From the IMG/VR virus record IMGVR_UViG_3300017963_000119, positions 1 through 43,362 of that record: a DNA stretch of 43,362 nucleotides; one strand, 5' to 3'. The translations under genes and the position numbers were made by a program. Positions 1 through 43,362 of the stretch are shown here, in pieces. Every line of letters begins with the position of its first letter. Positions within the stretch are counted from its first letter, which is position 1. Under the pieces are notes generated by a model. It searched no databases, had not been told where the DNA came from, and saw only the letters and a program-made list of their open reading frames with translations. This DNA comes from a virus.

Positions 1-123
1 GAACGCCATCCAATCCAGCTACCTGCTGCTCTGCAGTCCCAAGCAATCTAGATGCCTCAGGAAATTCAGACGGAAAGATCTCACCAACCTCGCTCGGACC
101 CAGCAATTCGCGTGCCGCTCCCA
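1..123. repeat. Terminal redundancy, copy 1 (identical to 43240-43362)
   Basis: The first 123 bases are identical to the last 123 bases of the window. The repeat lies inside the tape-measure gene, whose reading frame continues unbroken across the join. This is what a circular contig looks like when an assembler leaves overlapping ends, so I read it as evidence of a closed 43,239 bp circle (a circularly permuted or concatemeric genome), not as a biological terminal repeat. Confidence 0.95.
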
Positions 124-1978
124 TCTCTTCTGGAGTGATCTCTGACATGCGAGCAAGCTCCCCAGCACGCGCGGTTTCCGTCTTGAATGCATCCAAGCGC
201 GTCTTCAACCCAGCAAGCCCTTCGTCCACCTCGGCAGTCATGTGCTGCCACTCGGCCGCAACGAACGCGGGAATGTCCTTCATGTCCTCAGCAAACTTGT
301 CCCATGCAGCCTGCCTCTTTAGCTCCCTCGCTTGCTCCTTAGCAAGCCCGACTCCACGCGGAACTGTGGCCTTGCGTCTCAACTCCTCAGCCGTTTCCTT
401 TGTGAACCCGAGGAACCTCGCTCCTGGCGCCTCTGCCATTGCCTCTGCAACGTCCGCCATCACATTGAGGAATCCAGTCCTCAAGGTGTCCATCATGCGC
501 TCAACGGCAACTTCAAACTCTGTCTGAAGAGGGGCCCAGATCGTTCCAGCAATCTTCTCGACGGACATGAACAACGCGTGCACAAACGACCCCGTCGCGG
601 TCTCCGTGTCAAGCCCAGACAGGAACTCGTCCTTGATATACGCAAACAGCTCCTTGACCTTCGGAATGCTCTCATTGCCACCAGTGAGCAACCCATCCCA
701 TATCGACTTGAAGTCGATTTTTGCGAGCTCCTTTGTCCAATCGCTGACCTTGGTCACAACCCTTGAGATGACTGGCAAGAAGACCTCGCCAATCCCAGTC
801 GCCAACGCAATCACGTTCGAGTGCAACATCTTCATCTGATAGGTAAGGCCACTCTTCACCTTCTGAGCTGCCTCGCCTGCTGCTCCAGTTGAGTCGGCAA
901 AGGACGCCAGCTTATCCTCGAACATGTCAAAGTTCTTGATGAGGATGCCCATCGCAAGGGCTGCACGCTTGTCCCCCATTTCCTCCATGAGGGCATTGAA
1001 CTTCGCCTGAGCATTCGGCAACGTGTCAAGCGCCGACTTCAACTTCCTGATCTTTCCAGGGAAGTCCGCCTCCTCGATGCCTTGCATCGCCTTTTGAAAC
1101 GCGCTCAGCGGATTGTCCTTCGTCGCTATCGGACTCTTCAATGTCGCCAATTTCGACATCGAGTTCGCAAGCGCCGTGACAGCGGTCGGGTTCATCTTCT
1201 CGCCGAGCGCAGCCGTAATCGTAGCAAACGCAGCAAGCCCATGGCGCGGATCCATCTCCAACGTCGCCATCGGTCCAAAGACCTTGGGCAGATACTGCTC
1301 AAGCCATTGCACCCTAGTCTGACCCTCTTTAATGGTAGTGAACAGCAAGTCTGCCATTTCGGACGCACGGTTCGACTCCCACTTGAAGGCGTTCAGGCCT
1401 GACACAACGAGGCCCATTGTGGAGTCCATGTCAGAGAGTCCTGCGACTGCAAGATCTGCAGACGCAGTCAGGACATCAAACTGATCTTTGCCAGCCCTGG
1501 AAGCAGAGATCAACGAATAGAATCCCTGGGCAACGGTCACTGGCATATCAGCGTACTCTGTCGAAAAGTCCAGGACCTCACGCTTCCAGTCGGCAAACTG
1601 CTCCGTGCTCCAATCCGTGAGAGTCCAGACCTCACGCATGGCATTGTCGAAAGCGGCAGCAGCTTTCGTCGCAGCCCCTACAGCGACTGTGACAGCTCCG
1701 ATCCCGACTGCAATTCCTGCAGTAGCGGCTGCGGCTGCTTTCTTCGCTACAGCAAAGGCTGACTTGAACGCATCACCAATTTTCTTGGCGATCTTCCCTG
1801 CCTTCTCTCCTATGCTCTTGAGAGTCCGTCCTGCTGCATCAAACCCCTTCGTGGCAACTTCCCCAGCGGTCTTGAACCCCTGTCCGACATTCTTGACCTC
1901 CTTGACGAGCTTGTCCAGGACGGATGAAAACTCATCTCTGCCACGCAGAATGAAAGTCAGTGCGTCACTTGCGGCCAC
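1..1978 (-). CDS. Tail tape-measure protein, N-terminal part (gene continues at 43239-43037)
   Basis: Structural protein that fixes tail length and passes through the tail tube. The start is GTG at 1978, with GAGGGAGG upstream; an in-frame TGA at 1996-1994 limits alternatives. Across the circular join the full protein is 726 residues. I see an amphipathic, lysine-rich N-terminus, an Ala/Val/Gly-rich hydrophobic stretch at about residues 74-110, then a region resembling the TP901-type tape-measure core (about 110-300), and a long helical remainder. It follows the tail chaperone genes and overlaps the end of the T-frame (1965), the classical G/GT/tape-measure order. By the usual rule of roughly 0.15 nm per residue the tail would be near 110 nm (inference). 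Confidence 0.93.
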   Translation of the reverse strand, partial: MAASDALTFILRGRDEFSSVLDKLVKEVKNVGQGFKTAGEVATKGFDAAGRTLKSIGEKAGKIAKKIGDAFKSAFAVAKKAAAAATAGIAVGIGAVTVAVGAATKAAAAFDNAMREVWTLTDWSTEQFADWKREVLDFSTEYADMPVTVAQGFYSLISASRAGKDQFDVLTASADLAVAGLSDMDSTMGLVVSGLNAFKWESNRASEMADLLFTTIKEGQTRVQWLEQYLPKVFGPMATLEMDPRHGLAAFATITAALGEKMNPTAVTALANSMSKLATLKSPIATKDNPLSAFQKAMQGIEEADFPGKIRKLKSALDTLPNAQAKFNALMEEMGDKRAALAMGILIKNFDMFEDKLASFADSTGAAGEAAQKVKSGLTYQMKMLHSNVIALATGIGEVFLPVISRVVTKVSDWTKELAKIDFKSIWDGLLTGGNESIPKVKELFAYIKDEFLSGLDTETATGSFVHALFMSVEKIAGTIWAPLQTEFEVAVERMMDTLRTGFLNVMADVAEAMAEAPGARFLGFTKETAEELRRKATVPRGVGLAKEQARELKRQAAWDKFAEDMKDIPAFVAAEWQHMTAEVDEGLAGLKTRLDAFKTETARAGELARMSEITPEEMGAARELLGPSEVGEIFPSEFPEASRLLGTAEQQVAGLDGV

Positions 1979-2192
1979 GTTTGCTTGCCTCCCTCAGCTT
2001 GCGAATCTTCCACTTCTCAATCTCATTGTGGACTCCAAGCATTCCTTCAATCAAAGGCCACGGCTGATCCAGCACTCCACCTGAACATGGAAGCTGACGG
2101 AAGACGGTGCATGCAAGGTACAACTTGACGAGCGTTCCTACACGGACTCCTCGAAGGAATTGGCGTCCTTCTCTAGCGCCGACGCCAATCGC
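1965..2192 (-). CDS. T-frame extension of tail assembly chaperone, made by -1 frameshift (gpGT)
   Basis: This frame has no ribosome binding site of its own but is open from the run of seven G in the preceding gene to a TGA overlapping the tape-measure start. It would add 75 residues to the first 122 residues of the G protein, giving a fusion of about 197 residues. The translated extension contains CSGGVLDQPWPLIEGML, the kind of sequence seen in T-type chaperone extensions, and ends in a Lys/Arg-rich helix. In lambda-like phages gpG and gpGT coat the tape measure during tail assembly and are absent from the mature tail. Position, open frame and slippery site agree; the frameshift itself is inferred. 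Confidence 0.85.
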   Translation of the reverse strand, partial: AIGVGAREGRQFLRGVRVGTLVKLYLACTVFRQLPCSGGVLDQPWPLIEGMLGVHNEIEKWKIRKLREASKRGRK

Positions 2193-2557
2193 CCCCCCAC
2201 GCCCTCACCTCCTGGGTGATTGAGGATTGCTGCTCCCATCGCCATTCGCTGTGCCCACCTCGTCGGGACGTGATCCCAAACCCTCTTGTTTCTGTCCTGT
2301 CTCGGGACATGGATCGGCAACGGCAACACCTCACCATCTGGCCACTCTGTCACTGTCCATTCGATGACAGTCCTGTCGACCATGGCCATGGCATACTCAA
2401 GGTTGGACATCTTGTCCCTCTGAGCATCCAGTTGCATGTGCCCAGCCGTGCTCAGCGGTTTTAGCACCGCATACTTGCCATCGTCGAATAGAACCTTGAC
2501 CTGCATAGGCCCCTCTTGGATCAACCACTCTGGACCCTGGCTTCTTTCTTCCTCCAT
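2138..2557 (-). CDS. Tail assembly chaperone, G-type
   Basis: 139-residue protein between the tail tube gene and the tape-measure gene, the place of gpG in lambda-like tails. ATG at 2557 is preceded by GGAGG nine bases upstream. The sequence is acidic at both ends and contains short regions typical of tail chaperones (a beta-rich N-terminus, then KMSNLEYAMAMVDRTVIEW). The ribosome run of G near codon 120 allows the -1 shift that makes the longer GT form. Both forms are expected to bind the tape measure and recruit tail tube subunits. I assign it from context and the frameshift arrangement rather than from strong sequence similarity. Confidence 0.8.
   Translation of the reverse strand: MEEERSQGPEWLIQEGPMQVKVLFDDGKYAVLKPLSTAGHMQLDAQRDKMSNLEYAMAMVDRTVIEWTVTEWPDGEVLPLPIHVPRQDRNKRVWDHVPTRWAQRMAMGAAILNHPGGEGVGGRLASALEKDANSFEESV
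2192..2198 (-). promoter_or_regulatory. Programmed -1 ribosomal frameshift slippery site (G GGG GGG)
   Basis: On the minus strand codons 120-122 of the G gene read GTG GGG GGG, so the heptamer G GGG GGG sits in the correct X XXY YYZ phase. A one-base slip back gives GCG ATT GGC and enters the T frame, which has no stop until 1965. The zero frame ends at a TAG (2140-2138). No other slippery heptamer was noticed near the end of G. Confidence 0.82.
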
Positions 2558-2571
2558 GCTTTGTGCCCTCC

Positions 2572-3465
2572 TTACGTTACGCTGTAGGTGATTTGGTCCC
2601 CTGACGCATCTGCTACCGCGGTCACGGGTATGTTCTCGGCAGTGACTCCCTCTGGATCCAAGTCCTCTGGGATCTCATCCAGCGTGAACTTGGGAATGTT
2701 TATCGTCAACGTGGACTGCGGCGACGTGGTTCCATTCGTGAACGCAATGGACAACGATCCTGTCGTCTGGTTTCGCAACCGCGTTCGGTTCGTGACTGAA
2801 TCGAACAGCAGTACGATGTTGAACGACACGTACTCGAACCCTCCGATGAGATGACACATGCGGTAGTCGTCATCAAGAGGTCCATCAGAAAGAAGAAGAT
2901 TGTTCTCGACGGTGATCTCGATGCTCTGCACCTTGCACGCCATGTCTCCTGAGAACCAGGTGATGTCGGCCCCATTGAAGAGGTACGGAAGCCCAACAGG
3001 AAGTGAGCCGCGCGCCGTCTTTGCGAGATCCTCTGCCTCGAACCCTATCATGTCGATGGCAGCCATCAATTCCGGCTCGTCTGCAGAAGCGCTCAGGACA
3101 AGCCTGTTACACTTCAGCCCTCCAAAGCCGACAGCATAGTTGACGTCATCCCTCTTGATCGCCCAGGAGTTCAGAAGATCGTAGCCGTTCGCGATCGTGT
3201 CGCGTTCGAGCCCGAAGTCAAGGACGTCCTCCGCGTACTCCGCGTACATGGGCACAGTCATGGATCCCTCGACGTACCTCCTACGAGGAAACTCCAGGCC
3301 CCTCTTCGGCCATTGAATAAACCACGACGGCCTCTGCTTGTCGTAACGTTCCCTGAGATCGCAATCCACGAATGGAATGCACGTCCCTGTTCCAACCCAT
3401 CCAGCTGCCCACGTGGACTCAATCTCGTAATGGGCGAACCGCAGTGCTCCGATTTCCAGCGTCAT
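2572..3465 (-). CDS. Major tail tube protein
   Basis: 297-residue protein just upstream of the tail chaperones, the usual position of the tail tube gene. It has long beta-rich stretches, including GADITWFSGDMACKVQSIE and a GGFEYVSFNIVLLFDS segment, followed by a proline-containing C-terminal tail (DEIPEDLDPEGVTAENIP) that could be a small decorating domain. It should polymerise into the non-contractile tube; no sheath gene is present, which points to siphovirus morphology. ATG at 3465 overlaps the stop of the preceding gene (ATGA) and so is probably translationally coupled. Function is from context and general fold features. Confidence 0.75.
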   Translation of the reverse strand: MTLEIGALRFAHYEIESTWAAGWVGTGTCIPFVDCDLRERYDKQRPSWFIQWPKRGLEFPRRRYVEGSMTVPMYAEYAEDVLDFGLERDTIANGYDLLNSWAIKRDDVNYAVGFGGLKCNRLVLSASADEPELMAAIDMIGFEAEDLAKTARGSLPVGLPYLFNGADITWFSGDMACKVQSIEITVENNLLLSDGPLDDDYRMCHLIGGFEYVSFNIVLLFDSVTNRTRLRNQTTGSLSIAFTNGTTSPQSTLTINIPKFTLDEIPEDLDPEGVTAENIPVTAVADASGDQITYSVT

Positions 3466-3749
3466 ACCTCACCTCCATTGTCCTCTGGTCTATGCAATGG
3501 ACAGAAGTGCGAGCCGCGTTCTGCCTCCTGTATGCAGCGTTCCAGCGAATGTTTCATGATGCCTTTGCAACGGCCCCTACTCAGCAACATCCAGTCTCCA
3601 GATGTCATGAAGTAATCCACATCCTTAAGGTCAACAGCAACGCAGTCACCCCACCACATCAGTCCGAGTTCAGTGTTTGCCTGGGGCCCATACCGTCCGA
3701 CGTAGCGAAGGTGGGCTTTTCCTTCCTCTGTCACGACGTTCATGTCCAT
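3462..3749 (-). CDS. Small cysteine/histidine protein in the tail gene block
   Basis: 95 residues from ATG at 3749, directly after the stop of the upstream gene (TGA, one base, ATG). The C-terminal half has a Cys/His pattern (RCKG, ERC, HFCPLH) that could bind one zinc ion. The gene is coupled by ATGA to the tail tube gene. I do not recognise the family. A zinc-knuckle protein between tail completion and tail tube genes is unusual; it may be a morphogenesis accessory. Confidence 0.65.
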   Translation of the reverse strand: MDMNVVTEEGKAHLRYVGRYGPQANTELGLMWWGDCVAVDLKDVDYFMTSGDWMLLSRGRCKGIMKHSLERCIQEAERGSHFCPLHRPEDNGGEV

Positions 3750-3750
3750 G

Positions 3751-4239
3751 TCAACACGTCCTCTTGTCAATGGTTCCAGCAACCTGGAACTGGATCATAT
3801 AGACTCCCTCGTCCGTCAGCGTGTCTTTGCCGTACAGATAGAGGGGGCTCCCGATGTTGACGCCGACGAACCTGCCGACGTTTTGCAACGTGCTGTTGCC
3901 AGCCTGAGCCTCCGTTGTCATGTCAGCTTCGAGGGCTCCGACCATGTTGACATACGCCGCAGTCGGGAGTTCGAGGTCCTCACGGTCACCAGTCACTACA
4001 ACGCCAACGAAATTGATTAGGATATCGCACCTCATGGATGCCGCTGCCCACCATGCCATCTCTGGAGTCCCGAGCCATCCTGCGAGAAACGGCGCCCGTT
4101 CGTTCACCAGGTCCTCTGGTTCCATCTGCTTCTTGACCCACTTACCTCCGAAGATCCAGTCCGTGTACTCGTCCGCCTCGATCACGGCCCAGGCCGCTGT
4201 GATGGCATTGTACAAATAGTTCGTTCTCGGACTCAGCAT
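3751..4239 (-). CDS. Probable tail terminator / minor tail protein
   Basis: 162-residue protein located after a Mu G-like tail completion protein and before the tail tube, where lambda gpU-type tail terminators sit. It starts with a short helix-rich segment (NAITAAWAVIEADEY) and contains beta-rich stretches such as CDILINFVGVVVTGD and YVNMVGALEADM, consistent with the small alpha/beta fold of terminators. ATG at 4239 follows GGAGG ten bases upstream. No catalytic motif. The assignment depends mainly on gene order. Confidence 0.6.
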   Translation of the reverse strand: MLSPRTNYLYNAITAAWAVIEADEYTDWIFGGKWVKKQMEPEDLVNERAPFLAGWLGTPEMAWWAAASMRCDILINFVGVVVTGDREDLELPTAAYVNMVGALEADMTTEAQAGNSTLQNVGRFVGVNIGSPLYLYGKDTLTDEGVYMIQFQVAGTIDKRTC

Positions 4240-4245
4240 GATCCA

Positions 4246-4761
4246 TCACCCTCCACGATAGACGTACCCAAACCCTTTGAATGTATCTGCGGCATTCTTG
4301 AGCACATACTGGTGGATTCGGCTCATCATCCGTTTCAATGCAGCGTCACTCACCCTCATGACAGGCCTCGCGGCCATATCTTCACGTCCCTCCGTATGGA
4401 TCCTTGCCAGATTCCATTTCCCAATTTTGAGGTCTGTCCCAATTACAAGCGACATCTTTGAGATCTCTCGGATGTGTCCCTTCGCCCCTGGGGTCGTCAG
4501 TGAACGTTTTAAGGTGCCTTCGCGCTGCAATATGGGTCCTTTTCCGTATCCAAGCCTGATGCGTTCCTGGATCGTAGAGGGCTTCAGAGGAGACCACTTG
4601 GGACGGCCTTCTTTTCTGAACTGTTCGTCCATGTCCTTCTCAAAGTCCGAGGCGGCTTCTCTGAGGGGCTTCCTGAAATCCTTGAGGCGCTTGGACATCT
4701 CGACAAACCCTGCTGCGAGCTCCTTCTCTGGGAAGACGAACGCAAAGTTAAGCAATGCCAT
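4246..4761 (-). CDS. Phage virion morphogenesis / tail completion protein (Mu gpG-like)
   Basis: 171 residues from ATG at 4761 (GAGG nine bases upstream; overlaps the previous gene by 14 bases). The sequence shows the pattern of the Mu G / P2 S type tail completion family: a helical N-terminus, FRKEGRPKWSPLKPSTIQER, then ILQREGTLKRSL and a conserved IHTEGREDMAARP near the C-terminus. These proteins help join tail to head or finish the tail end. It is followed by a terminator-like and a tube gene, as expected. Confidence 0.8.
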   Translation of the reverse strand: MALLNFAFVFPEKELAAGFVEMSKRLKDFRKPLREAASDFEKDMDEQFRKEGRPKWSPLKPSTIQERIRLGYGKGPILQREGTLKRSLTTPGAKGHIREISKMSLVIGTDLKIGKWNLARIHTEGREDMAARPVMRVSDAALKRMMSRIHQYVLKNAADTFKGFGYVYRGG

Positions 4762-5338
4762 AGTTGTCGGCCTCCGCCTCTTCATCTGTCATGTAGTTTC
4801 GAGGATTGCGCGAGTACACCTCGACCATTTCCCTCAAGGTTTCATCGTCGAACACTGGCTCCCTGAACCTGGCCGAACTCACTGGCCCCTTCCTGTTCGC
4901 GTTGATTGGAGTGGTGCGTGCCTCGATGATGGATCCGTCAGGAGCCTGAATGAGCTTTGCCTCAGAAAGCCACTCGATCACCTTCTGGATCACCCGCGAT
5001 ATCCACTCCTCGAACTCATTCTTTCTGTCCATCCGCCCGCTCGCCGCGGCCTCATGCAAAGCATAGGCGGCTGCCAGCTCGTTCGCCCAATCTTTGACAA
5101 TGGGAGGGATATCTGCGTTGACCCACGAGGCAACCGTGTCCTCCGGATAATACATAATCATAAGCGGCTCGAGCATGTTCTGGGCCCTGATCTCTCCGAA
5201 GTCCAAGTCGTCCTGGACAAGCCCCCTGCTGCGCGTTGGAGCGGCTTCGGGATGTTCCTTGAGATAGTACGACCCGAACTCCAGCGTGGCCCACGTATCT
5301 TGAGTTGGCCCGACTACTGGCGGCATTATGATCGGCAT
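4748..5338 (-). CDS. Head-tail connector protein (gp36/DUF1320-like)
   Basis: 196 residues from ATG at 5338, with GGAGG seven bases upstream. The central part (LVQDDLDFGEIRAQNM, then IPPIVKDWANELAAAYAL) resembles small helical connector proteins of the Mu gp36/DUF1320 group, which form a ring under the portal. Gene position, just before the Mu G-like protein, supports this. The C-terminus is acidic (TDEEAEADNYGIA). Similarity is judged by eye; a profile search would settle it. Confidence 0.6.
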   Translation of the reverse strand: MPIIMPPVVGPTQDTWATLEFGSYYLKEHPEAAPTRSRGLVQDDLDFGEIRAQNMLEPLMIMYYPEDTVASWVNADIPPIVKDWANELAAAYALHEAAASGRMDRKNEFEEWISRVIQKVIEWLSEAKLIQAPDGSIIEARTTPINANRKGPVSSARFREPVFDDETLREMVEVYSRNPRNYMTDEEAEADNYGIA

Positions 5339-5349
5339 TTCCAGCCCTC

Positions 5350-6033
5350 CTATGGAGCAGACACGACAAGCTGCGGCGTTTGCGTCTGAAGTCCAGACTT
5401 CGTGACAACTACGATGTACGTCGCAGGATCCAGCCAGCAATACTCCTCCCAGTGCCCATCGACGTTCGTCATTGTGGACGCGACTATGTACTCCTGGCCC
5501 AGCCGTCCAGCATCGTAGTTCGTCTTCGAGTAGATCTTGATATAAGCGTCATCGACTGGCGCTAGATTTTCATCGAGGATTGTCATGGCATCAGCGACAG
5601 GATAGTCGTGATTCACTGGAACAGTCCCAGTTCCCAGCGAAGCACCACTTCTGGCCAGGTAAACTGAAACGGTATCAGCGCCCGCGTTGTCTCCGGAATT
5701 GTCCATCAAGGCCGCATAGGCTCCGACGTCTTGTCCAGAGGTCTGCCACAGCTGTGAGTACCTCCCAGTAGTCTCAATCTCAATCATCGTTTCGGAGGTC
5801 TCTGCTGTCTGAGAACTCTGCCACGCACCTACCTGCCAGTTCCACCAATACCCATCTGCGTGCCTGAACAGCGACACAGTTGGGCTCTCTCCAGATATCG
5901 GCTCGCCGGTGGCGCCGTCCACTAGGGTCAGCACGAGCTCGACGTCTTCACCTGGCTGGTGAACGTCCGAGAAAGCTGTACAGGCGGCTATCAGGTAAAG
6001 AACTACTGAAAAGAGCCCAACTGATCGCAACAT
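5350..6033 (-). CDS. Predicted lipoprotein with beta-rich (Ig-like) exterior
   Basis: 227 residues from ATG at 6033 (GGAGG eight bases upstream). The N-terminus is a lipoprotein signal: MLRS, a hydrophobic core, then the lipobox LIAAC with Cys18 as the likely lipidated residue. The rest is acidic and beta-rich, with DVELVLTLVDGATGEPISG resembling carboxypeptidase-regulatory or Ig-like domains and a second such repeat near the end (DENLAPVDDAYIKIYSKT). It lies among head and tail genes, yet should be exported to a membrane. It may alter the host surface (for example superinfection exclusion) or decorate virions. No known family recognised. Confidence 0.7.
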   Translation of the reverse strand: MLRSVGLFSVVLYLIAACTAFSDVHQPGEDVELVLTLVDGATGEPISGESPTVSLFRHADGYWWNWQVGAWQSSQTAETSETMIEIETTGRYSQLWQTSGQDVGAYAALMDNSGDNAGADTVSVYLARSGASLGTGTVPVNHDYPVADAMTILDENLAPVDDAYIKIYSKTNYDAGRLGQEYIVASTMTNVDGHWEEYCWLDPATYIVVVTKSGLQTQTPQLVVSAP

Positions 6034-6045
6034 GCTTCAGACCTC

Positions 6046-6357
6046 CTACTCGTCCAGCGGGATGCCGTCCATCAAGGAATCGAAGTACTCCTTGATGTCC
6101 TTGCATTCCTCTTCGAGCACGCGGCCGTTGGCTGCAACCCATGCAGCCCATTCCCACGTCTTCGCGGTGACAGTCACTGACACCTCATCCGTTTCCTCGT
6201 TCGGTATAATGTCGGTCACCCACGACTTGTACGGCTGGTGAGGAACTCCGAACCCTTTGGGGGTGAACATCTTGAGCTGTGCGCTCACGATCTTCTTGAT
6301 GTACTCGACGATGATAGCGCCGAGCCCTCCGAACAATCCTCCTGTTGCCTCTTCCAT
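6046..6357 (-). CDS. Small protein of unknown function in exported-protein cluster
   Basis: 103 residues from ATG at 6357, with AAAGGAG upstream at good spacing. The N-terminus has a Gly-rich hydrophobic helix (GGLFGGLGAIIVEYIKKIV) that could insert in or lie on a membrane, then a basic, mixed middle and an acidic C-terminus (LEEECKDIKEYFDSLMD). It stands between a TM/coiled-coil gene and a lipoprotein gene. A membrane-linked job such as lysis or envelope modification is possible but unproven. Confidence 0.6.
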   Translation of the reverse strand: MEEATGGLFGGLGAIIVEYIKKIVSAQLKMFTPKGFGVPHQPYKSWVTDIIPNEETDEVSVTVTAKTWEWAAWVAANGRVLEEECKDIKEYFDSLMDGIPLDE

Positions 6358-6370
6358 GGTTGCTCCTTTC

Positions 6371-6688
6371 TTACCCATACGGACTGGTTTTGTGCTGGTC
6401 GATGAACCTATCAACCAGCTTGTCAGTATTTGTCACAAGCCGCGAAATCTGCTCTCCCTGGGTGGCTTGCGACGTCTTCATGACAGCAACGTCAGTCTTC
6501 AAAGTAGCAATATCCTTCGCTTCTTCCTGCTGTTCGCTTTGCAGCTTCTTCAATCCATTGCAAGGCGGTACATGGCCGTTCCCCCTGCTCCTATTCAAGC
6601 TATGCTTTGCCACCCATGCTAACGCACCAATCCCTGTCACAAGCCCACTCAGAGCCATACCAAGCAGTTTCAGTTCAACATCTTCCAT
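6371..6688 (-). CDS. Single-TM plus coiled-coil protein (holin-like candidate)
   Basis: 105 residues from ATG at 6688, which overlaps the upstream stop by one base (TAATG). There is one predicted membrane segment at about residues 8-27 (LLGMALSGLVTGIGALAWVA), a polar linker, then a heptad-like coiled coil from about 45 to 95 (KLQSEQQEEAKDIATLKTDV and following). Phage lysis accessory proteins of the XhlA/holin type combine a coiled coil with one membrane helix, though usually in the opposite order. It is the best lysis candidate in a genome with no recognisable endolysin. Confidence 0.6.
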   Translation of the reverse strand: MEDVELKLLGMALSGLVTGIGALAWVAKHSLNRSRGNGHVPPCNGLKKLQSEQQEEAKDIATLKTDVAVMKTSQATQGEQISRLVTNTDKLVDRFIDQHKTSPYG

Positions 6689-7026
6689 TAGATTATTCCT
6701 GTTAGATCCTTGCACCTGGCACAATCTTCCATCATCTCTTCCAGCAATTCGCACATATCATCAAGTTCTCCATATAGAGCGACTAGATGAGTGGCAACTT
6801 CTGCAAACGACGTGAAGCTTGGAGGACTCGAAATGTATCCCTCGAGCCACGCCTTAAATCCAGCAAGCTTTGTCTGCATTCTCACATACGCACATGGCGG
6901 ACAGCATTCAACTCCTTCGATTGGAATCGTATGCTTTCTGCAAATGTCCTGAGCGCAGTCTTCGCACTCATTCAGCGGACTTTGCGTGGTTCCTTCTACT
7001 GCACATATATAGCATTCATCTGCCAT
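6688..7026 (-). CDS. Cysteine-rich, probably zinc-binding protein
   Basis: 112 residues from ATG at 7026 (GGAGG six bases upstream). The N-terminal 45 residues hold a treble-clef/B-box-like pattern: CYIC, ECEDC, C-x-x-H and CCPPC. The C-terminal half is an acidic helix with a second small group (ELLEEMMEDCARC). No family recognised. It is translationally coupled to the TM/coiled-coil gene downstream. Confidence 0.62.
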   Translation of the reverse strand: MADECYICAVEGTTQSPLNECEDCAQDICRKHTIPIEGVECCPPCAYVRMQTKLAGFKAWLEGYISSPPSFTSFAEVATHLVALYGELDDMCELLEEMMEDCARCKDLTGII

Positions 7027-7038
7027 ATCTTGCCTCCG

Positions 7039-8466
7039 TTAGTCCTTGAGCAAATACGCGGACGCGACTCTGCAAAAGTACACCGACTGAGCTTCTGGCG
7101 CATTGCATTCGCACTGAAATTCCCACCACCAATTCTGACTAACTGCTTGAGGTGTCGAGAGATCATAGTTAGCCTTGTGGTACCCAGTACTCCCCTGGCC
7201 TAGGTTGATTGTCTGGCTCGTAAGCGTAGTAGCTCCTATTGCGTCAGTTGACCTCTCTTTGAGCGTGAATGATATGATCTCGTCAACATCTCGCTGAGTA
7301 TATGCTTCAAGGTACAATCTATAAATGACCACCTGCGACCCATCTATCTGAGAGTAGACAGTATTTTTCTGCGTTGTCACAAGGGCATCTCCTAGAATCG
7401 TAACTTCGTGGCCTTCTGCCATTGCACATCCATAATAGTTTGCATGCTCAAGTATCGAGAACCGGTTAGCTCCAGCATTCAGCGTATCAAGATGAAAGTC
7501 CTTTGATATAAACGATCCATCTGGCCACTGCATGTAGTCAGAATTTCGCCCCACATACGACAAGAACACGAGAGTGCCATATGGGTCAAACTGGACCGAG
7601 GCCCTATCAGGATGTCCAATGATAAACTTCTCGTATTGAATGGACGGACTTTCTACATAGTCAAGTTCAAGCCACGTTTCGTCCGAAGGCACTCCAGAAG
7701 CGGTATTGTAGGTTGTGATGTCGTCTGGCAGCATCATAGCATCGTAGAACTGCGCATCGTTTGTGTCGATTGACGCAAAATGATCCGTGTCACTTCCGAA
7801 ACCACCATAGTTCGGAATGGCTGGGAGGATGTCAGTTGTCATCATTTGACCAAGCGCGTCGAGATGGACGCTCCTACCTCCAGACTCTGGGCCCTTGTAC
7901 ACAAAATCGTCGACGTTTCCTCCAGTTGCTCCCATGAAGTCGAGAAGGATGCAACTCTTGCTACTACAGTCAACTGTTGTTTTCAACGTGCTGCTGAAGT
8001 GGACAGTACCATCAGCTCTCAACCCATAGTCTTTGGAGTCTGCCCCTTCTAGGTGGAACGCCCAATCGTTCTCATCTGGAGTCCCTGACGACGTTTCAAC
8101 TCCATACGCAACGTAATCTCCTCCATCCCAATTTAGCTCAGATAGCGCATAGCCCTCTGAAATTGTGAATCTGAAATCTGCATCAAGTCCTACTCTGAGC
8201 GTAAGATCGCTCCCACCAGGCTTACCCAATGACACGTTTCCATCTTCGTCTATGCGCAACGATGTGACGCCATCATCATCGACCTCCAGCCCATTTACGC
8301 CATCCATGTCAAGCACAAGCGTTCCCGTCATCGTGTCGCCAGGAACCAAGACAAACCGATCCTGAAACATGAACATTCGCCCTGCTTCGGCACAGCACAT
8401 AGATGCAGTCAGGAGAATGATGGCTGCGGCAGCCGCTCCCACTTGAGATCTATTGGGATTGAACAT
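7039..8466 (-). CDS. Exported fibre-like protein with N-terminal signal peptide
   Basis: 475 residues from ATG at 8466, with AGAGGAG seven bases upstream. It begins with a Sec signal: short basic part, hydrophobic core (GAAAAAIILLTASM) and a plausible AEA cleavage site near residue 28. Next comes PGDTMTGTLVLDMDGVNG, the motif commonly seen in phage tail-fibre and collar-fibre stalks, followed by beta-rich sequence. The C-terminal part holds several cysteines (FQCECNAP, VYFCRV). A fibre-type protein with an export signal is odd, because virion fibres assemble in the cytoplasm. It lies just behind the two glycosyltransferase genes, so it may be their target or a secreted, surface-acting product. 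Confidence 0.7.
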   Translation of the reverse strand: MFNPNRSQVGAAAAAIILLTASMCCAEAGRMFMFQDRFVLVPGDTMTGTLVLDMDGVNGLEVDDDGVTSLRIDEDGNVSLGKPGGSDLTLRVGLDADFRFTISEGYALSELNWDGGDYVAYGVETSSGTPDENDWAFHLEGADSKDYGLRADGTVHFSSTLKTTVDCSSKSCILLDFMGATGGNVDDFVYKGPESGGRSVHLDALGQMMTTDILPAIPNYGGFGSDTDHFASIDTNDAQFYDAMMLPDDITTYNTASGVPSDETWLELDYVESPSIQYEKFIIGHPDRASVQFDPYGTLVFLSYVGRNSDYMQWPDGSFISKDFHLDTLNAGANRFSILEHANYYGCAMAEGHEVTILGDALVTTQKNTVYSQIDGSQVVIYRLYLEAYTQRDVDEIISFTLKERSTDAIGATTLTSQTINLGQGSTGYHKANYDLSTPQAVSQNWWWEFQCECNAPEAQSVYFCRVASAYLLKD

Positions 8467-9362
8467 CCACGCTCTCCTCTTTCGTTGAGCCACTCCTGGA
8501 AGACTTCTTCAAGCTGTGCTCGCTCCTGCTTCCCATGAAGTCCTCTGTGGCTCCCTTGTGCCGGGGGCCCTGGCAGATGATAGGCAACTGCTCTGGGAGC
8601 TACCCACAGCGAATACCCCTCCTGCCACAGTTTCAATGTAGTCGCCGTCTCACCCCTCCACCCGTTCGTCACCGTTGCAAACCCTCCAATCTCTCTGAGG
8701 GCCTGGACATTGTAAAGCCACATGCCATGAAGGATCGCAACCCAGTACACTCGATCAGACACAATCGGGGTCCTCTGATCGTCATTCGGGATGAGGCACG
8801 GTTTCCCGTGCTCACCCCGATCCCAGTAGAAGAAATTTCGTAGCCTGGCTGGATCCCTTAGCGGCGGCTGATCCCACAAGTCATCATTGGGATTGAGCGA
8901 CAATCCAGCTACGCACGCTATGCCTTTCCCGATAATGTCATAAGGGAGCCCCAGGGCGCCGTCATAGGCCTTGACGAGCTCTTCGATATAAGTCCCTTCG
9001 AGGACGTGATCGTCTTCCTCTCGAAGCCCCAGCTCGCTTTCAGTCGCCATGAGGGCGACGTCATAGGATTTGTCAATACCTCGACGTTTCACGTGGAACG
9101 CTCGCACGTTATGGTTCATCTTCGAGATCACCTCGAGGAGCAATCTCACCGCATCCACCCTATTGCTCCAGCATGGCCTCACCGAATCGTCAACCAGAAT
9201 GAGGTCCCAATCCTGATAGGTCTGAGCAAGCAACGACGCGAGAAAACCATAGAGTTCGCGCGGCCTATCCTTCGTTGCAACCTGCACAGTCACTCGCCCT
9301 ATGTTAGGCTCACGACCGCGCTCACGCCAGTCTTTCGCTGGAAGCTCCAACCTCGGCTGCAT
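8409..9362 (-). CDS. Glycosyltransferase, family 2 (GT-A fold)
   Basis: 317 residues from ATG at 9362 (AGGAG seven bases upstream; overlaps the GT9 gene by 41 bases). It carries GT2 hallmarks: an N-terminal Rossmann-like strand (GRVTVQVATKDRPRELYGF), nucleotide-sugar-binding VDDS at about 57-60, and a metal-binding acidic cluster EEDDH at about 115-119. A later GWRGETATTLKLWQEGY segment resembles the acceptor-side region of GT2 enzymes. It should transfer a sugar from a nucleotide-sugar donor to an unknown acceptor. Its coupling to the upstream GT9 gene and the location behind the capsid gene suggest that both modify virion or surface proteins. Confidence 0.88.
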   Translation of the reverse strand: MQPRLELPAKDWRERGREPNIGRVTVQVATKDRPRELYGFLASLLAQTYQDWDLILVDDSVRPCWSNRVDAVRLLLEVISKMNHNVRAFHVKRRGIDKSYDVALMATESELGLREEDDHVLEGTYIEELVKAYDGALGLPYDIIGKGIACVAGLSLNPNDDLWDQPPLRDPARLRNFFYWDRGEHGKPCLIPNDDQRTPIVSDRVYWVAILHGMWLYNVQALREIGGFATVTNGWRGETATTLKLWQEGYSLWVAPRAVAYHLPGPPAQGSHRGLHGKQERAQLEEVFQEWLNERGERGCSIPIDLKWERLPQPSFS

Positions 9363-10386
9363 ACTGAAACTCCTGCCTTCTCCCCAACATGACCATTGCA
9401 AACTCGAACACTTGATCTACGCTGATCTCCCTCATGCACCTTGCTGGCTGCAATTTGCCCATGCCCATCTGCCTGTACCTGTTCTGAGGACCTTCCCAGG
9501 CGCACTCATGCTCCTTCTTGAACCAGCACGTACATCTATGATTTGCGGACTTGCTGATCACCAGACAATCATTGTAGATCGGGTGCATGAACTCGTCAGC
9601 TCCTGGCCCACCAGACCAATCGAGCCAGGCGTCCGTCGGCCCGAACAACGCAATCTGAGGTATCCCAAGGGCAGCGGCGAGATGATGGTACCCACTGTCC
9701 GGACAAATCATGAGGTCCATACGCTCCATCAAAGCGGCAGATTCTCGAAACGTACAGTCACGGAAACTCGCACAATCGTCGTTGTGCCACATGCTCGTTC
9801 CCTTTTTCCCAAACAGACAGACGAGGATTTCCTCGGATGCGAACCGCCTCTGCAGCTCTTTGAAATGTTCGAGGGGCCAGTCCTTGACAACGTAGGCTGA
9901 TGCTGTCTGCATTCCAACGACCTGACGTTCTCCTGGGGATGGCAAGCCAGCCTCATCCCAATCCATGCTTGCGATCTTCCGCTCAATCTTCGAGACATGG
10001 TAGAACGGCGGCGTCAGCCCATCATAGTCAACCCCGACGTGATTGCACCACATCTCGATTCGATGCATCTCAATCTCAGGCATCGTGTTTTTCTCAACGA
10101 CCATCTCCGGTCCGAACATCTCGAAGGCCACATCGTAATCTTCCCACGCGAACTTTCTCCACCACGGCCTTGGCATTGGCTTTCGCATATTGGCGAGATA
10201 CGCTGGAGGTCCCGTGTCGTATACTGCACGGATGTCTGGATTGTTCGCAACGACCTGTGCGAACGGCATAGGGCAGAAGAAGTCTATTTCACAATCAGGA
10301 TGGGCTTCTTTGAAGAAGCGGACTGCAACCGTGATATCAAGGACGTCTCCAAACCCGCCCTTCGGTCGAATGAATGCCGCGTCCAT
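9322..10386 (-). CDS. Glycosyltransferase, family 9 (heptosyltransferase-like, GT-B fold)
   Basis: 354 residues from ATG at 10386 (AAGG upstream; the reading frame extends further, but into a stem-loop). The N-terminus has the GT9 pattern FIRPKGGFGDVLDITVAVR, with a Gly-Asp pair as in ADP-heptose:LPS heptosyltransferases. The C-terminal domain shows PDSGYHHLAAALGIP at about 229-243, followed by ALFGPTD, the donor-binding motif of the family. A Cys cluster (CTCWFKKEHEC) near the C-terminus resembles other GT9 members. It is the first gene after the major capsid gene and is separated from it by a strong hairpin, then overlaps the GT2 gene. Confidence 0.88.
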   Translation of the reverse strand: MDAAFIRPKGGFGDVLDITVAVRFFKEAHPDCEIDFFCPMPFAQVVANNPDIRAVYDTGPPAYLANMRKPMPRPWWRKFAWEDYDVAFEMFGPEMVVEKNTMPEIEMHRIEMWCNHVGVDYDGLTPPFYHVSKIERKIASMDWDEAGLPSPGERQVVGMQTASAYVVKDWPLEHFKELQRRFASEEILVCLFGKKGTSMWHNDDCASFRDCTFRESAALMERMDLMICPDSGYHHLAAALGIPQIALFGPTDAWLDWSGGPGADEFMHPIYNDCLVISKSANHRCTCWFKKEHECAWEGPQNRYRQMGMGKLQPARCMREISVDQVFEFAMVMLGRRQEFQYAAEVGASSERLA

Positions 10387-10405
10387 CTTTGATCCCTTAT
10401 CAAAG

Positions 10406-10444
10406 GGCGCCTCGGCTGCGAGGAGGAGTCTCAGCCGAGGCGCC
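10406..10444 (-). terminator. Perfect 13-bp stem-loop between capsid and glycosyltransferase genes
   Basis: GGCGCCTCGGCTG (10406-10418) and CAGCCGAGGCGCC (10432-10444) form a perfect inverted repeat with a 13-base loop. On the minus strand no strong T-run follows (CTTTGAT), so it is more likely a partial terminator or mRNA 3-prime end stabiliser. That would keep capsid mRNA high relative to the downstream glycosyltransferases. Confidence 0.75.
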
Positions 10445-10492
10445 AACGGTTTTTGGACCGCTTTCACGGCCCAGGGAGCGGATCATGTGCTT

Positions 10493-11563
10493 TTACGTTG
10501 GAACGACGTCTCTCGACACGACCCTGTCGGGGTCGGTCGGAACGGGAAGCACGTTCTCCTTGTAGAACACGCGAACTTCGGCGGGATCGCTGTGGAACTC
10601 CGTCCAAACGGCGGGCCCCATGACCACATCGAAGTCCTTCGCGTTGCTGTCCTTCGGCCTGAGGCATTCCCCAGTGAGAAGAACAAACGAGTCTCGCTGC
10701 GTTGGAGGCGGTAGGTAGATCACGATGCTGTCCGCAATGTACGAATAGGTCGTGCCCGCGGAATCCTCCCAGCGGTTCTCGTAGGTGTGAACGTTTTTGC
10801 GGTCAAGCCGCTTGACCATGTTCTCTTCCCACAGGCTGTCCTTCTTGGGATCGGAGGCCCACCGGTACACTTCGTCGTTTCCGAGAAGGTACCTATTCGT
10901 GACTAGGTTCATGTAGACGTCCGTGGGCATGTAGCCACTGTCCTGAACCATGTAGTCTCCGATGCCGTGCCACGTCTCCTCAGGGTTGGTTGGATCGCTG
11001 AGGATCAGCGCATCCGAACTCGACCAGTCGAGCGTTGTGTTCTCGCCCTTGTGAGTGGCCTTGAACTGGAAGTCGACGTCGAACGTGACGTCCTCGACGC
11101 CATCCGTGTCTTCACCGAGCTGCATCGAGATGGACCCCTGCAATGACTGCCAGATGGCCCACTCTAGCAGGTTGTCCCTCAAATCCTTGAGGAACTGGAT
11201 CTGCTCTTTGATGTGCTCGTTCGCCCGTTGCGTGGCGTTCTCGTTCCCTTCCTTCCCAGACTTCACCCATAGCAGGTAGGCTTCGTCCAACGCCACGCTC
11301 AGGTAAATGTGCCCGAACCTTGCGGCCATCTGGCGTTTCTTCTGAGGATCGACTCTCTGCGCTGGCCTGCCCTGCACAGAGAACGACCCAAGCCTTCGCG
11401 TGGCTCGTTTTATCGTCCACTGCGCGATGTCCGTGCCACCAAGATTTTTCTTGCGATTGTAGACCTCTGCAAGACCTACAAGGTTCTCGGCGTGCCCCAT
11501 CTGGTTGACCTGCCACGTAAGAGCATCGGCCTTGAGGTCAACGAATTCTCCGACTGTGTACAT
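10493..11563 (-). CDS. Major capsid protein (lambda gpE-like)
   Basis: 356 residues from ATG at 11563, with AAGGAGG nine bases upstream. It follows a decoration protein gene and a protease/scaffold gene, as in lambda-like heads. The sequence fits the lambda E-type fold: an extended N-terminal part, an HK97-like spine helix with basic and acidic residues (ANEHIKEQIQFLKDLRDNLL), and a C-terminal segment with YKENVLPVPTDPDRVVSRD, typical of E-family ends. It assembles the icosahedral shell. A stable hairpin follows the gene. Strong ribosome binding site and position suggest high expression. Confidence 0.87.
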   Translation of the reverse strand: MYTVGEFVDLKADALTWQVNQMGHAENLVGLAEVYNRKKNLGGTDIAQWTIKRATRRLGSFSVQGRPAQRVDPQKKRQMAARFGHIYLSVALDEAYLLWVKSGKEGNENATQRANEHIKEQIQFLKDLRDNLLEWAIWQSLQGSISMQLGEDTDGVEDVTFDVDFQFKATHKGENTTLDWSSSDALILSDPTNPEETWHGIGDYMVQDSGYMPTDVYMNLVTNRYLLGNDEVYRWASDPKKDSLWEENMVKRLDRKNVHTYENRWEDSAGTTYSYIADSIVIYLPPPTQRDSFVLLTGECLRPKDSNAKDFDVVMGPAVWTEFHSDPAEVRVFYKENVLPVPTDPDRVVSRDVVPT

Positions 11564-11577
11564 TCACCATCACCTCC

Positions 11578-12015
11578 TTACGAGGGGTTCGGACCCCTGA
11601 ACAAGATCTTCTGACCGATCTCGGATGCCCTTGCGTCATCATCAAGACCGATGCATCGAGGTCCGATCAGGACTCCGTGCTGAATGAGACAGCCAACGTG
11701 TTGGTCCAAGACGGTCACACCGTCGAGCGCTCCGTTCAGCATGTTCACTTCGTCTCCGAGCACAGCCGCGAATGTCTCTGCACCACCACTTCCACCCGAA
11801 TCGTAGGGCACCCACTTGTCTGTCGCAGTGAGCTGCGCCATGCAAAGGCCCTTACGCAAGGTGGTCGTCGGGGTGTTGCCTGCGTCCTCTGCTGTGGAAT
11901 CGATGACTCCACGCCGATCCGTGTCTCTACCGTGAGACCCGATGCGAATCCTGGAACCCTCGTACTCCTGGTCCTTGAGGATCCCCGTTCTCGTGATGCC
12001 ATAGTCGTCATTCAC
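11578..12015 (-). CDS. Head decoration protein (lambda gpD-like)
   Basis: 145 residues starting at GTG 12015 (AAGG upstream). The central part, LRKGLCMAQLTATDKWVPYD followed by a Gly/Ser loop and an AAVLGDEV strand, resembles lambda D-type head decoration proteins, which trimerise on the capsid surface and stabilise it. It lies immediately before the major capsid gene (14-base gap), the lambda D-E order. As an exposed surface protein it is a possible substrate for the nearby glycosyltransferases. Confidence 0.8.
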   Translation of the reverse strand: MNDDYGITRTGILKDQEYEGSRIRIGSHGRDTDRRGVIDSTAEDAGNTPTTTLRKGLCMAQLTATDKWVPYDSGGSGGAETFAAVLGDEVNMLNGALDGVTVLDQHVGCLIQHGVLIGPRCIGLDDDARASEIGQKILFRGPNPS

Positions 12016-12038
12016 CCGGATTCACCTTCCTTTCTCTC

Positions 12039-13298
12039 TTAGAGCTCGTCGAGTTTCTTGTCCCGAAGCGAGCCTGGCTTTTCCTCCCCGTCTTGATCGC
12101 TGTCGTCCACCGTCTTCCCCATCTGCACCCCTGCGACGACGATCGAGTCGAGCGTTTCGCGGATGACCGTGCCCCACTTGGACGCCTGCTCCTCATCGAG
12201 GTCCACATCGAATGCGAGATCCACGAGTTCTGACACTCGCTTCACTCCATCAGCAGTCAGCCCGTTCTTCCCACGCTCATCCACGTCCTCTGCGATCTTT
12301 GCCTTGATCTCCTGAACTCGGCTCGCCTTGAAGCCATCAATGACCTCATCCTTCTTGGCAAGCTGCTGTCGGAGCCCTTCGTTCTCTTCTTGCAACTTGT
12401 CGAGCCGCTCGGTGATCACCGCAAGATCGACACCTTCCGTCTCACCCTTCTTTCCAACTCTCACATCCTTCTCCTTTCGCATCATGCGACTCAGGAGCGT
12501 ACGCCTCGTAACGCCCTGATATTCAAACCCCCCTTCCTGCTTGGCCAGCTTGACGAATCCAGTCTGGCCCTCAATCACAGGGTACAGAGTCACAGACACC
12601 TCGTCTATTACCGACTTCCATATGCGATCGTGCCCATCCTTGACATCATTGATTGAGATGGACACGTCACGAATTTCACCCTGATCCACTTTACGCGACC
12701 AATCGTCTCCAAGTTCGAGAACTCCGAACAGAGCCCACCGTGCTCCCTCTTTCCGCCTCACACGCTCAACACTCAGCTCGATCACCCACCCATGCCCGTC
12801 TTGCGCCTTGACACTGTGGTCCTCGACCACTGGCACCTTCAGCTCCGCACTGAGCATCTCATCGAACATCTTGACGAACCTGCTTAGGTCGGTCTTCGTG
12901 AGGTCCAACTCGACACCGCTATTCGGATGCTTCCAGTGTCCCTCACGTATCAACTCCTTGCGGTAACGATTTGCATGCTCCCCATCTGGCCTTGGCTCCA
13001 GCTCGAGACGCTCGAAGTCGGTGTCATGACATGGAAGCACTACGGACGACAGACTTGCCGGGGGCTCGTAGCCGATTGGCGAGAAGTCGTGTTCCTTGAG
13101 CCAGGCCTCGGCCTGCGCTTTCGTGAACTTGGAGGTCTCAAACCTGATCGCCTGCACTTCAGAAGTCCGTTCCCCGTCCTTCACCAGAATGCCGTACACT
13201 GCATGGATGCCTGGCCCAAAAGTATCTTTCGAGATCCTGAACTCCTCGAACTTGCCTGAGCGTTGGATCCGAAAGCTATGCAAACCTGCAAAGGGCAT
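12039..13298 (-). CDS. Prohead protease with scaffold domain (Mu I-like)
   Basis: 419 residues from ATG at 13298, with AGGAGG eight bases upstream. The first ~280 residues look like a Mu I-type head maturation protease, with VPVVEDHSVKAQDGHGW (candidate catalytic His) and EIRDVSISIND (candidate catalytic Ser). The C-terminal third is a charged coiled coil (ITERLDKLQEENEGLRQQLA and onward) that is likely the internal scaffold. It should shape and mature the prohead. The fusion of protease and scaffold is known in Mu and lambda-like phages. Catalytic residues are assigned by eye. Confidence 0.78.
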   Translation of the reverse strand: MPFAGLHSFRIQRSGKFEEFRISKDTFGPGIHAVYGILVKDGERTSEVQAIRFETSKFTKAQAEAWLKEHDFSPIGYEPPASLSSVVLPCHDTDFERLELEPRPDGEHANRYRKELIREGHWKHPNSGVELDLTKTDLSRFVKMFDEMLSAELKVPVVEDHSVKAQDGHGWVIELSVERVRRKEGARWALFGVLELGDDWSRKVDQGEIRDVSISINDVKDGHDRIWKSVIDEVSVTLYPVIEGQTGFVKLAKQEGGFEYQGVTRRTLLSRMMRKEKDVRVGKKGETEGVDLAVITERLDKLQEENEGLRQQLAKKDEVIDGFKASRVQEIKAKIAEDVDERGKNGLTADGVKRVSELVDLAFDVDLDEEQASKWGTVIRETLDSIVVAGVQMGKTVDDSDQDGEEKPGSLRDKKLDEL

Positions 13299-13561
13299 CG
13301 CGTATCCTCCTGTAGATCGACATTCCGACCATCTGAGTTCACGCTAGCACAGCATTCTGAAGTAACGCAACCCCTTTTTTCCATTTTGACACTGCACCTT
13401 TGTCAAAATGTCAATCCCACCGTTTCATAATGCTACACCTCGACATGCCCCCCCATGTTGACCCCTGACACCATCACGGCTGTCCCCATGATATCTCTTA
13501 GGTCGTATTGTCCGATCGTGCGGAATTCAGAGCCTCAGGTGCCTTGTCGGCCACCTGGAGG
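13299..13561. other. 263-bp intergenic region before the capsid operon
   Basis: No convincing gene. It holds a perfect inverted repeat at 13383-13409 and, on the minus strand, two overlapping TTGACA hexamers (13401-13406 and 13409-13414) but no good -10 at matched spacing. It is the longest gap in the late region, so it is a likely control site for capsid genes. Confidence 0.55.
13383..13409. promoter_or_regulatory. Perfect 9-bp inverted repeat, candidate operator
   Basis: ATTTTGACA (13383-13391) and TGTCAAAAT (13401-13409) are perfect complements separated by nine bases. The AT-rich arms contain TTGACA, so protein binding would cover a possible -35 box. No U-run follows, which argues against a terminator. 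Confidence 0.5.
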
Positions 13562-15898
13562 TCAATGATCGTGCCCGCATTTCACGCTGAGCAGCTCCTT
13601 CGGCACGAAATACTCGTCCGCGTACCTGTCAATGTTCTCCTGGGACGGCCTCTCGAATCGTGGAATGTCCCTCCCAGAGACTTCGGACGCCTTGAGATAA
13701 TCGACATCGCAGACACAGTTATGGTGCTGCGGCGGCAGGTATGCAAAGAAGGCTGGGTTGTCCATCATGATGATTTGCCCATCGAGGTCATTGCAGAATG
13801 GGCACGCATCGGTCGAAGCCACGAACTGGGCTGCCACGATTGGATCCGTCTCGGCTGCTCCAAGGATTGCTCCACTGCGCTTGCCGCCATGAAACCCCCT
13901 CCACCCCTCGGCAACCGCTGTCACCTGATTGGATCTCTTCTTGAGCCGCTTCTCGGCCCGCTGCTTGATTTCGTAGACAACCTCTTTCGCGGTCTGCCCA
14001 GCTTGGATTCCGTACAAGCCAGCAACATTGGCCACTCGCTTGATGTTCCCAGCCCTGTCAGCAGCCAGCCCCTCAGAGACGGCTCCGAGCATCTGCTTGT
14101 CAGCTGCAGGCATCTGGGCGATCGGCTTCACTCCGAGATCCTGTGCCGCCTCCTTCACTCCGATATCGTAACTCTCCTCAAGGTACTGTTGCAGCGCTTT
14201 CTGGTACTTCCCGCTCGGCACAGTAATCCTCTTTATTGCAGCCGTCTGAGAAGCACGCGTTGGCTTCGCGTAAGCAGCAGAGATTTGGCGTGTCACATTG
14301 TCGATTTGCTCATCCAGGATAGGGTCCGCAACATCACGCTTCCATTCCTCAGCTCTACGCTTGAGCAACCTCTGGACATCCCTGCGGCTCCTGGCAGTCG
14401 ACGCCAACCTGACGGACATTGCCCCCTGTCCCTCTGGGTCTTCTGGATTCACACTGTCGGTGTTCTCGACCTCATCTTCATCTGGCCGATCACTCTCGGA
14501 CTCCTCTTGCGTCTCCATTTCATCGGATGCCGTCGTCGGAAGTCTCAGCTGCTTCAGCAACTCAAGGCGGTCTATCATGGACGTGAGCGGCTGATCGGGC
14601 ACATTGCCCTTCTCGTACTCGACGATTTCCTTGAGCACTTCCTGGAGGACATCGACGTTCTCCTGCGACATGGCTCCAGGGACAATCCTTGCTTGCGGAG
14701 CATTCGGTCCAAAGTTCCCGAGGACTAGCGGCGGCAGCAACTGCTTCGACAACTGCTGGAACAGAGCCTTCTGGAGATGCAGAGAAATCATGTCAGCTAC
14801 TCCAGACTGAACTTGCACCATGGCGTACGCACCGACCGACTTCCCTTCGATGAGACGCTTCTCTGGCTGCAAACATGCCCTCATGATGAGAATGCTCAAA
14901 TGTTCCAACACCTCGAGGAAGACCGACTGCCTCATGGAATCCTCGAACATTTGCATCTGCCACCGCTGCTCTTTCGTCTCTGGGTCGATGTCAAAGGGCA
15001 GCACGACCACGCCATGCCCCCTCACCGTCTTGCAGATGTTCAGCATCACATCTAGGTTGTCCTGCTGCATGACCCCATCCATTCCCGTGGATGTGCCCTT
15101 TGGCGCCCGCCCAATGATCGGGGGATCCCCCATGCGTTCGAGGTATCTGAGCATGAACTGAGTCACGTTGACCTTTGCCCACCACGGATCATAGCACTGC
15201 TCTAGGCGTCCCTCCCCAGTATAGTCTCCCCACTTCACATACGGCATCGTGACGACCGCACCCTTGTCGATTGTTTTCCCAGTGAGATCTATGGGCACTA
15301 CTACCTTGCCCACCTTGAACCCGACAAGCTCCCCCGCCTTCTTGACGAACTCGACCGCGGCCGGGTCCACATCATAGAGTTCCTTGTACGTGAGCGCGTC
15401 CTTGACGACGGTAATGTCATCATCGTTCTGACCACTTCGCACTTCGACGTCCTGGATGGCATAGATTTTCTCGAAGGCCTGGAACCCCATTGCGACTGCC
15501 TGGCTACCTGACGTTAAGATCGACTGCATCACTGGTCTTAATGCACCTTCGAGGAATGCAGAGATGTCAGAGTCCGAACACTCGATGGACCACTCGGAGC
15601 CTGCTATCGGTCCTGCTAGAGCGGCCATTGCGAAGTTCACGTCTGGATCCCTGAGCATCTTTTTCTTCGTCTTTGGCTGCAGATCGCTCTCGAACCCAAT
15701 CGCTCCTCCGAACGCATCACCAATGCTGCTCCCCTCACCGATCCCTTTGACAATGGACCCCTCTTTTACCTTCATACCCGCCTTTTGCAGTTCCTTCGAG
15801 GCTGCCTCGAAATGGCTTGCGACTCGTTTGCGGACTGTTGGGTCAAGACCCGAAGTGAGATCGCGGGCTACTTGCTCTAACTGGTGAGCTGGTTCCAT
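13562..15898 (-). CDS. Portal protein fused to MuF-type head morphogenesis domain
   Basis: 778 residues from ATG at 15898 (AAGGAGG upstream; overlaps the terminase gene by 56 bases). The first ~460 residues resemble Mu gp29/DUF935-type portals, which form the dodecameric DNA entry ring. An acidic linker rich in Glu/Asp (around 463-500) follows. The C-terminal part, ending with CPFCNDLDG and PPQHHNCVCDVDYL (about 699-735), is the signature of Mu F / SPP1 gp7-type minor head proteins. Usually these are two adjacent genes; here one frame encodes both. Confidence 0.85.
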   Translation of the reverse strand: MEPAHQLEQVARDLTSGLDPTVRKRVASHFEAASKELQKAGMKVKEGSIVKGIGEGSSIGDAFGGAIGFESDLQPKTKKKMLRDPDVNFAMAALAGPIAGSEWSIECSDSDISAFLEGALRPVMQSILTSGSQAVAMGFQAFEKIYAIQDVEVRSGQNDDDITVVKDALTYKELYDVDPAAVEFVKKAGELVGFKVGKVVVPIDLTGKTIDKGAVVTMPYVKWGDYTGEGRLEQCYDPWWAKVNVTQFMLRYLERMGDPPIIGRAPKGTSTGMDGVMQQDNLDVMLNICKTVRGHGVVVLPFDIDPETKEQRWQMQMFEDSMRQSVFLEVLEHLSILIMRACLQPEKRLIEGKSVGAYAMVQVQSGVADMISLHLQKALFQQLSKQLLPPLVLGNFGPNAPQARIVPGAMSQENVDVLQEVLKEIVEYEKGNVPDQPLTSMIDRLELLKQLRLPTTASDEMETQEESESDRPDEDEVENTDSVNPEDPEGQGAMSVRLASTARSRRDVQRLLKRRAEEWKRDVADPILDEQIDNVTRQISAAYAKPTRASQTAAIKRITVPSGKYQKALQQYLEESYDIGVKEAAQDLGVKPIAQMPAADKQMLGAVSEGLAADRAGNIKRVANVAGLYGIQAGQTAKEVVYEIKQRAEKRLKKRSNQVTAVAEGWRGFHGGKRSGAILGAAETDPIVAAQFVASTDACPFCNDLDGQIIMMDNPAFFAYLPPQHHNCVCDVDYLKASEVSGRDIPRFERPSQENIDRYADEYFVPKELLSVKCGHDH

Positions 15899-17447
15899 GG
15901 GACCCTCCTTCTGGGTTCGACATGGCAGTTTGCGGTATTGTCCTTGGATCTCCCATTGCTGCCACTTTACCGCCAGGCGGCTCATACCGCAAGTGCATGT
16001 CTGCCATGAAGAGCGCCATGGCCATGTCGTCGTGCGCGGCTGCTCCGAACTGATTTAGCTCGTGGCACAGCTGATCAACGACCTTCTGTGTGATATCTCC
16101 ACGGTAAGGGAACACATACTCTTTGTTCTCAAGCCGCACGCTCAAGCCCGCGGTCTGCGACTTGAGCTGGACCTTATGCAAATAGGTCGTATTGTGGGCT
16201 CGGATTGGCAGCTGCGTTTCCTCCCTTGCGTGCTCCCGATAGTAATGCTGCACTCCGACAGTCTCCACAACTACGATGTCAGGCTTGTGTTTCTGGGCCT
16301 GATATTTGACAGCACTGATGAATCCTTTGGGGGTGAGCCCCCTCTGCCTCCACACCTCGGCCACATGCCTCCTGCGTTGGGCATCCAGGCCGATCGTTGC
16401 ACAAGCATAGTAGTCGGTGTCCCGTCTCCTTGCGTCCTCTGGATTCGCAACCCCAGCAACATCCCAGGCCTGCACTACATACTCAAGCCCGAGCTCCCTG
16501 GCGGGAGCGAACGAGAAGTCTCTTCCGAGGTCCTTCGCCCAAGTAAGCCACGTCTCAGGCACTGGCGCCGCCTCATCTGAGAGCGGCATATTCCGTTTGT
16601 CCCTGTCATATGCCGCCCTATTCTGCCTCAGCAGTGCCTGGAGTCGCTTAGGTGGCCACAATTCGGGCCACATGGATCTAAAGTTCCCGCCTTCCTCGAA
16701 GTCTGCCCTCTCGAACCTCTTGGGCACCTCGAATTCCGGGTGCTCCGACTCCAGCTCCCCATAAAGGTCTCCGAAGTGCTTTCGGGTGCCCACCATGAGA
16801 AATGGCGTATTCGCCTCCCTACAACCACCCAGCGTCTGCCAGAACCACTCTTTTACTTTGGCCCGTCTCTCTGGTGTCCCCGTGTTTTCAAGAGTCAGGA
16901 TGTCGTCACAGATGATCGCATCTGCACGCATGCCCGTAGCCCCGCTCCCAATCCCAACAGCCTCGAGGGTTGCATCCACAAGGCTGCGATTGACCCGCTG
17001 CCGAATGGTGATCCGCGTGTCATTCCACGGACTTCTGGATTGAAACAGCCCGAACTTGGCCTGAAGCGCCCTGTTCATCTCCAGTTCGTTCCGAATGGCT
17101 GCAACTCTTGTCTGGGCTTGATGCTTCGTGTCTGACGCCAGCTTGATGCGAATGTCCGGGTTCATGCACATCATCCAGATGGGCAGGATGAACGAGAAGC
17201 ACGTGGACTTCGCAAAGTCTTTCGGGGCCTTCAGGAGCATATTGTCTCCCTTGGCCGCGAGCATCAGCCACTCATGGTGAAACGGCTTTGGCTTTACTGG
17301 GAGTTTCCAGAGCCCATACTTGAGTGCGAACTCAATCGGATCTCTCAGATGGATCAGCGCCTCGTGACTCTGCTTCGCCAGTTCCGTCGCGTACTCCTCC
17401 GTCATCCTCACGGACGGACTCCTCAAGTCTTTTCCCTCCCTCATCGC
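15843..17447 (-). CDS. terL: Terminase large subunit
   Basis: ATPase-nuclease motor that packages DNA. From ATG 17447 it has 534 residues; GTG at 17411 has a better ribosome binding site (GAGGAG) and is an equally good start. I see a Walker A-like KAPKDFAKST at about 73-82, Walker B AIICDDIL near 177-184, and the C-terminal RNaseH-type nuclease acidic residues in QAWDVAG, VVVETVGV and HDDMAMAL. Upstream overlap with the small-subunit gene (over 75 bases) and downstream overlap with the portal gene show a tightly coupled packaging operon. Confidence 0.92.
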   Translation of the reverse strand, partial: AMREGKDLRSPSVRMTEEYATELAKQSHEALIHLRDPIEFALKYGLWKLPVKPKPFHHEWLMLAAKGDNMLLKAPKDFAKSTCFSFILPIWMMCMNPDIRIKLASDTKHQAQTRVAAIRNELEMNRALQAKFGLFQSRSPWNDTRITIRQRVNRSLVDATLEAVGIGSGATGMRADAIICDDILTLENTGTPERRAKVKEWFWQTLGGCREANTPFLMVGTRKHFGDLYGELESEHPEFEVPKRFERADFEEGGNFRSMWPELWPPKRLQALLRQNRAAYDRDKRNMPLSDEAAPVPETWLTWAKDLGRDFSFAPARELGLEYVVQAWDVAGVANPEDARRRDTDYYACATIGLDAQRRRHVAEVWRQRGLTPKGFISAVKYQAQKHKPDIVVVETVGVQHYYREHAREETQLPIRAHNTTYLHKVQLKSQTAGLSVRLENKEYVFPYRGDITQKVVDQLCHELNQFGAAAHDDMAMALFMADMHLRYEPPGGKVAAMGDPRTIPQTAMSNPEGGSHGTSSPVRASSPRSHFGS

Positions 17448-17943
17448 GCGCCTTGCCAAACGCTTCCATCAACGTCGTCTTCGTCAACTGCACGACCTCT
17501 GGCAAGACACTACCAGACCCCTCAGTCTCTATTGACACCTTGCTTCTGGAATGTCCCTCACTCGCCGCAACGCCCTGGCGCCTGATCTCTGCAATGAAGT
17601 CTAGCTGCGCCTTCACAAGCTCGACCTTCAATTCATCGGGCAACTCCGTGAGGTCTCCCTTGAGCGCTTTCTTGAGGACGTCATCCTGCAACCATTGCAG
17701 CACCGTTGACGGCTCCTGGAATATCTCTTTCCACTTGATCTTCGAGACGACCTCTCGCCAATCCTCTGGAGTGAAGTAGCCATTCACACCATGATGGATC
17801 GCCCGCGACAGAGTTTCCCGTCGAATCCCAACAGCCTTTGCGGCCAGGTCCACCCGCCCATGTCTCGCGTACTCGATGACGGCCCCCTGGTACTCGGGCG
17901 GCCAGTCCCGTGTCATAAGTCGGATCTCTTCGTCTGAGTACAT
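17332..17943 (-). CDS. terS: Terminase small subunit (probable)
   Basis: 203 residues from ATG at 17943, which overlaps the upstream stop by one base (TAATG). It has a helix-turn-helix-like N-terminus (RVDLAAKAVGIRRETLSRAIHHG), a helical middle and a polar, disordered C-terminus. Small subunits with this layout bind the packaging start on DNA. It directly precedes and overlaps the large subunit. The HTH reading and location are the evidence. Confidence 0.78.
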   Translation of the reverse strand: MYSDEEIRLMTRDWPPEYQGAVIEYARHGRVDLAAKAVGIRRETLSRAIHHGVNGYFTPEDWREVVSKIKWKEIFQEPSTVLQWLQDDVLKKALKGDLTELPDELKVELVKAQLDFIAEIRRQGVAASEGHSRSKVSIETEGSGSVLPEVVQLTKTTLMEAFGKARDEGGKRLEESVREDDGGVRDGTGEAESRGADPSERSD

Positions 17944-18134
17944 TACGAGGTCCTCTCTTCAAAGGCTCGCCAGGATCCGGCCAACATTCCAAACCCAAGC
18001 ATTACGAGAATGGTTCCGACAGCAGCCTCATGCCCAGCAAAAACCACGATGAGGATCCCGAACGCGACCATCTCCACGACTACCAGGAAGAATGACAGGA
18101 CCAACCACCATGCCCACGCTTCGCTTCGTTTCAT
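17943..18134 (-). CDS. Small membrane protein, two TM helices
   Basis: 63 residues from ATG at 18134 (GGAGG seven bases upstream). Two hydrophobic segments, about residues 8-31 (WWLVLSFFLVVVEMVAFGIL) and 37-54 (AVGTILVMLGFGMLAGSW), with charged ends. No family recognised. A membrane protein next to terminase genes could be a holin-like or superinfection protein. Confidence 0.65.
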   Translation of the reverse strand: MKRSEAWAWWLVLSFFLVVVEMVAFGILIVVFAGHEAAVGTILVMLGFGMLAGSWRAFEERTS

Positions 18135-18146
18135 CGTTTCACCTCC

Positions 18147-18500
18147 TCACTCTTGCGGTCTTGGCGCCTGCGTGATGCGATTGCCGTTCCATGAGTCATC
18201 CCTCCTCAATGTCTGCGCCAGCACAATGGCAATCCGTTGGAAGTCATCCACGGACTTTCCGAAGGCGACATCAAGGTGCCTGATGCAGTCCTGGCAACAG
18301 AACACGGGAGTTCCGTGTTTCTCGAGCATATCAACGAACTCGGACTCATGCCGATCCCCGCAGCCTTTCTGCTGGAAGCCAACCGTCATACACTTGCAAA
18401 CTTCCTTGCCGCAAACCACGCAAAATGCAATGGACTCTCTGGAGGGCCACATCTTCCCACAGCTGTCACAGATCTTCATCGGTATGCACTTGGATTTCAC
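18147..18500 (-). CDS. Zinc-ribbon-type protein of unknown function
   Basis: 117 residues from GTG at 18500 (GGAGG five bases upstream; ATG at 18479 is an alternative). Cysteines are arranged in pairs: CDSCG, CVVCG, CKC and FCCQDC, with His residues near, suggesting two zinc sites. The start overlaps the end of the upstream gene. The C-terminus (GNRITQAPRPQE) is polar. Confidence 0.62.
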   Translation of the reverse strand: MKSKCIPMKICDSCGKMWPSRESIAFCVVCGKEVCKCMTVGFQQKGCGDRHESEFVDMLEKHGTPVFCCQDCIRHLDVAFGKSVDDFQRIAIVLAQTLRRDDSWNGNRITQAPRPQE

Positions 18501-18669
18501 GGCGGCCTCCACTCATGAGTTCCCTGTAGATGTTTCTGCCCGTGACTCTTCCGACTATGATCTTCGGGTTCTGCTTCGAGAGCCACTCCTTCAAGAGCCT
18601 GCGTGTCTCATCGTTTCCCTTTTTGAACTCGATCACATCATCACAAATCACAAACTCATATTTCTTCAT
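18466..18669 (-). CDS. Small protein of unknown function, coupled to methyltransferase gene
   Basis: 67 residues from ATG at 18669, overlapping the methyltransferase stop in ATGA. It has an alternating strand/helix pattern (KYEFVICDDVIEFKKG, then KIIVGRVTGRNIY). No motif recognised. Confidence 0.62.
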   Translation of the reverse strand: MKKYEFVICDDVIEFKKGNDETRRLLKEWLSKQNPKIIVGRVTGRNIYRELMSGGRREIQVHTDEDL

Positions 18670-19328
18670 TTGACCCTCACATACGCTTCGGTTCGCCAAC
18701 CCACGCTGAACGCTTCAATGTCTTCGAGGTCATACGGATTTGGAGTCTCAAGCTTCTGCCAGTCATCGAGACGACCCATCGCCCTCAGCTCGTCCACGCT
18801 CTTTCTCACCTGACTGTCGGTGATATCGTGGAACGACACAATCCCTCCCACGCAGACTCGACTCTGAAACCTCATGAAGTCTCGCAGCGTTGCCGGGTAG
18901 CGGTGGTCGGCGTCAATGTGAAGAAACACGACATTCTCCTTATCCTCAGCGAGCGTTGGGAATAGCAGTCTGGCTACTCGCTCTGACGCTCCGACCGCCA
19001 TTACAACTCGCTCTCTGACGTCCAAGGTCTCCAGGGCCCTCAGCACATCGAACATGTCTCCGTTGTCCTCATGGAAGGCGTTCGTGCCGAAGCCATCGAC
19101 CCCGACGACGTACCCATCAAACTCCTCCATCATGAAGGCAAGCATGGCGAGGCCCCCACCATGGAAGCACCCCACCTCGATTGCAATCGGAAGATCTACG
19201 ATGCGCCCATTGCCAACCCATCGTTTCTCACGCAGACGCTCATACCACCACTCATACTCAGTCGCATCACACGCCGCAAAGATGCGGGCCTCGAGCAGCT
19301 TCTGGATTCTCTTATGGATGTTCCTCAC
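18666..19328 (-). CDS. SAM-dependent methyltransferase (Methyltransf_24-like)
   Basis: 220 residues starting at GTG 19328, overlapping the upstream stop in GTGA. The SAM-binding core is visible: IAIEVGCFHGGGLAML (motif I), YVVGVDGFG, then VVFLHIDADHRYPATLRDF and GGIVSFHDI. This arrangement is typical of Methyltransf_24 / cephalosporin-hydroxylase-like enzymes that act on sugars or small molecules, often in surface-glycan gene clusters. Since the phage also encodes glycosyltransferases, a glycan O-methyltransferase is plausible. It is not a recognisable DNA methyltransferase. Confidence 0.8.
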   Translation of the reverse strand: MRNIHKRIQKLLEARIFAACDATEYEWWYERLREKRWVGNGRIVDLPIAIEVGCFHGGGLAMLAFMMEEFDGYVVGVDGFGTNAFHEDNGDMFDVLRALETLDVRERVVMAVGASERVARLLFPTLAEDKENVVFLHIDADHRYPATLRDFMRFQSRVCVGGIVSFHDITDSQVRKSVDELRAMGRLDDWQKLETPNPYDLEDIEAFSVGWRTEAYVRVK

Positions 19329-19486
19329 GCTTTCCTCCTCAGAGCCCTACGGCTCACGATTTCCGTCTGGCCATTCTCAAACTCAACGAGAACCGAGTTC
19401 ATCCCACCCACCTTCAAGATCCGACATGCACGGCCCTTCATGGTTGCTCGCTTCTCGTTGTTTCCCCACTTATAGACATACGTCAT
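19325..19486 (-). CDS. Small conserved-type phage protein (53 residues)
   Basis: ATG at 19486 overlaps the preceding stop in ATGA and its TGA overlaps the methyltransferase GTG. The short protein reads YKWGNNEKRATMKGR and later MNSVLVEFENGQTEIVSRRA, a basic beta-rich layout I have seen in many phage genomes without a known function. Confidence 0.75.
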   Translation of the reverse strand: MTYVYKWGNNEKRATMKGRACRILKVGGMNSVLVEFENGQTEIVSRRALRRKA

Positions 19487-20244
19487 TCTGGCAGCTCCTC
19501 CCATGTTCGACCGTCAAGCTCACGACCTTTCAGTTCAGACTTGGATCCCCACGACTTGAACCAGAACGGAACGCCTGCCCTTTGGCATTCGTCCCTGATC
19601 TCCCTGACTATTCCTCGCGTGCACGGCCTCGCCCTTGGCCCTGTCTCACCACCTGCCACAACCCAGTCCACGCAGACGAGGTCTTCCTGTCTGAGTTCCG
19701 ACATCTTGAATAGTGGCTCAATGGACAAGAACTTCGTCACCCACTCAGGTAGATGGCTCAGGGCATTCGATGCACGGTTGACCGAGTACTTGTCCCATGC
19801 GGAACATCCTGCCCACACGTTCTCTGGCCATGTCAGGTTCTTCACCTGTCCGAACGCTTTCCTTCTGTAGTACCAGTAACGCTCAAGATTGTCGCAGCGC
19901 TTCGTGAGCAGCATGAACGTGTGCTCCTGGCAAACCGCCATGACGCTGAAGATTTCGTCCCTCCAGTGTGAAGGCACGGCCTTACAGAAGAGATCTCCCA
20001 TGTCCACGACGAACACCCTTCGCTTCTTTCGCCACCTGAGAGGCTCGTGAAGACGCTCTGGCCAGAAGGTCGGTCGGAACCCGACGTACCGATCCCTCAA
20101 TTTCACTTCTGGATTGGCTGCAAGCCTGATTGCCATTCTGCGTGCCCAGCAATTATCCCAGCACGGGAATTCAGGCAGGCAACCCGTTACTGGGTTCCAC
20201 GTCTCTGTCCACCATGCGCCGTCGTCCATCTTGGATTTCCTCAT
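19483..20244 (-). CDS. Phage Gp37/Gp68-like (DUF5131) cysteine protein
   Basis: 253 residues from ATG at 20244, overlapping the upstream stop in ATGA. It has the family signature ETWNPVTGC, then PCWDNCWARRMAIR, with three conserved cysteines that may bind a metal or iron-sulfur cluster, and later VDMGDLFCKAVP, FMLLTKR, GGETGPRARPC and VPFWFKSWG. These are the conserved points of the DUF5131 family, which is common in phages and has no proven role; a radical-SAM-like fold has been proposed. The cysteine spacing here (C-x5-C-x3-C) differs slightly from the usual. Confidence 0.85.
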   Translation of the reverse strand: MRKSKMDDGAWWTETWNPVTGCLPEFPCWDNCWARRMAIRLAANPEVKLRDRYVGFRPTFWPERLHEPLRWRKKRRVFVVDMGDLFCKAVPSHWRDEIFSVMAVCQEHTFMLLTKRCDNLERYWYYRRKAFGQVKNLTWPENVWAGCSAWDKYSVNRASNALSHLPEWVTKFLSIEPLFKMSELRQEDLVCVDWVVAGGETGPRARPCTRGIVREIRDECQRAGVPFWFKSWGSKSELKGRELDGRTWEELPE

Positions 20245-20510
20245 TCCACGACCCTCCTCTCCCACCGCGTCGGCTTGAGCTGCCTCCTGTCAACCATGCC
20301 ATCATCCACTCCCTTGTCGGTGAGCAGCTGTCTCGCTATTCCTGGGAGACAGCAAAAGCAGAACAGCCCGTCGATTTCATCAAAAGGATCCTCGGACGGA
20401 TTGCACAGGATCTGGATCGCACAGCTCGCGTGGACCCTGACACCACACTCCTCGCACTTAACCGTGGACTCCCTTGGACCCAACTCCTCACGACAGACGT
20501 GGCAGTTCAT
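20241..20510 (-). CDS. RING/zinc-ribbon-like cysteine protein
   Basis: 89 residues from ATG at 20510, with GGAGG five bases upstream. The first ~60 residues have a C-x2-C, C-x2-C, H-x2-C, C-x-C-C order (CHVC, CEECGVRVHASC, FCFCC), like treble-clef or PHD/RING fingers. The basic C-terminus (RRQLKPTRWERRVVE) could bind nucleic acid. It starts a gene string that follows a terminator. Confidence 0.65.
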   Translation of the reverse strand: MNCHVCREELGPRESTVKCEECGVRVHASCAIQILCNPSEDPFDEIDGLFCFCCLPGIARQLLTDKGVDDGMVDRRQLKPTRWERRVVE

Positions 20511-20558
20511 TCATTCCTCCAGGGTTGACACGCAACGCTATGCCGAGTACACATAAAG

Positions 20559-20602
20559 AGACCCCGGACCGGTTAGCATGGTAAGTTCCTGGTCCGGGGT
20601 CT
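20559..20602 (-). terminator. 12-bp inverted repeat terminator between two gene groups
   Basis: AGACCCCGGACC (20559-20570) pairs perfectly with GGTCCGGGGTCT (20591-20602) around a 20-base loop. On the minus strand it is followed by CTTTATGT. It lies after the stop at 20643 and before the gene starting at 20510, so it may end or attenuate the middle transcript. Confidence 0.72.
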
Positions 20603-20642
20603 TCTGTGCTTTGCTGTGACATCGCGTGACGTCCTAGCTGCT

Positions 20643-21011
20643 CTACATGTCCTGTTTTTCGTCCTCTTCGTCGTCTTGCCCTTCGTCAAGCCTGATCTGA
20701 GCGTCCCCCGCAATCCTCGTCTCGAGACCCAACGCCTTTTCGTTGAGTTCATCCTTGAGAAGCTTCGCTTCCTTTTCGAGGTCCTTCACCTCTTGCGGCT
20801 TTAGCTCATTTATCTTCTTCTTGATCACTCTCAGACGTTCGCGGATAGTCCGGAGCTCCACAGCATTTCGGACCAACTCGCGGTCTCGAATGCCAGGATC
20901 TGATATGCTTGCGAGCGCTTCGTTGACAGCCTCTTCGATGACACTCGCCAGCTTTCCAAGAGGAGACTCTTTCCCAAGATGCACCGTTCGCCCTTCGCTC
21001 GTTGTCGTCAT
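20643..21011 (-). CDS. Coiled-coil protein of unknown function
   Basis: 122 residues from ATG at 21011 (AGGAG ten bases upstream; TTG at 21020 is closer to it). The middle is a long charged coiled coil (ELRTIRERLRVIKKKINELK and onward) and the C-terminus is very acidic. It could be an adaptor or DNA mimic. No family recognised. A terminator follows. Confidence 0.68.
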   Translation of the reverse strand: MTTTSEGRTVHLGKESPLGKLASVIEEAVNEALASISDPGIRDRELVRNAVELRTIRERLRVIKKKINELKPQEVKDLEKEAKLLKDELNEKALGLETRIAGDAQIRLDEGQDDEEDEKQDM

Positions 21012-21032
21012 TCTCAACACGCTCCTTTCTTG

Positions 21033-21494
21033 TTAGGTTCTCGACATTGCCTTTACCATGTCACGCCCTAGCCTAGCTCCAAGGTAGTCTTCGAGAAGAC
21101 TGTTCACCGTTCCATCTGGCCAGATCAAGCACATGGATTTCGCCCTGGACACCAGCTTCTTCGCCTCTGCCTGCCTACATCCGATTGCCTTGGCAATTGA
21201 CTTGTAGCTGACAGAGATCCCTGCCCACGCTTTTTTCATGAGGACGGAATCCTCAGCCTTCACGCGAGAATTCGGACGTGGCCCCTTCACGTGGGGATTT
21301 CTGGTGTTCGAGATTGTGGGCCACACGAGCACAAGCTGCAGGAGGTCGTGGTCCGTCTCCAGCAGATGTGCGCTCAACGCCCCACGCTTCTCTCCGTGCC
21401 GTTTCAATTCCGAGACCGCAAGCTTCCACTCGCTGTCATCATCCGGCACTCCAGGCAACTTTTCTTGAGCGGTCAAGCCGCGGTCTTGCTCCAT
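21033..21494 (-). CDS. Helix-turn-helix-like protein
   Basis: 153 residues from ATG at 21494 (AAGGAG nine bases upstream). The C-terminal half has an HTH-like segment (SYKSIAKAIGCRQAEAKKLV), followed by a possible winged region (SMCLIWPDGTVNSL). This could be a transcription regulator or a replication initiator-type DNA-binding protein. No closer match. Confidence 0.65.
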   Translation of the reverse strand: MEQDRGLTAQEKLPGVPDDDSEWKLAVSELKRHGEKRGALSAHLLETDHDLLQLVLVWPTISNTRNPHVKGPRPNSRVKAEDSVLMKKAWAGISVSYKSIAKAIGCRQAEAKKLVSRAKSMCLIWPDGTVNSLLEDYLGARLGRDMVKAMSRT

Positions 21495-21511
21495 GACATC
21501 ATTCTCCTTTC

Positions 21512-21805
21512 CTAGATGATGGCTAACGCCACATGGATGAGCTGCTTGATGACCTCATCCGTGACTACGACGTTGAGCCCTCCCTCGAAGCCCTGGAAGA
21601 ACTGGATGGCCGAATCTTTCTTGCAGATCTCCCAGGCGCCAGACGTGAGCTGGGCGTTGACGCAGAGGACATTCTCATCTTCGTCAACATGCTCCTCGAC
21701 GAACTCCTTGCACGTCTTCCAGGATCCGATCGCACCTGGCCCCTCGCCATGGAGGATCTGTAATAGCTGCTTTATGAGCTCCTTGAGTTTCGATACGTCT
21801 CCCAT
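21512..21805 (-). CDS. Protein of unknown function
   Basis: 97 residues from ATG at 21805; a GTG at 21814 overlaps the ASCH gene stop in GTGA and is an alternative start. Acidic, with a helical N-terminus (KLKELIKQLLQILHGEG) and a beta-rich end (GLNVVVTDEVIKQLIHVALAII). Confidence 0.65.
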   Translation of the reverse strand: MGDVSKLKELIKQLLQILHGEGPGAIGSWKTCKEFVEEHVDEDENVLCVNAQLTSGAWEICKKDSAIQFFQGFEGGLNVVVTDEVIKQLIHVALAII

Positions 21806-21810
21806 TCCGA

Positions 21811-22308
21811 TCACGCTCCCTTCTTGTCAGACAATGGCGACTCAGGCAAACTTCGCAACTTGGACCATGGATTACTTTCGCCTTCACACCTCCCTTCCTC
21901 CGAGTTCATCTCGGATCTCAACGCGGTCAAATCGACATTGAAGAACCCCTGGCGCCCAGGACATGACACTGGATTTCTGAACCGCTCGGCGTTCGTCATC
22001 ACAAACCCGAATGGCCCGGAGAACCACCTGTTCTTGTGACGCACATCTGAGGTCCTCAGCAGGAACTTGTTCCAGCAATCCACAATCTCGACAGACCCTA
22101 TGATCGCCCCAACGACAGGATGGTAGTCAAAGGACGACTCCACTCCGAGGTACATCGAGACCTTTGGGACAACCCAATGCTCCACACGCTTCGCTGCATG
22201 GATGAGGATCCGCCCGCGAATGTTCGTCTTCCACGTCCGGTTCTCGACATCCTTCACGCCGTCAACGATCAGATCCGCCCACGGCTGCCTCACGCTCAGA
22301 GCTTTCAC
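21811..22308 (-). CDS. ASCH-domain protein
   Basis: 165 residues starting at GTG 22308 (GGAGG nine bases upstream). The N-terminus is the ASCH signature: LSVRQPWADLIVDGVKDVEN followed by RTWKT and RGRILIHAAKR, then VVGAIIGSVEIVDC. ASCH proteins are PUA-like RNA- or nucleotide-binding domains, found with transcription coactivators and in phages. A role in RNA binding is a family-level inference. Confidence 0.85.
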   Translation of the reverse strand: MKALSVRQPWADLIVDGVKDVENRTWKTNIRGRILIHAAKRVEHWVVPKVSMYLGVESSFDYHPVVGAIIGSVEIVDCWNKFLLRTSDVRHKNRWFSGPFGFVMTNAERFRNPVSCPGRQGFFNVDLTALRSEMNSEEGRCEGESNPWSKLRSLPESPLSDKKGA

Positions 22309-22543
22309 CGTCTTGCCCCTCCTGCGTCATCGCCCACAGCTTTGCTTTCGAGTTGATGCACTCCCCAGTTTTCCTCCGAAGGTAAAGACATAGGCTGTCT
22401 CCGCGCACATACCGAGCATCGACGAATCCTGCACAGGCTCTCATAACCCGGTAGTCGCTCGCCATGCACGCCATCATCCTGTTCTGTCGGTCCTGGATCT
22501 GGAATCCACGCTGGCTCTCGCTCTTCGTTCCATCCTGGTTCAA
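22262..22543 (-). CDS. Protein of unknown function, possibly C-terminal part of a frameshifted gene
   Basis: 93 residues from TTG at 22543, with AAGGAGG eight bases upstream. Third codon positions here are clearly richer in G/C than in the competing frame (about 70% against 50%, counted by hand over about 75 codons), so this is the coding frame for 22310-22540. It contains SDYRVMRACAGFVDARYVRG and a Cys/Lys-rich end. The preceding frame (22634 onward) looks coding up to about 22550 and then does not, so the two may be one gene broken by a +1 shift. Confidence 0.55.
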   Translation of the reverse strand: MNQDGTKSESQRGFQIQDRQNRMMACMASDYRVMRACAGFVDARYVRGDSLCLYLRRKTGECINSKAKLWAMTQEGQDGESSEREAAVGGSDR

Positions 22544-22634
22544 GGTCACCACCTCCTTCTGGATCGTAGATGAGGAGTCCGTTCCTGGCCGCGGCCTCAG
22601 CCACGATGACCCACCTTTCGAGTTCCTCACTCAC
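22305..22634 (-). CDS. Overlapping frame; first part looks coding
   Basis: 110 residues from GTG at 22634, close to the previous gene stop. The first ~30 residues (SEELERWVIVAEAAARNGLL and so on) have a protein-like pattern and G/C-rich third positions; the rest reads like a shadow of the 22543 frame. Its stop does overlap the ASCH start in GTGA, which could be chance. Either a short real N-terminus joined to the next frame by an indel, or a separate small gene. Confidence 0.4.
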   Translation of the reverse strand: MSEELERWVIVAEAAARNGLLIYDPEGGGDLEPGWNEEREPAWIPDPGPTEQDDGVHGERLPGYESLCRIRRCSVCARRQPMSLPSEENWGVHQLESKAVGDDAGGARR

Positions 22635-22800
22635 CGGCAAGCTCCTTCAGATGTTTCGGGAGTTTCCGGCGCTTCGCCTTCGAGCGATACCGCTGCTTGT
22701 GCCTGATGCCCATGAGTTCTTCGAGTCCATCCAGCTCTGATGCCGAGCAGCTTGGCACGAACCTCCGAGAATTCCCTTTCGTGATGACGACCTTGCCCAT
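22627..22800 (-). CDS. Small basic protein
   Basis: 57 residues from ATG at 22800 (GGAGG five bases upstream). The C-terminus is strongly basic (RHKQRYRSKAKRRKLPKHLK), suggesting nucleic-acid or nucleoprotein binding. Overlaps the longer frame at 22631-22891; the N-terminal part of that frame appears real only before this start. Confidence 0.6.
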   Translation of the reverse strand: MGKVVITKGNSRRFVPSCSASELDGLEELMGIRHKQRYRSKAKRRKLPKHLKELAGE

Positions 22801-22891
22801 ACGACCCTCCAATCAGTTGTTCCCCCATCTCTTCCTGCCCAATGATTAGGGCCTCAGTGACTACCTGGAGCGTCCACGTCACTTCCGCCAT
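22631..22891 (-). CDS. Short gene with N-terminus paralogous to the 23257 gene; 3-prime part doubtful
   Basis: ATG at 22891 has GAGGAGG upstream. The first ~11 residues, MAEVTWTLQVV, match MSEVSWKIKLV at the start of the gene at 23257. Hand-counted G/C at third positions is high for the first ~23 codons, then falls. After about 22820 the neighbouring frame (57-residue gene) is the better one. A TGA in the other frame lies at 22816-22814. Possible truncated duplicate or indel. Confidence 0.35.
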   Translation of the reverse strand: MAEVTWTLQVVTEALIIGQEEMGEQLIGGSYGQGRHHEREFSEVRAKLLGIRAGWTRRTHGHQAQAAVSLEGEAPETPETSEGACR

Positions 22892-22921
22892 CTTTCAGCC
22901 ACCTCCTCAAACTAGAAACAG

Positions 22922-23043
22922 GCCTCAGATCGCCTCTGAAGCCACATCGCCATTGCCCCCCTATGGAAAGAGGGGTGCGGGGCCCCAATCTGAAGAGGTC
23001 CATCTCTGGACCAATTGGAAACACAGAAGGGATGGGGCCCCGC
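22922..23043. other. Structured intergenic region with repeated element and nested hairpins
   Basis: A perfect 10-bp inverted repeat GCGGGGCCCC (22977-22986) and GGGGCCCCGC (23034-23043) encloses a second hairpin, GGTCCA (22997-23002) with TGGACC (23007-23012). At 22922-22935 lies the CCTCAGATCGCCT element also found near 30990, 35870 and, in altered form, 38148. On the minus strand the outer hairpin is followed by ACCCCTCTTTCC, so it may terminate transcription from upstream. Confidence 0.6.
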
Positions 23044-23257
23044 GAGGACCCGTTATATCACTACCATCCAAACACCTTGAGCGACTCTTCGTCCATAGCC
23101 TTCTGAAACTTGGCCACGTAATCGTCCATGTCCGAGGACTCCATGTCGGGGCCTCCGTGACGACGTCATTGCAGCGCTTCAGGATTTCGATGCATCTCTT
23201 GAGGCTCTTTGGATGCTTCGGAGGTACGAGCTTGATCTTCCAACTCACTTCAGACAT
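22961..23257 (-). CDS. Small gene, likely frameshifted after ~34 codons
   Basis: ATG at 23257, AAGG upstream. The annotated frame gives 98 residues, of which the first ~34 (MSEVSWKIKLVPPKHPKS, then LKRCIEILKRCNDVV) look protein-like. The rest runs through DNA whose -1 frame is the duplicated C-terminus described above, and ends inside the downstream hairpin, so the annotated C-terminus is doubtful. With a -1 shift the product would be a 66-residue chimera. Confidence 0.4.
   Translation of the reverse strand: MSEVSWKIKLVPPKHPKSLKRCIEILKRCNDVVTEAPTWSPRTWTITWPSFRRLWTKSRSRCLDGSDITGPRGAPSLLCFQLVQRWTSSDWGPAPLFP
23061..23159 (-). pseudogene. Out-of-frame duplicate of the C-terminus of the 24527-23883 gene
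   Basis: Translated in the frame ending at TAG 23063-23061 this stretch reads HGGPDMESSDMDDYVAKFQK then AMDEESLKVFGW. That is nearly the same as the last ~31 residues of the neighbouring 214-residue protein (HGGPDRESSDMDDYVRKFEK and so on). The frame is -1 to the gene starting at 23257 and has a TGA just upstream, with no start nearby. So a partial gene duplication has lost its head, or the 23257 gene has a frameshift near codon 34. Confidence 0.7.
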
Positions 23258-23418
23258 CGTCTCGCCTTCGCTTTGAACAGGCGGTTCTTGCGGACAGGCT
23301 TAGGGTTGAAGCCGCGATCGGGAGCGATCTGGACCCCTGGAGGGACTTCTGGAGTCCAGCCACAATGCTTATAGATGATCATCTCTGCCGCTACGGTAAC
23401 GCACTCAGGCTTGTTCAT
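23245..23418 (-). CDS. Small basic protein (57 residues)
   Basis: ATG at 23418 has GGAGG five bases upstream and overlaps the stop of the upstream gene (23405) by 14 bases; its own stop overlaps the start of the next gene. The sequence is NKPECVTVAAEMIIYKHCGW, then VPPGVQIAPDRGFNPKPVRK and a basic end (RKNRLFKAKARR). No family recognised. Confidence 0.65.
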   Translation of the reverse strand: MNKPECVTVAAEMIIYKHCGWTPEVPPGVQIAPDRGFNPKPVRKNRLFKAKARRCLK

Positions 23419-23803
23419 CGTATCCTCCGTTCCCCAGGAGGCCCTTCACGAGCTCCTGGATTTCCTGGGACTTTCCAGTCTTCTGCCACTTCGGATCGAC
23501 CTTCGCTTTGCAGTCGAGAATAGCCTTGAGCGCGGAGGCCCAAGCCGAGATCGTCCGAGGAGATGTCATGGGATGGTCCGCACGTTCGAGGAGAGTTCTG
23601 AGCTTCCGATCGAGGACGTCGTTTACGTGGCCCATCTCAATCGGACCGTCGATCATCGGCTCGAAGAGCTGCTCGTTATTGGCCGACTCGAACTCCCTGA
23701 GCTCTTCCAGCTCCCTGGCTGAAGGCGCCTTCCCTTCCTTTAGCTTCTCGAGTAGGCGAATGTGCCTGAGCCGTTCCGCGTGCGTGAGGATATCACTTTC
23801 CAA
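23405..23803 (-). CDS. Protein of unknown function, helical
   Basis: 132 residues from TTG at 23803, with AAAGGAG at five bases. The longer frame that begins upstream would run through a hairpin at 23828-23869, so TTG is preferred. Sequence is helical and charged: HAERLRHIRLLEKLKEGKAP, ARELEELREFES, then PMTSPRTISAWASALKAILD. Terminase-small-subunit-like or nucleic acid-binding proteins often look this way, but nothing specific is recognised. Confidence 0.65.
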   Translation of the reverse strand: MESDILTHAERLRHIRLLEKLKEGKAPSARELEELREFESANNEQLFEPMIDGPIEMGHVNDVLDRKLRTLLERADHPMTSPRTISAWASALKAILDCKAKVDPKWQKTGKSQEIQELVKGLLGNGGYDEQA

Positions 23804-23827
23804 ATTGGCTCCTTTCTCATGAAGGGA

Positions 23828-23869
23828 GGGGCCGCCCTCTAGGTTGAATGGAAGGTTGAGGGCGACCCC
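23828..23869 (-). terminator. Hairpin between genes (12-bp arms, one mismatch)
   Basis: GGGGCCGCCCTC (23828-23839) pairs with GAGGGCGACCCC (23858-23869) with one mismatch and an 18-base loop. It lies just after the stop at 23883. There is no T-run on the minus strand after it, so it is likely an attenuator or mRNA end. Confidence 0.55.
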
Positions 23870-23882
23870 ACCGCGATGGTAC

Positions 23883-24527
23883 TTACCATCCAAACACTTT
23901 CATTGACTCCTCGTCCAGAGCTTTCTCGAACTTGCGGACGTAATCGTCCATGTCAGACGACTCTCTGTCAGGACCGCCATGGTGGACCTTGGCCATGTCA
24001 ACCATCCACATCCAGGCTTGCATTTCTGGATCAAACCCGTCGTCATCTGGGTATGGATCGCCATACTCGTGAATGTAAATGATCCTTTCAATGGCCTGCC
24101 CATAAAGCGTGCATGGGTCCGGGTACATGGACATCTCATCCCTTCTGAGTGATTGGCTGTGCCGACCGTAGACACGTTGGCAATCCAGGAATGCTCCATA
24201 GGTTCCCTGCCACGGCCCAATCTCTCCCATCTTCCCTTCGAGGAATGTAATCGCCTCAGCTCCGCACCTGGCCCATTCGCCTCCACTCTCCACGACTGCG
24301 ATCGCATAGAGCCATTTCGCAAGAACTTCCCTGGGCGCCGTCACGTTGTCCATCCGATACGACGCTCTCCAGATCGCTGCTCGAATTGCTCCGCGTGATG
24401 TCATGTCTCGCCCCTCCTCATCGTGAACCACCACATGCGACCTTTTCGTGAAGTTGCTTATCGGCAACTTCTTCGGCACCGTATAGAGGTCATCTCCAGG
24501 AGCACAGTCTTCATACTGAGGACTCAT
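23883..24527 (-). CDS. Protein of unknown function with duplicated C-terminus elsewhere
   Basis: 214 residues from ATG at 24527 (GGGAGG nine bases upstream). N-terminal part polar (DDEEGRDMTSRGAIR-type), central part with conserved-looking YAIAVVESGGEWARCGAEA and WQGTYGAFLDCQRVYG, and a C-terminal acidic end. Its last ~31 residues recur out of frame at 23061-23159. No family recognised. Confidence 0.65.
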   Translation of the reverse strand: MSPQYEDCAPGDDLYTVPKKLPISNFTKRSHVVVHDEEGRDMTSRGAIRAAIWRASYRMDNVTAPREVLAKWLYAIAVVESGGEWARCGAEAITFLEGKMGEIGPWQGTYGAFLDCQRVYGRHSQSLRRDEMSMYPDPCTLYGQAIERIIYIHEYGDPYPDDDGFDPEMQAWMWMVDMAKVHHGGPDRESSDMDDYVRKFEKALDEESMKVFGW

Positions 24528-24530
24528 TGT

Positions 24531-24752
24531 CTACCACCTCCCTGGCACGAACTCGACGGCCTCTACACATGGAAGTCCCCTACCTAGCACGTCCAGGTAT
24601 CTGCACTCGTGGTACCACATCATGCTGCCTTTCGGACAATTCACCCACCTGATCCTCTGCCTGTCGAATGTTCGCTCACATACAGGACATCGCAGAACAC
24701 GGATGCGCTTCTCCTTCGCCCGTCTGGTGCCTTTCATCGTGACGTCTAGCAT
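24531..24752 (-). CDS. Zinc-ribbon protein
   Basis: 73 residues from ATG at 24752 (ATG at 24737 also possible; no strong ribosome binding site). Cysteines: CPVCERTFDRQ, then NCPKG and HEC, a likely zinc ribbon, with a basic N-terminus. A 39-codon frame starting at 24795 (coupled to the SMC stop by TGATG) overlaps its start and is weaker. Confidence 0.6.
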   Translation of the reverse strand: MLDVTMKGTRRAKEKRIRVLRCPVCERTFDRQRIRWVNCPKGSMMWYHECRYLDVLGRGLPCVEAVEFVPGRW

Positions 24753-24794
24753 GAGGCGGGTTATCTGGACCAGCGTAGTTCATCATGTGGTCCA

Positions 24795-26033
24795 TCACTC
24801 CACCACCTCTCCGTCTTCGATGAGGACCGTCACTTCGGGGCCATCCCCCACACGCTCCACCCAGAGCTGAACGTCGTGCTCCTCTGCCAGCTCGCGAAGC
24901 AGTTGCAGGTTCTCGGAGTCCATCACCGACCCCTCGCGGATCAGCATGACTCGCAACTCCGGGTTCATGGCGATGCCCATGGCAACTGACACCTTGAGGC
25001 GCTCTGCAGAGGAGATCTGCTCAAGCGGCACTCCGTTGAACATGACGTGATCCCAGTCAAACCCCAACCCTTCGATGGGCAACTCGGCATCCTCGATGAG
25101 CTGGAGCTTGTCCATGTCCAGCTGCGCGATGCACCCCGTGAGTTCGTCCTGCTCAGCCTTCGCCGCCTTGTACTGCTCGGCAACCTCATGAAACTTCTCG
25201 TTCTCAGCCCGATACTTGTTCGCAATTTCCATGTCCACAAGCTTGCTCTCAAGGAAGTCCAAGTCGTCCCACTCAAACGCCTCAAGTTCTTGGACCTTCG
25301 CGTTGAGTGCCGTCCTCACAGCAGACAGCTTGTCAAGCAGCTCCTCTTGTTCCTGCGTGAGCCTGTCCTTCGTTTCCTTGAGTTCCTGGACTCTTCGTCG
25401 CAGCGCTTCGCCTTCTGTATTGTGGGCCCTGGCCGCTCGAAGGTCAGCGAGCGTCTCCTCTAGGCTCTCTGGTTCCCCATCGAAGTCCTCATGGTTGGGC
25501 AACGTCCGCAGTGCCCCTTCGAGGTCCTTCACTTGGCGCCCCACGTACGTCCTCTGGTCATACGCTTCCTGTCGTTCCCCATCAAGTTCCTCAAACCGCT
25601 CAGACAGCCCTGTAACTGCCTTCAGGATCTCCACTTGATCTTTAGGGGTCCCATTCGCAAATGCAAGAGGATCGAACGTCAGGGCCTTCACCATTTCATC
25701 CAGGACTCCTTGGGGAGACTTCAGGCGGCGGCCATCCTTGGACATCACCTCAAGCTTTGAGCCAGTCGCGTCGAACGTCCGCCTCACGATGAGGTCCTCA
25801 AGTTCGACCTCGACCTCGGCAGTTTCCTGTCCCTTTCGGATGGGCTCGTCAGGGCACAACTTCTTGCCACCCAGCGCCATCGCAATCGAGTCCAACACGC
25901 TCGACTTTCCAGCCGCATTGTTCCCTCCGAGAACGACGAGGTTCCCGTTGGGTTCAATCCTGACAGCCTTCAGGCGCTTCACATTCTCTGCCTTCAACGA
26001 AACAATGTGCTTTCCGTCCTTCTGTGTTTCCAT
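24795..26033 (-). CDS. SMC/RecF-like ATPase (AAA_23)
   Basis: 412 residues from ATG at 26033 (AGGAG upstream). The N-terminus has a P-loop, LGGNNAAGKSSVLDSIAMAL, at about 35-54; the middle is a long coiled coil (residues ~170-290); the C-terminal lobe has QISSAERLKVSVAMG, an ABC signature-like motif. The Walker B region reads ELRVMLIREGSVMD, with Arg where the usual Asp/Glu is expected. Such phage proteins are linked to recombination or DNA ends; with the ERF protein nearby it probably forms the recombination module. ATP hydrolysis may be altered. Confidence 0.85.
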   Translation of the reverse strand: METQKDGKHIVSLKAENVKRLKAVRIEPNGNLVVLGGNNAAGKSSVLDSIAMALGGKKLCPDEPIRKGQETAEVEVELEDLIVRRTFDATGSKLEVMSKDGRRLKSPQGVLDEMVKALTFDPLAFANGTPKDQVEILKAVTGLSERFEELDGERQEAYDQRTYVGRQVKDLEGALRTLPNHEDFDGEPESLEETLADLRAARAHNTEGEALRRRVQELKETKDRLTQEQEELLDKLSAVRTALNAKVQELEAFEWDDLDFLESKLVDMEIANKYRAENEKFHEVAEQYKAAKAEQDELTGCIAQLDMDKLQLIEDAELPIEGLGFDWDHVMFNGVPLEQISSAERLKVSVAMGIAMNPELRVMLIREGSVMDSENLQLLRELAEEHDVQLWVERVGDGPEVTVLIEDGEVVE

Positions 26034-26034
26034 G

Positions 26035-26247
26035 TCAACAACTCCTATCAGAACAACTCTCTAACGTCCGCGTCACCATATCACTGCATGGTACCCAGTC
26101 CTTGCATCTCCTTCCAGTTTGGCCCCACAACACTCTGAGAATGTCATGCTTTGAGCACCACGCATCCGGCAAAAACGTGACATGCTTGCAGTTCTTGCAC
26201 CCTCCTGTGATGCCATCTATTGAGATGTGCCACTTGCGTTTTCTCAT
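26035..26247 (-). CDS. Small cysteine-rich protein
   Basis: 70 residues from ATG at 26247, overlapping the ERF gene stop in ATGA; its own stop lies just before the SMC gene start. Six cysteines and a His (GGCKNCKHVTF, DAWCSKH) suggest metal binding. Likely expressed together with the ERF and SMC genes. Confidence 0.65.
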   Translation of the reverse strand: MRKRKWHISIDGITGGCKNCKHVTFLPDAWCSKHDILRVLWGQTGRRCKDWVPCSDMVTRTLESCSDRSC

Positions 26248-27230
26248 GGCGATGCATCTCCAGGCTCGAACCCTGAGCCGTCAATGGGTTCCTTCTCTTC
26301 GCCCTTCTCACGCTCATCTCGCCGCTCCTTCTGACAATCGGCCTTCGTCTTGCCCCTGCGCTGCCCCGTCCTCTCGAAATGCTCATCCTCCATGCGCTTC
26401 TTGTCCTCTGGAGTGAGAAACACTTCGAGCATCCGATCGACCTCGTTGCCAAGCAGCAGATACTGCTCGTCTGTGAGCGGGTTCTCAAGGAGCCACTCGG
26501 TTGACCACACCGCCTCCTCACTCACTCCTTCCAGTTTGCGGAGGGCCCCAGTCATCAGCGTCACGCATTCGTCCTTCTTGCCGAACTTCTCCCACATCCG
26601 ATCATAGAGTTGGGTTGCAGCCTGCGGCGGTTTCTGAGGAGTCCCGTTCGGAGTCCTTGCCCGCGTTTGCACCTTCGCCGTCCGCCCCGTACCGTCGTGG
26701 GTTGCATGGGACGCATCGTCGTCATACCCAGGTGGCTGCAGACCGAAGATCGCCTCGAGACAGTATCGGCACCCATACGTGATCCGCCCTCCGACCTTCT
26801 GGATCTCCTCTGGATCCTTGAGCAGCAAATCGAAGGATGAAATCACGTACTCGCCGGACTCATGACAGATCCATGTCTCGATCCGCATATGCCCCAGGCG
26901 AGGATCACCCACCGTCTTCGGGAACTGGTTGCACGTCAGGCCGTTCGCCCCGAGAGGTCCTCGGATTGCCTCCCAGCACTGCGAGATGTCGGCGTACCAG
27001 TACGAGTACAGGAATTTCCCCGAGCGATCCTTGACCTCGACCTTGTTCGTCCGTGGGGGGGGGACGATCTCTCGCATCGCCCTGGACATCGCTCCAGCCC
27101 ACTGTCCAATGCTTGCCGTCTTGATCGTCGTGGAACTCAGGACCTCAATGCCGATATCCTGGACTTCATGTTCGAGGACATCATCATCTAAGTCTTCAGC
27201 CCACTCTTCCTCTTCATTCTTGAACCCCAT
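26244..27230 (-). CDS. ERF-family single-strand DNA annealing protein
   Basis: 328 residues from ATG at 27230 (GAGGAG seven bases upstream). The ERF core is visible: YSYWYADISQCWEAIRGPLG, then ANGLTCNQFPKT, then EEIQKVGGRITYGCRYCLEA followed by IFGLQPP. ERF proteins anneal complementary single strands during phage recombination. The C-terminus is long, charged and disordered (KKRMEDEHFERTGQRRG), as in many phage annealing proteins. The upstream promoter at 27744-27772 probably drives this module. Confidence 0.87.
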   Translation of the reverse strand: MGFKNEEEEWAEDLDDDVLEHEVQDIGIEVLSSTTIKTASIGQWAGAMSRAMREIVPPPRTNKVEVKDRSGKFLYSYWYADISQCWEAIRGPLGANGLTCNQFPKTVGDPRLGHMRIETWICHESGEYVISSFDLLLKDPEEIQKVGGRITYGCRYCLEAIFGLQPPGYDDDASHATHDGTGRTAKVQTRARTPNGTPQKPPQAATQLYDRMWEKFGKKDECVTLMTGALRKLEGVSEEAVWSTEWLLENPLTDEQYLLLGNEVDRMLEVFLTPEDKKRMEDEHFERTGQRRGKTKADCQKERRDEREKGEEKEPIDGSGFEPGDASP

Positions 27231-27243
27231 CTCGACACTCCTC

Positions 27244-27435
27244 TCACCCCCAGGCGATGATGATGGCAATTGCGTGAAACACGCACGACATGAAGAACGC
27301 GACCGCCTTCACTCGCATCACCTGCCTGTGGGTCACAAGATCCCTGTCGAACCCGATGTGGATGAACGACATCGCCCAGACCTGTCCGATGAGCGTGCAC
27401 CCAACTACTCCCACAATTCTCAAGAGGAAGATCAT
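27244..27435 (-). CDS. Small membrane protein
   Basis: 63 residues from ATG at 27435, one base overlap with the preceding stop (TGATG; GTG at 27438 also possible). Two hydrophobic helices (FLLRIVGVVGCTLIGQVWAM and VAFFMSCVFHAIAIIIAW) joined by a basic loop. No known family. Confidence 0.68.
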   Translation of the reverse strand: MIFLLRIVGVVGCTLIGQVWAMSFIHIGFDRDLVTHRQVMRVKAVAFFMSCVFHAIAIIIAWG

Positions 27436-27665
27436 CACAGCGACCCCCTTTCAGCATCTTGCCACTGCGCCTCGATCCAATGATAGAGGTCCGTTGCCCT
27501 CTGAGACACCAGCCCGAACGCTGTGGCCATCTTCATTCCCAGGATCCGCCCCGAAGCCCCGTCAAGCACTGCACGCTCTCGCATGCCGATGAGGAACTCG
27601 ACCTCACCTGCAAGCTCGACGCTTCTTTCGTTCTCGGGTACCAGGATCTGCACCATGGATTCCAC
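27435..27665 (-). CDS. First gene of the middle operon; start unclear
   Basis: 76 residues from GTG at 27665 (or ATG at 27656). The strong ribosome binding site GGGAGG lies upstream at a position that would fit an ATT codon at 27686-27684, in frame, with the same spacing as in the sister operons. ATT is a rare start, known for infC. The body (VELAGEVEFLIGMRERAVLD) has no recognised family. Confidence 0.6.
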   Translation of the reverse strand: MESMVQILVPENERSVELAGEVEFLIGMRERAVLDGASGRILGMKMATAFGLVSQRATDLYHWIEAQWQDAERGSL

Positions 27666-27743
27666 TGCCTGCCGCGGTCTTGGAATGGTGACACCTCCCT
27701 CCTGTGTCCTTTCGGATTGTCCATGTTTCCATCGTGAGACTCA

Positions 27744-27772
27744 ATTATCGCACTGTAACTGCGTCCTGTCAA
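27744..27772 (-). promoter_or_regulatory. Sigma70-type promoter, copy E (middle operon)
   Basis: On the minus strand TTGACA (27772-27767), a 17-bp spacer, and GATAAT (27749-27744). This is the best of the five. A short palindrome TGAGTCTCA follows the -10 box. Downstream is the conserved leader sequence GGAAACATGGA. It overlaps the stop of the metallophosphoesterase gene. Confidence 0.85.
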
Positions 27773-27774
27773 GC

Positions 27775-28572
27775 CTATAGATGCACCTTCGCTGCCGGCA
27801 TGAGTCCATCTAGGGTCATCTGGTACAGTTGCCGTTCTTCGTAATTCCAGACGCCCATGACAATCGTTTCGATGCCCCCTGCTATCGTTCGAGGGATGGC
27901 GGACCCCAGATTGACTACCTCGATTCCGTTTTTGACCCACCAGCCCATGCGATGGGTATGTCCTCCGAGTGCAACCTCGACTTCGGTGCGCTTCGCCTCC
28001 TCGACAACCTTCGAGATCCAGTATTCGTCCTCGATACGGTTGCCCCGTTTCATGAACCAATTGAGCGGCGCCTTGACGGCCTTGATGATTGTCTCGTCGA
28101 TGAGCGGATGCACGTGCGTCTCCAGGAGAAGGCCATTCTTGATGACGGCTTCGCCAAACCCCTTTCTGAGCCACCCAGGCTTCGACCACACTGGATCATG
28201 CTGGTGCCAATGGGACACCCCAACGCAGTACGGAGGGTCGGCGTCATGAACGTACACTAGGTTGAACTGCTTCCTCAACGTCTGAAGAGGTATGGCTCCT
28301 GCATTCCGTCTATCATGGTTCCCTGGCCACAACGTCATGCCTGCCTTCTGAAACCGCTCAATCGTGGTTCCGTACTCGACCAGCGCTTCGGACAGCCTGC
28401 CGCAGTAATTGAAGATGTCACCTACGCCATCCACTCTCCACCCATTCTCCTCGACCATGACAGAAAAAAGCCCCAGGAGCATCGCTCCTGAGGCCGGTCC
28501 ACCCGTCGCATCCGTGACATACCGTCTGAGGTCTGGATCTCCGAAGTGGCAGTCGCTAATTGCTACTCGCAC
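27775..28572 (-). CDS. Calcineurin-like metallophosphoesterase
   Basis: 265 residues from GTG at 28572 (AAGGA six bases upstream; overlaps the previous gene by 17 bases). Conserved metal-binding blocks: SDCHFGDPD at about 6-14, VGDIFNYCG near 50, WPGNHDRRN near 83, and GGHTHRMG near 204, in the order expected. It hydrolyses phosphoester bonds of an unknown substrate. In a phage such proteins can act as nucleases or nucleotide phosphatases. With the SMC-type ATPase it could work like Mre11/Rad50, but the genes are not adjacent, so that is only a hypothesis. Confidence 0.87.
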   Translation of the reverse strand: MRVAISDCHFGDPDLRRYVTDATGGPASGAMLLGLFSVMVEENGWRVDGVGDIFNYCGRLSEALVEYGTTIERFQKAGMTLWPGNHDRRNAGAIPLQTLRKQFNLVYVHDADPPYCVGVSHWHQHDPVWSKPGWLRKGFGEAVIKNGLLLETHVHPLIDETIIKAVKAPLNWFMKRGNRIEDEYWISKVVEEAKRTEVEVALGGHTHRMGWWVKNGIEVVNLGSAIPRTIAGGIETIVMGVWNYEERQLYQMTLDGLMPAAKVHL

Positions 28573-28864
28573 GGCGTTTCCTTTCCCGTTCGTCCTTTCT
28601 CAACACATTCACACAATTCTTACTCAGCGCGTGGACAATGTTCCCCTTGACTGATTTCGGCAGTTTCACGATGAACCACTCCATTGCCCTATCAACCAAC
28701 TTCATCGTGTCTTCATAGTCTCTGCCCGTCAACTCTCCTACAAACCTGCACATGCCAATTACCTGAAACCAGTTCCCAAGCACCTCGTCCTCGTTGAATG
28801 ATCGCTTCCCATAGTCCTCACTGAGCGCTCTGAGCAACGCTAAGATCCTCGCATCTTCATTCAT
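28556..28864 (-). CDS. Protein of unknown function
   Basis: 102 residues from ATG at 28864 (GGAGG eight bases upstream). Helical and charged (EDARILALLRALSEDYGKR, then a Cys-containing middle, then a basic end RKDERERKRR). No recognised family. Confidence 0.62.
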   Translation of the reverse strand: MNEDARILALLRALSEDYGKRSFNEDEVLGNWFQVIGMCRFVGELTGRDYEDTMKLVDRAMEWFIVKLPKSVKGNIVHALSKNCVNVLRKDERERKRRASSN

Positions 28865-28878
28865 GCCTTGACCCTCCT

Positions 28879-29496
28879 CTACGACAACAACCCTACTCCA
28901 AGCGCCTTCATGGAGCAATGCTCTAGGTCCCCAACGATGACATGATCCAGCACTGGGATCCCCAGGAGCTTCCCAGCATCCGCAAGCCGCCGCGTCACAT
29001 CTATGTCCTCCCTGGACGGTTTCGGATCGCCCGCTGGGTGATTGTGGACGACGATTACGGCCGCGGCCCTCCCTCGAATGGCAGGCTCAAACACCTCGCG
29101 CGGATGAACGATCGAGGCATTCACGGACCCTTGCGAGACTAGGACCTTCGCCATGCACCTGTTCTTCGAGTCCAACAATAGCACATAGAACTTTTCGACA
29201 CGGGCCTCCTTGAGGTCCCCATTCATGACCTCCACGACTTCCAGCGGATTACTCACTACTCGCCCTAGCCACCGCTTCTGACTCCACATCCTTCGTCCGA
29301 GTTCGAGCGACGACATGATGACGAGCGCATTGACCTCCCCAATTCCTGGCAGCTCCATCCAGTCCTTTGCACTCCAGTCCCACAGATCCTGGACGCACTC
29401 AACCTCCTCAAGGATACTTCTGGCGATTGGACCGCCACCCACCATGTCAAGGACCAGCTGCCTCCACGACTGTTTCTCGAAGTCACCCATGAACAT
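28879..29496 (-). CDS. radC: RadC-family JAB-domain protein
   Basis: 205 residues from ATG at 29496 (GGGAGG upstream; ATG at 29490 also possible). N-terminus has a helix-hairpin-helix-like LPGIGEVNALVIMSS; the C-terminal half has the JAB/MPN metal site: VHNHPAGDPKPSREDIDVT at about 150-168, then DHVIVGD. RadC-type proteins are widely carried by phages and mobile elements; their role is not firmly known (DNA repair, recombination or protein deubiquitination-like activity). Confidence 0.85.
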   Translation of the reverse strand: MFMGDFEKQSWRQLVLDMVGGGPIARSILEEVECVQDLWDWSAKDWMELPGIGEVNALVIMSSLELGRRMWSQKRWLGRVVSNPLEVVEVMNGDLKEARVEKFYVLLLDSKNRCMAKVLVSQGSVNASIVHPREVFEPAIRGRAAAVIVVHNHPAGDPKPSREDIDVTRRLADAGKLLGIPVLDHVIVGDLEHCSMKALGVGLLS

Positions 29497-29497
29497 C

Positions 29498-29731
29498 TCA
29501 GCCTCCCACCACATCCTGGACGAGCTCGGTGAACCCCTCCAGTTTCTCGAGCGCTTTGGTTTCAATTTCGACGACTCGCGCCTCAGTCGCCCTGAGCGAC
29601 TCGGCTACCTTCTCCCTGGAGAGATTGGTTCGCAGGTACAGCACCATGAACTCCTGTGGGGTCGTCGTGCAGTTCATCGCCCTGGCCATCATGTTCAAAT
29701 GCTCGCGCTTGACTCTAGCTATGCTCGCCAT
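29498..29731 (-). CDS. Small HTH-type protein, sigma region 4-like
   Basis: 77 residues from ATG at 29731 (GGAGG seven bases upstream). The sequence ARAMNCTTTPQEFMVLYLRT, then NLSREKVAESLRATEARVVE looks like the -35-binding HTH of sigma factors. It could be an RNA polymerase regulator for phage transcription. A strong hairpin lies upstream. The match is by eye only. Confidence 0.6.
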   Translation of the reverse strand: MASIARVKREHLNMMARAMNCTTTPQEFMVLYLRTNLSREKVAESLRATEARVVEIETKALEKLEGFTELVQDVVGG

Positions 29732-29753
29732 TTGATATCCTCCTCCAAGAGCC

Positions 29754-29771
29754 GGGGGCCCGAAGGCCCCC
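29754..29771 (-). terminator. TTCG-tetraloop hairpin
   Basis: On the minus strand GGGGGCC, loop TTCG, GGCCCCC: a very stable 7-bp stem. It lies after the stop at 29785 and before the HTH gene start. The downstream sequence has no long U-run, so it may be an attenuator or processing site. Confidence 0.6.
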
Positions 29772-29784
29772 AACCCCAGTTCGA

Positions 29785-30087
29785 TTACGCCTCCGACACT
29801 TCGATCCCCGGGAACGCCTCCTCGAAGTCCATCTCGACAACCGTGAGGGCCTCATAGAGTACCACTGCCTCATCGACTGACAGCGGCCTGATCGAGTCCT
29901 GCTCGCCCTGCCAACATGTCTGATCGAGACGGAAGTACGCTCCATTCGGCGTTCTGAACAGGAACGTGTTGCGTCCAGACCGCTCCCAATTCGATCCATC
30001 CCAGTGAGCATTGCTGGCGATCTCCGTCGCGGTGTCCGTGTTGTAGCGCTTCCTGTCGATCACCTTCACCATGCTTCGCGGTCTCAT
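29785..30087 (-). CDS. Conserved-type phage protein of unknown function
   Basis: 100 residues from ATG at 30087 (AAGGG six bases upstream; 30093 also possible). The N-terminus VKVIDRKRYNTDTATEIA is a block common in many phage and mobile-element proteins without known role. The rest contains beta-rich GRNTFLFRTPNGAYFR and an acidic C-terminus (FEEAFPGIEVSEA). Confidence 0.78.
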   Translation of the reverse strand: MRPRSMVKVIDRKRYNTDTATEIASNAHWDGSNWERSGRNTFLFRTPNGAYFRLDQTCWQGEQDSIRPLSVDEAVVLYEALTVVEMDFEEAFPGIEVSEA

Positions 30088-30141
30088 TGTCATCCCTTCT
30101 CCGGCACTATGACCGGATGCGTGGCCTTTGCCACTGTCTCT

Positions 30142-30351
30142 TCAGAAATCCTCGACACGACTGTTGAGCTCCTCTCTCAGCAACCTCCTTTCCACCTTCT
30201 TGTTCGAGCACACTCCTCCGTTCGGATCGCCAAACTTGCAGCCCCATCCGAGCTGCGACTCCTCATAGTCTCGGCACATGCACTGGCCCTCCGTGTCGCC
30301 CGCCCCACAGCACGGGTAGAACACGAGATACGCTAAGCCGTTCTCACTCAC
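30142..30351 (-). CDS. Cysteine-rich small protein
   Basis: 69 residues starting at GTG 30351, overlapping the previous stop in GTGA. Cys groups: PCCG, CMC, GCKFG and VCS. Likely zinc-binding. No known family. Confidence 0.63.
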   Translation of the reverse strand: MSENGLAYLVFYPCCGAGDTEGQCMCRDYEESQLGWGCKFGDPNGGVCSNKKVERRLLREELNSRVEDF

Positions 30352-30548
30352 AGCTCCACCTCACCTTCCGTGATGGCCTTCCAGTCCATGCACCAAATGA
30401 GATCGACCATGGCATCCCACTCCTCATCCGTGTACGGCCTGCCCTGGTCCTTGCGCTCTGCCAGGTCATTCTCGATGCAGACATCGCGGTACCGCTTCGC
30501 CGCTCTCACGAGATCGTTCATGGATTTGTCTCGTCTGAGGATCCTCAC
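30348..30548 (-). CDS. Small helical protein
   Basis: 66 residues from GTG at 30548 (GGAGG six bases upstream). Charged helices (SMNDLVRAAKRYRDVC, then YTDEEWDAMVDLIW). No motif recognised. Confidence 0.65.
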   Translation of the reverse strand: MRILRRDKSMNDLVRAAKRYRDVCIENDLAERKDQGRPYTDEEWDAMVDLIWCMDWKAITEGEVEL

Positions 30549-30558
30549 ATCACACCTC

Positions 30559-30846
30559 CTACTTCACAATCCGCAACGCCATCGCCGCGTCTTCCCAGAT
30601 GACCCCATGTTCCTCGCAGTAGGCCACGTACTCTCCGACATAGCCCTTCCCTTCGAGCAGCTCCGCGCCGCAATGGGGGCAGGCCTCGGGCGCGATAAGT
30701 CCTTCCTTCCTCATCTCTTCGATCTCAGCATCGCAATGCGCTTGGTACGCCGCCCACTCCTCATCGGTCATTCCAGAGTTCGCCTGCATGACTGCCTCGA
30801 ACTCCTCCCAGTCTTGATCAGTCCACTCTTCGTGCAGCGATTTCAT
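30559..30846 (-). CDS. Zinc-ribbon protein, first gene after promoter A
   Basis: 95 residues from ATG at 30846 (AAGGGAG upstream). N-terminal part is acidic and Trp-rich (EEWTDQDWEEFEAVMQ), C-terminal part has CPHCGAELL with a later CEEH, a zinc-ribbon-like site. The frame is open further upstream through the conserved leader, but the ribosome binding site favours this start. Confidence 0.68.
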   Translation of the reverse strand: MKSLHEEWTDQDWEEFEAVMQANSGMTDEEWAAYQAHCDAEIEEMRKEGLIAPEACPHCGAELLEGKGYVGEYVAYCEEHGVIWEDAAMALRIVK

Positions 30847-30886
30847 GAGCACTCCCTTCTGTGTCCGGTTCCATGTTTCCAAGGTC

Positions 30887-30916
30887 ATTCTCTCATATTC
30901 TCCACCGTCGTGTCAA
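30887..30916 (-). promoter_or_regulatory. Sigma70-type promoter, copy A
   Basis: TTGACA (30916-30911), 18-bp spacer and GAGAAT (30892-30887) on the minus strand, just upstream of the conserved leader and the zinc-ribbon gene. Preceded by GTCTATCAAACGGCC, shared with the other copies. Confidence 0.72.
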
Positions 30917-31100
30917 GGCCGTTTGATAGACCTTGTTACACCATCCACTTTTTTCTTTCGTTTTCTTGCATGCTTTCGAGACAGTACTCAGATCGCCTCA
31001 GACTGGACCACGTATAGATTGGTGTCCCAATAGTGGGCCAGGCCCGATCTTGCCGAATCGCATCTGGAGGGCACCCTCGGCGTCCAATGGCCCACACATA

Positions 31101-31133
31101 GAAAAGGGGCCCGTGGATCGCCCACGAGCCCCT
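31101..31133 (-). terminator. Rho-independent terminator, module A
   Basis: Minus-strand stem AGGGGCTCGTGG / CCACGGGCCCCT (one G-U or mismatch, 5-base loop), followed by TTTTC. It ends the transcript of the HTH gene at 31160-31453. Confidence 0.82.
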
Positions 31134-31159
31134 CGACGACTTCCCGTCTCCCTGGCTCC

Positions 31160-31453
31160 TCACATGATGTCCAGGATGAACTGCTCTGCCTCCTCAAGCT
31201 CCTGCTTCGCCCTCTGCACATCTCGGAGGATCCTCTGGAGGACATGACCCTCTGGCCCCTGACCCTCATCTGGCGCGGGGTCATTCTGATGCCCCGCCCA
31301 CTCCATGAGCGCTTTGCGCGGGAAGCGGTAGGCCTTGCCCACCCTCACGTGCGGGAGGTCCTTCCGCTTCTTGCACCACGTTGCGAGAGTAGGATAGGTC
31401 ACACCGAGCAACTTTGCCGCCTCTCTGAGATTTAGCTGGTCCTTCTCTTCCAT
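31160..31453 (-). CDS. Excisionase/MerR-type HTH protein
   Basis: 97 residues from ATG at 31453 (GAGG nine bases upstream). The first 50 residues fit the HTH_17 family: LNLREAAKLLGVTYPTLATW, then KVRVGKAYRFPRKALMEWA-type sequence. Such proteins bind DNA in excisionases and small regulators. The C-terminus is helical and acidic. No integrase gene was seen, so a regulator is more likely than an excisionase. It precedes a terminator and the next promoter. Confidence 0.82.
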   Translation of the reverse strand: MEEKDQLNLREAAKLLGVTYPTLATWCKKRKDLPHVRVGKAYRFPRKALMEWAGHQNDPAPDEGQGPEGHVLQRILRDVQRAKQELEEAEQFILDIM

Positions 31454-31464
31454 GTCACTTCACC

Positions 31465-32193
31465 TCACTTAGGCAGCCTGATCTGAATCTGCCTGCCCTT
31501 CTTCGAGAACTGGCCCGTGCTGACAACGTTGTCTCCCCACTTGTCCGCCAGCTTGCGGGTCATCTCATTCATGAACTCCTGCGACCTCACTTCCGCATAC
31601 CCGCCCTTGTTCCTGAACACAGCCCACACCGCCGTAAACCTTGTGTCCTGCCATATCCTTCTGTGCTTGGACAACGTTTGCAATGAGAAGTCGATGTCCG
31701 TGTGATACTTGAGCTCCTCATCGTACCGCTGGCCGTCGTCAATGTACCCCACACATCCGCCCCAGCAAACCGCTCGCAGATGGAACGGTTTATAATCCTG
31801 GTATCGCATCGGGTACCCCGTGCCAAGGAAGAACAAGTTCGTCCCGAGGTCCCGAGCGCAGATGAAGACATGATGCAGCACTTCCGTGCACATAGCCTCA
31901 TTCAGATTGATGATGCGCGGCCCTGGCTCCTGCAGCACTACTCCAATCGAGTAAAGGTCATCGTCCACGGTCACAATGCACTCGTCGTCTTTGATGTTGT
32001 CCAGCATCCAGTTCTTGATCTTTCCCAGGTGGCCAACTCCACACGGATGCCCAATCACCGGACGGCCCGTCGCAGCCTTGTATGTCTCAACCTCCTCTTC
32101 TGCCACCAGGAACTCGACGCGATTTGGAAACAGCCGCATGACCCCAATGTGAAGGTCGTCGGCCCGACCGTGACTCGGACAAATGATCCGCAT
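31465..32193 (-). CDS. GT-A-type glycosyltransferase-like protein (TET-associated GT-like)
   Basis: 242 residues from ATG at 32193 (GGAGG nine bases upstream). The N-terminus (IICPSHGRADDLHIGV, then VEFLVAEEEVETYKAATG) and GVGHLGKIKNWMLDNIKDDE, followed by CIVTVDDDLYSIG, match the layout of GT-A sugar transferases, with VDDD as the metal-sugar site. The overall pattern resembles phage DNA-base glycosyltransferases associated with TET/JBP systems, but I find no hydroxylase. It lies directly downstream of a ParB-like gene. DNA- or protein-directed glycosylation are both possible. Confidence 0.68.
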   Translation of the reverse strand: MRIICPSHGRADDLHIGVMRLFPNRVEFLVAEEEVETYKAATGRPVIGHPCGVGHLGKIKNWMLDNIKDDECIVTVDDDLYSIGVVLQEPGPRIINLNEAMCTEVLHHVFICARDLGTNLFFLGTGYPMRYQDYKPFHLRAVCWGGCVGYIDDGQRYDEELKYHTDIDFSLQTLSKHRRIWQDTRFTAVWAVFRNKGGYAEVRSQEFMNEMTRKLADKWGDNVVSTGQFSKKGRQIQIRLPK

Positions 32194-32196
32194 CTC

Positions 32197-32826
32197 TCAC
32201 GCCCTCCTTTTGAGGAGTTCCATGAGGACTTCCCCATCGAGGACTCGCCCAAGCCCCACTCGCGGTTTCTCTGTCCACCTGCACTTGACCATCTTGAGTC
32301 CAAGCGCCGTCTGGATGTGAGCGAAGTCCACTTCGTCATCGAAGACGAACACAACGTAATTGTGTTTCTCGTTGAAACGCGGAGAGATATCCTCTGCTGC
32401 CTGTGTGCGCGGTGACAGCGACTCACTCTTGCCCTTCTTGTCCTCAATGAGTTCGTGAAGCCTGAACGCCTCTACAAGGCCTCGCCCCATGTCAGTACTC
32501 TCAAGCTCGGCCAGGACCCCTCGGAGGTCCTTCGTGTACCGTCCCTGCAACGTGGCCGCATTGAGCGCGACCATGAGAGCCTGCTCCTTCTCCTCTGGGA
32601 CGTCCACGACATTTACGTCCACCTCCGTGATCCCTTTGGAGCGCATGAGCAGCAAACGCTTCTCACCACCAAGCAGGAACTTGGTGCGCTTGTTCCACAC
32701 CAGCGGGACGACCTGCCCGAACTCTTCGAGCGAGCGCCCTAGCGCCTCTCGATTCTCCTCAGCCATCACTCGCGGGTTCTTCGGATGGAACCGAATGTCC
32801 GCCACCTTCATCTTGACCACTTCCAT
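32197..32826 (-). CDS. ParB-like N-terminal domain protein
   Basis: 209 residues from ATG at 32826 (GGAGG upstream; 32811 possible). The first ~100 residues are a ParB/Srx-type domain: MKVADIRFHPKNPRVMAEEN, ALGRSLEEFGQVVPLVWN, LLGGEKRLLLM (cf. GHRR/GERR). The C-terminus is unrelated. Phage ParB-like proteins act in partition-like, transcription or DNA modification roles; adjacency to a GT-A protein (3-base gap) makes a DNA-modification link worth testing. Confidence 0.82.
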   Translation of the reverse strand: MEVVKMKVADIRFHPKNPRVMAEENREALGRSLEEFGQVVPLVWNKRTKFLLGGEKRLLLMRSKGITEVDVNVVDVPEEKEQALMVALNAATLQGRYTKDLRGVLAELESTDMGRGLVEAFRLHELIEDKKGKSESLSPRTQAAEDISPRFNEKHNYVVFVFDDEVDFAHIQTALGLKMVKCRWTEKPRVGLGRVLDGEVLMELLKRRA

Positions 32827-32846
32827 CTCTCGAGACCTCCTCTCTG

Positions 32847-33476
32847 TCAGAACAACGACTCTTGCTTCCGCGCCTCGGCCTTCTTCTTCCGTCCGTTGGA
32901 TCCCATGAACGACCAATCCTTCCAGTGCTTCGATGCCGACTTCGCTACCTTCTCGGCCTCATCGTGATAGGTGTCGGCGTACGGCAACCCGGGAGGGATC
33001 TCATTCTCAAGGTGATCACCCTCGCCCCAGAAGTCATCAATCGTCTTCCCCATCTGCCGCCCGCGTTTCGTATGTTTGTCCAGTGCCCACTCGGGAACTT
33101 CCAGGTACCACCCCTCCTCTCGTTGTCCGGCCACGAACGCTTGATAGTTGTGGATCTGTCTGGACTTCCTCGCCCGACACATCGCATAGACCACATGGGA
33201 AATGCAGAAGTGGGTGTCTCCGGTCCTGCGCTTTTCTCCCGCGAAGTCGAGGAACCATCGGTAGCAGACATCGACTAACTGAACGATGTCAGGCGCCATC
33301 TCCTCTAGGGCAATCACCCGCAATCGGTACCACAGATATTTCGAGTAGCCGTTGGACAGTTCCATGGCCCAATACAACGCCTCCGTCTCCATACCCCTTC
33401 GGATGGATTTCTGGAGAGCACTCGACACCTCATCGAGCGGATACCCTCCTCCCGTTCGGATCTCATACTCTGACAT
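32847..33476 (-). CDS. RarA/MgsA C-terminal-domain-like protein
   Basis: 209 residues from ATG at 33476 (GGGAGG seven bases upstream). The segment DEVSSALQKSIRRGMETEAL, then YWAMELSNGYSKYLWYRL, then RVIALEEMAPD is close to the C-terminal tetramerisation domain of RarA/MgsA, which acts at stalled replication forks. The AAA+ part is missing, so it may modulate host clamp-loader-like proteins. Basic C-terminus (NGRKKKAEARKQESLF). Confidence 0.75.
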   Translation of the reverse strand: MSEYEIRTGGGYPLDEVSSALQKSIRRGMETEALYWAMELSNGYSKYLWYRLRVIALEEMAPDIVQLVDVCYRWFLDFAGEKRRTGDTHFCISHVVYAMCRARKSRQIHNYQAFVAGQREEGWYLEVPEWALDKHTKRGRQMGKTIDDFWGEGDHLENEIPPGLPYADTYHDEAEKVAKSASKHWKDWSFMGSNGRKKKAEARKQESLF

Positions 33477-33522
33477 CTTGCAACCTCCCTTCCGTGTCTG
33501 TCCATGTTTCCTATTCTGCTTC

Positions 33523-33552
33523 ATTCTCTCACATTATGCACCTTGAGATCAA
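33523..33552 (-). promoter_or_regulatory. Sigma70-type promoter, copy D
   Basis: TTGATC (33552-33547), 18-bp spacer and GAGAAT (33528-33523). The leader GGAAACATGGACA follows at 33511-33499, and then a strong ribosome binding site. Lies directly after a terminator. Confidence 0.65.
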
Positions 33553-33553
33553 G

Positions 33554-33598
33554 CCAAAAGAAAGGGCCCCCGGCCCGAAGGTCGGAGGCCCCGCGCCC
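33554..33598 (-). terminator. Rho-independent terminator, module D
   Basis: G/C-rich imperfect hairpin with loop near CCTTCG and a minus-strand tail TTTCTTTTGG. It ends the transcript of the DUF932-like gene. The promoter copy D starts within a few bases. Confidence 0.75.
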
Positions 33599-33608
33599 AA
33601 GGGAGGAC

Positions 33609-34694
33609 TCAGGCGGCAACTTCATCCAGGAGTTTTCCAGCAAGCCTCTCGGCCTTGACCCTCTGATCCGTATGAGAAATTTGGCGTGCCAGGGCGCTGG
33701 CGCCGTTGACCACATCCATCAAGCTCCGCGCTTGTCCTTCCTCGGCCACCGCGGACTTGATGATACCTGCCGCCTCTCGGGCCTTGTATCCGCGCTTCTG
33801 AAGCCACTCGGTCACATCATCCTCTGTCCTTCCCACCTCCAGCTCTTTCGCCCTCCTGAGCGTATCCTCGACCTGTCTCGCACTCGAATTGGCGTACTCG
33901 GTGAGGATCGGAGCGGCCTCCCGCCTGAACTGGTCTGGTCCCGAGGATCGGTGAACGATCCGCAACTCCCGGTACTCCTGCTGGCCCCAGATGATCCTGT
34001 TGGCGCAGACTCGCCTGTAGAGGAACATGGCCAGTCCGAACGTCGCACTGCCCACTTCGGAGTTCCAAGTGTAGAACCCACGGAACAACGTGTCGCCGTT
34101 CACCTGGATCGGATTCCGTTCGTCCACGAGGAACATGAAGAGATCCCTGTCGCTCGCGTACAGCGTAGTGGAACGCTTCGTCGGTTCGGAGTGGACGTGC
34201 CCAGGCACTCGCCACCGATCGTCCTGGTTGAAATTCTCGACGGCATTGATGACATCGAGGTCCCAGATGCGTCCGTACTTGGCGCCGGTGAACGCCCGCA
34301 TCATCGGCGGCTCCATCATCTCCTCATGGATGGTAAGTCCGTCATCAACAAGGACCATGCCATCCTGTGACTCGCTTTGGTCCAGTCCCCATTGAAGATC
34401 GGGAGCAGCCAGCTCTGCTGGCAGACTCTCCAGGTAGTTCGCGGGTGCCTTAGCCTTGCGGCACATCTGACCGAACGACCAGTTGGTCAAGCCCATCGGA
34501 CCCTCGGCGGTTTCAATGTAGAGGTCATTGTCCTGCGTGGGCATCACCTTGAGGTGCTTCGTCTCTGTGATGAACGACCTGGAGCGGTCCGTTCTCGAGG
34601 CCACTGCGGTCTTTAGCTCTGGAATCGTCGTGAACCTTTGGTCATCAGGCCTGCTCGCCCACTGCCTTGAAGCGGTCGTGTCGTTGCGTGTCAT
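33609..34694 (-). CDS. DUF932-like phage/plasmid protein
   Basis: 361 residues from ATG at 34694 (GGAGG about ten bases upstream). The sequence has the landmarks of the DUF932/phage-plasmid-like family: FGQMCRKAKAPANYLESLPA, RAFTGAKYGRIWDLDVINAV, RDLFMFLVDERNPI, GFYTWNSEVGSATFGLAMFL and RIIWGQQEYREL. These proteins are common on plasmids and phages; the function is unknown. It is the largest early gene. Confidence 0.83.
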   Translation of the reverse strand: MTRNDTTASRQWASRPDDQRFTTIPELKTAVASRTDRSRSFITETKHLKVMPTQDNDLYIETAEGPMGLTNWSFGQMCRKAKAPANYLESLPAELAAPDLQWGLDQSESQDGMVLVDDGLTIHEEMMEPPMMRAFTGAKYGRIWDLDVINAVENFNQDDRWRVPGHVHSEPTKRSTTLYASDRDLFMFLVDERNPIQVNGDTLFRGFYTWNSEVGSATFGLAMFLYRRVCANRIIWGQQEYRELRIVHRSSGPDQFRREAAPILTEYANSSARQVEDTLRRAKELEVGRTEDDVTEWLQKRGYKAREAAGIIKSAVAEEGQARSLMDVVNGASALARQISHTDQRVKAERLAGKLLDEVAA

Positions 34695-34740
34695 GTTCGC
34701 GGTTCCTCCATGGTTCGATGTTCGGGACAATATTGACGGA

Positions 34741-35172
34741 TCACCACGAGAACGCCTCTGGGAGCGCTCGCGGATACTTCGGATCCTCGTGCAACGGGAT
34801 CACGTCATCCGGAAAGTCCTCGGCCCACATCCTGCGGTACGTCTCATCGGCGTAGAACTTGAGGTACACTTCGAGGTCTTGAGGCTCGCACTTGCCCAGG
34901 ATGTCCAGATGGACCCCCATGTTCGGATTGAGCGCGACGTCCTCCGTGAGTTCGTCCAGTTCATCCCAGAGCCACCCGTACAACTCGCGGTCAGATAGGT
35001 GATCCGTGTTGTGCAGGAAGACCCGGATGCTCGCAAGACCCTCCACCAATCGCCGCAACTCCGACGTGATCTCATCGTCGTTGAGCGACCTTGGGGCCCT
35101 GACCTCGACCTTGCGCCTGGCAAGCTGCTCTCGCATCGTGGTCATCGGCACTTCAGCAATCCCACATCTCAT
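34741..35172 (-). CDS. Protein of unknown function, acidic, helical
   Basis: 143 residues from ATG at 35172, overlapping the previous stop in ATGA (GGGAGG upstream). Contains SLNDDEITSELRRLVEGLAS and LYGWLWDELDELTEDVALN. No family recognised. Confidence 0.66.
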   Translation of the reverse strand: MRCGIAEVPMTTMREQLARRKVEVRAPRSLNDDEITSELRRLVEGLASIRVFLHNTDHLSDRELYGWLWDELDELTEDVALNPNMGVHLDILGKCEPQDLEVYLKFYADETYRRMWAEDFPDDVIPLHEDPKYPRALPEAFSW

Positions 35173-35369
35173 AACTTGCGTCCTCCCTTCGTGCGCTTCG
35201 CGTTCTGGATCCACTTGGCTACGTCGGAAGCGGTTAACGCTCCGACCAGATCTGGGGTCTCGCCGCGTGCGAGCGATTCACGCGTCCGTTTCGTGGCCTC
35301 CTCCGTGATGGGGGCCATGACCTCCCTTGCCCGCTCGACAACCTCATCCGAGAAAATGAAACTACTCAT
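35169..35369 (-). CDS. Small helical protein
   Basis: 66 residues from ATG at 35369 (GAGG seven bases upstream; GTG 35375 possible). Basic C-terminus (QNAKRTKGGRKL); overlaps both neighbours. No family recognised. Confidence 0.65.
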   Translation of the reverse strand: MSSFIFSDEVVERAREVMAPITEEATKRTRESLARGETPDLVGALTASDVAKWIQNAKRTKGGRKL

Positions 35370-35724
35370 CGTCACACCTCACTACCCTCACCTCGATCGG
35401 CATTTCGTCCTGGTGACTATAGAACGCTATCATCTCTGAAATCGCAGCCTTTGCTTCTATCTCATAGTCATACTCGCCCCAAGCAGACCACTTTCCCCAC
35501 TCGCTATCCTCATCGCCAGCAAAGGCCACTTGCAGCTCCCACCAACTACTCTCGGAAAGGTCATTCTTCATCGGTCCATCAGCGAGCCTGCCCACCAGCC
35601 GCACACACTCAGCACGCTGGGATATCTCGATTAGTCGTCCGTATTCCTCCGAGTCAGAGAAGTCCCCATCATCCATCGCACGCTTGATCTCTCGAATCCG
35701 ATCCTCGACCTTCTGCTTGCTCAC
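35362..35724 (-). CDS. First gene after promoter B, unknown function
   Basis: 120 residues from GTG at 35724 (GGAGGGAG upstream). Charged, helical: RIREIKRAMDDGDFSDSEEY, then WGKWSAWGEYDYEIEAKAAI and an acidic end. The frame stays open through the conserved leader to an ATG at 35760, so a longer form with METRNQTQ at the N-terminus is possible. Confidence 0.67.
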   Translation of the reverse strand: MSKQKVEDRIREIKRAMDDGDFSDSEEYGRLIEISQRAECVRLVGRLADGPMKNDLSESSWWELQVAFAGDEDSEWGKWSAWGEYDYEIEAKAAISEMIAFYSHQDEMPIEVRVVRCDDE

Positions 35725-35769
35725 TTGCACTCCCTCCTGTGTCTGGTTCCGTGTTTCCATGATGGCATC

Positions 35770-35798
35770 ATTATCCTCTGTTCTCTATCATCCGTCAA
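35770..35798 (-). promoter_or_regulatory. Sigma70-type promoter, copy B
   Basis: TTGACG (35798-35793), 17-bp spacer, GATAAT (35775-35770). An 11-bp palindrome TGATGCCATCA lies just past the -10, and GTTTGA...TCAAAC just before the -35, both good operator positions. Confidence 0.85.
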
Positions 35799-35982
35799 GG
35801 CTGTTTGATAGACCGAGTCAAACCCCCTGCATTTTTCTTTGTCTTTTTTTAATGTCAACGAGACAGTGCCTCAGATCGCCTCAGACTGCACCGCATGCAT
35901 GGGGGTGTTAGGAGTCATCCAAGACCCGATCTTGCCGAATCGCTTCCAGGTGGCACGGAAGGCCTTGAATGGGCCTGACGTA

Positions 35983-36019
35983 GAAAAGGGCCCGCGGTCT
36001 CCCGCGAGCCCCTTCCGTG
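35983..36019 (-). terminator. Rho-independent terminator, module B
   Basis: Minus-strand hairpin AAGGGGCTCGCGG / CCGCGGGCCCTT followed by TTCTA. A larger 9-bp arm pair, CACGGAAGG (35954-35962) with CCTTCCGTG (36011-36019), allows an alternative fold. Confidence 0.82.
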
Positions 36020-36032
36020 GATCCCAAGACTC

Positions 36033-36455
36033 CTACTCGTTACCCATGGCGTCCATGCGGCTGTCAACCATGGCGTCTTCCTCGACGTCCGAGTTGAAGA
36101 CCTGTAGCCTCATGGCCTCGACCTCGCACAACACCTCAACTCTGGCCGTTGCCTCATAGACCTTGACGAGCCGATCGGCAACCTGCCTTCCAAGGAACTC
36201 CCACACAGCATCTTCGAGGATCCGAACGGCCCCCATCATGTCACAATACAGCCCTCGCAACTCCTCATCTCTCGCCCTCCAGGCAACCTCCCCAAATCCA
36301 TGAGCGAACCGCTCGCACTCCTTCTCGGAATGAGCCTGGCGCCGATCCAACTGGTCCACTGTGGCCCGAGCAATATGCCGCACTTTCGCAGCCTTTTGGA
36401 GCGGCTCGCTCAGGATGAAACATACTCCCTTGCTCTCGCACTCACTTCTCCTCAC
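36033..36455 (-). CDS. Helical protein of unknown function
   Basis: 140 residues from GTG at 36455, which overlaps the previous stop in GTGA (GGAGG seven bases upstream). Long charged helices (AKVRHIARATVDQLDRRQAH, RLVKVYEATARVEVLCEVEA) suggest an all-alpha fold. Followed by terminator B. Confidence 0.66.
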   Translation of the reverse strand: MRRSECESKGVCFILSEPLQKAAKVRHIARATVDQLDRRQAHSEKECERFAHGFGEVAWRARDEELRGLYCDMMGAVRILEDAVWEFLGRQVADRLVKVYEATARVEVLCEVEAMRLQVFNSDVEEDAMVDSRMDAMGNE

Positions 36456-36664
36456 CACCGAACCTCCTTCCCCTTGAGCCATATCAGCATGGCCTTCGCC
36501 TGAGCCGGTCTTAACCTCCGTCGCCTGCTGAGCCTTTCGACATCCAGCATGGACATCCTCCAGTCTCCAGGGAGCGCATACAGCCACCGTTGAACTCCCT
36601 TGGATGGATCCCTCTTCCACAGCAACCCCGCCTTCCTCGTCTCGAACTTTCGAACCACGTACAC
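36452..36664 (-). CDS. Small basic protein, start uncertain
   Basis: 70 residues from a GTG at 36664; the frame is open upstream but overlaps the previous gene there, and no ATG lies in the right place. The protein (VRKFETRKAGLLWKRDPSKG, later ERLSRRRRLRPAQAKAMLIW) is very basic, so nucleic acid binding is plausible. Confidence 0.5.
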   Translation of the reverse strand: MYVVRKFETRKAGLLWKRDPSKGVQRWLYALPGDWRMSMLDVERLSRRRRLRPAQAKAMLIWLKGKEVRW

Positions 36665-36693
36665 CGGACATCCCGTGTACCTGAGGTCCTTCT

Positions 36694-36960
36694 CTATGCC
36701 CCACCATTGACCATCACCCTCTGCGTTGCTTCCGAAACGGCCTCCAGCTCCTTGAACCTTCCCACGACTACTCCCATATGATCCAGCGTGCTCTCCCACC
36801 ACTTCAGCCCTCCACATGCCTGCTCTGGCACCTTCGAGTCCTCCAGGGATTTCCAGAACCCTGGGCATCCATTCAGGGCCCGCATGACCTTCATGCAAGC
36901 CTGCACTGCCTCCTCAAAGTCTTCAAGAGCATCGAGCGGCGGCGTTTCCAACAGCACCAT
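36694..36960 (-). CDS. Protein of unknown function
   Basis: 88 residues from ATG at 36960 (GAGGAG seven to eight bases upstream). Helical, acidic N-terminus (LDALEDFEEAVQACMKVM) and a Cys-Gly-rich middle. No known family. Confidence 0.65.
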   Translation of the reverse strand: MVLLETPPLDALEDFEEAVQACMKVMRALNGCPGFWKSLEDSKVPEQACGGLKWWESTLDHMGVVVGRFKELEAVSEATQRVMVNGGA

Positions 36961-36979
36961 GATCGCACTCCTCCTCAGT

Positions 36980-37210
36980 TCAAAACCGCGTGTACGCGGA
37001 CCCATAGGTCTTTTCCATCTTGATGTCATTCTCCTCAGTTGCCTCGAGACTTTTGCCATCCATGAGGTCCTTACCGCAGATCTCACACACGACCGCCTTC
37101 TCGCTCTTGTACCAGATGACTGTGGCGCCCTTTGGGATCCGGGCGCCACAATCTCTGCACTTGCCAGGGTACTTGGATGTCATCACGTACCCGCCGTCAG
37201 ATGTCTTCAC
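36980..37210 (-). CDS. Zinc-ribbon protein
   Basis: 76 residues from GTG at 37210, overlapping the previous stop in GTGA (GGAGG six bases upstream). KCRDCGARIPKGATVIWYKS and later VCEICGKDLMD give a clear four-cysteine ribbon. Function unknown; such proteins often bind nucleic acids. Confidence 0.7.
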   Translation of the reverse strand: MKTSDGGYVMTSKYPGKCRDCGARIPKGATVIWYKSEKAVVCEICGKDLMDGKSLEATEENDIKMEKTYGSAYTRF

Positions 37211-37434
37211 GCATCACCTCCGAAGTGCATGGCAATCAACTCGCGGTCCCATAGATCCTGTTCGGTGTCCGTGAGCCACTCTTCGAGGACATTGAATGCC
37301 TCGCGGACATCCTCGACCACTCCGTTCACGTCCTCATCGAAGAGATCGTCCTCGCGCTTGAACAGGTACTCCAGGCGCTCAGACATCTTCGTGGCTGCCT
37401 GCATTGCGTCTTTGACAGTGACTGCCTCGTGCAT
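37207..37434 (-). CDS. Acidic helical protein
   Basis: 75 residues from ATG at 37434 (GGAAGGGAG upstream). Contains AATKMSERLEYLFKREDDLF and a second acidic helix. No known family. Confidence 0.66.
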   Translation of the reverse strand: MHEAVTVKDAMQAATKMSERLEYLFKREDDLFDEDVNGVVEDVREAFNVLEEWLTDTEQDLWDRELIAMHFGGDA

Positions 37435-37449
37435 GGTGAGTCTCCCTTC

Positions 37450-37668
37450 CTAGTTGTTGAGGACGTCCATCATGTACGCCAGAGCCTTGAGCGCTGAGGC
37501 GATCGATTCGGTGGAGAGATCGGTCAAATCTTCGAGCACCTGATCGCACAGCCTGATGCACTGATCAAGCCTGCCCGCACGTCTCGCGTCCGAGGTCTCC
37601 CAGAGTTGATCTTCTAACGCCGCCTCTGCCATGAGCACTTCGTGTCGAATTGCTGCCACTGCCTCCAT
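37450..37668 (-). CDS. Helical protein of unknown function
   Basis: 72 residues from ATG at 37668 (GGGAGG six to seven bases upstream). All-helical (RHEVLMAEAALEDQLWETSD, LCDQVLEDLTDLSTESI). Preceded by a hairpin. Confidence 0.66.
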   Translation of the reverse strand: MEAVAAIRHEVLMAEAALEDQLWETSDARRAGRLDQCIRLCDQVLEDLTDLSTESIASALKALAYMMDVLNN

Positions 37669-37689
37669 AATGATCCTCCCTTCTGGAGA

Positions 37690-37707
37690 GGGGGCCCGCA
37701 GGCCCCC
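37690..37707 (-). terminator. Hairpin after the first early gene
   Basis: GGGGGCC, loop of four, GGCCCCC: a stable 7-bp stem between the stop cluster at about 37722 and the next gene. No U-run; may be an attenuator or mRNA end. Confidence 0.55.
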
Positions 37708-37721
37708 CCACCTTCTTACTA

Positions 37722-37964
37722 CTACCAATCCAATTCGATGTGAGTCTTGTTCTGGATGCCCTTGATCACATTCATGAGCCCGATGATATTTCCGAGTTGT
37801 GGATTTGATCCTTTCGTCGCAACTCCCTGCCACGCTTCGATCATAAGATCGTCGGATACCTCGAGGTCTCCGATTTTCTGGATCCATCCTTCAATCTGTC
37901 CATCATCATGGACGATCTGCGCGAATTCCCTGGCGGCCTCGATGAACAACTCTTGCTGGGTCAC
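37722..37964 (-). CDS. First early gene after promoter C, unknown function
   Basis: 80 residues from GTG at 37964 (AAGGGAG at five bases). Helical (ELFIEAAREFAQIVHDDGQI) ending in IELDW, followed by three consecutive stops (TAG TAG TAA). The frame is open back to an ATG at 38000 inside the leader, giving METRNQTQ at the N-terminus if used. Confidence 0.65.
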   Translation of the reverse strand: MTQQELFIEAAREFAQIVHDDGQIEGWIQKIGDLEVSDDLMIEAWQGVATKGSNPQLGNIIGLMNVIKGIQNKTHIELDW

Positions 37965-37985
37965 TTGCACTCCCTTCTGTGTCTG

Positions 37986-38170
37986 GTTCCGTGTTTCCAT
38001 GATGCCATCATTATCCTCTGTTCTCACCTATTCGTCAAGGCTGTTTGATACACCGAGTCAAACCCCATGCATTTTCCTTTGTCTTTTTTCACCCCATGCA
38101 AGCCCTTTCGGAGTCCAAATCAGACATTTTGCCTGAGAGGCCCCCAGGATCGCCTGAGACTGCACTTCGT
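37986..38170 (-). repeat. Promoter module, copy C
   Basis: Shares with copy B the leader GGAAACACGGAACC, the palindrome TGATGGCATCA, the promoter, GTTTGA-n9-TCAAAC, the A/G-rich tract and an altered AGGCGATC element (38157-38145). It lacks the terminator of copies A and B. Confidence 0.84.
38010..38038 (-). promoter_or_regulatory. Sigma70-type promoter, copy C (early promoter)
   Basis: TTGACG (38038-38033), 17-bp spacer, GATAAT (38015-38010). The palindrome TGATGGCATCA lies at the expected transcript start. Probably the first early promoter. Confidence 0.84.
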
Positions 38171-38494
38171 TTCCGGGGAATGAGAATAGGTCTAGAGACA
38201 GATATTGCGAAATAGGCCACTTCTCGCCTGCATGATGTTCGTTCCTCTTGGATCCGTGGCCCGCCGACACGCTACGCCTTACCGCACTGATATCTACCTG
38301 TACATAGGATAGGAGTCAAGATTCTCTTAAAAAGAGTAGTAGTAGTAGGGGAAGGCACATTTCAGGCCTGAAGCGGCCTAAGTCGTGAAGGTAAGGCTGT
38401 TAGGCTGTGGAAAAACCTGTGGAAAAGATGTTGGCAAAATGTGGACTCCTGTGGAAAAGTCCACACCACCCCTGTGGAAAAGTTCACCTCGAGG
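38171..38494. other. Intergenic control region with DnaA-box cluster
   Basis: No convincing gene in this stretch; a 70-codon minus-strand frame (38270-38058) runs through the repeat module and is rejected. Contents: the DnaA boxes at 38407-38482, a CTCTT-AAA-AAGAG hairpin near 38324-38336, an AGT trinucleotide run (38334-38347), and a weak minus-strand promoter TTGACT (38319-38314), 17-bp spacer, TAGATA (38296-38291). Confidence 0.65.
38407..38482. other. Putative replication origin: four DnaA-box matches
   Basis: TGTGGAAAA occurs at 38407-38415, 38419-38427, 38451-38459 and 38474-38482. Its complement TTTTCCACA fits the DnaA-box consensus TTWTNCACA exactly. All four face the same way, within 76 bases. 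A perfect 8-bp inverted repeat TGTGGACT (38441-38448) / AGTCCACA (38459-38466) overlaps the third box. No phage initiator gene is recognisable, so host DnaA could act here. Confidence 0.7.
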
Positions 38495-39226
38495 TCAACG
38501 CTTGAAGCGGACGGTCTCGGCGACCACCAGGTTCACGTACCCCTCGTTCTGATCCGCGCTGCCCTGCTGGTTCCATCGGTACCACGCCGTCACTTTCTTC
38601 GAGTCCGATCCCTTTGCCGTCTGCGTCGTGATACCCAGCCACCCATGCGTTGTTCGGTTCGTGGTCGATCGCCAATGAATGTCCACGTTCCACTCGCCCT
38701 TGCGCTTGAAACGACAGATGGCAGCCCCACGCCTCGTTCCGTCCGCCTTGGGACAATCCTCGATCGTCTGAGCCTCATCAGCCCATCGGTGAGCCGTCGT
38801 GTACGTGTGGACACAGTTCGAGGTCCCGTCACTGTCTCTCCAGTTGAATGCCCCGTCTGGCGACACCCGTTTCATTTCGGACCAGCATTTCTGGATCACT
38901 TCGCCAGTCTTGACATTGGTGAACACGATGCACCCAACCGCGATGGACCCACCTGAATCCTCCTGCCCTGGCACGTAACACGGCGTGCAGATCACAATCC
39001 CTGGAGGAAGATCTGGGTCGACCTGATCCGCAGCCCACTCCGGCATGAAGTAGATCGGCATTGACGGCTGAGACGGCGGCTCGGGTTCGTCTTCGTGATC
39101 CTCGATGAGCTCCTGCAGCTCACCCGCGGTCCACTCGACGATTCCGTCCCATGGAATGTTCGGAGTGCCCGCACACCCACTCAATGTCACGGCCATGGTT
39201 CCAACAACCAGCAGTTTCGCTCTCAT
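38495..39226 (-). CDS. Predicted lipoprotein, last late gene
   Basis: 243 residues from ATG at 39226 (GGAG about 11 bases upstream). Signal peptide with lipobox LSGC (Cys18), then a proline/acid-rich linker (EDHEDEPEPPSQPSMP) and a cysteine-rich outer domain (VICTPCYV, SNCVHTYTT, IEDCPKAD). It ends just before the origin region. Could be a surface-exclusion lipoprotein, a spanin-type outer lipoprotein, or a virion-released factor; none can be shown. Confidence 0.72.
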   Translation of the reverse strand: MRAKLLVVGTMAVTLSGCAGTPNIPWDGIVEWTAGELQELIEDHEDEPEPPSQPSMPIYFMPEWAADQVDPDLPPGIVICTPCYVPGQEDSGGSIAVGCIVFTNVKTGEVIQKCWSEMKRVSPDGAFNWRDSDGTSNCVHTYTTAHRWADEAQTIEDCPKADGTRRGAAICRFKRKGEWNVDIHWRSTTNRTTHGWLGITTQTAKGSDSKKVTAWYRWNQQGSADQNEGYVNLVVAETVRFKR

Positions 39227-39349
39227 ATCGTCACATGCTCCTTTCACGTGGGCTTCTTGGAAAAAGACGGGAGGCCGCTGGGGTGAAAGAAGCCCAAGCC
39301 CAACGACCTCCCCACCGGGCGCCAACCCGGTGCGCGGCATGCGGTATTT
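39227..39349. other. Intergenic region with two hairpins
   Basis: CACCGGG (39313-39319) pairs with CCCGGTG (39326-39332), and GGGCTTCTT (39250-39258) with AAGAAGCCC (39287-39295). They separate the tail gene from the terminal lipoprotein gene and may reduce read-through. No U-run. Confidence 0.55.
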
Positions 39350-40579
39350 CTATGCTGTGGATCCAATGTCGTCGACCTTATCGACGTACACGTAGATGTT
39401 GAAATAGTACTGAATGCCTGCAAGCCACGCGTCACTCGCCGGCACTCCGCTTGGGTGCGTGTACGACCCTCCTGTTGAATAGGTCAAGTTATCATCATAT
39501 GTCCGCAACCCGAACCTGAAATTCGGGTCTGGCCACGACCCATCTCCCCACACCTCGTCCCAGTCCCACCAATCAGTGACATTGTGAAACAGCGTCGGCT
39601 GCCACGTGAACCCTATGGTTGACGACAAATTCCAGTCATCAAAACGAGCAATCATGTCCGATGAGGTCCAGCTTTGGAGCAACGTCTGAGTTCCTGCCTG
39701 CCAGGCATCCTTGTAATTCGTGCCCTCCAACTTGTAGAGTTTCAGCCCAGGGACGTACGACGGAGTGAACCCATCGAAAACACTAGTGCAGTGTATTGCC
39801 AGCACGATGTCGCATGGGTTGTCTGGGTACTCGTCATACCCATCCCTGATCGGGTACTGGCCATATGCGAAATGGTCCTTCTCCCGTCCGATCGGACACA
39901 TGGCATGACGGTACACGTTAATCGTGTACGGCTGCGGGTCCCCAGGATTGTGGTTGATATAGTACGCCACGAAATTTGTCGCAGTAAGCGCGTACGTTGG
40001 ACTATCAACAAGGTCGGTCCTAGCGGCTGCAATGCTGGATCCCCTCCCAGTTCTCACAGTGTACTGCTGCCCGCCTGCCTGCCCAATCGTATAGCAGCTC
40101 CACCGTTCCAACGCTGCTGCAATCTGGTTCCGATAGGACAATGGCCCAATGTAACTCGTGTTGAGCTGGTCATCTATGAGCCATCCGAACTCACTGACAC
40201 CCTCGGCCTCACGGATGTCATCAATGAGGTCTTTCATGTGGGCAAACGCTTCACGCGATATCGGTTTCTGTCGCTCGTCTGGCCACTCATCCCATGCCGC
40301 CTGCAGAATAGACTGTTCGGATAGCCCGCACTCTCGAACCCTCGAATGCAGCCTCGAATGCTGATACCCAGGGTTGGCGCCAGACGTGATCCACGAGTTA
40401 TACCAGAACGGATACGACCCTAGGCCAACCTGCGATCCCGTCGGAATGATCCTACCCGAGTTGTCTGGACGTGGGACAGCATAGAACGACGGATCCCATG
40501 ATTGGCGATCCTGTAATATGCGACTCCAATGCTGCGCTCCCTGGATGAAATTCAGATACCTGATCCCGCTCATTGTCAT
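39350..40579 (-). CDS. Probable tail-tip / host-recognition protein
   Basis: 409 residues from ATG at 40579, overlapping the previous stop in ATGA. Rich in aromatic residues and Gly/Asn/Pro (PSFYAVPRPDNSGRIIPTGS, WDWDEVWGDGSWPDPNFRFG), a composition typical of receptor-binding or tip proteins. It follows the large tail protein at the end of the tail gene block. No catalytic lysin motif was seen. Function inferred from position. Confidence 0.65.
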   Translation of the reverse strand: MTMSGIRYLNFIQGAQHWSRILQDRQSWDPSFYAVPRPDNSGRIIPTGSQVGLGSYPFWYNSWITSGANPGYQHSRLHSRVRECGLSEQSILQAAWDEWPDERQKPISREAFAHMKDLIDDIREAEGVSEFGWLIDDQLNTSYIGPLSYRNQIAAALERWSCYTIGQAGGQQYTVRTGRGSSIAAARTDLVDSPTYALTATNFVAYYINHNPGDPQPYTINVYRHAMCPIGREKDHFAYGQYPIRDGYDEYPDNPCDIVLAIHCTSVFDGFTPSYVPGLKLYKLEGTNYKDAWQAGTQTLLQSWTSSDMIARFDDWNLSSTIGFTWQPTLFHNVTDWWDWDEVWGDGSWPDPNFRFGLRTYDDNLTYSTGGSYTHPSGVPASDAWLAGIQYYFNIYVYVDKVDDIGSTA

Positions 40580-42630
40580 GGACTCGCAAACGGCCCAGTT
40601 TTCCACTGCGCCTGAAACTCTTCGGTCTCCGAATCGTAGGTGACAGCGATCGTCCCGACGTGCGTCCCATCCGTCATCTTCGTGTTCTCTTCGTGCAACT
40701 CGACAGGATTATTCGTGTCGTGATCGTGCGCCCCAGCATTCACCGTAATGGGGTCATCCTGCGTTCCCGTGCTGTCAGAGTCCTCACCCTTATTGTTGCG
40801 CTGGATCCAGATCTCCACTTCCTCGAGACGATTTTCAATGTCCACCTGGGACACGAGGTCCTCATATTCCCGAATAGCAAAGGACCCCTCGCTGTCAGCT
40901 CCAAGCTCAACGGTGTCGCTCGATGCATCATAGGTCCAGTCCGTGACGACAACATCCAGGCTCTCCCAGCCCGTCGTGTGACCGTCATCAGCATAGATCC
41001 GCATTTTGAACGGCGCGTTGAAGTCGGTGATCTGATATCTCGCCCGCTCCCTGGTCTGCTTGACCGGGTAGCTAATGGCAGTTAGGGACGGGAAGATGCC
41101 ATCCAAAATCTCTCCAAACGCACCCGTCGTGTCAATCGCAGTAATCGTGTAACCTGTACCTGCCCCAACCGTTGACCCATACCCAGTATCGAAATAGTCT
41201 GAACCGTTCGCTGTTACTGCATAGGTCCCACCCGAAAATGTCAGGGATGCCCCGACGAGGTTTCCGAGACGCACGCCAGCATGGATGTCAATGAAGCGGC
41301 CGTTCACCGTGCTCGCATTGGTAGTGATCCCCTGCATGTACACCTTACGGAGTTTCTCAGAGTACTTCTTCCACACGGTCTCGATCCCGTCTATGGTATA
41401 CGCATCCCCAGCGAACCCACTTGATGGCTCACGGACCGTTACCGCATCTCCCAAAACAACATTCCTCATCACAACGAATGCCGACTCGTACCCGCCCTCG
41501 GACAAATTAAGCACGTACGCAGGTGCCCCAAGCTGGAACGTTCTGTCCTTCGCATTGTAGGAGTTGAACGCGAACAGGTACCACACGAGCGATGGATTCT
41601 CCGGGTCTCCCGCAAAGATCTGCTTGCGAGCCCAGGCCTTCGCAGATGTTGACGGAGTTACGCGGACGTTGGCGTTAGCCCACCTTCCAGTGGCAGTAGA
41701 CTTCGCCTTGAACGCCCTGTAGACTTTGCGGTACTCCTCGCTTGAATTCGCATTCTCCGGAGTCCAACTTCCCTCAAGAGACGGGCTCCACAATGGCTCC
41801 AGCGTGCTTCCAGACGGATTGCTTGGAACCCAGAACCACGCGGTATCGACCTGCTGCCGTTTCCCGTACATCTCAAGAGCACCATAGGATCCACTCGATG
41901 TCGGACTCACCGTATTCTTCGGAACCCACGTCTTCGCTCCCATTGTCAAGGTGCGAGTCGTAAGACTCGACGTCTTGTCAATCCTGAGCTGGGCCCCAGT
42001 CGGCGTCGGCACTATATGGCACAGGTATCCTGGCAACCACCTAATCGCCTGATCTATGATGTCGAGCACTCCTGTCGGACAGTTATAGCAGAGGTTTTCG
42101 GGCGTTGGAGCGTCCGTTGACATGTTCGAGTCAAGAACCCACGAATCAATACCACACACGTCGTCCAAATCGTCCTCAACATCAGTGAACATCTGGTACA
42201 AGATCTGATACAACGTCTTGTCTTGATGATCCGCGTCGTAGTCTTCATCATCTGCGTCGGTGAGATTCCAGCAAACCCTCCCGAGCCCGTCGTGGATCCA
42301 GAACACTTTGTTTAGTTTCGACTTCGGCCCGAGGCATTCGTACCTGACCTTCTCGTCTCCAGGCGACCCCAGCGACGTTGGCGTTTCTATCCACCCCGTG
42401 AACATGTACGTGCTGCCACCTCGCCTGAGAGCGACCTCGTCGTTCCTGGAAAAGATCAACGTGTCGTGACGTTGCGGACTGTGGTCAAAGACAAGGCGGC
42501 GAGCCGACGTTACCCCACCTGACACTTCGATAAGCTGCAACCTCGGATCGGTCCCAGGCGCCTCCTGCTCATCTGTCGGGATGTCATACCACGTGCCGTC
42601 TACTTGGATCTCCCAACCACTCAGCGACAC
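40576..42630 (-). CDS. Large tail protein (tip or fibre-associated)
   Basis: 684 residues from GTG at 42630 (GAGGGG nine bases upstream). Beta-rich, with many aromatic residues, and a C-terminal Gly/Asp-rich part (DSDSTGTQDDPITVNAGAHD, HDTNNPVELHEENTKMTDG). Its N-terminus (GWEIQVDGTWYDIPTDEQEA) resembles the first domain of baseplate/hub proteins. It lies two genes after the tape measure, where siphoviral tip and hub genes sit. Confidence 0.7.
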   Translation of the reverse strand: MSLSGWEIQVDGTWYDIPTDEQEAPGTDPRLQLIEVSGGVTSARRLVFDHSPQRHDTLIFSRNDEVALRRGGSTYMFTGWIETPTSLGSPGDEKVRYECLGPKSKLNKVFWIHDGLGRVCWNLTDADDEDYDADHQDKTLYQILYQMFTDVEDDLDDVCGIDSWVLDSNMSTDAPTPENLCYNCPTGVLDIIDQAIRWLPGYLCHIVPTPTGAQLRIDKTSSLTTRTLTMGAKTWVPKNTVSPTSSGSYGALEMYGKRQQVDTAWFWVPSNPSGSTLEPLWSPSLEGSWTPENANSSEEYRKVYRAFKAKSTATGRWANANVRVTPSTSAKAWARKQIFAGDPENPSLVWYLFAFNSYNAKDRTFQLGAPAYVLNLSEGGYESAFVVMRNVVLGDAVTVREPSSGFAGDAYTIDGIETVWKKYSEKLRKVYMQGITTNASTVNGRFIDIHAGVRLGNLVGASLTFSGGTYAVTANGSDYFDTGYGSTVGAGTGYTITAIDTTGAFGEILDGIFPSLTAISYPVKQTRERARYQITDFNAPFKMRIYADDGHTTGWESLDVVVTDWTYDASSDTVELGADSEGSFAIREYEDLVSQVDIENRLEEVEIWIQRNNKGEDSDSTGTQDDPITVNAGAHDHDTNNPVELHEENTKMTDGTHVGTIAVTYDSETEEFQAQWKTGPFASP

Positions 42631-42633
42631 GTC

Positions 42634-43023
42634 TCATGCCCCCTCTTCTGGCGGCGTCTCCGTGTAGAACTCAATCGTGAAGATCGTAGCCCTGTCATCT
42701 GGATTCGATGGCGCCGGATTCGCGACCCATCTCAAGTTCTCGAAGTCGACATTGACCGACCCCCGCTCGAAGTTCGCGTCAATGGGCCCCTCTCCAATGT
42801 TGTCCCTGAACTGCGACAGGAAGTGCTTTGTGTCCCACGGCGTGTCGCCCTGATAGAAGCACGTGAAGATCACATGGTAGTAAAAGTTCGGTGACCTGTC
42901 ATCGAAAGCCGCGGACTGTTCCCATATCCCAGTTACGGGACGAATAGACACTGCGGGCACCTTGTCTGCCGTATACCACAGCGCCGTTATTTCGGTCGTA
43001 TTCAGCAACAGAGTTCCCAACAT
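42634..43023 (-). CDS. Small tail protein following tape measure
   Basis: 129 residues from ATG at 43023 (GAAGGG eight bases upstream). Short, beta-rich (NFYYHVIFTCFYQG, then TIFTIEFYTETPP). It directly follows the tape measure, the position of distal tail (Dit-like) or minor tail genes in siphoviruses. Assignment by position. Confidence 0.6.
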   Translation of the reverse strand: MLGTLLLNTTEITALWYTADKVPAVSIRPVTGIWEQSAAFDDRSPNFYYHVIFTCFYQGDTPWDTKHFLSQFRDNIGEGPIDANFERGSVNVDFENLRWVANPAPSNPDDRATIFTIEFYTETPPEEGA

Positions 43024-43036
43024 CGCGGCAACCCTT

Positions 43037-43362
43037 CTATGCCGGGGCCGGCACGTTGCGCCTTCGCTTCGAGGTCTCTCTCAGCGTCTCAGCATTGACG
43101 ACAAGGCTCCCAACTTCGACCTCGAGTTCTCCCTGGCGCTCACTGACATTTTCGATGGCGGCCACAAGATCATTGATTGCCGTCAACTGCTTTCCTTCGA
43201 TTTCGTACTGCTTACCAGCGAATTCTATGAAGCCGCCCCGAACGCCATCCAATCCAGCTACCTGCTGCTCTGCAGTCCCAAGCAATCTAGATGCCTCAGG
43301 AAATTCAGACGGAAAGATCTCACCAACCTCGCTCGGACCCAGCAATTCGCGTGCCGCTCCCA
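43037..43362 (-). CDS. Tail tape-measure protein, C-terminal part
   Basis: This is the end of the gene that begins at 1978 and passes through position 1. The frame is continuous and ends with TAG at 43039-43037. Part of this sequence (43240-43362) duplicates bases 1-123. The C-terminus contains a coiled-coil-like stretch (LEVEVGSLVVNAETLRETSK) and a basic end. A TTG at 43345 could be read as a start, but the frame is the interior of the gene. Confidence 0.9.
   Translation of the reverse strand, partial: GAARELLGPSEVGEIFPSEFPEASRLLGTAEQQVAGLDGVRGGFIEFAGKQYEIEGKQLTAINDLVAAIENVSERQGELEVEVGSLVVNAETLRETSKRRRNVPAPA
43240..43362. repeat. Terminal redundancy, copy 2 (identical to 1-123)
   Basis: Exact 123-base copy of the window start. 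See copy 1. Counting unique sequence gives 43,239 bp. Confidence 0.95.

Follow-up and report, generated by a model that had tools for sequence, protein, structure and literature searches.

The stretch of viral DNA analysed here (the window; 43,362 nucleotides, IMG/VR record IMGVR_UViG_3300017963_000119) carries an exact 123-bp direct repeat at both record ends (1–123 and 43240–43362), and is therefore very probably a complete phage genome with a unit of 43,239 bp. Practically every main gene lies on the minus strand, where the head block reads, in transcription order, TerL (phrog_38), a Mu-type portal (PF06074), a protease/scaffold protein (phrog_976), a decoration protein and the major capsid protein (MCP). 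A GT9-type glycosyltransferase, a GT2-type glycosyltransferase and a fibre-like gene follow, and then three small genes, a 227-aa protein and the neck and tail genes (Table 1). Because nearly the whole genome is transcribed from one strand, the label 'late operon' for the head block refers to clustering only.

Table 1 Features of the capsid–glycosyltransferase locus (window positions).
Feature	Position	Strand	Evidence or remark
Head decoration protein, candidate glycosylation target	11578..12015	-	phrog_3583 1.6e-9
Major capsid protein (MCP), Phage_cap_E type	10493..11563	-	PF03864 1.1e-13; phrog_29 1.1e-17
MCP–GT9 gap with strong RNA hairpin	10387..10492	-	Folding energy versus shuffles
GT9-type (heptosyltransferase-fold) glycosyltransferase, 354 aa	9322..10386	-	PF01075
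GT2-type glycosyltransferase, 317 aa	8409..9362	-	PF00535; overlaps GT9 by 41 nt
Fibre-like protein, predicted signal peptide, GDTMTG motif	7039..8493	-	GTG start 8493; overlaps GT2 by 85 nt
Cysteine-rich protein (11 Cys) of the inserted cassette, 112 aa	6688..7026	-	L002 relative 6589-6975, 33% identical
227-aa protein, predicted signal peptide, Ig-like/carboxypeptidase-regulatory-like	5350..6033	-	Weak PF13620; hydrophobic N terminus
First gene past the cassette; head–tail adaptor position of Jams/Reynauld, identity inferred from position only	4748..5440	-	

Two glycosyltransferases, a hairpin and a fibre-like gene behind the capsid gene

The initial annotation had described two glycosyltransferases with intact motifs directly behind the capsid gene, after a strong hairpin, with the second enzyme overlapping the first and an exported fibre-like gene next. 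Each of these elements stands, with export being a prediction. The first enzyme matches Pfam PF01075 (Glyco_transf_9) at 70.6 bits (cut-off 22; E value 1.7e-19), and most likely starts at the ATG at 10386, since its relatives in two other phages from IMG/VR scans (L002 and L003) begin at the same residue. A three-sequence GT9 profile searched against solved structures in the PDB gave confident matches to GT9 enzymes only (3tov 5e-8, WaaC 7e-7, WaaF 2e-6), and the motifs GDVL (the N-lobe Gly-Asp), K-WP and DS-HxA (donor) align with those of WaaC and 3tov. AlphaFold, with few sequences available for alignment, gave a poor model (pLDDT 44). The best nine Foldseek matches obtained with it are all GT9 structures at TM scores of only 0.28–0.40, a result that is supportive only for a predicted GT-B fold. 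Although the LPS-core enzymes WaaC and WaaF share the fold family and donor-site motifs, the phage protein is phage-borne, sits in a head block and falls far below the cut-offs for LPS heptosyltransferases. Its best NCBIfam match, heptosyltransferase I, is sub-threshold at 59.9 bits against 185.3. We rejected membership of the LPS heptosyltransferase I, II and III equivalogs, as the protein lies far under every model's cut-off; an LPS-core role is thus not readable from its sequence.

The second enzyme scores 26.6 bits with Pfam PF00535 (Glycos_transf_2; E 6.5e-6), narrowly above the cut-off of 23.3. Comparison with relatives places its start most likely at the ATG at 9362, and its VDDS and EEDDH motifs are kept in the L002 relative. 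Its AlphaFold model (pLDDT 34, few sequences) was not drawn on. Hydrophobicity analysis revealed no transmembrane-like stretch in either enzyme.

The gap separating the capsid gene from GT9 folds at −51.8 kcal/mol (z −4.9), a value that none of the shuffles equalled. The corresponding gaps in L002 and L003 reach z-scores of −4.9 and −5.0. In alignment, the stem sequences of the window are unrelated to those of L002 and L003 while the position is kept, and this retention of a stem through sequence change suggests that the structure is used. We rejected an intrinsic terminator, as no T-run follows the hairpin and a terminator scan allowing loops of 3–8 only does not list it. Most likely, the hairpin would act as an mRNA 3′ element that uncouples the level of the abundant capsid from the levels of the enzymes.

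The gene behind GT2 encodes a protein with a hydrophobic N terminus, typical of a Sec signal as judged by hydrophobicity, and a GDTMTG motif at residue 52; L002 retains the two. The protein has no Pfam or PHROG family match, and the name 'fibre' reflects the motif and the position of the gene. Further along, the 112-aa cysteine-rich protein also has a relative in L012, a fourth contig that continues the tail side, and the 227-aa protein is 54% identical in L002. Signal-peptide-like N termini are conserved in both the fibre-like and the 227-aa protein (counterparts at 4885-6579 and 7697-8377 of L002, and at 1299-1979 of L012); exported proteins are unusual inside a head–tail gene block. The first gene past the cassette has no family match and is followed by a neck/tail-completion protein (phrog_26).

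A conserved cassette at a fixed site

Single-sequence GT9 and MCP queries of IMG/VR matched nothing, and alignment queries recovered L002 and L003, each with both GT9 and MCP; the pair thus recurs beside capsid genes elsewhere, as a search proposed in the initial annotation had aimed to establish. L002 and L003 share 89% DNA identity, bear neighbouring sample numbers and are distinct genomes, perhaps from one sampling site. The order protease–decoration protein–MCP–hairpin–GT9–GT2 is kept in both. The L003 contig stops within GT2, and L002 additionally keeps the fibre-like and small genes, the gene for the 227-aa protein and the first genes of the neck. Identity between L002 and the window is 75% for MCP, 56% for GT9, 66% for GT2 and about 28% for the fibre-like protein, and GT9 is 56–57% identical to the window across L002 and L003. 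Synonymous sites are saturated between the window and L002, and dN/dS was therefore computed only between L002 and L003, giving 0.082 for GT9 and 0.081 for MCP. For GT2, conservation is judged from an identity of 66% over a synonymous distance that is saturated. The kept order, the identity and the low GT9 dN/dS indicate that the enzymes are functional genes retained at this site. In bacterial genomes, scans for GT9 and GT2 recovered no relative, although these pattern scans were narrow and are weak evidence of absence.

The nearest cultured matches of the portal and MCP are actinophages, at 22–26% identity only. Gordonia phage Jams and Rhodococcus phage Reynauld share the order terminase–portal–protease–decoration protein–MCP–two short genes–adaptor and have no glycosyltransferase at this head-gene site. 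Relative to their layout, the window holds about 5 kb extra, comprising GT9, GT2, the exported-type fibre-like protein, small proteins and the second exported-type protein. As cultured phages of the same order have no glycosyltransferase there, the pair appears to be part of an inserted cassette, in agreement with the earlier description of genes inserted in the capsid operon; at this distance gain and loss are not strictly separable, and insertion is the simpler reading. Phages often carry glycosyltransferase genes as cargo, and the cassette resembles an insertion, so the pair might be a passenger (moron) that has no virion role and sits in the structural block by chance. We hold this to be improbable, because the site and order are identical in three genomes, GT9 is under purifying selection, and GC and GC3 are near those of the neighbouring head genes. 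Recurrence in L002 and L003 likewise argues that the arrangement is more than chance.

Glycosyltransferases at structural-gene sites of other phages

Comparable arrangements occur in other lineages. In L005, an unrelated phage with an unrelated capsid protein (phrog_1357), two GT2 enzymes, a GT4, two methyltransferases, an epimerase and a deacetylase-like protein lie directly behind MCP (3669-11435); the Bacillus phage Pascal, a cultured relative of L005, has no glycan cluster annotated behind MCP. Magritte, the best cultured MCP match, encodes a GT4-type glycosyltransferase between the tail terminator and the major tail protein. Corndog-type mycobacteriophages (cluster O) carry an O-methyltransferase (gp35), glycosyltransferases (gp36–gp37) and a GlcNAc-transferase (gp38) in the portal–protease interval (PMC4351075). 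There, as in the window, several glycosyltransferase genes lie within the head block, and capsid modification has been proposed (PMC4351075), but the Corndog genes are not placed behind MCP, no GT9 is reported, and host group and phage lineage are different. In cluster J phages, the left arm is interrupted by glycosyltransferases (PMC3706429). Virion glycosylation has been reported for several mycobacteriophages, among them Che8 (Freeman 2023, cited through PMC11256854, PMC12619734 and PMC13313380). According to two of these sources, phage-encoded glycosyltransferases are tied to glycans carried by subunits of the capsid or tail tube (PMC11256854, PMC12619734), and glycans were observed on virions there. 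In the F1 phage Maravista, the glycosyltransferases are near the genome 3′ end and not behind the capsid gene. In actinophages, a glycosyltransferase together with a methyltransferase is read as a sign of virion glycosylation.

Protein modification by heptosyltransferase-like enzymes also has a precedent in TibC, a WaaC-like enzyme that modifies an exported protein (PMC4358343). Bacterial autotransporter heptosyltransferases (BAHT) of the TibC/AAH type have a WaaC-resembling GT-B domain and four conserved cysteines, and the phage GT9 has four C-lobe cysteines (C285, C287, C295 and C317) that are invariant in the window, L002 and L003. Their spacing is C-x-C-7-C-21-C, as against C339/342/358/370 of the TibC iron finger (PMC4358343). 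The N-terminal beta-barrel of about 97 residues found in BAHT (PMC4358343) is absent from the phage enzyme, in which GGFGDVL begins at residue 10, and the PDB profile search gave no sequence match to TibC. With neither barrel nor match, BAHT membership was rejected. In CcrBL9-type Caulobacter phages, gp179 is a PF01075 protein close to a methyltransferase and tail genes, but it adjoins a tail fibre and lysozyme and not the capsid, and is 33% identical across one quarter of its length. A literature search found no paper joining a heptosyltransferase to a bacteriophage genome, capsid and glycosyltransferase. L004, a 56.8-kb viral contig, carries two consecutive GT9 genes (7182-10437), the second fused to a methyltransferase.

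The initial annotation took a virion-linked role to be a novelty. This holds only in part, given the glycosyltransferases of the Corndog capsid operon, the protein-modifying heptosyltransferase TibC and the glycosylated virions reported for Che8; what is new is the GT9–GT2 pair and its site behind the capsid gene.

Proposed role and target of the pair

Our preferred reading, which we consider reasonably probable, is that the pair forms a soluble cytoplasmic two-step module that attaches sugar to a virion protein encoded in the same block of genes. We infer activity, donor, target and order of action from families and gene context. With a host nucleotide-sugar as donor, GT9 would add one sugar and GT2 another, yielding a short glycan in the cytoplasm; a host donor is proposed because sugar-nucleotide genes were not seen among the scanned proteins. 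Sugar modification of a virion protein, already raised in the earlier description, is the most likely role suggested by sequence and context. Both enzymes are glycosyltransferases by curated models and, in contrast to the lipid-linked enzymes of O-antigen conversion, have no transmembrane-like stretch; L002 keeps the pair between MCP and the fibre-like gene, and L003 keeps it after MCP; and a Methyltransf_24/CmcI-like gene is present elsewhere in the window. Recurrence at structural sites in L005, Magritte, Corndog and cluster J, together with the virion glycosylation reported for mycobacteriophages, further favours a virion target. A point against this role is that LPS is the substrate of the nearest GT9 relatives to have been characterised.

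In the main alternative, the enzymes alter LPS core or another envelope glycan of the host late in infection, blocking superinfection or freeing progeny from binding to debris. Most GT9 enzymes whose function is known take part in building LPS core, the best NCBIfam match of the phage GT9, though sub-threshold, is heptosyltransferase I, and phage glycosyltransferases are often read in this way, for example in pelagimyophages (PMC7029224). Soluble GT9 enzymes act at the cytoplasmic face, so no flippase would be needed. We nevertheless regard such a role as rather unlikely, as the pair sits inside the head block and overlaps the fibre-like gene, no membrane glycosyltransferase or flippase adjoins it, and parallels come from actinophages, whose hosts are without LPS and to which the window portal and MCP are nearest among cultured phages, if only at the low identity given above. 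A GtrABC O-antigen conversion system, in which a GtrA flippase adjoins a membrane-anchored GtrB, was rejected, neither glycosyltransferase being of the membrane type and the neighbours being head and tail genes.

Phage glycosyltransferases can also glycosylate hypermodified DNA bases, and the window contains a weak, below-cut-off match to a TET-associated glycosyltransferase (TAGT; PF20691) at 31465-32193 on the minus strand, adjoining a ParB-like gene (32197-32916). We consider DNA glycosylation by the GT9–GT2 pair highly improbable, as a search of the window found no members of the Tet/JBP oxygenase or thymidylate-synthase/hydroxymethylase families and the TAGT-like gene, 21 kb away, is the better candidate for any DNA role.

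For the favoured modification of a virion protein, the likeliest targets would be the exported-type fibre-like protein or the capsid/decoration protein, to which we give about equal weight. The gene overlap, the hairpin separating the enzymes from MCP, the predicted export signal and the TibC precedent (PMC4358343) point to the fibre-like protein. Its rapid divergence, not shared by the enzymes and head genes, and the known phage cases, which involve capsid or tail tube, point to the capsid or decoration protein. The far better conservation of the glycosyltransferases (56–66% versus 28% for the fibre-like protein) counts against a fibre-only role. A more specific proposal, that the heptosyltransferase-fold enzyme and GT2 glycosylate the phage's own exported fibre-like protein before export, as a counterpart of TibC-type adhesin glycosylation, seems to us doubtful, less likely than the host-surface role though above a chance passenger. 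Given virions or a co-expression system, the exported-type neighbour would ease identification of the target.

Phage virion glycosylation has been reported in few lineages. The conserved module, fixed behind the capsid gene in an uncultured lineage, and the unrelated L005 case suggest a wider spread of the trick, with repeated origins at the sites of structural genes. The methyltransferase gene of the window (18666-19328, minus strand; Methyltransf_24, CmcI rhamnosyl O-methyltransferase-like) lies upstream of the terminase genes and could serve a glycan pathway. A strong DUF5131 match is present at 19483-20265, also on the minus strand.
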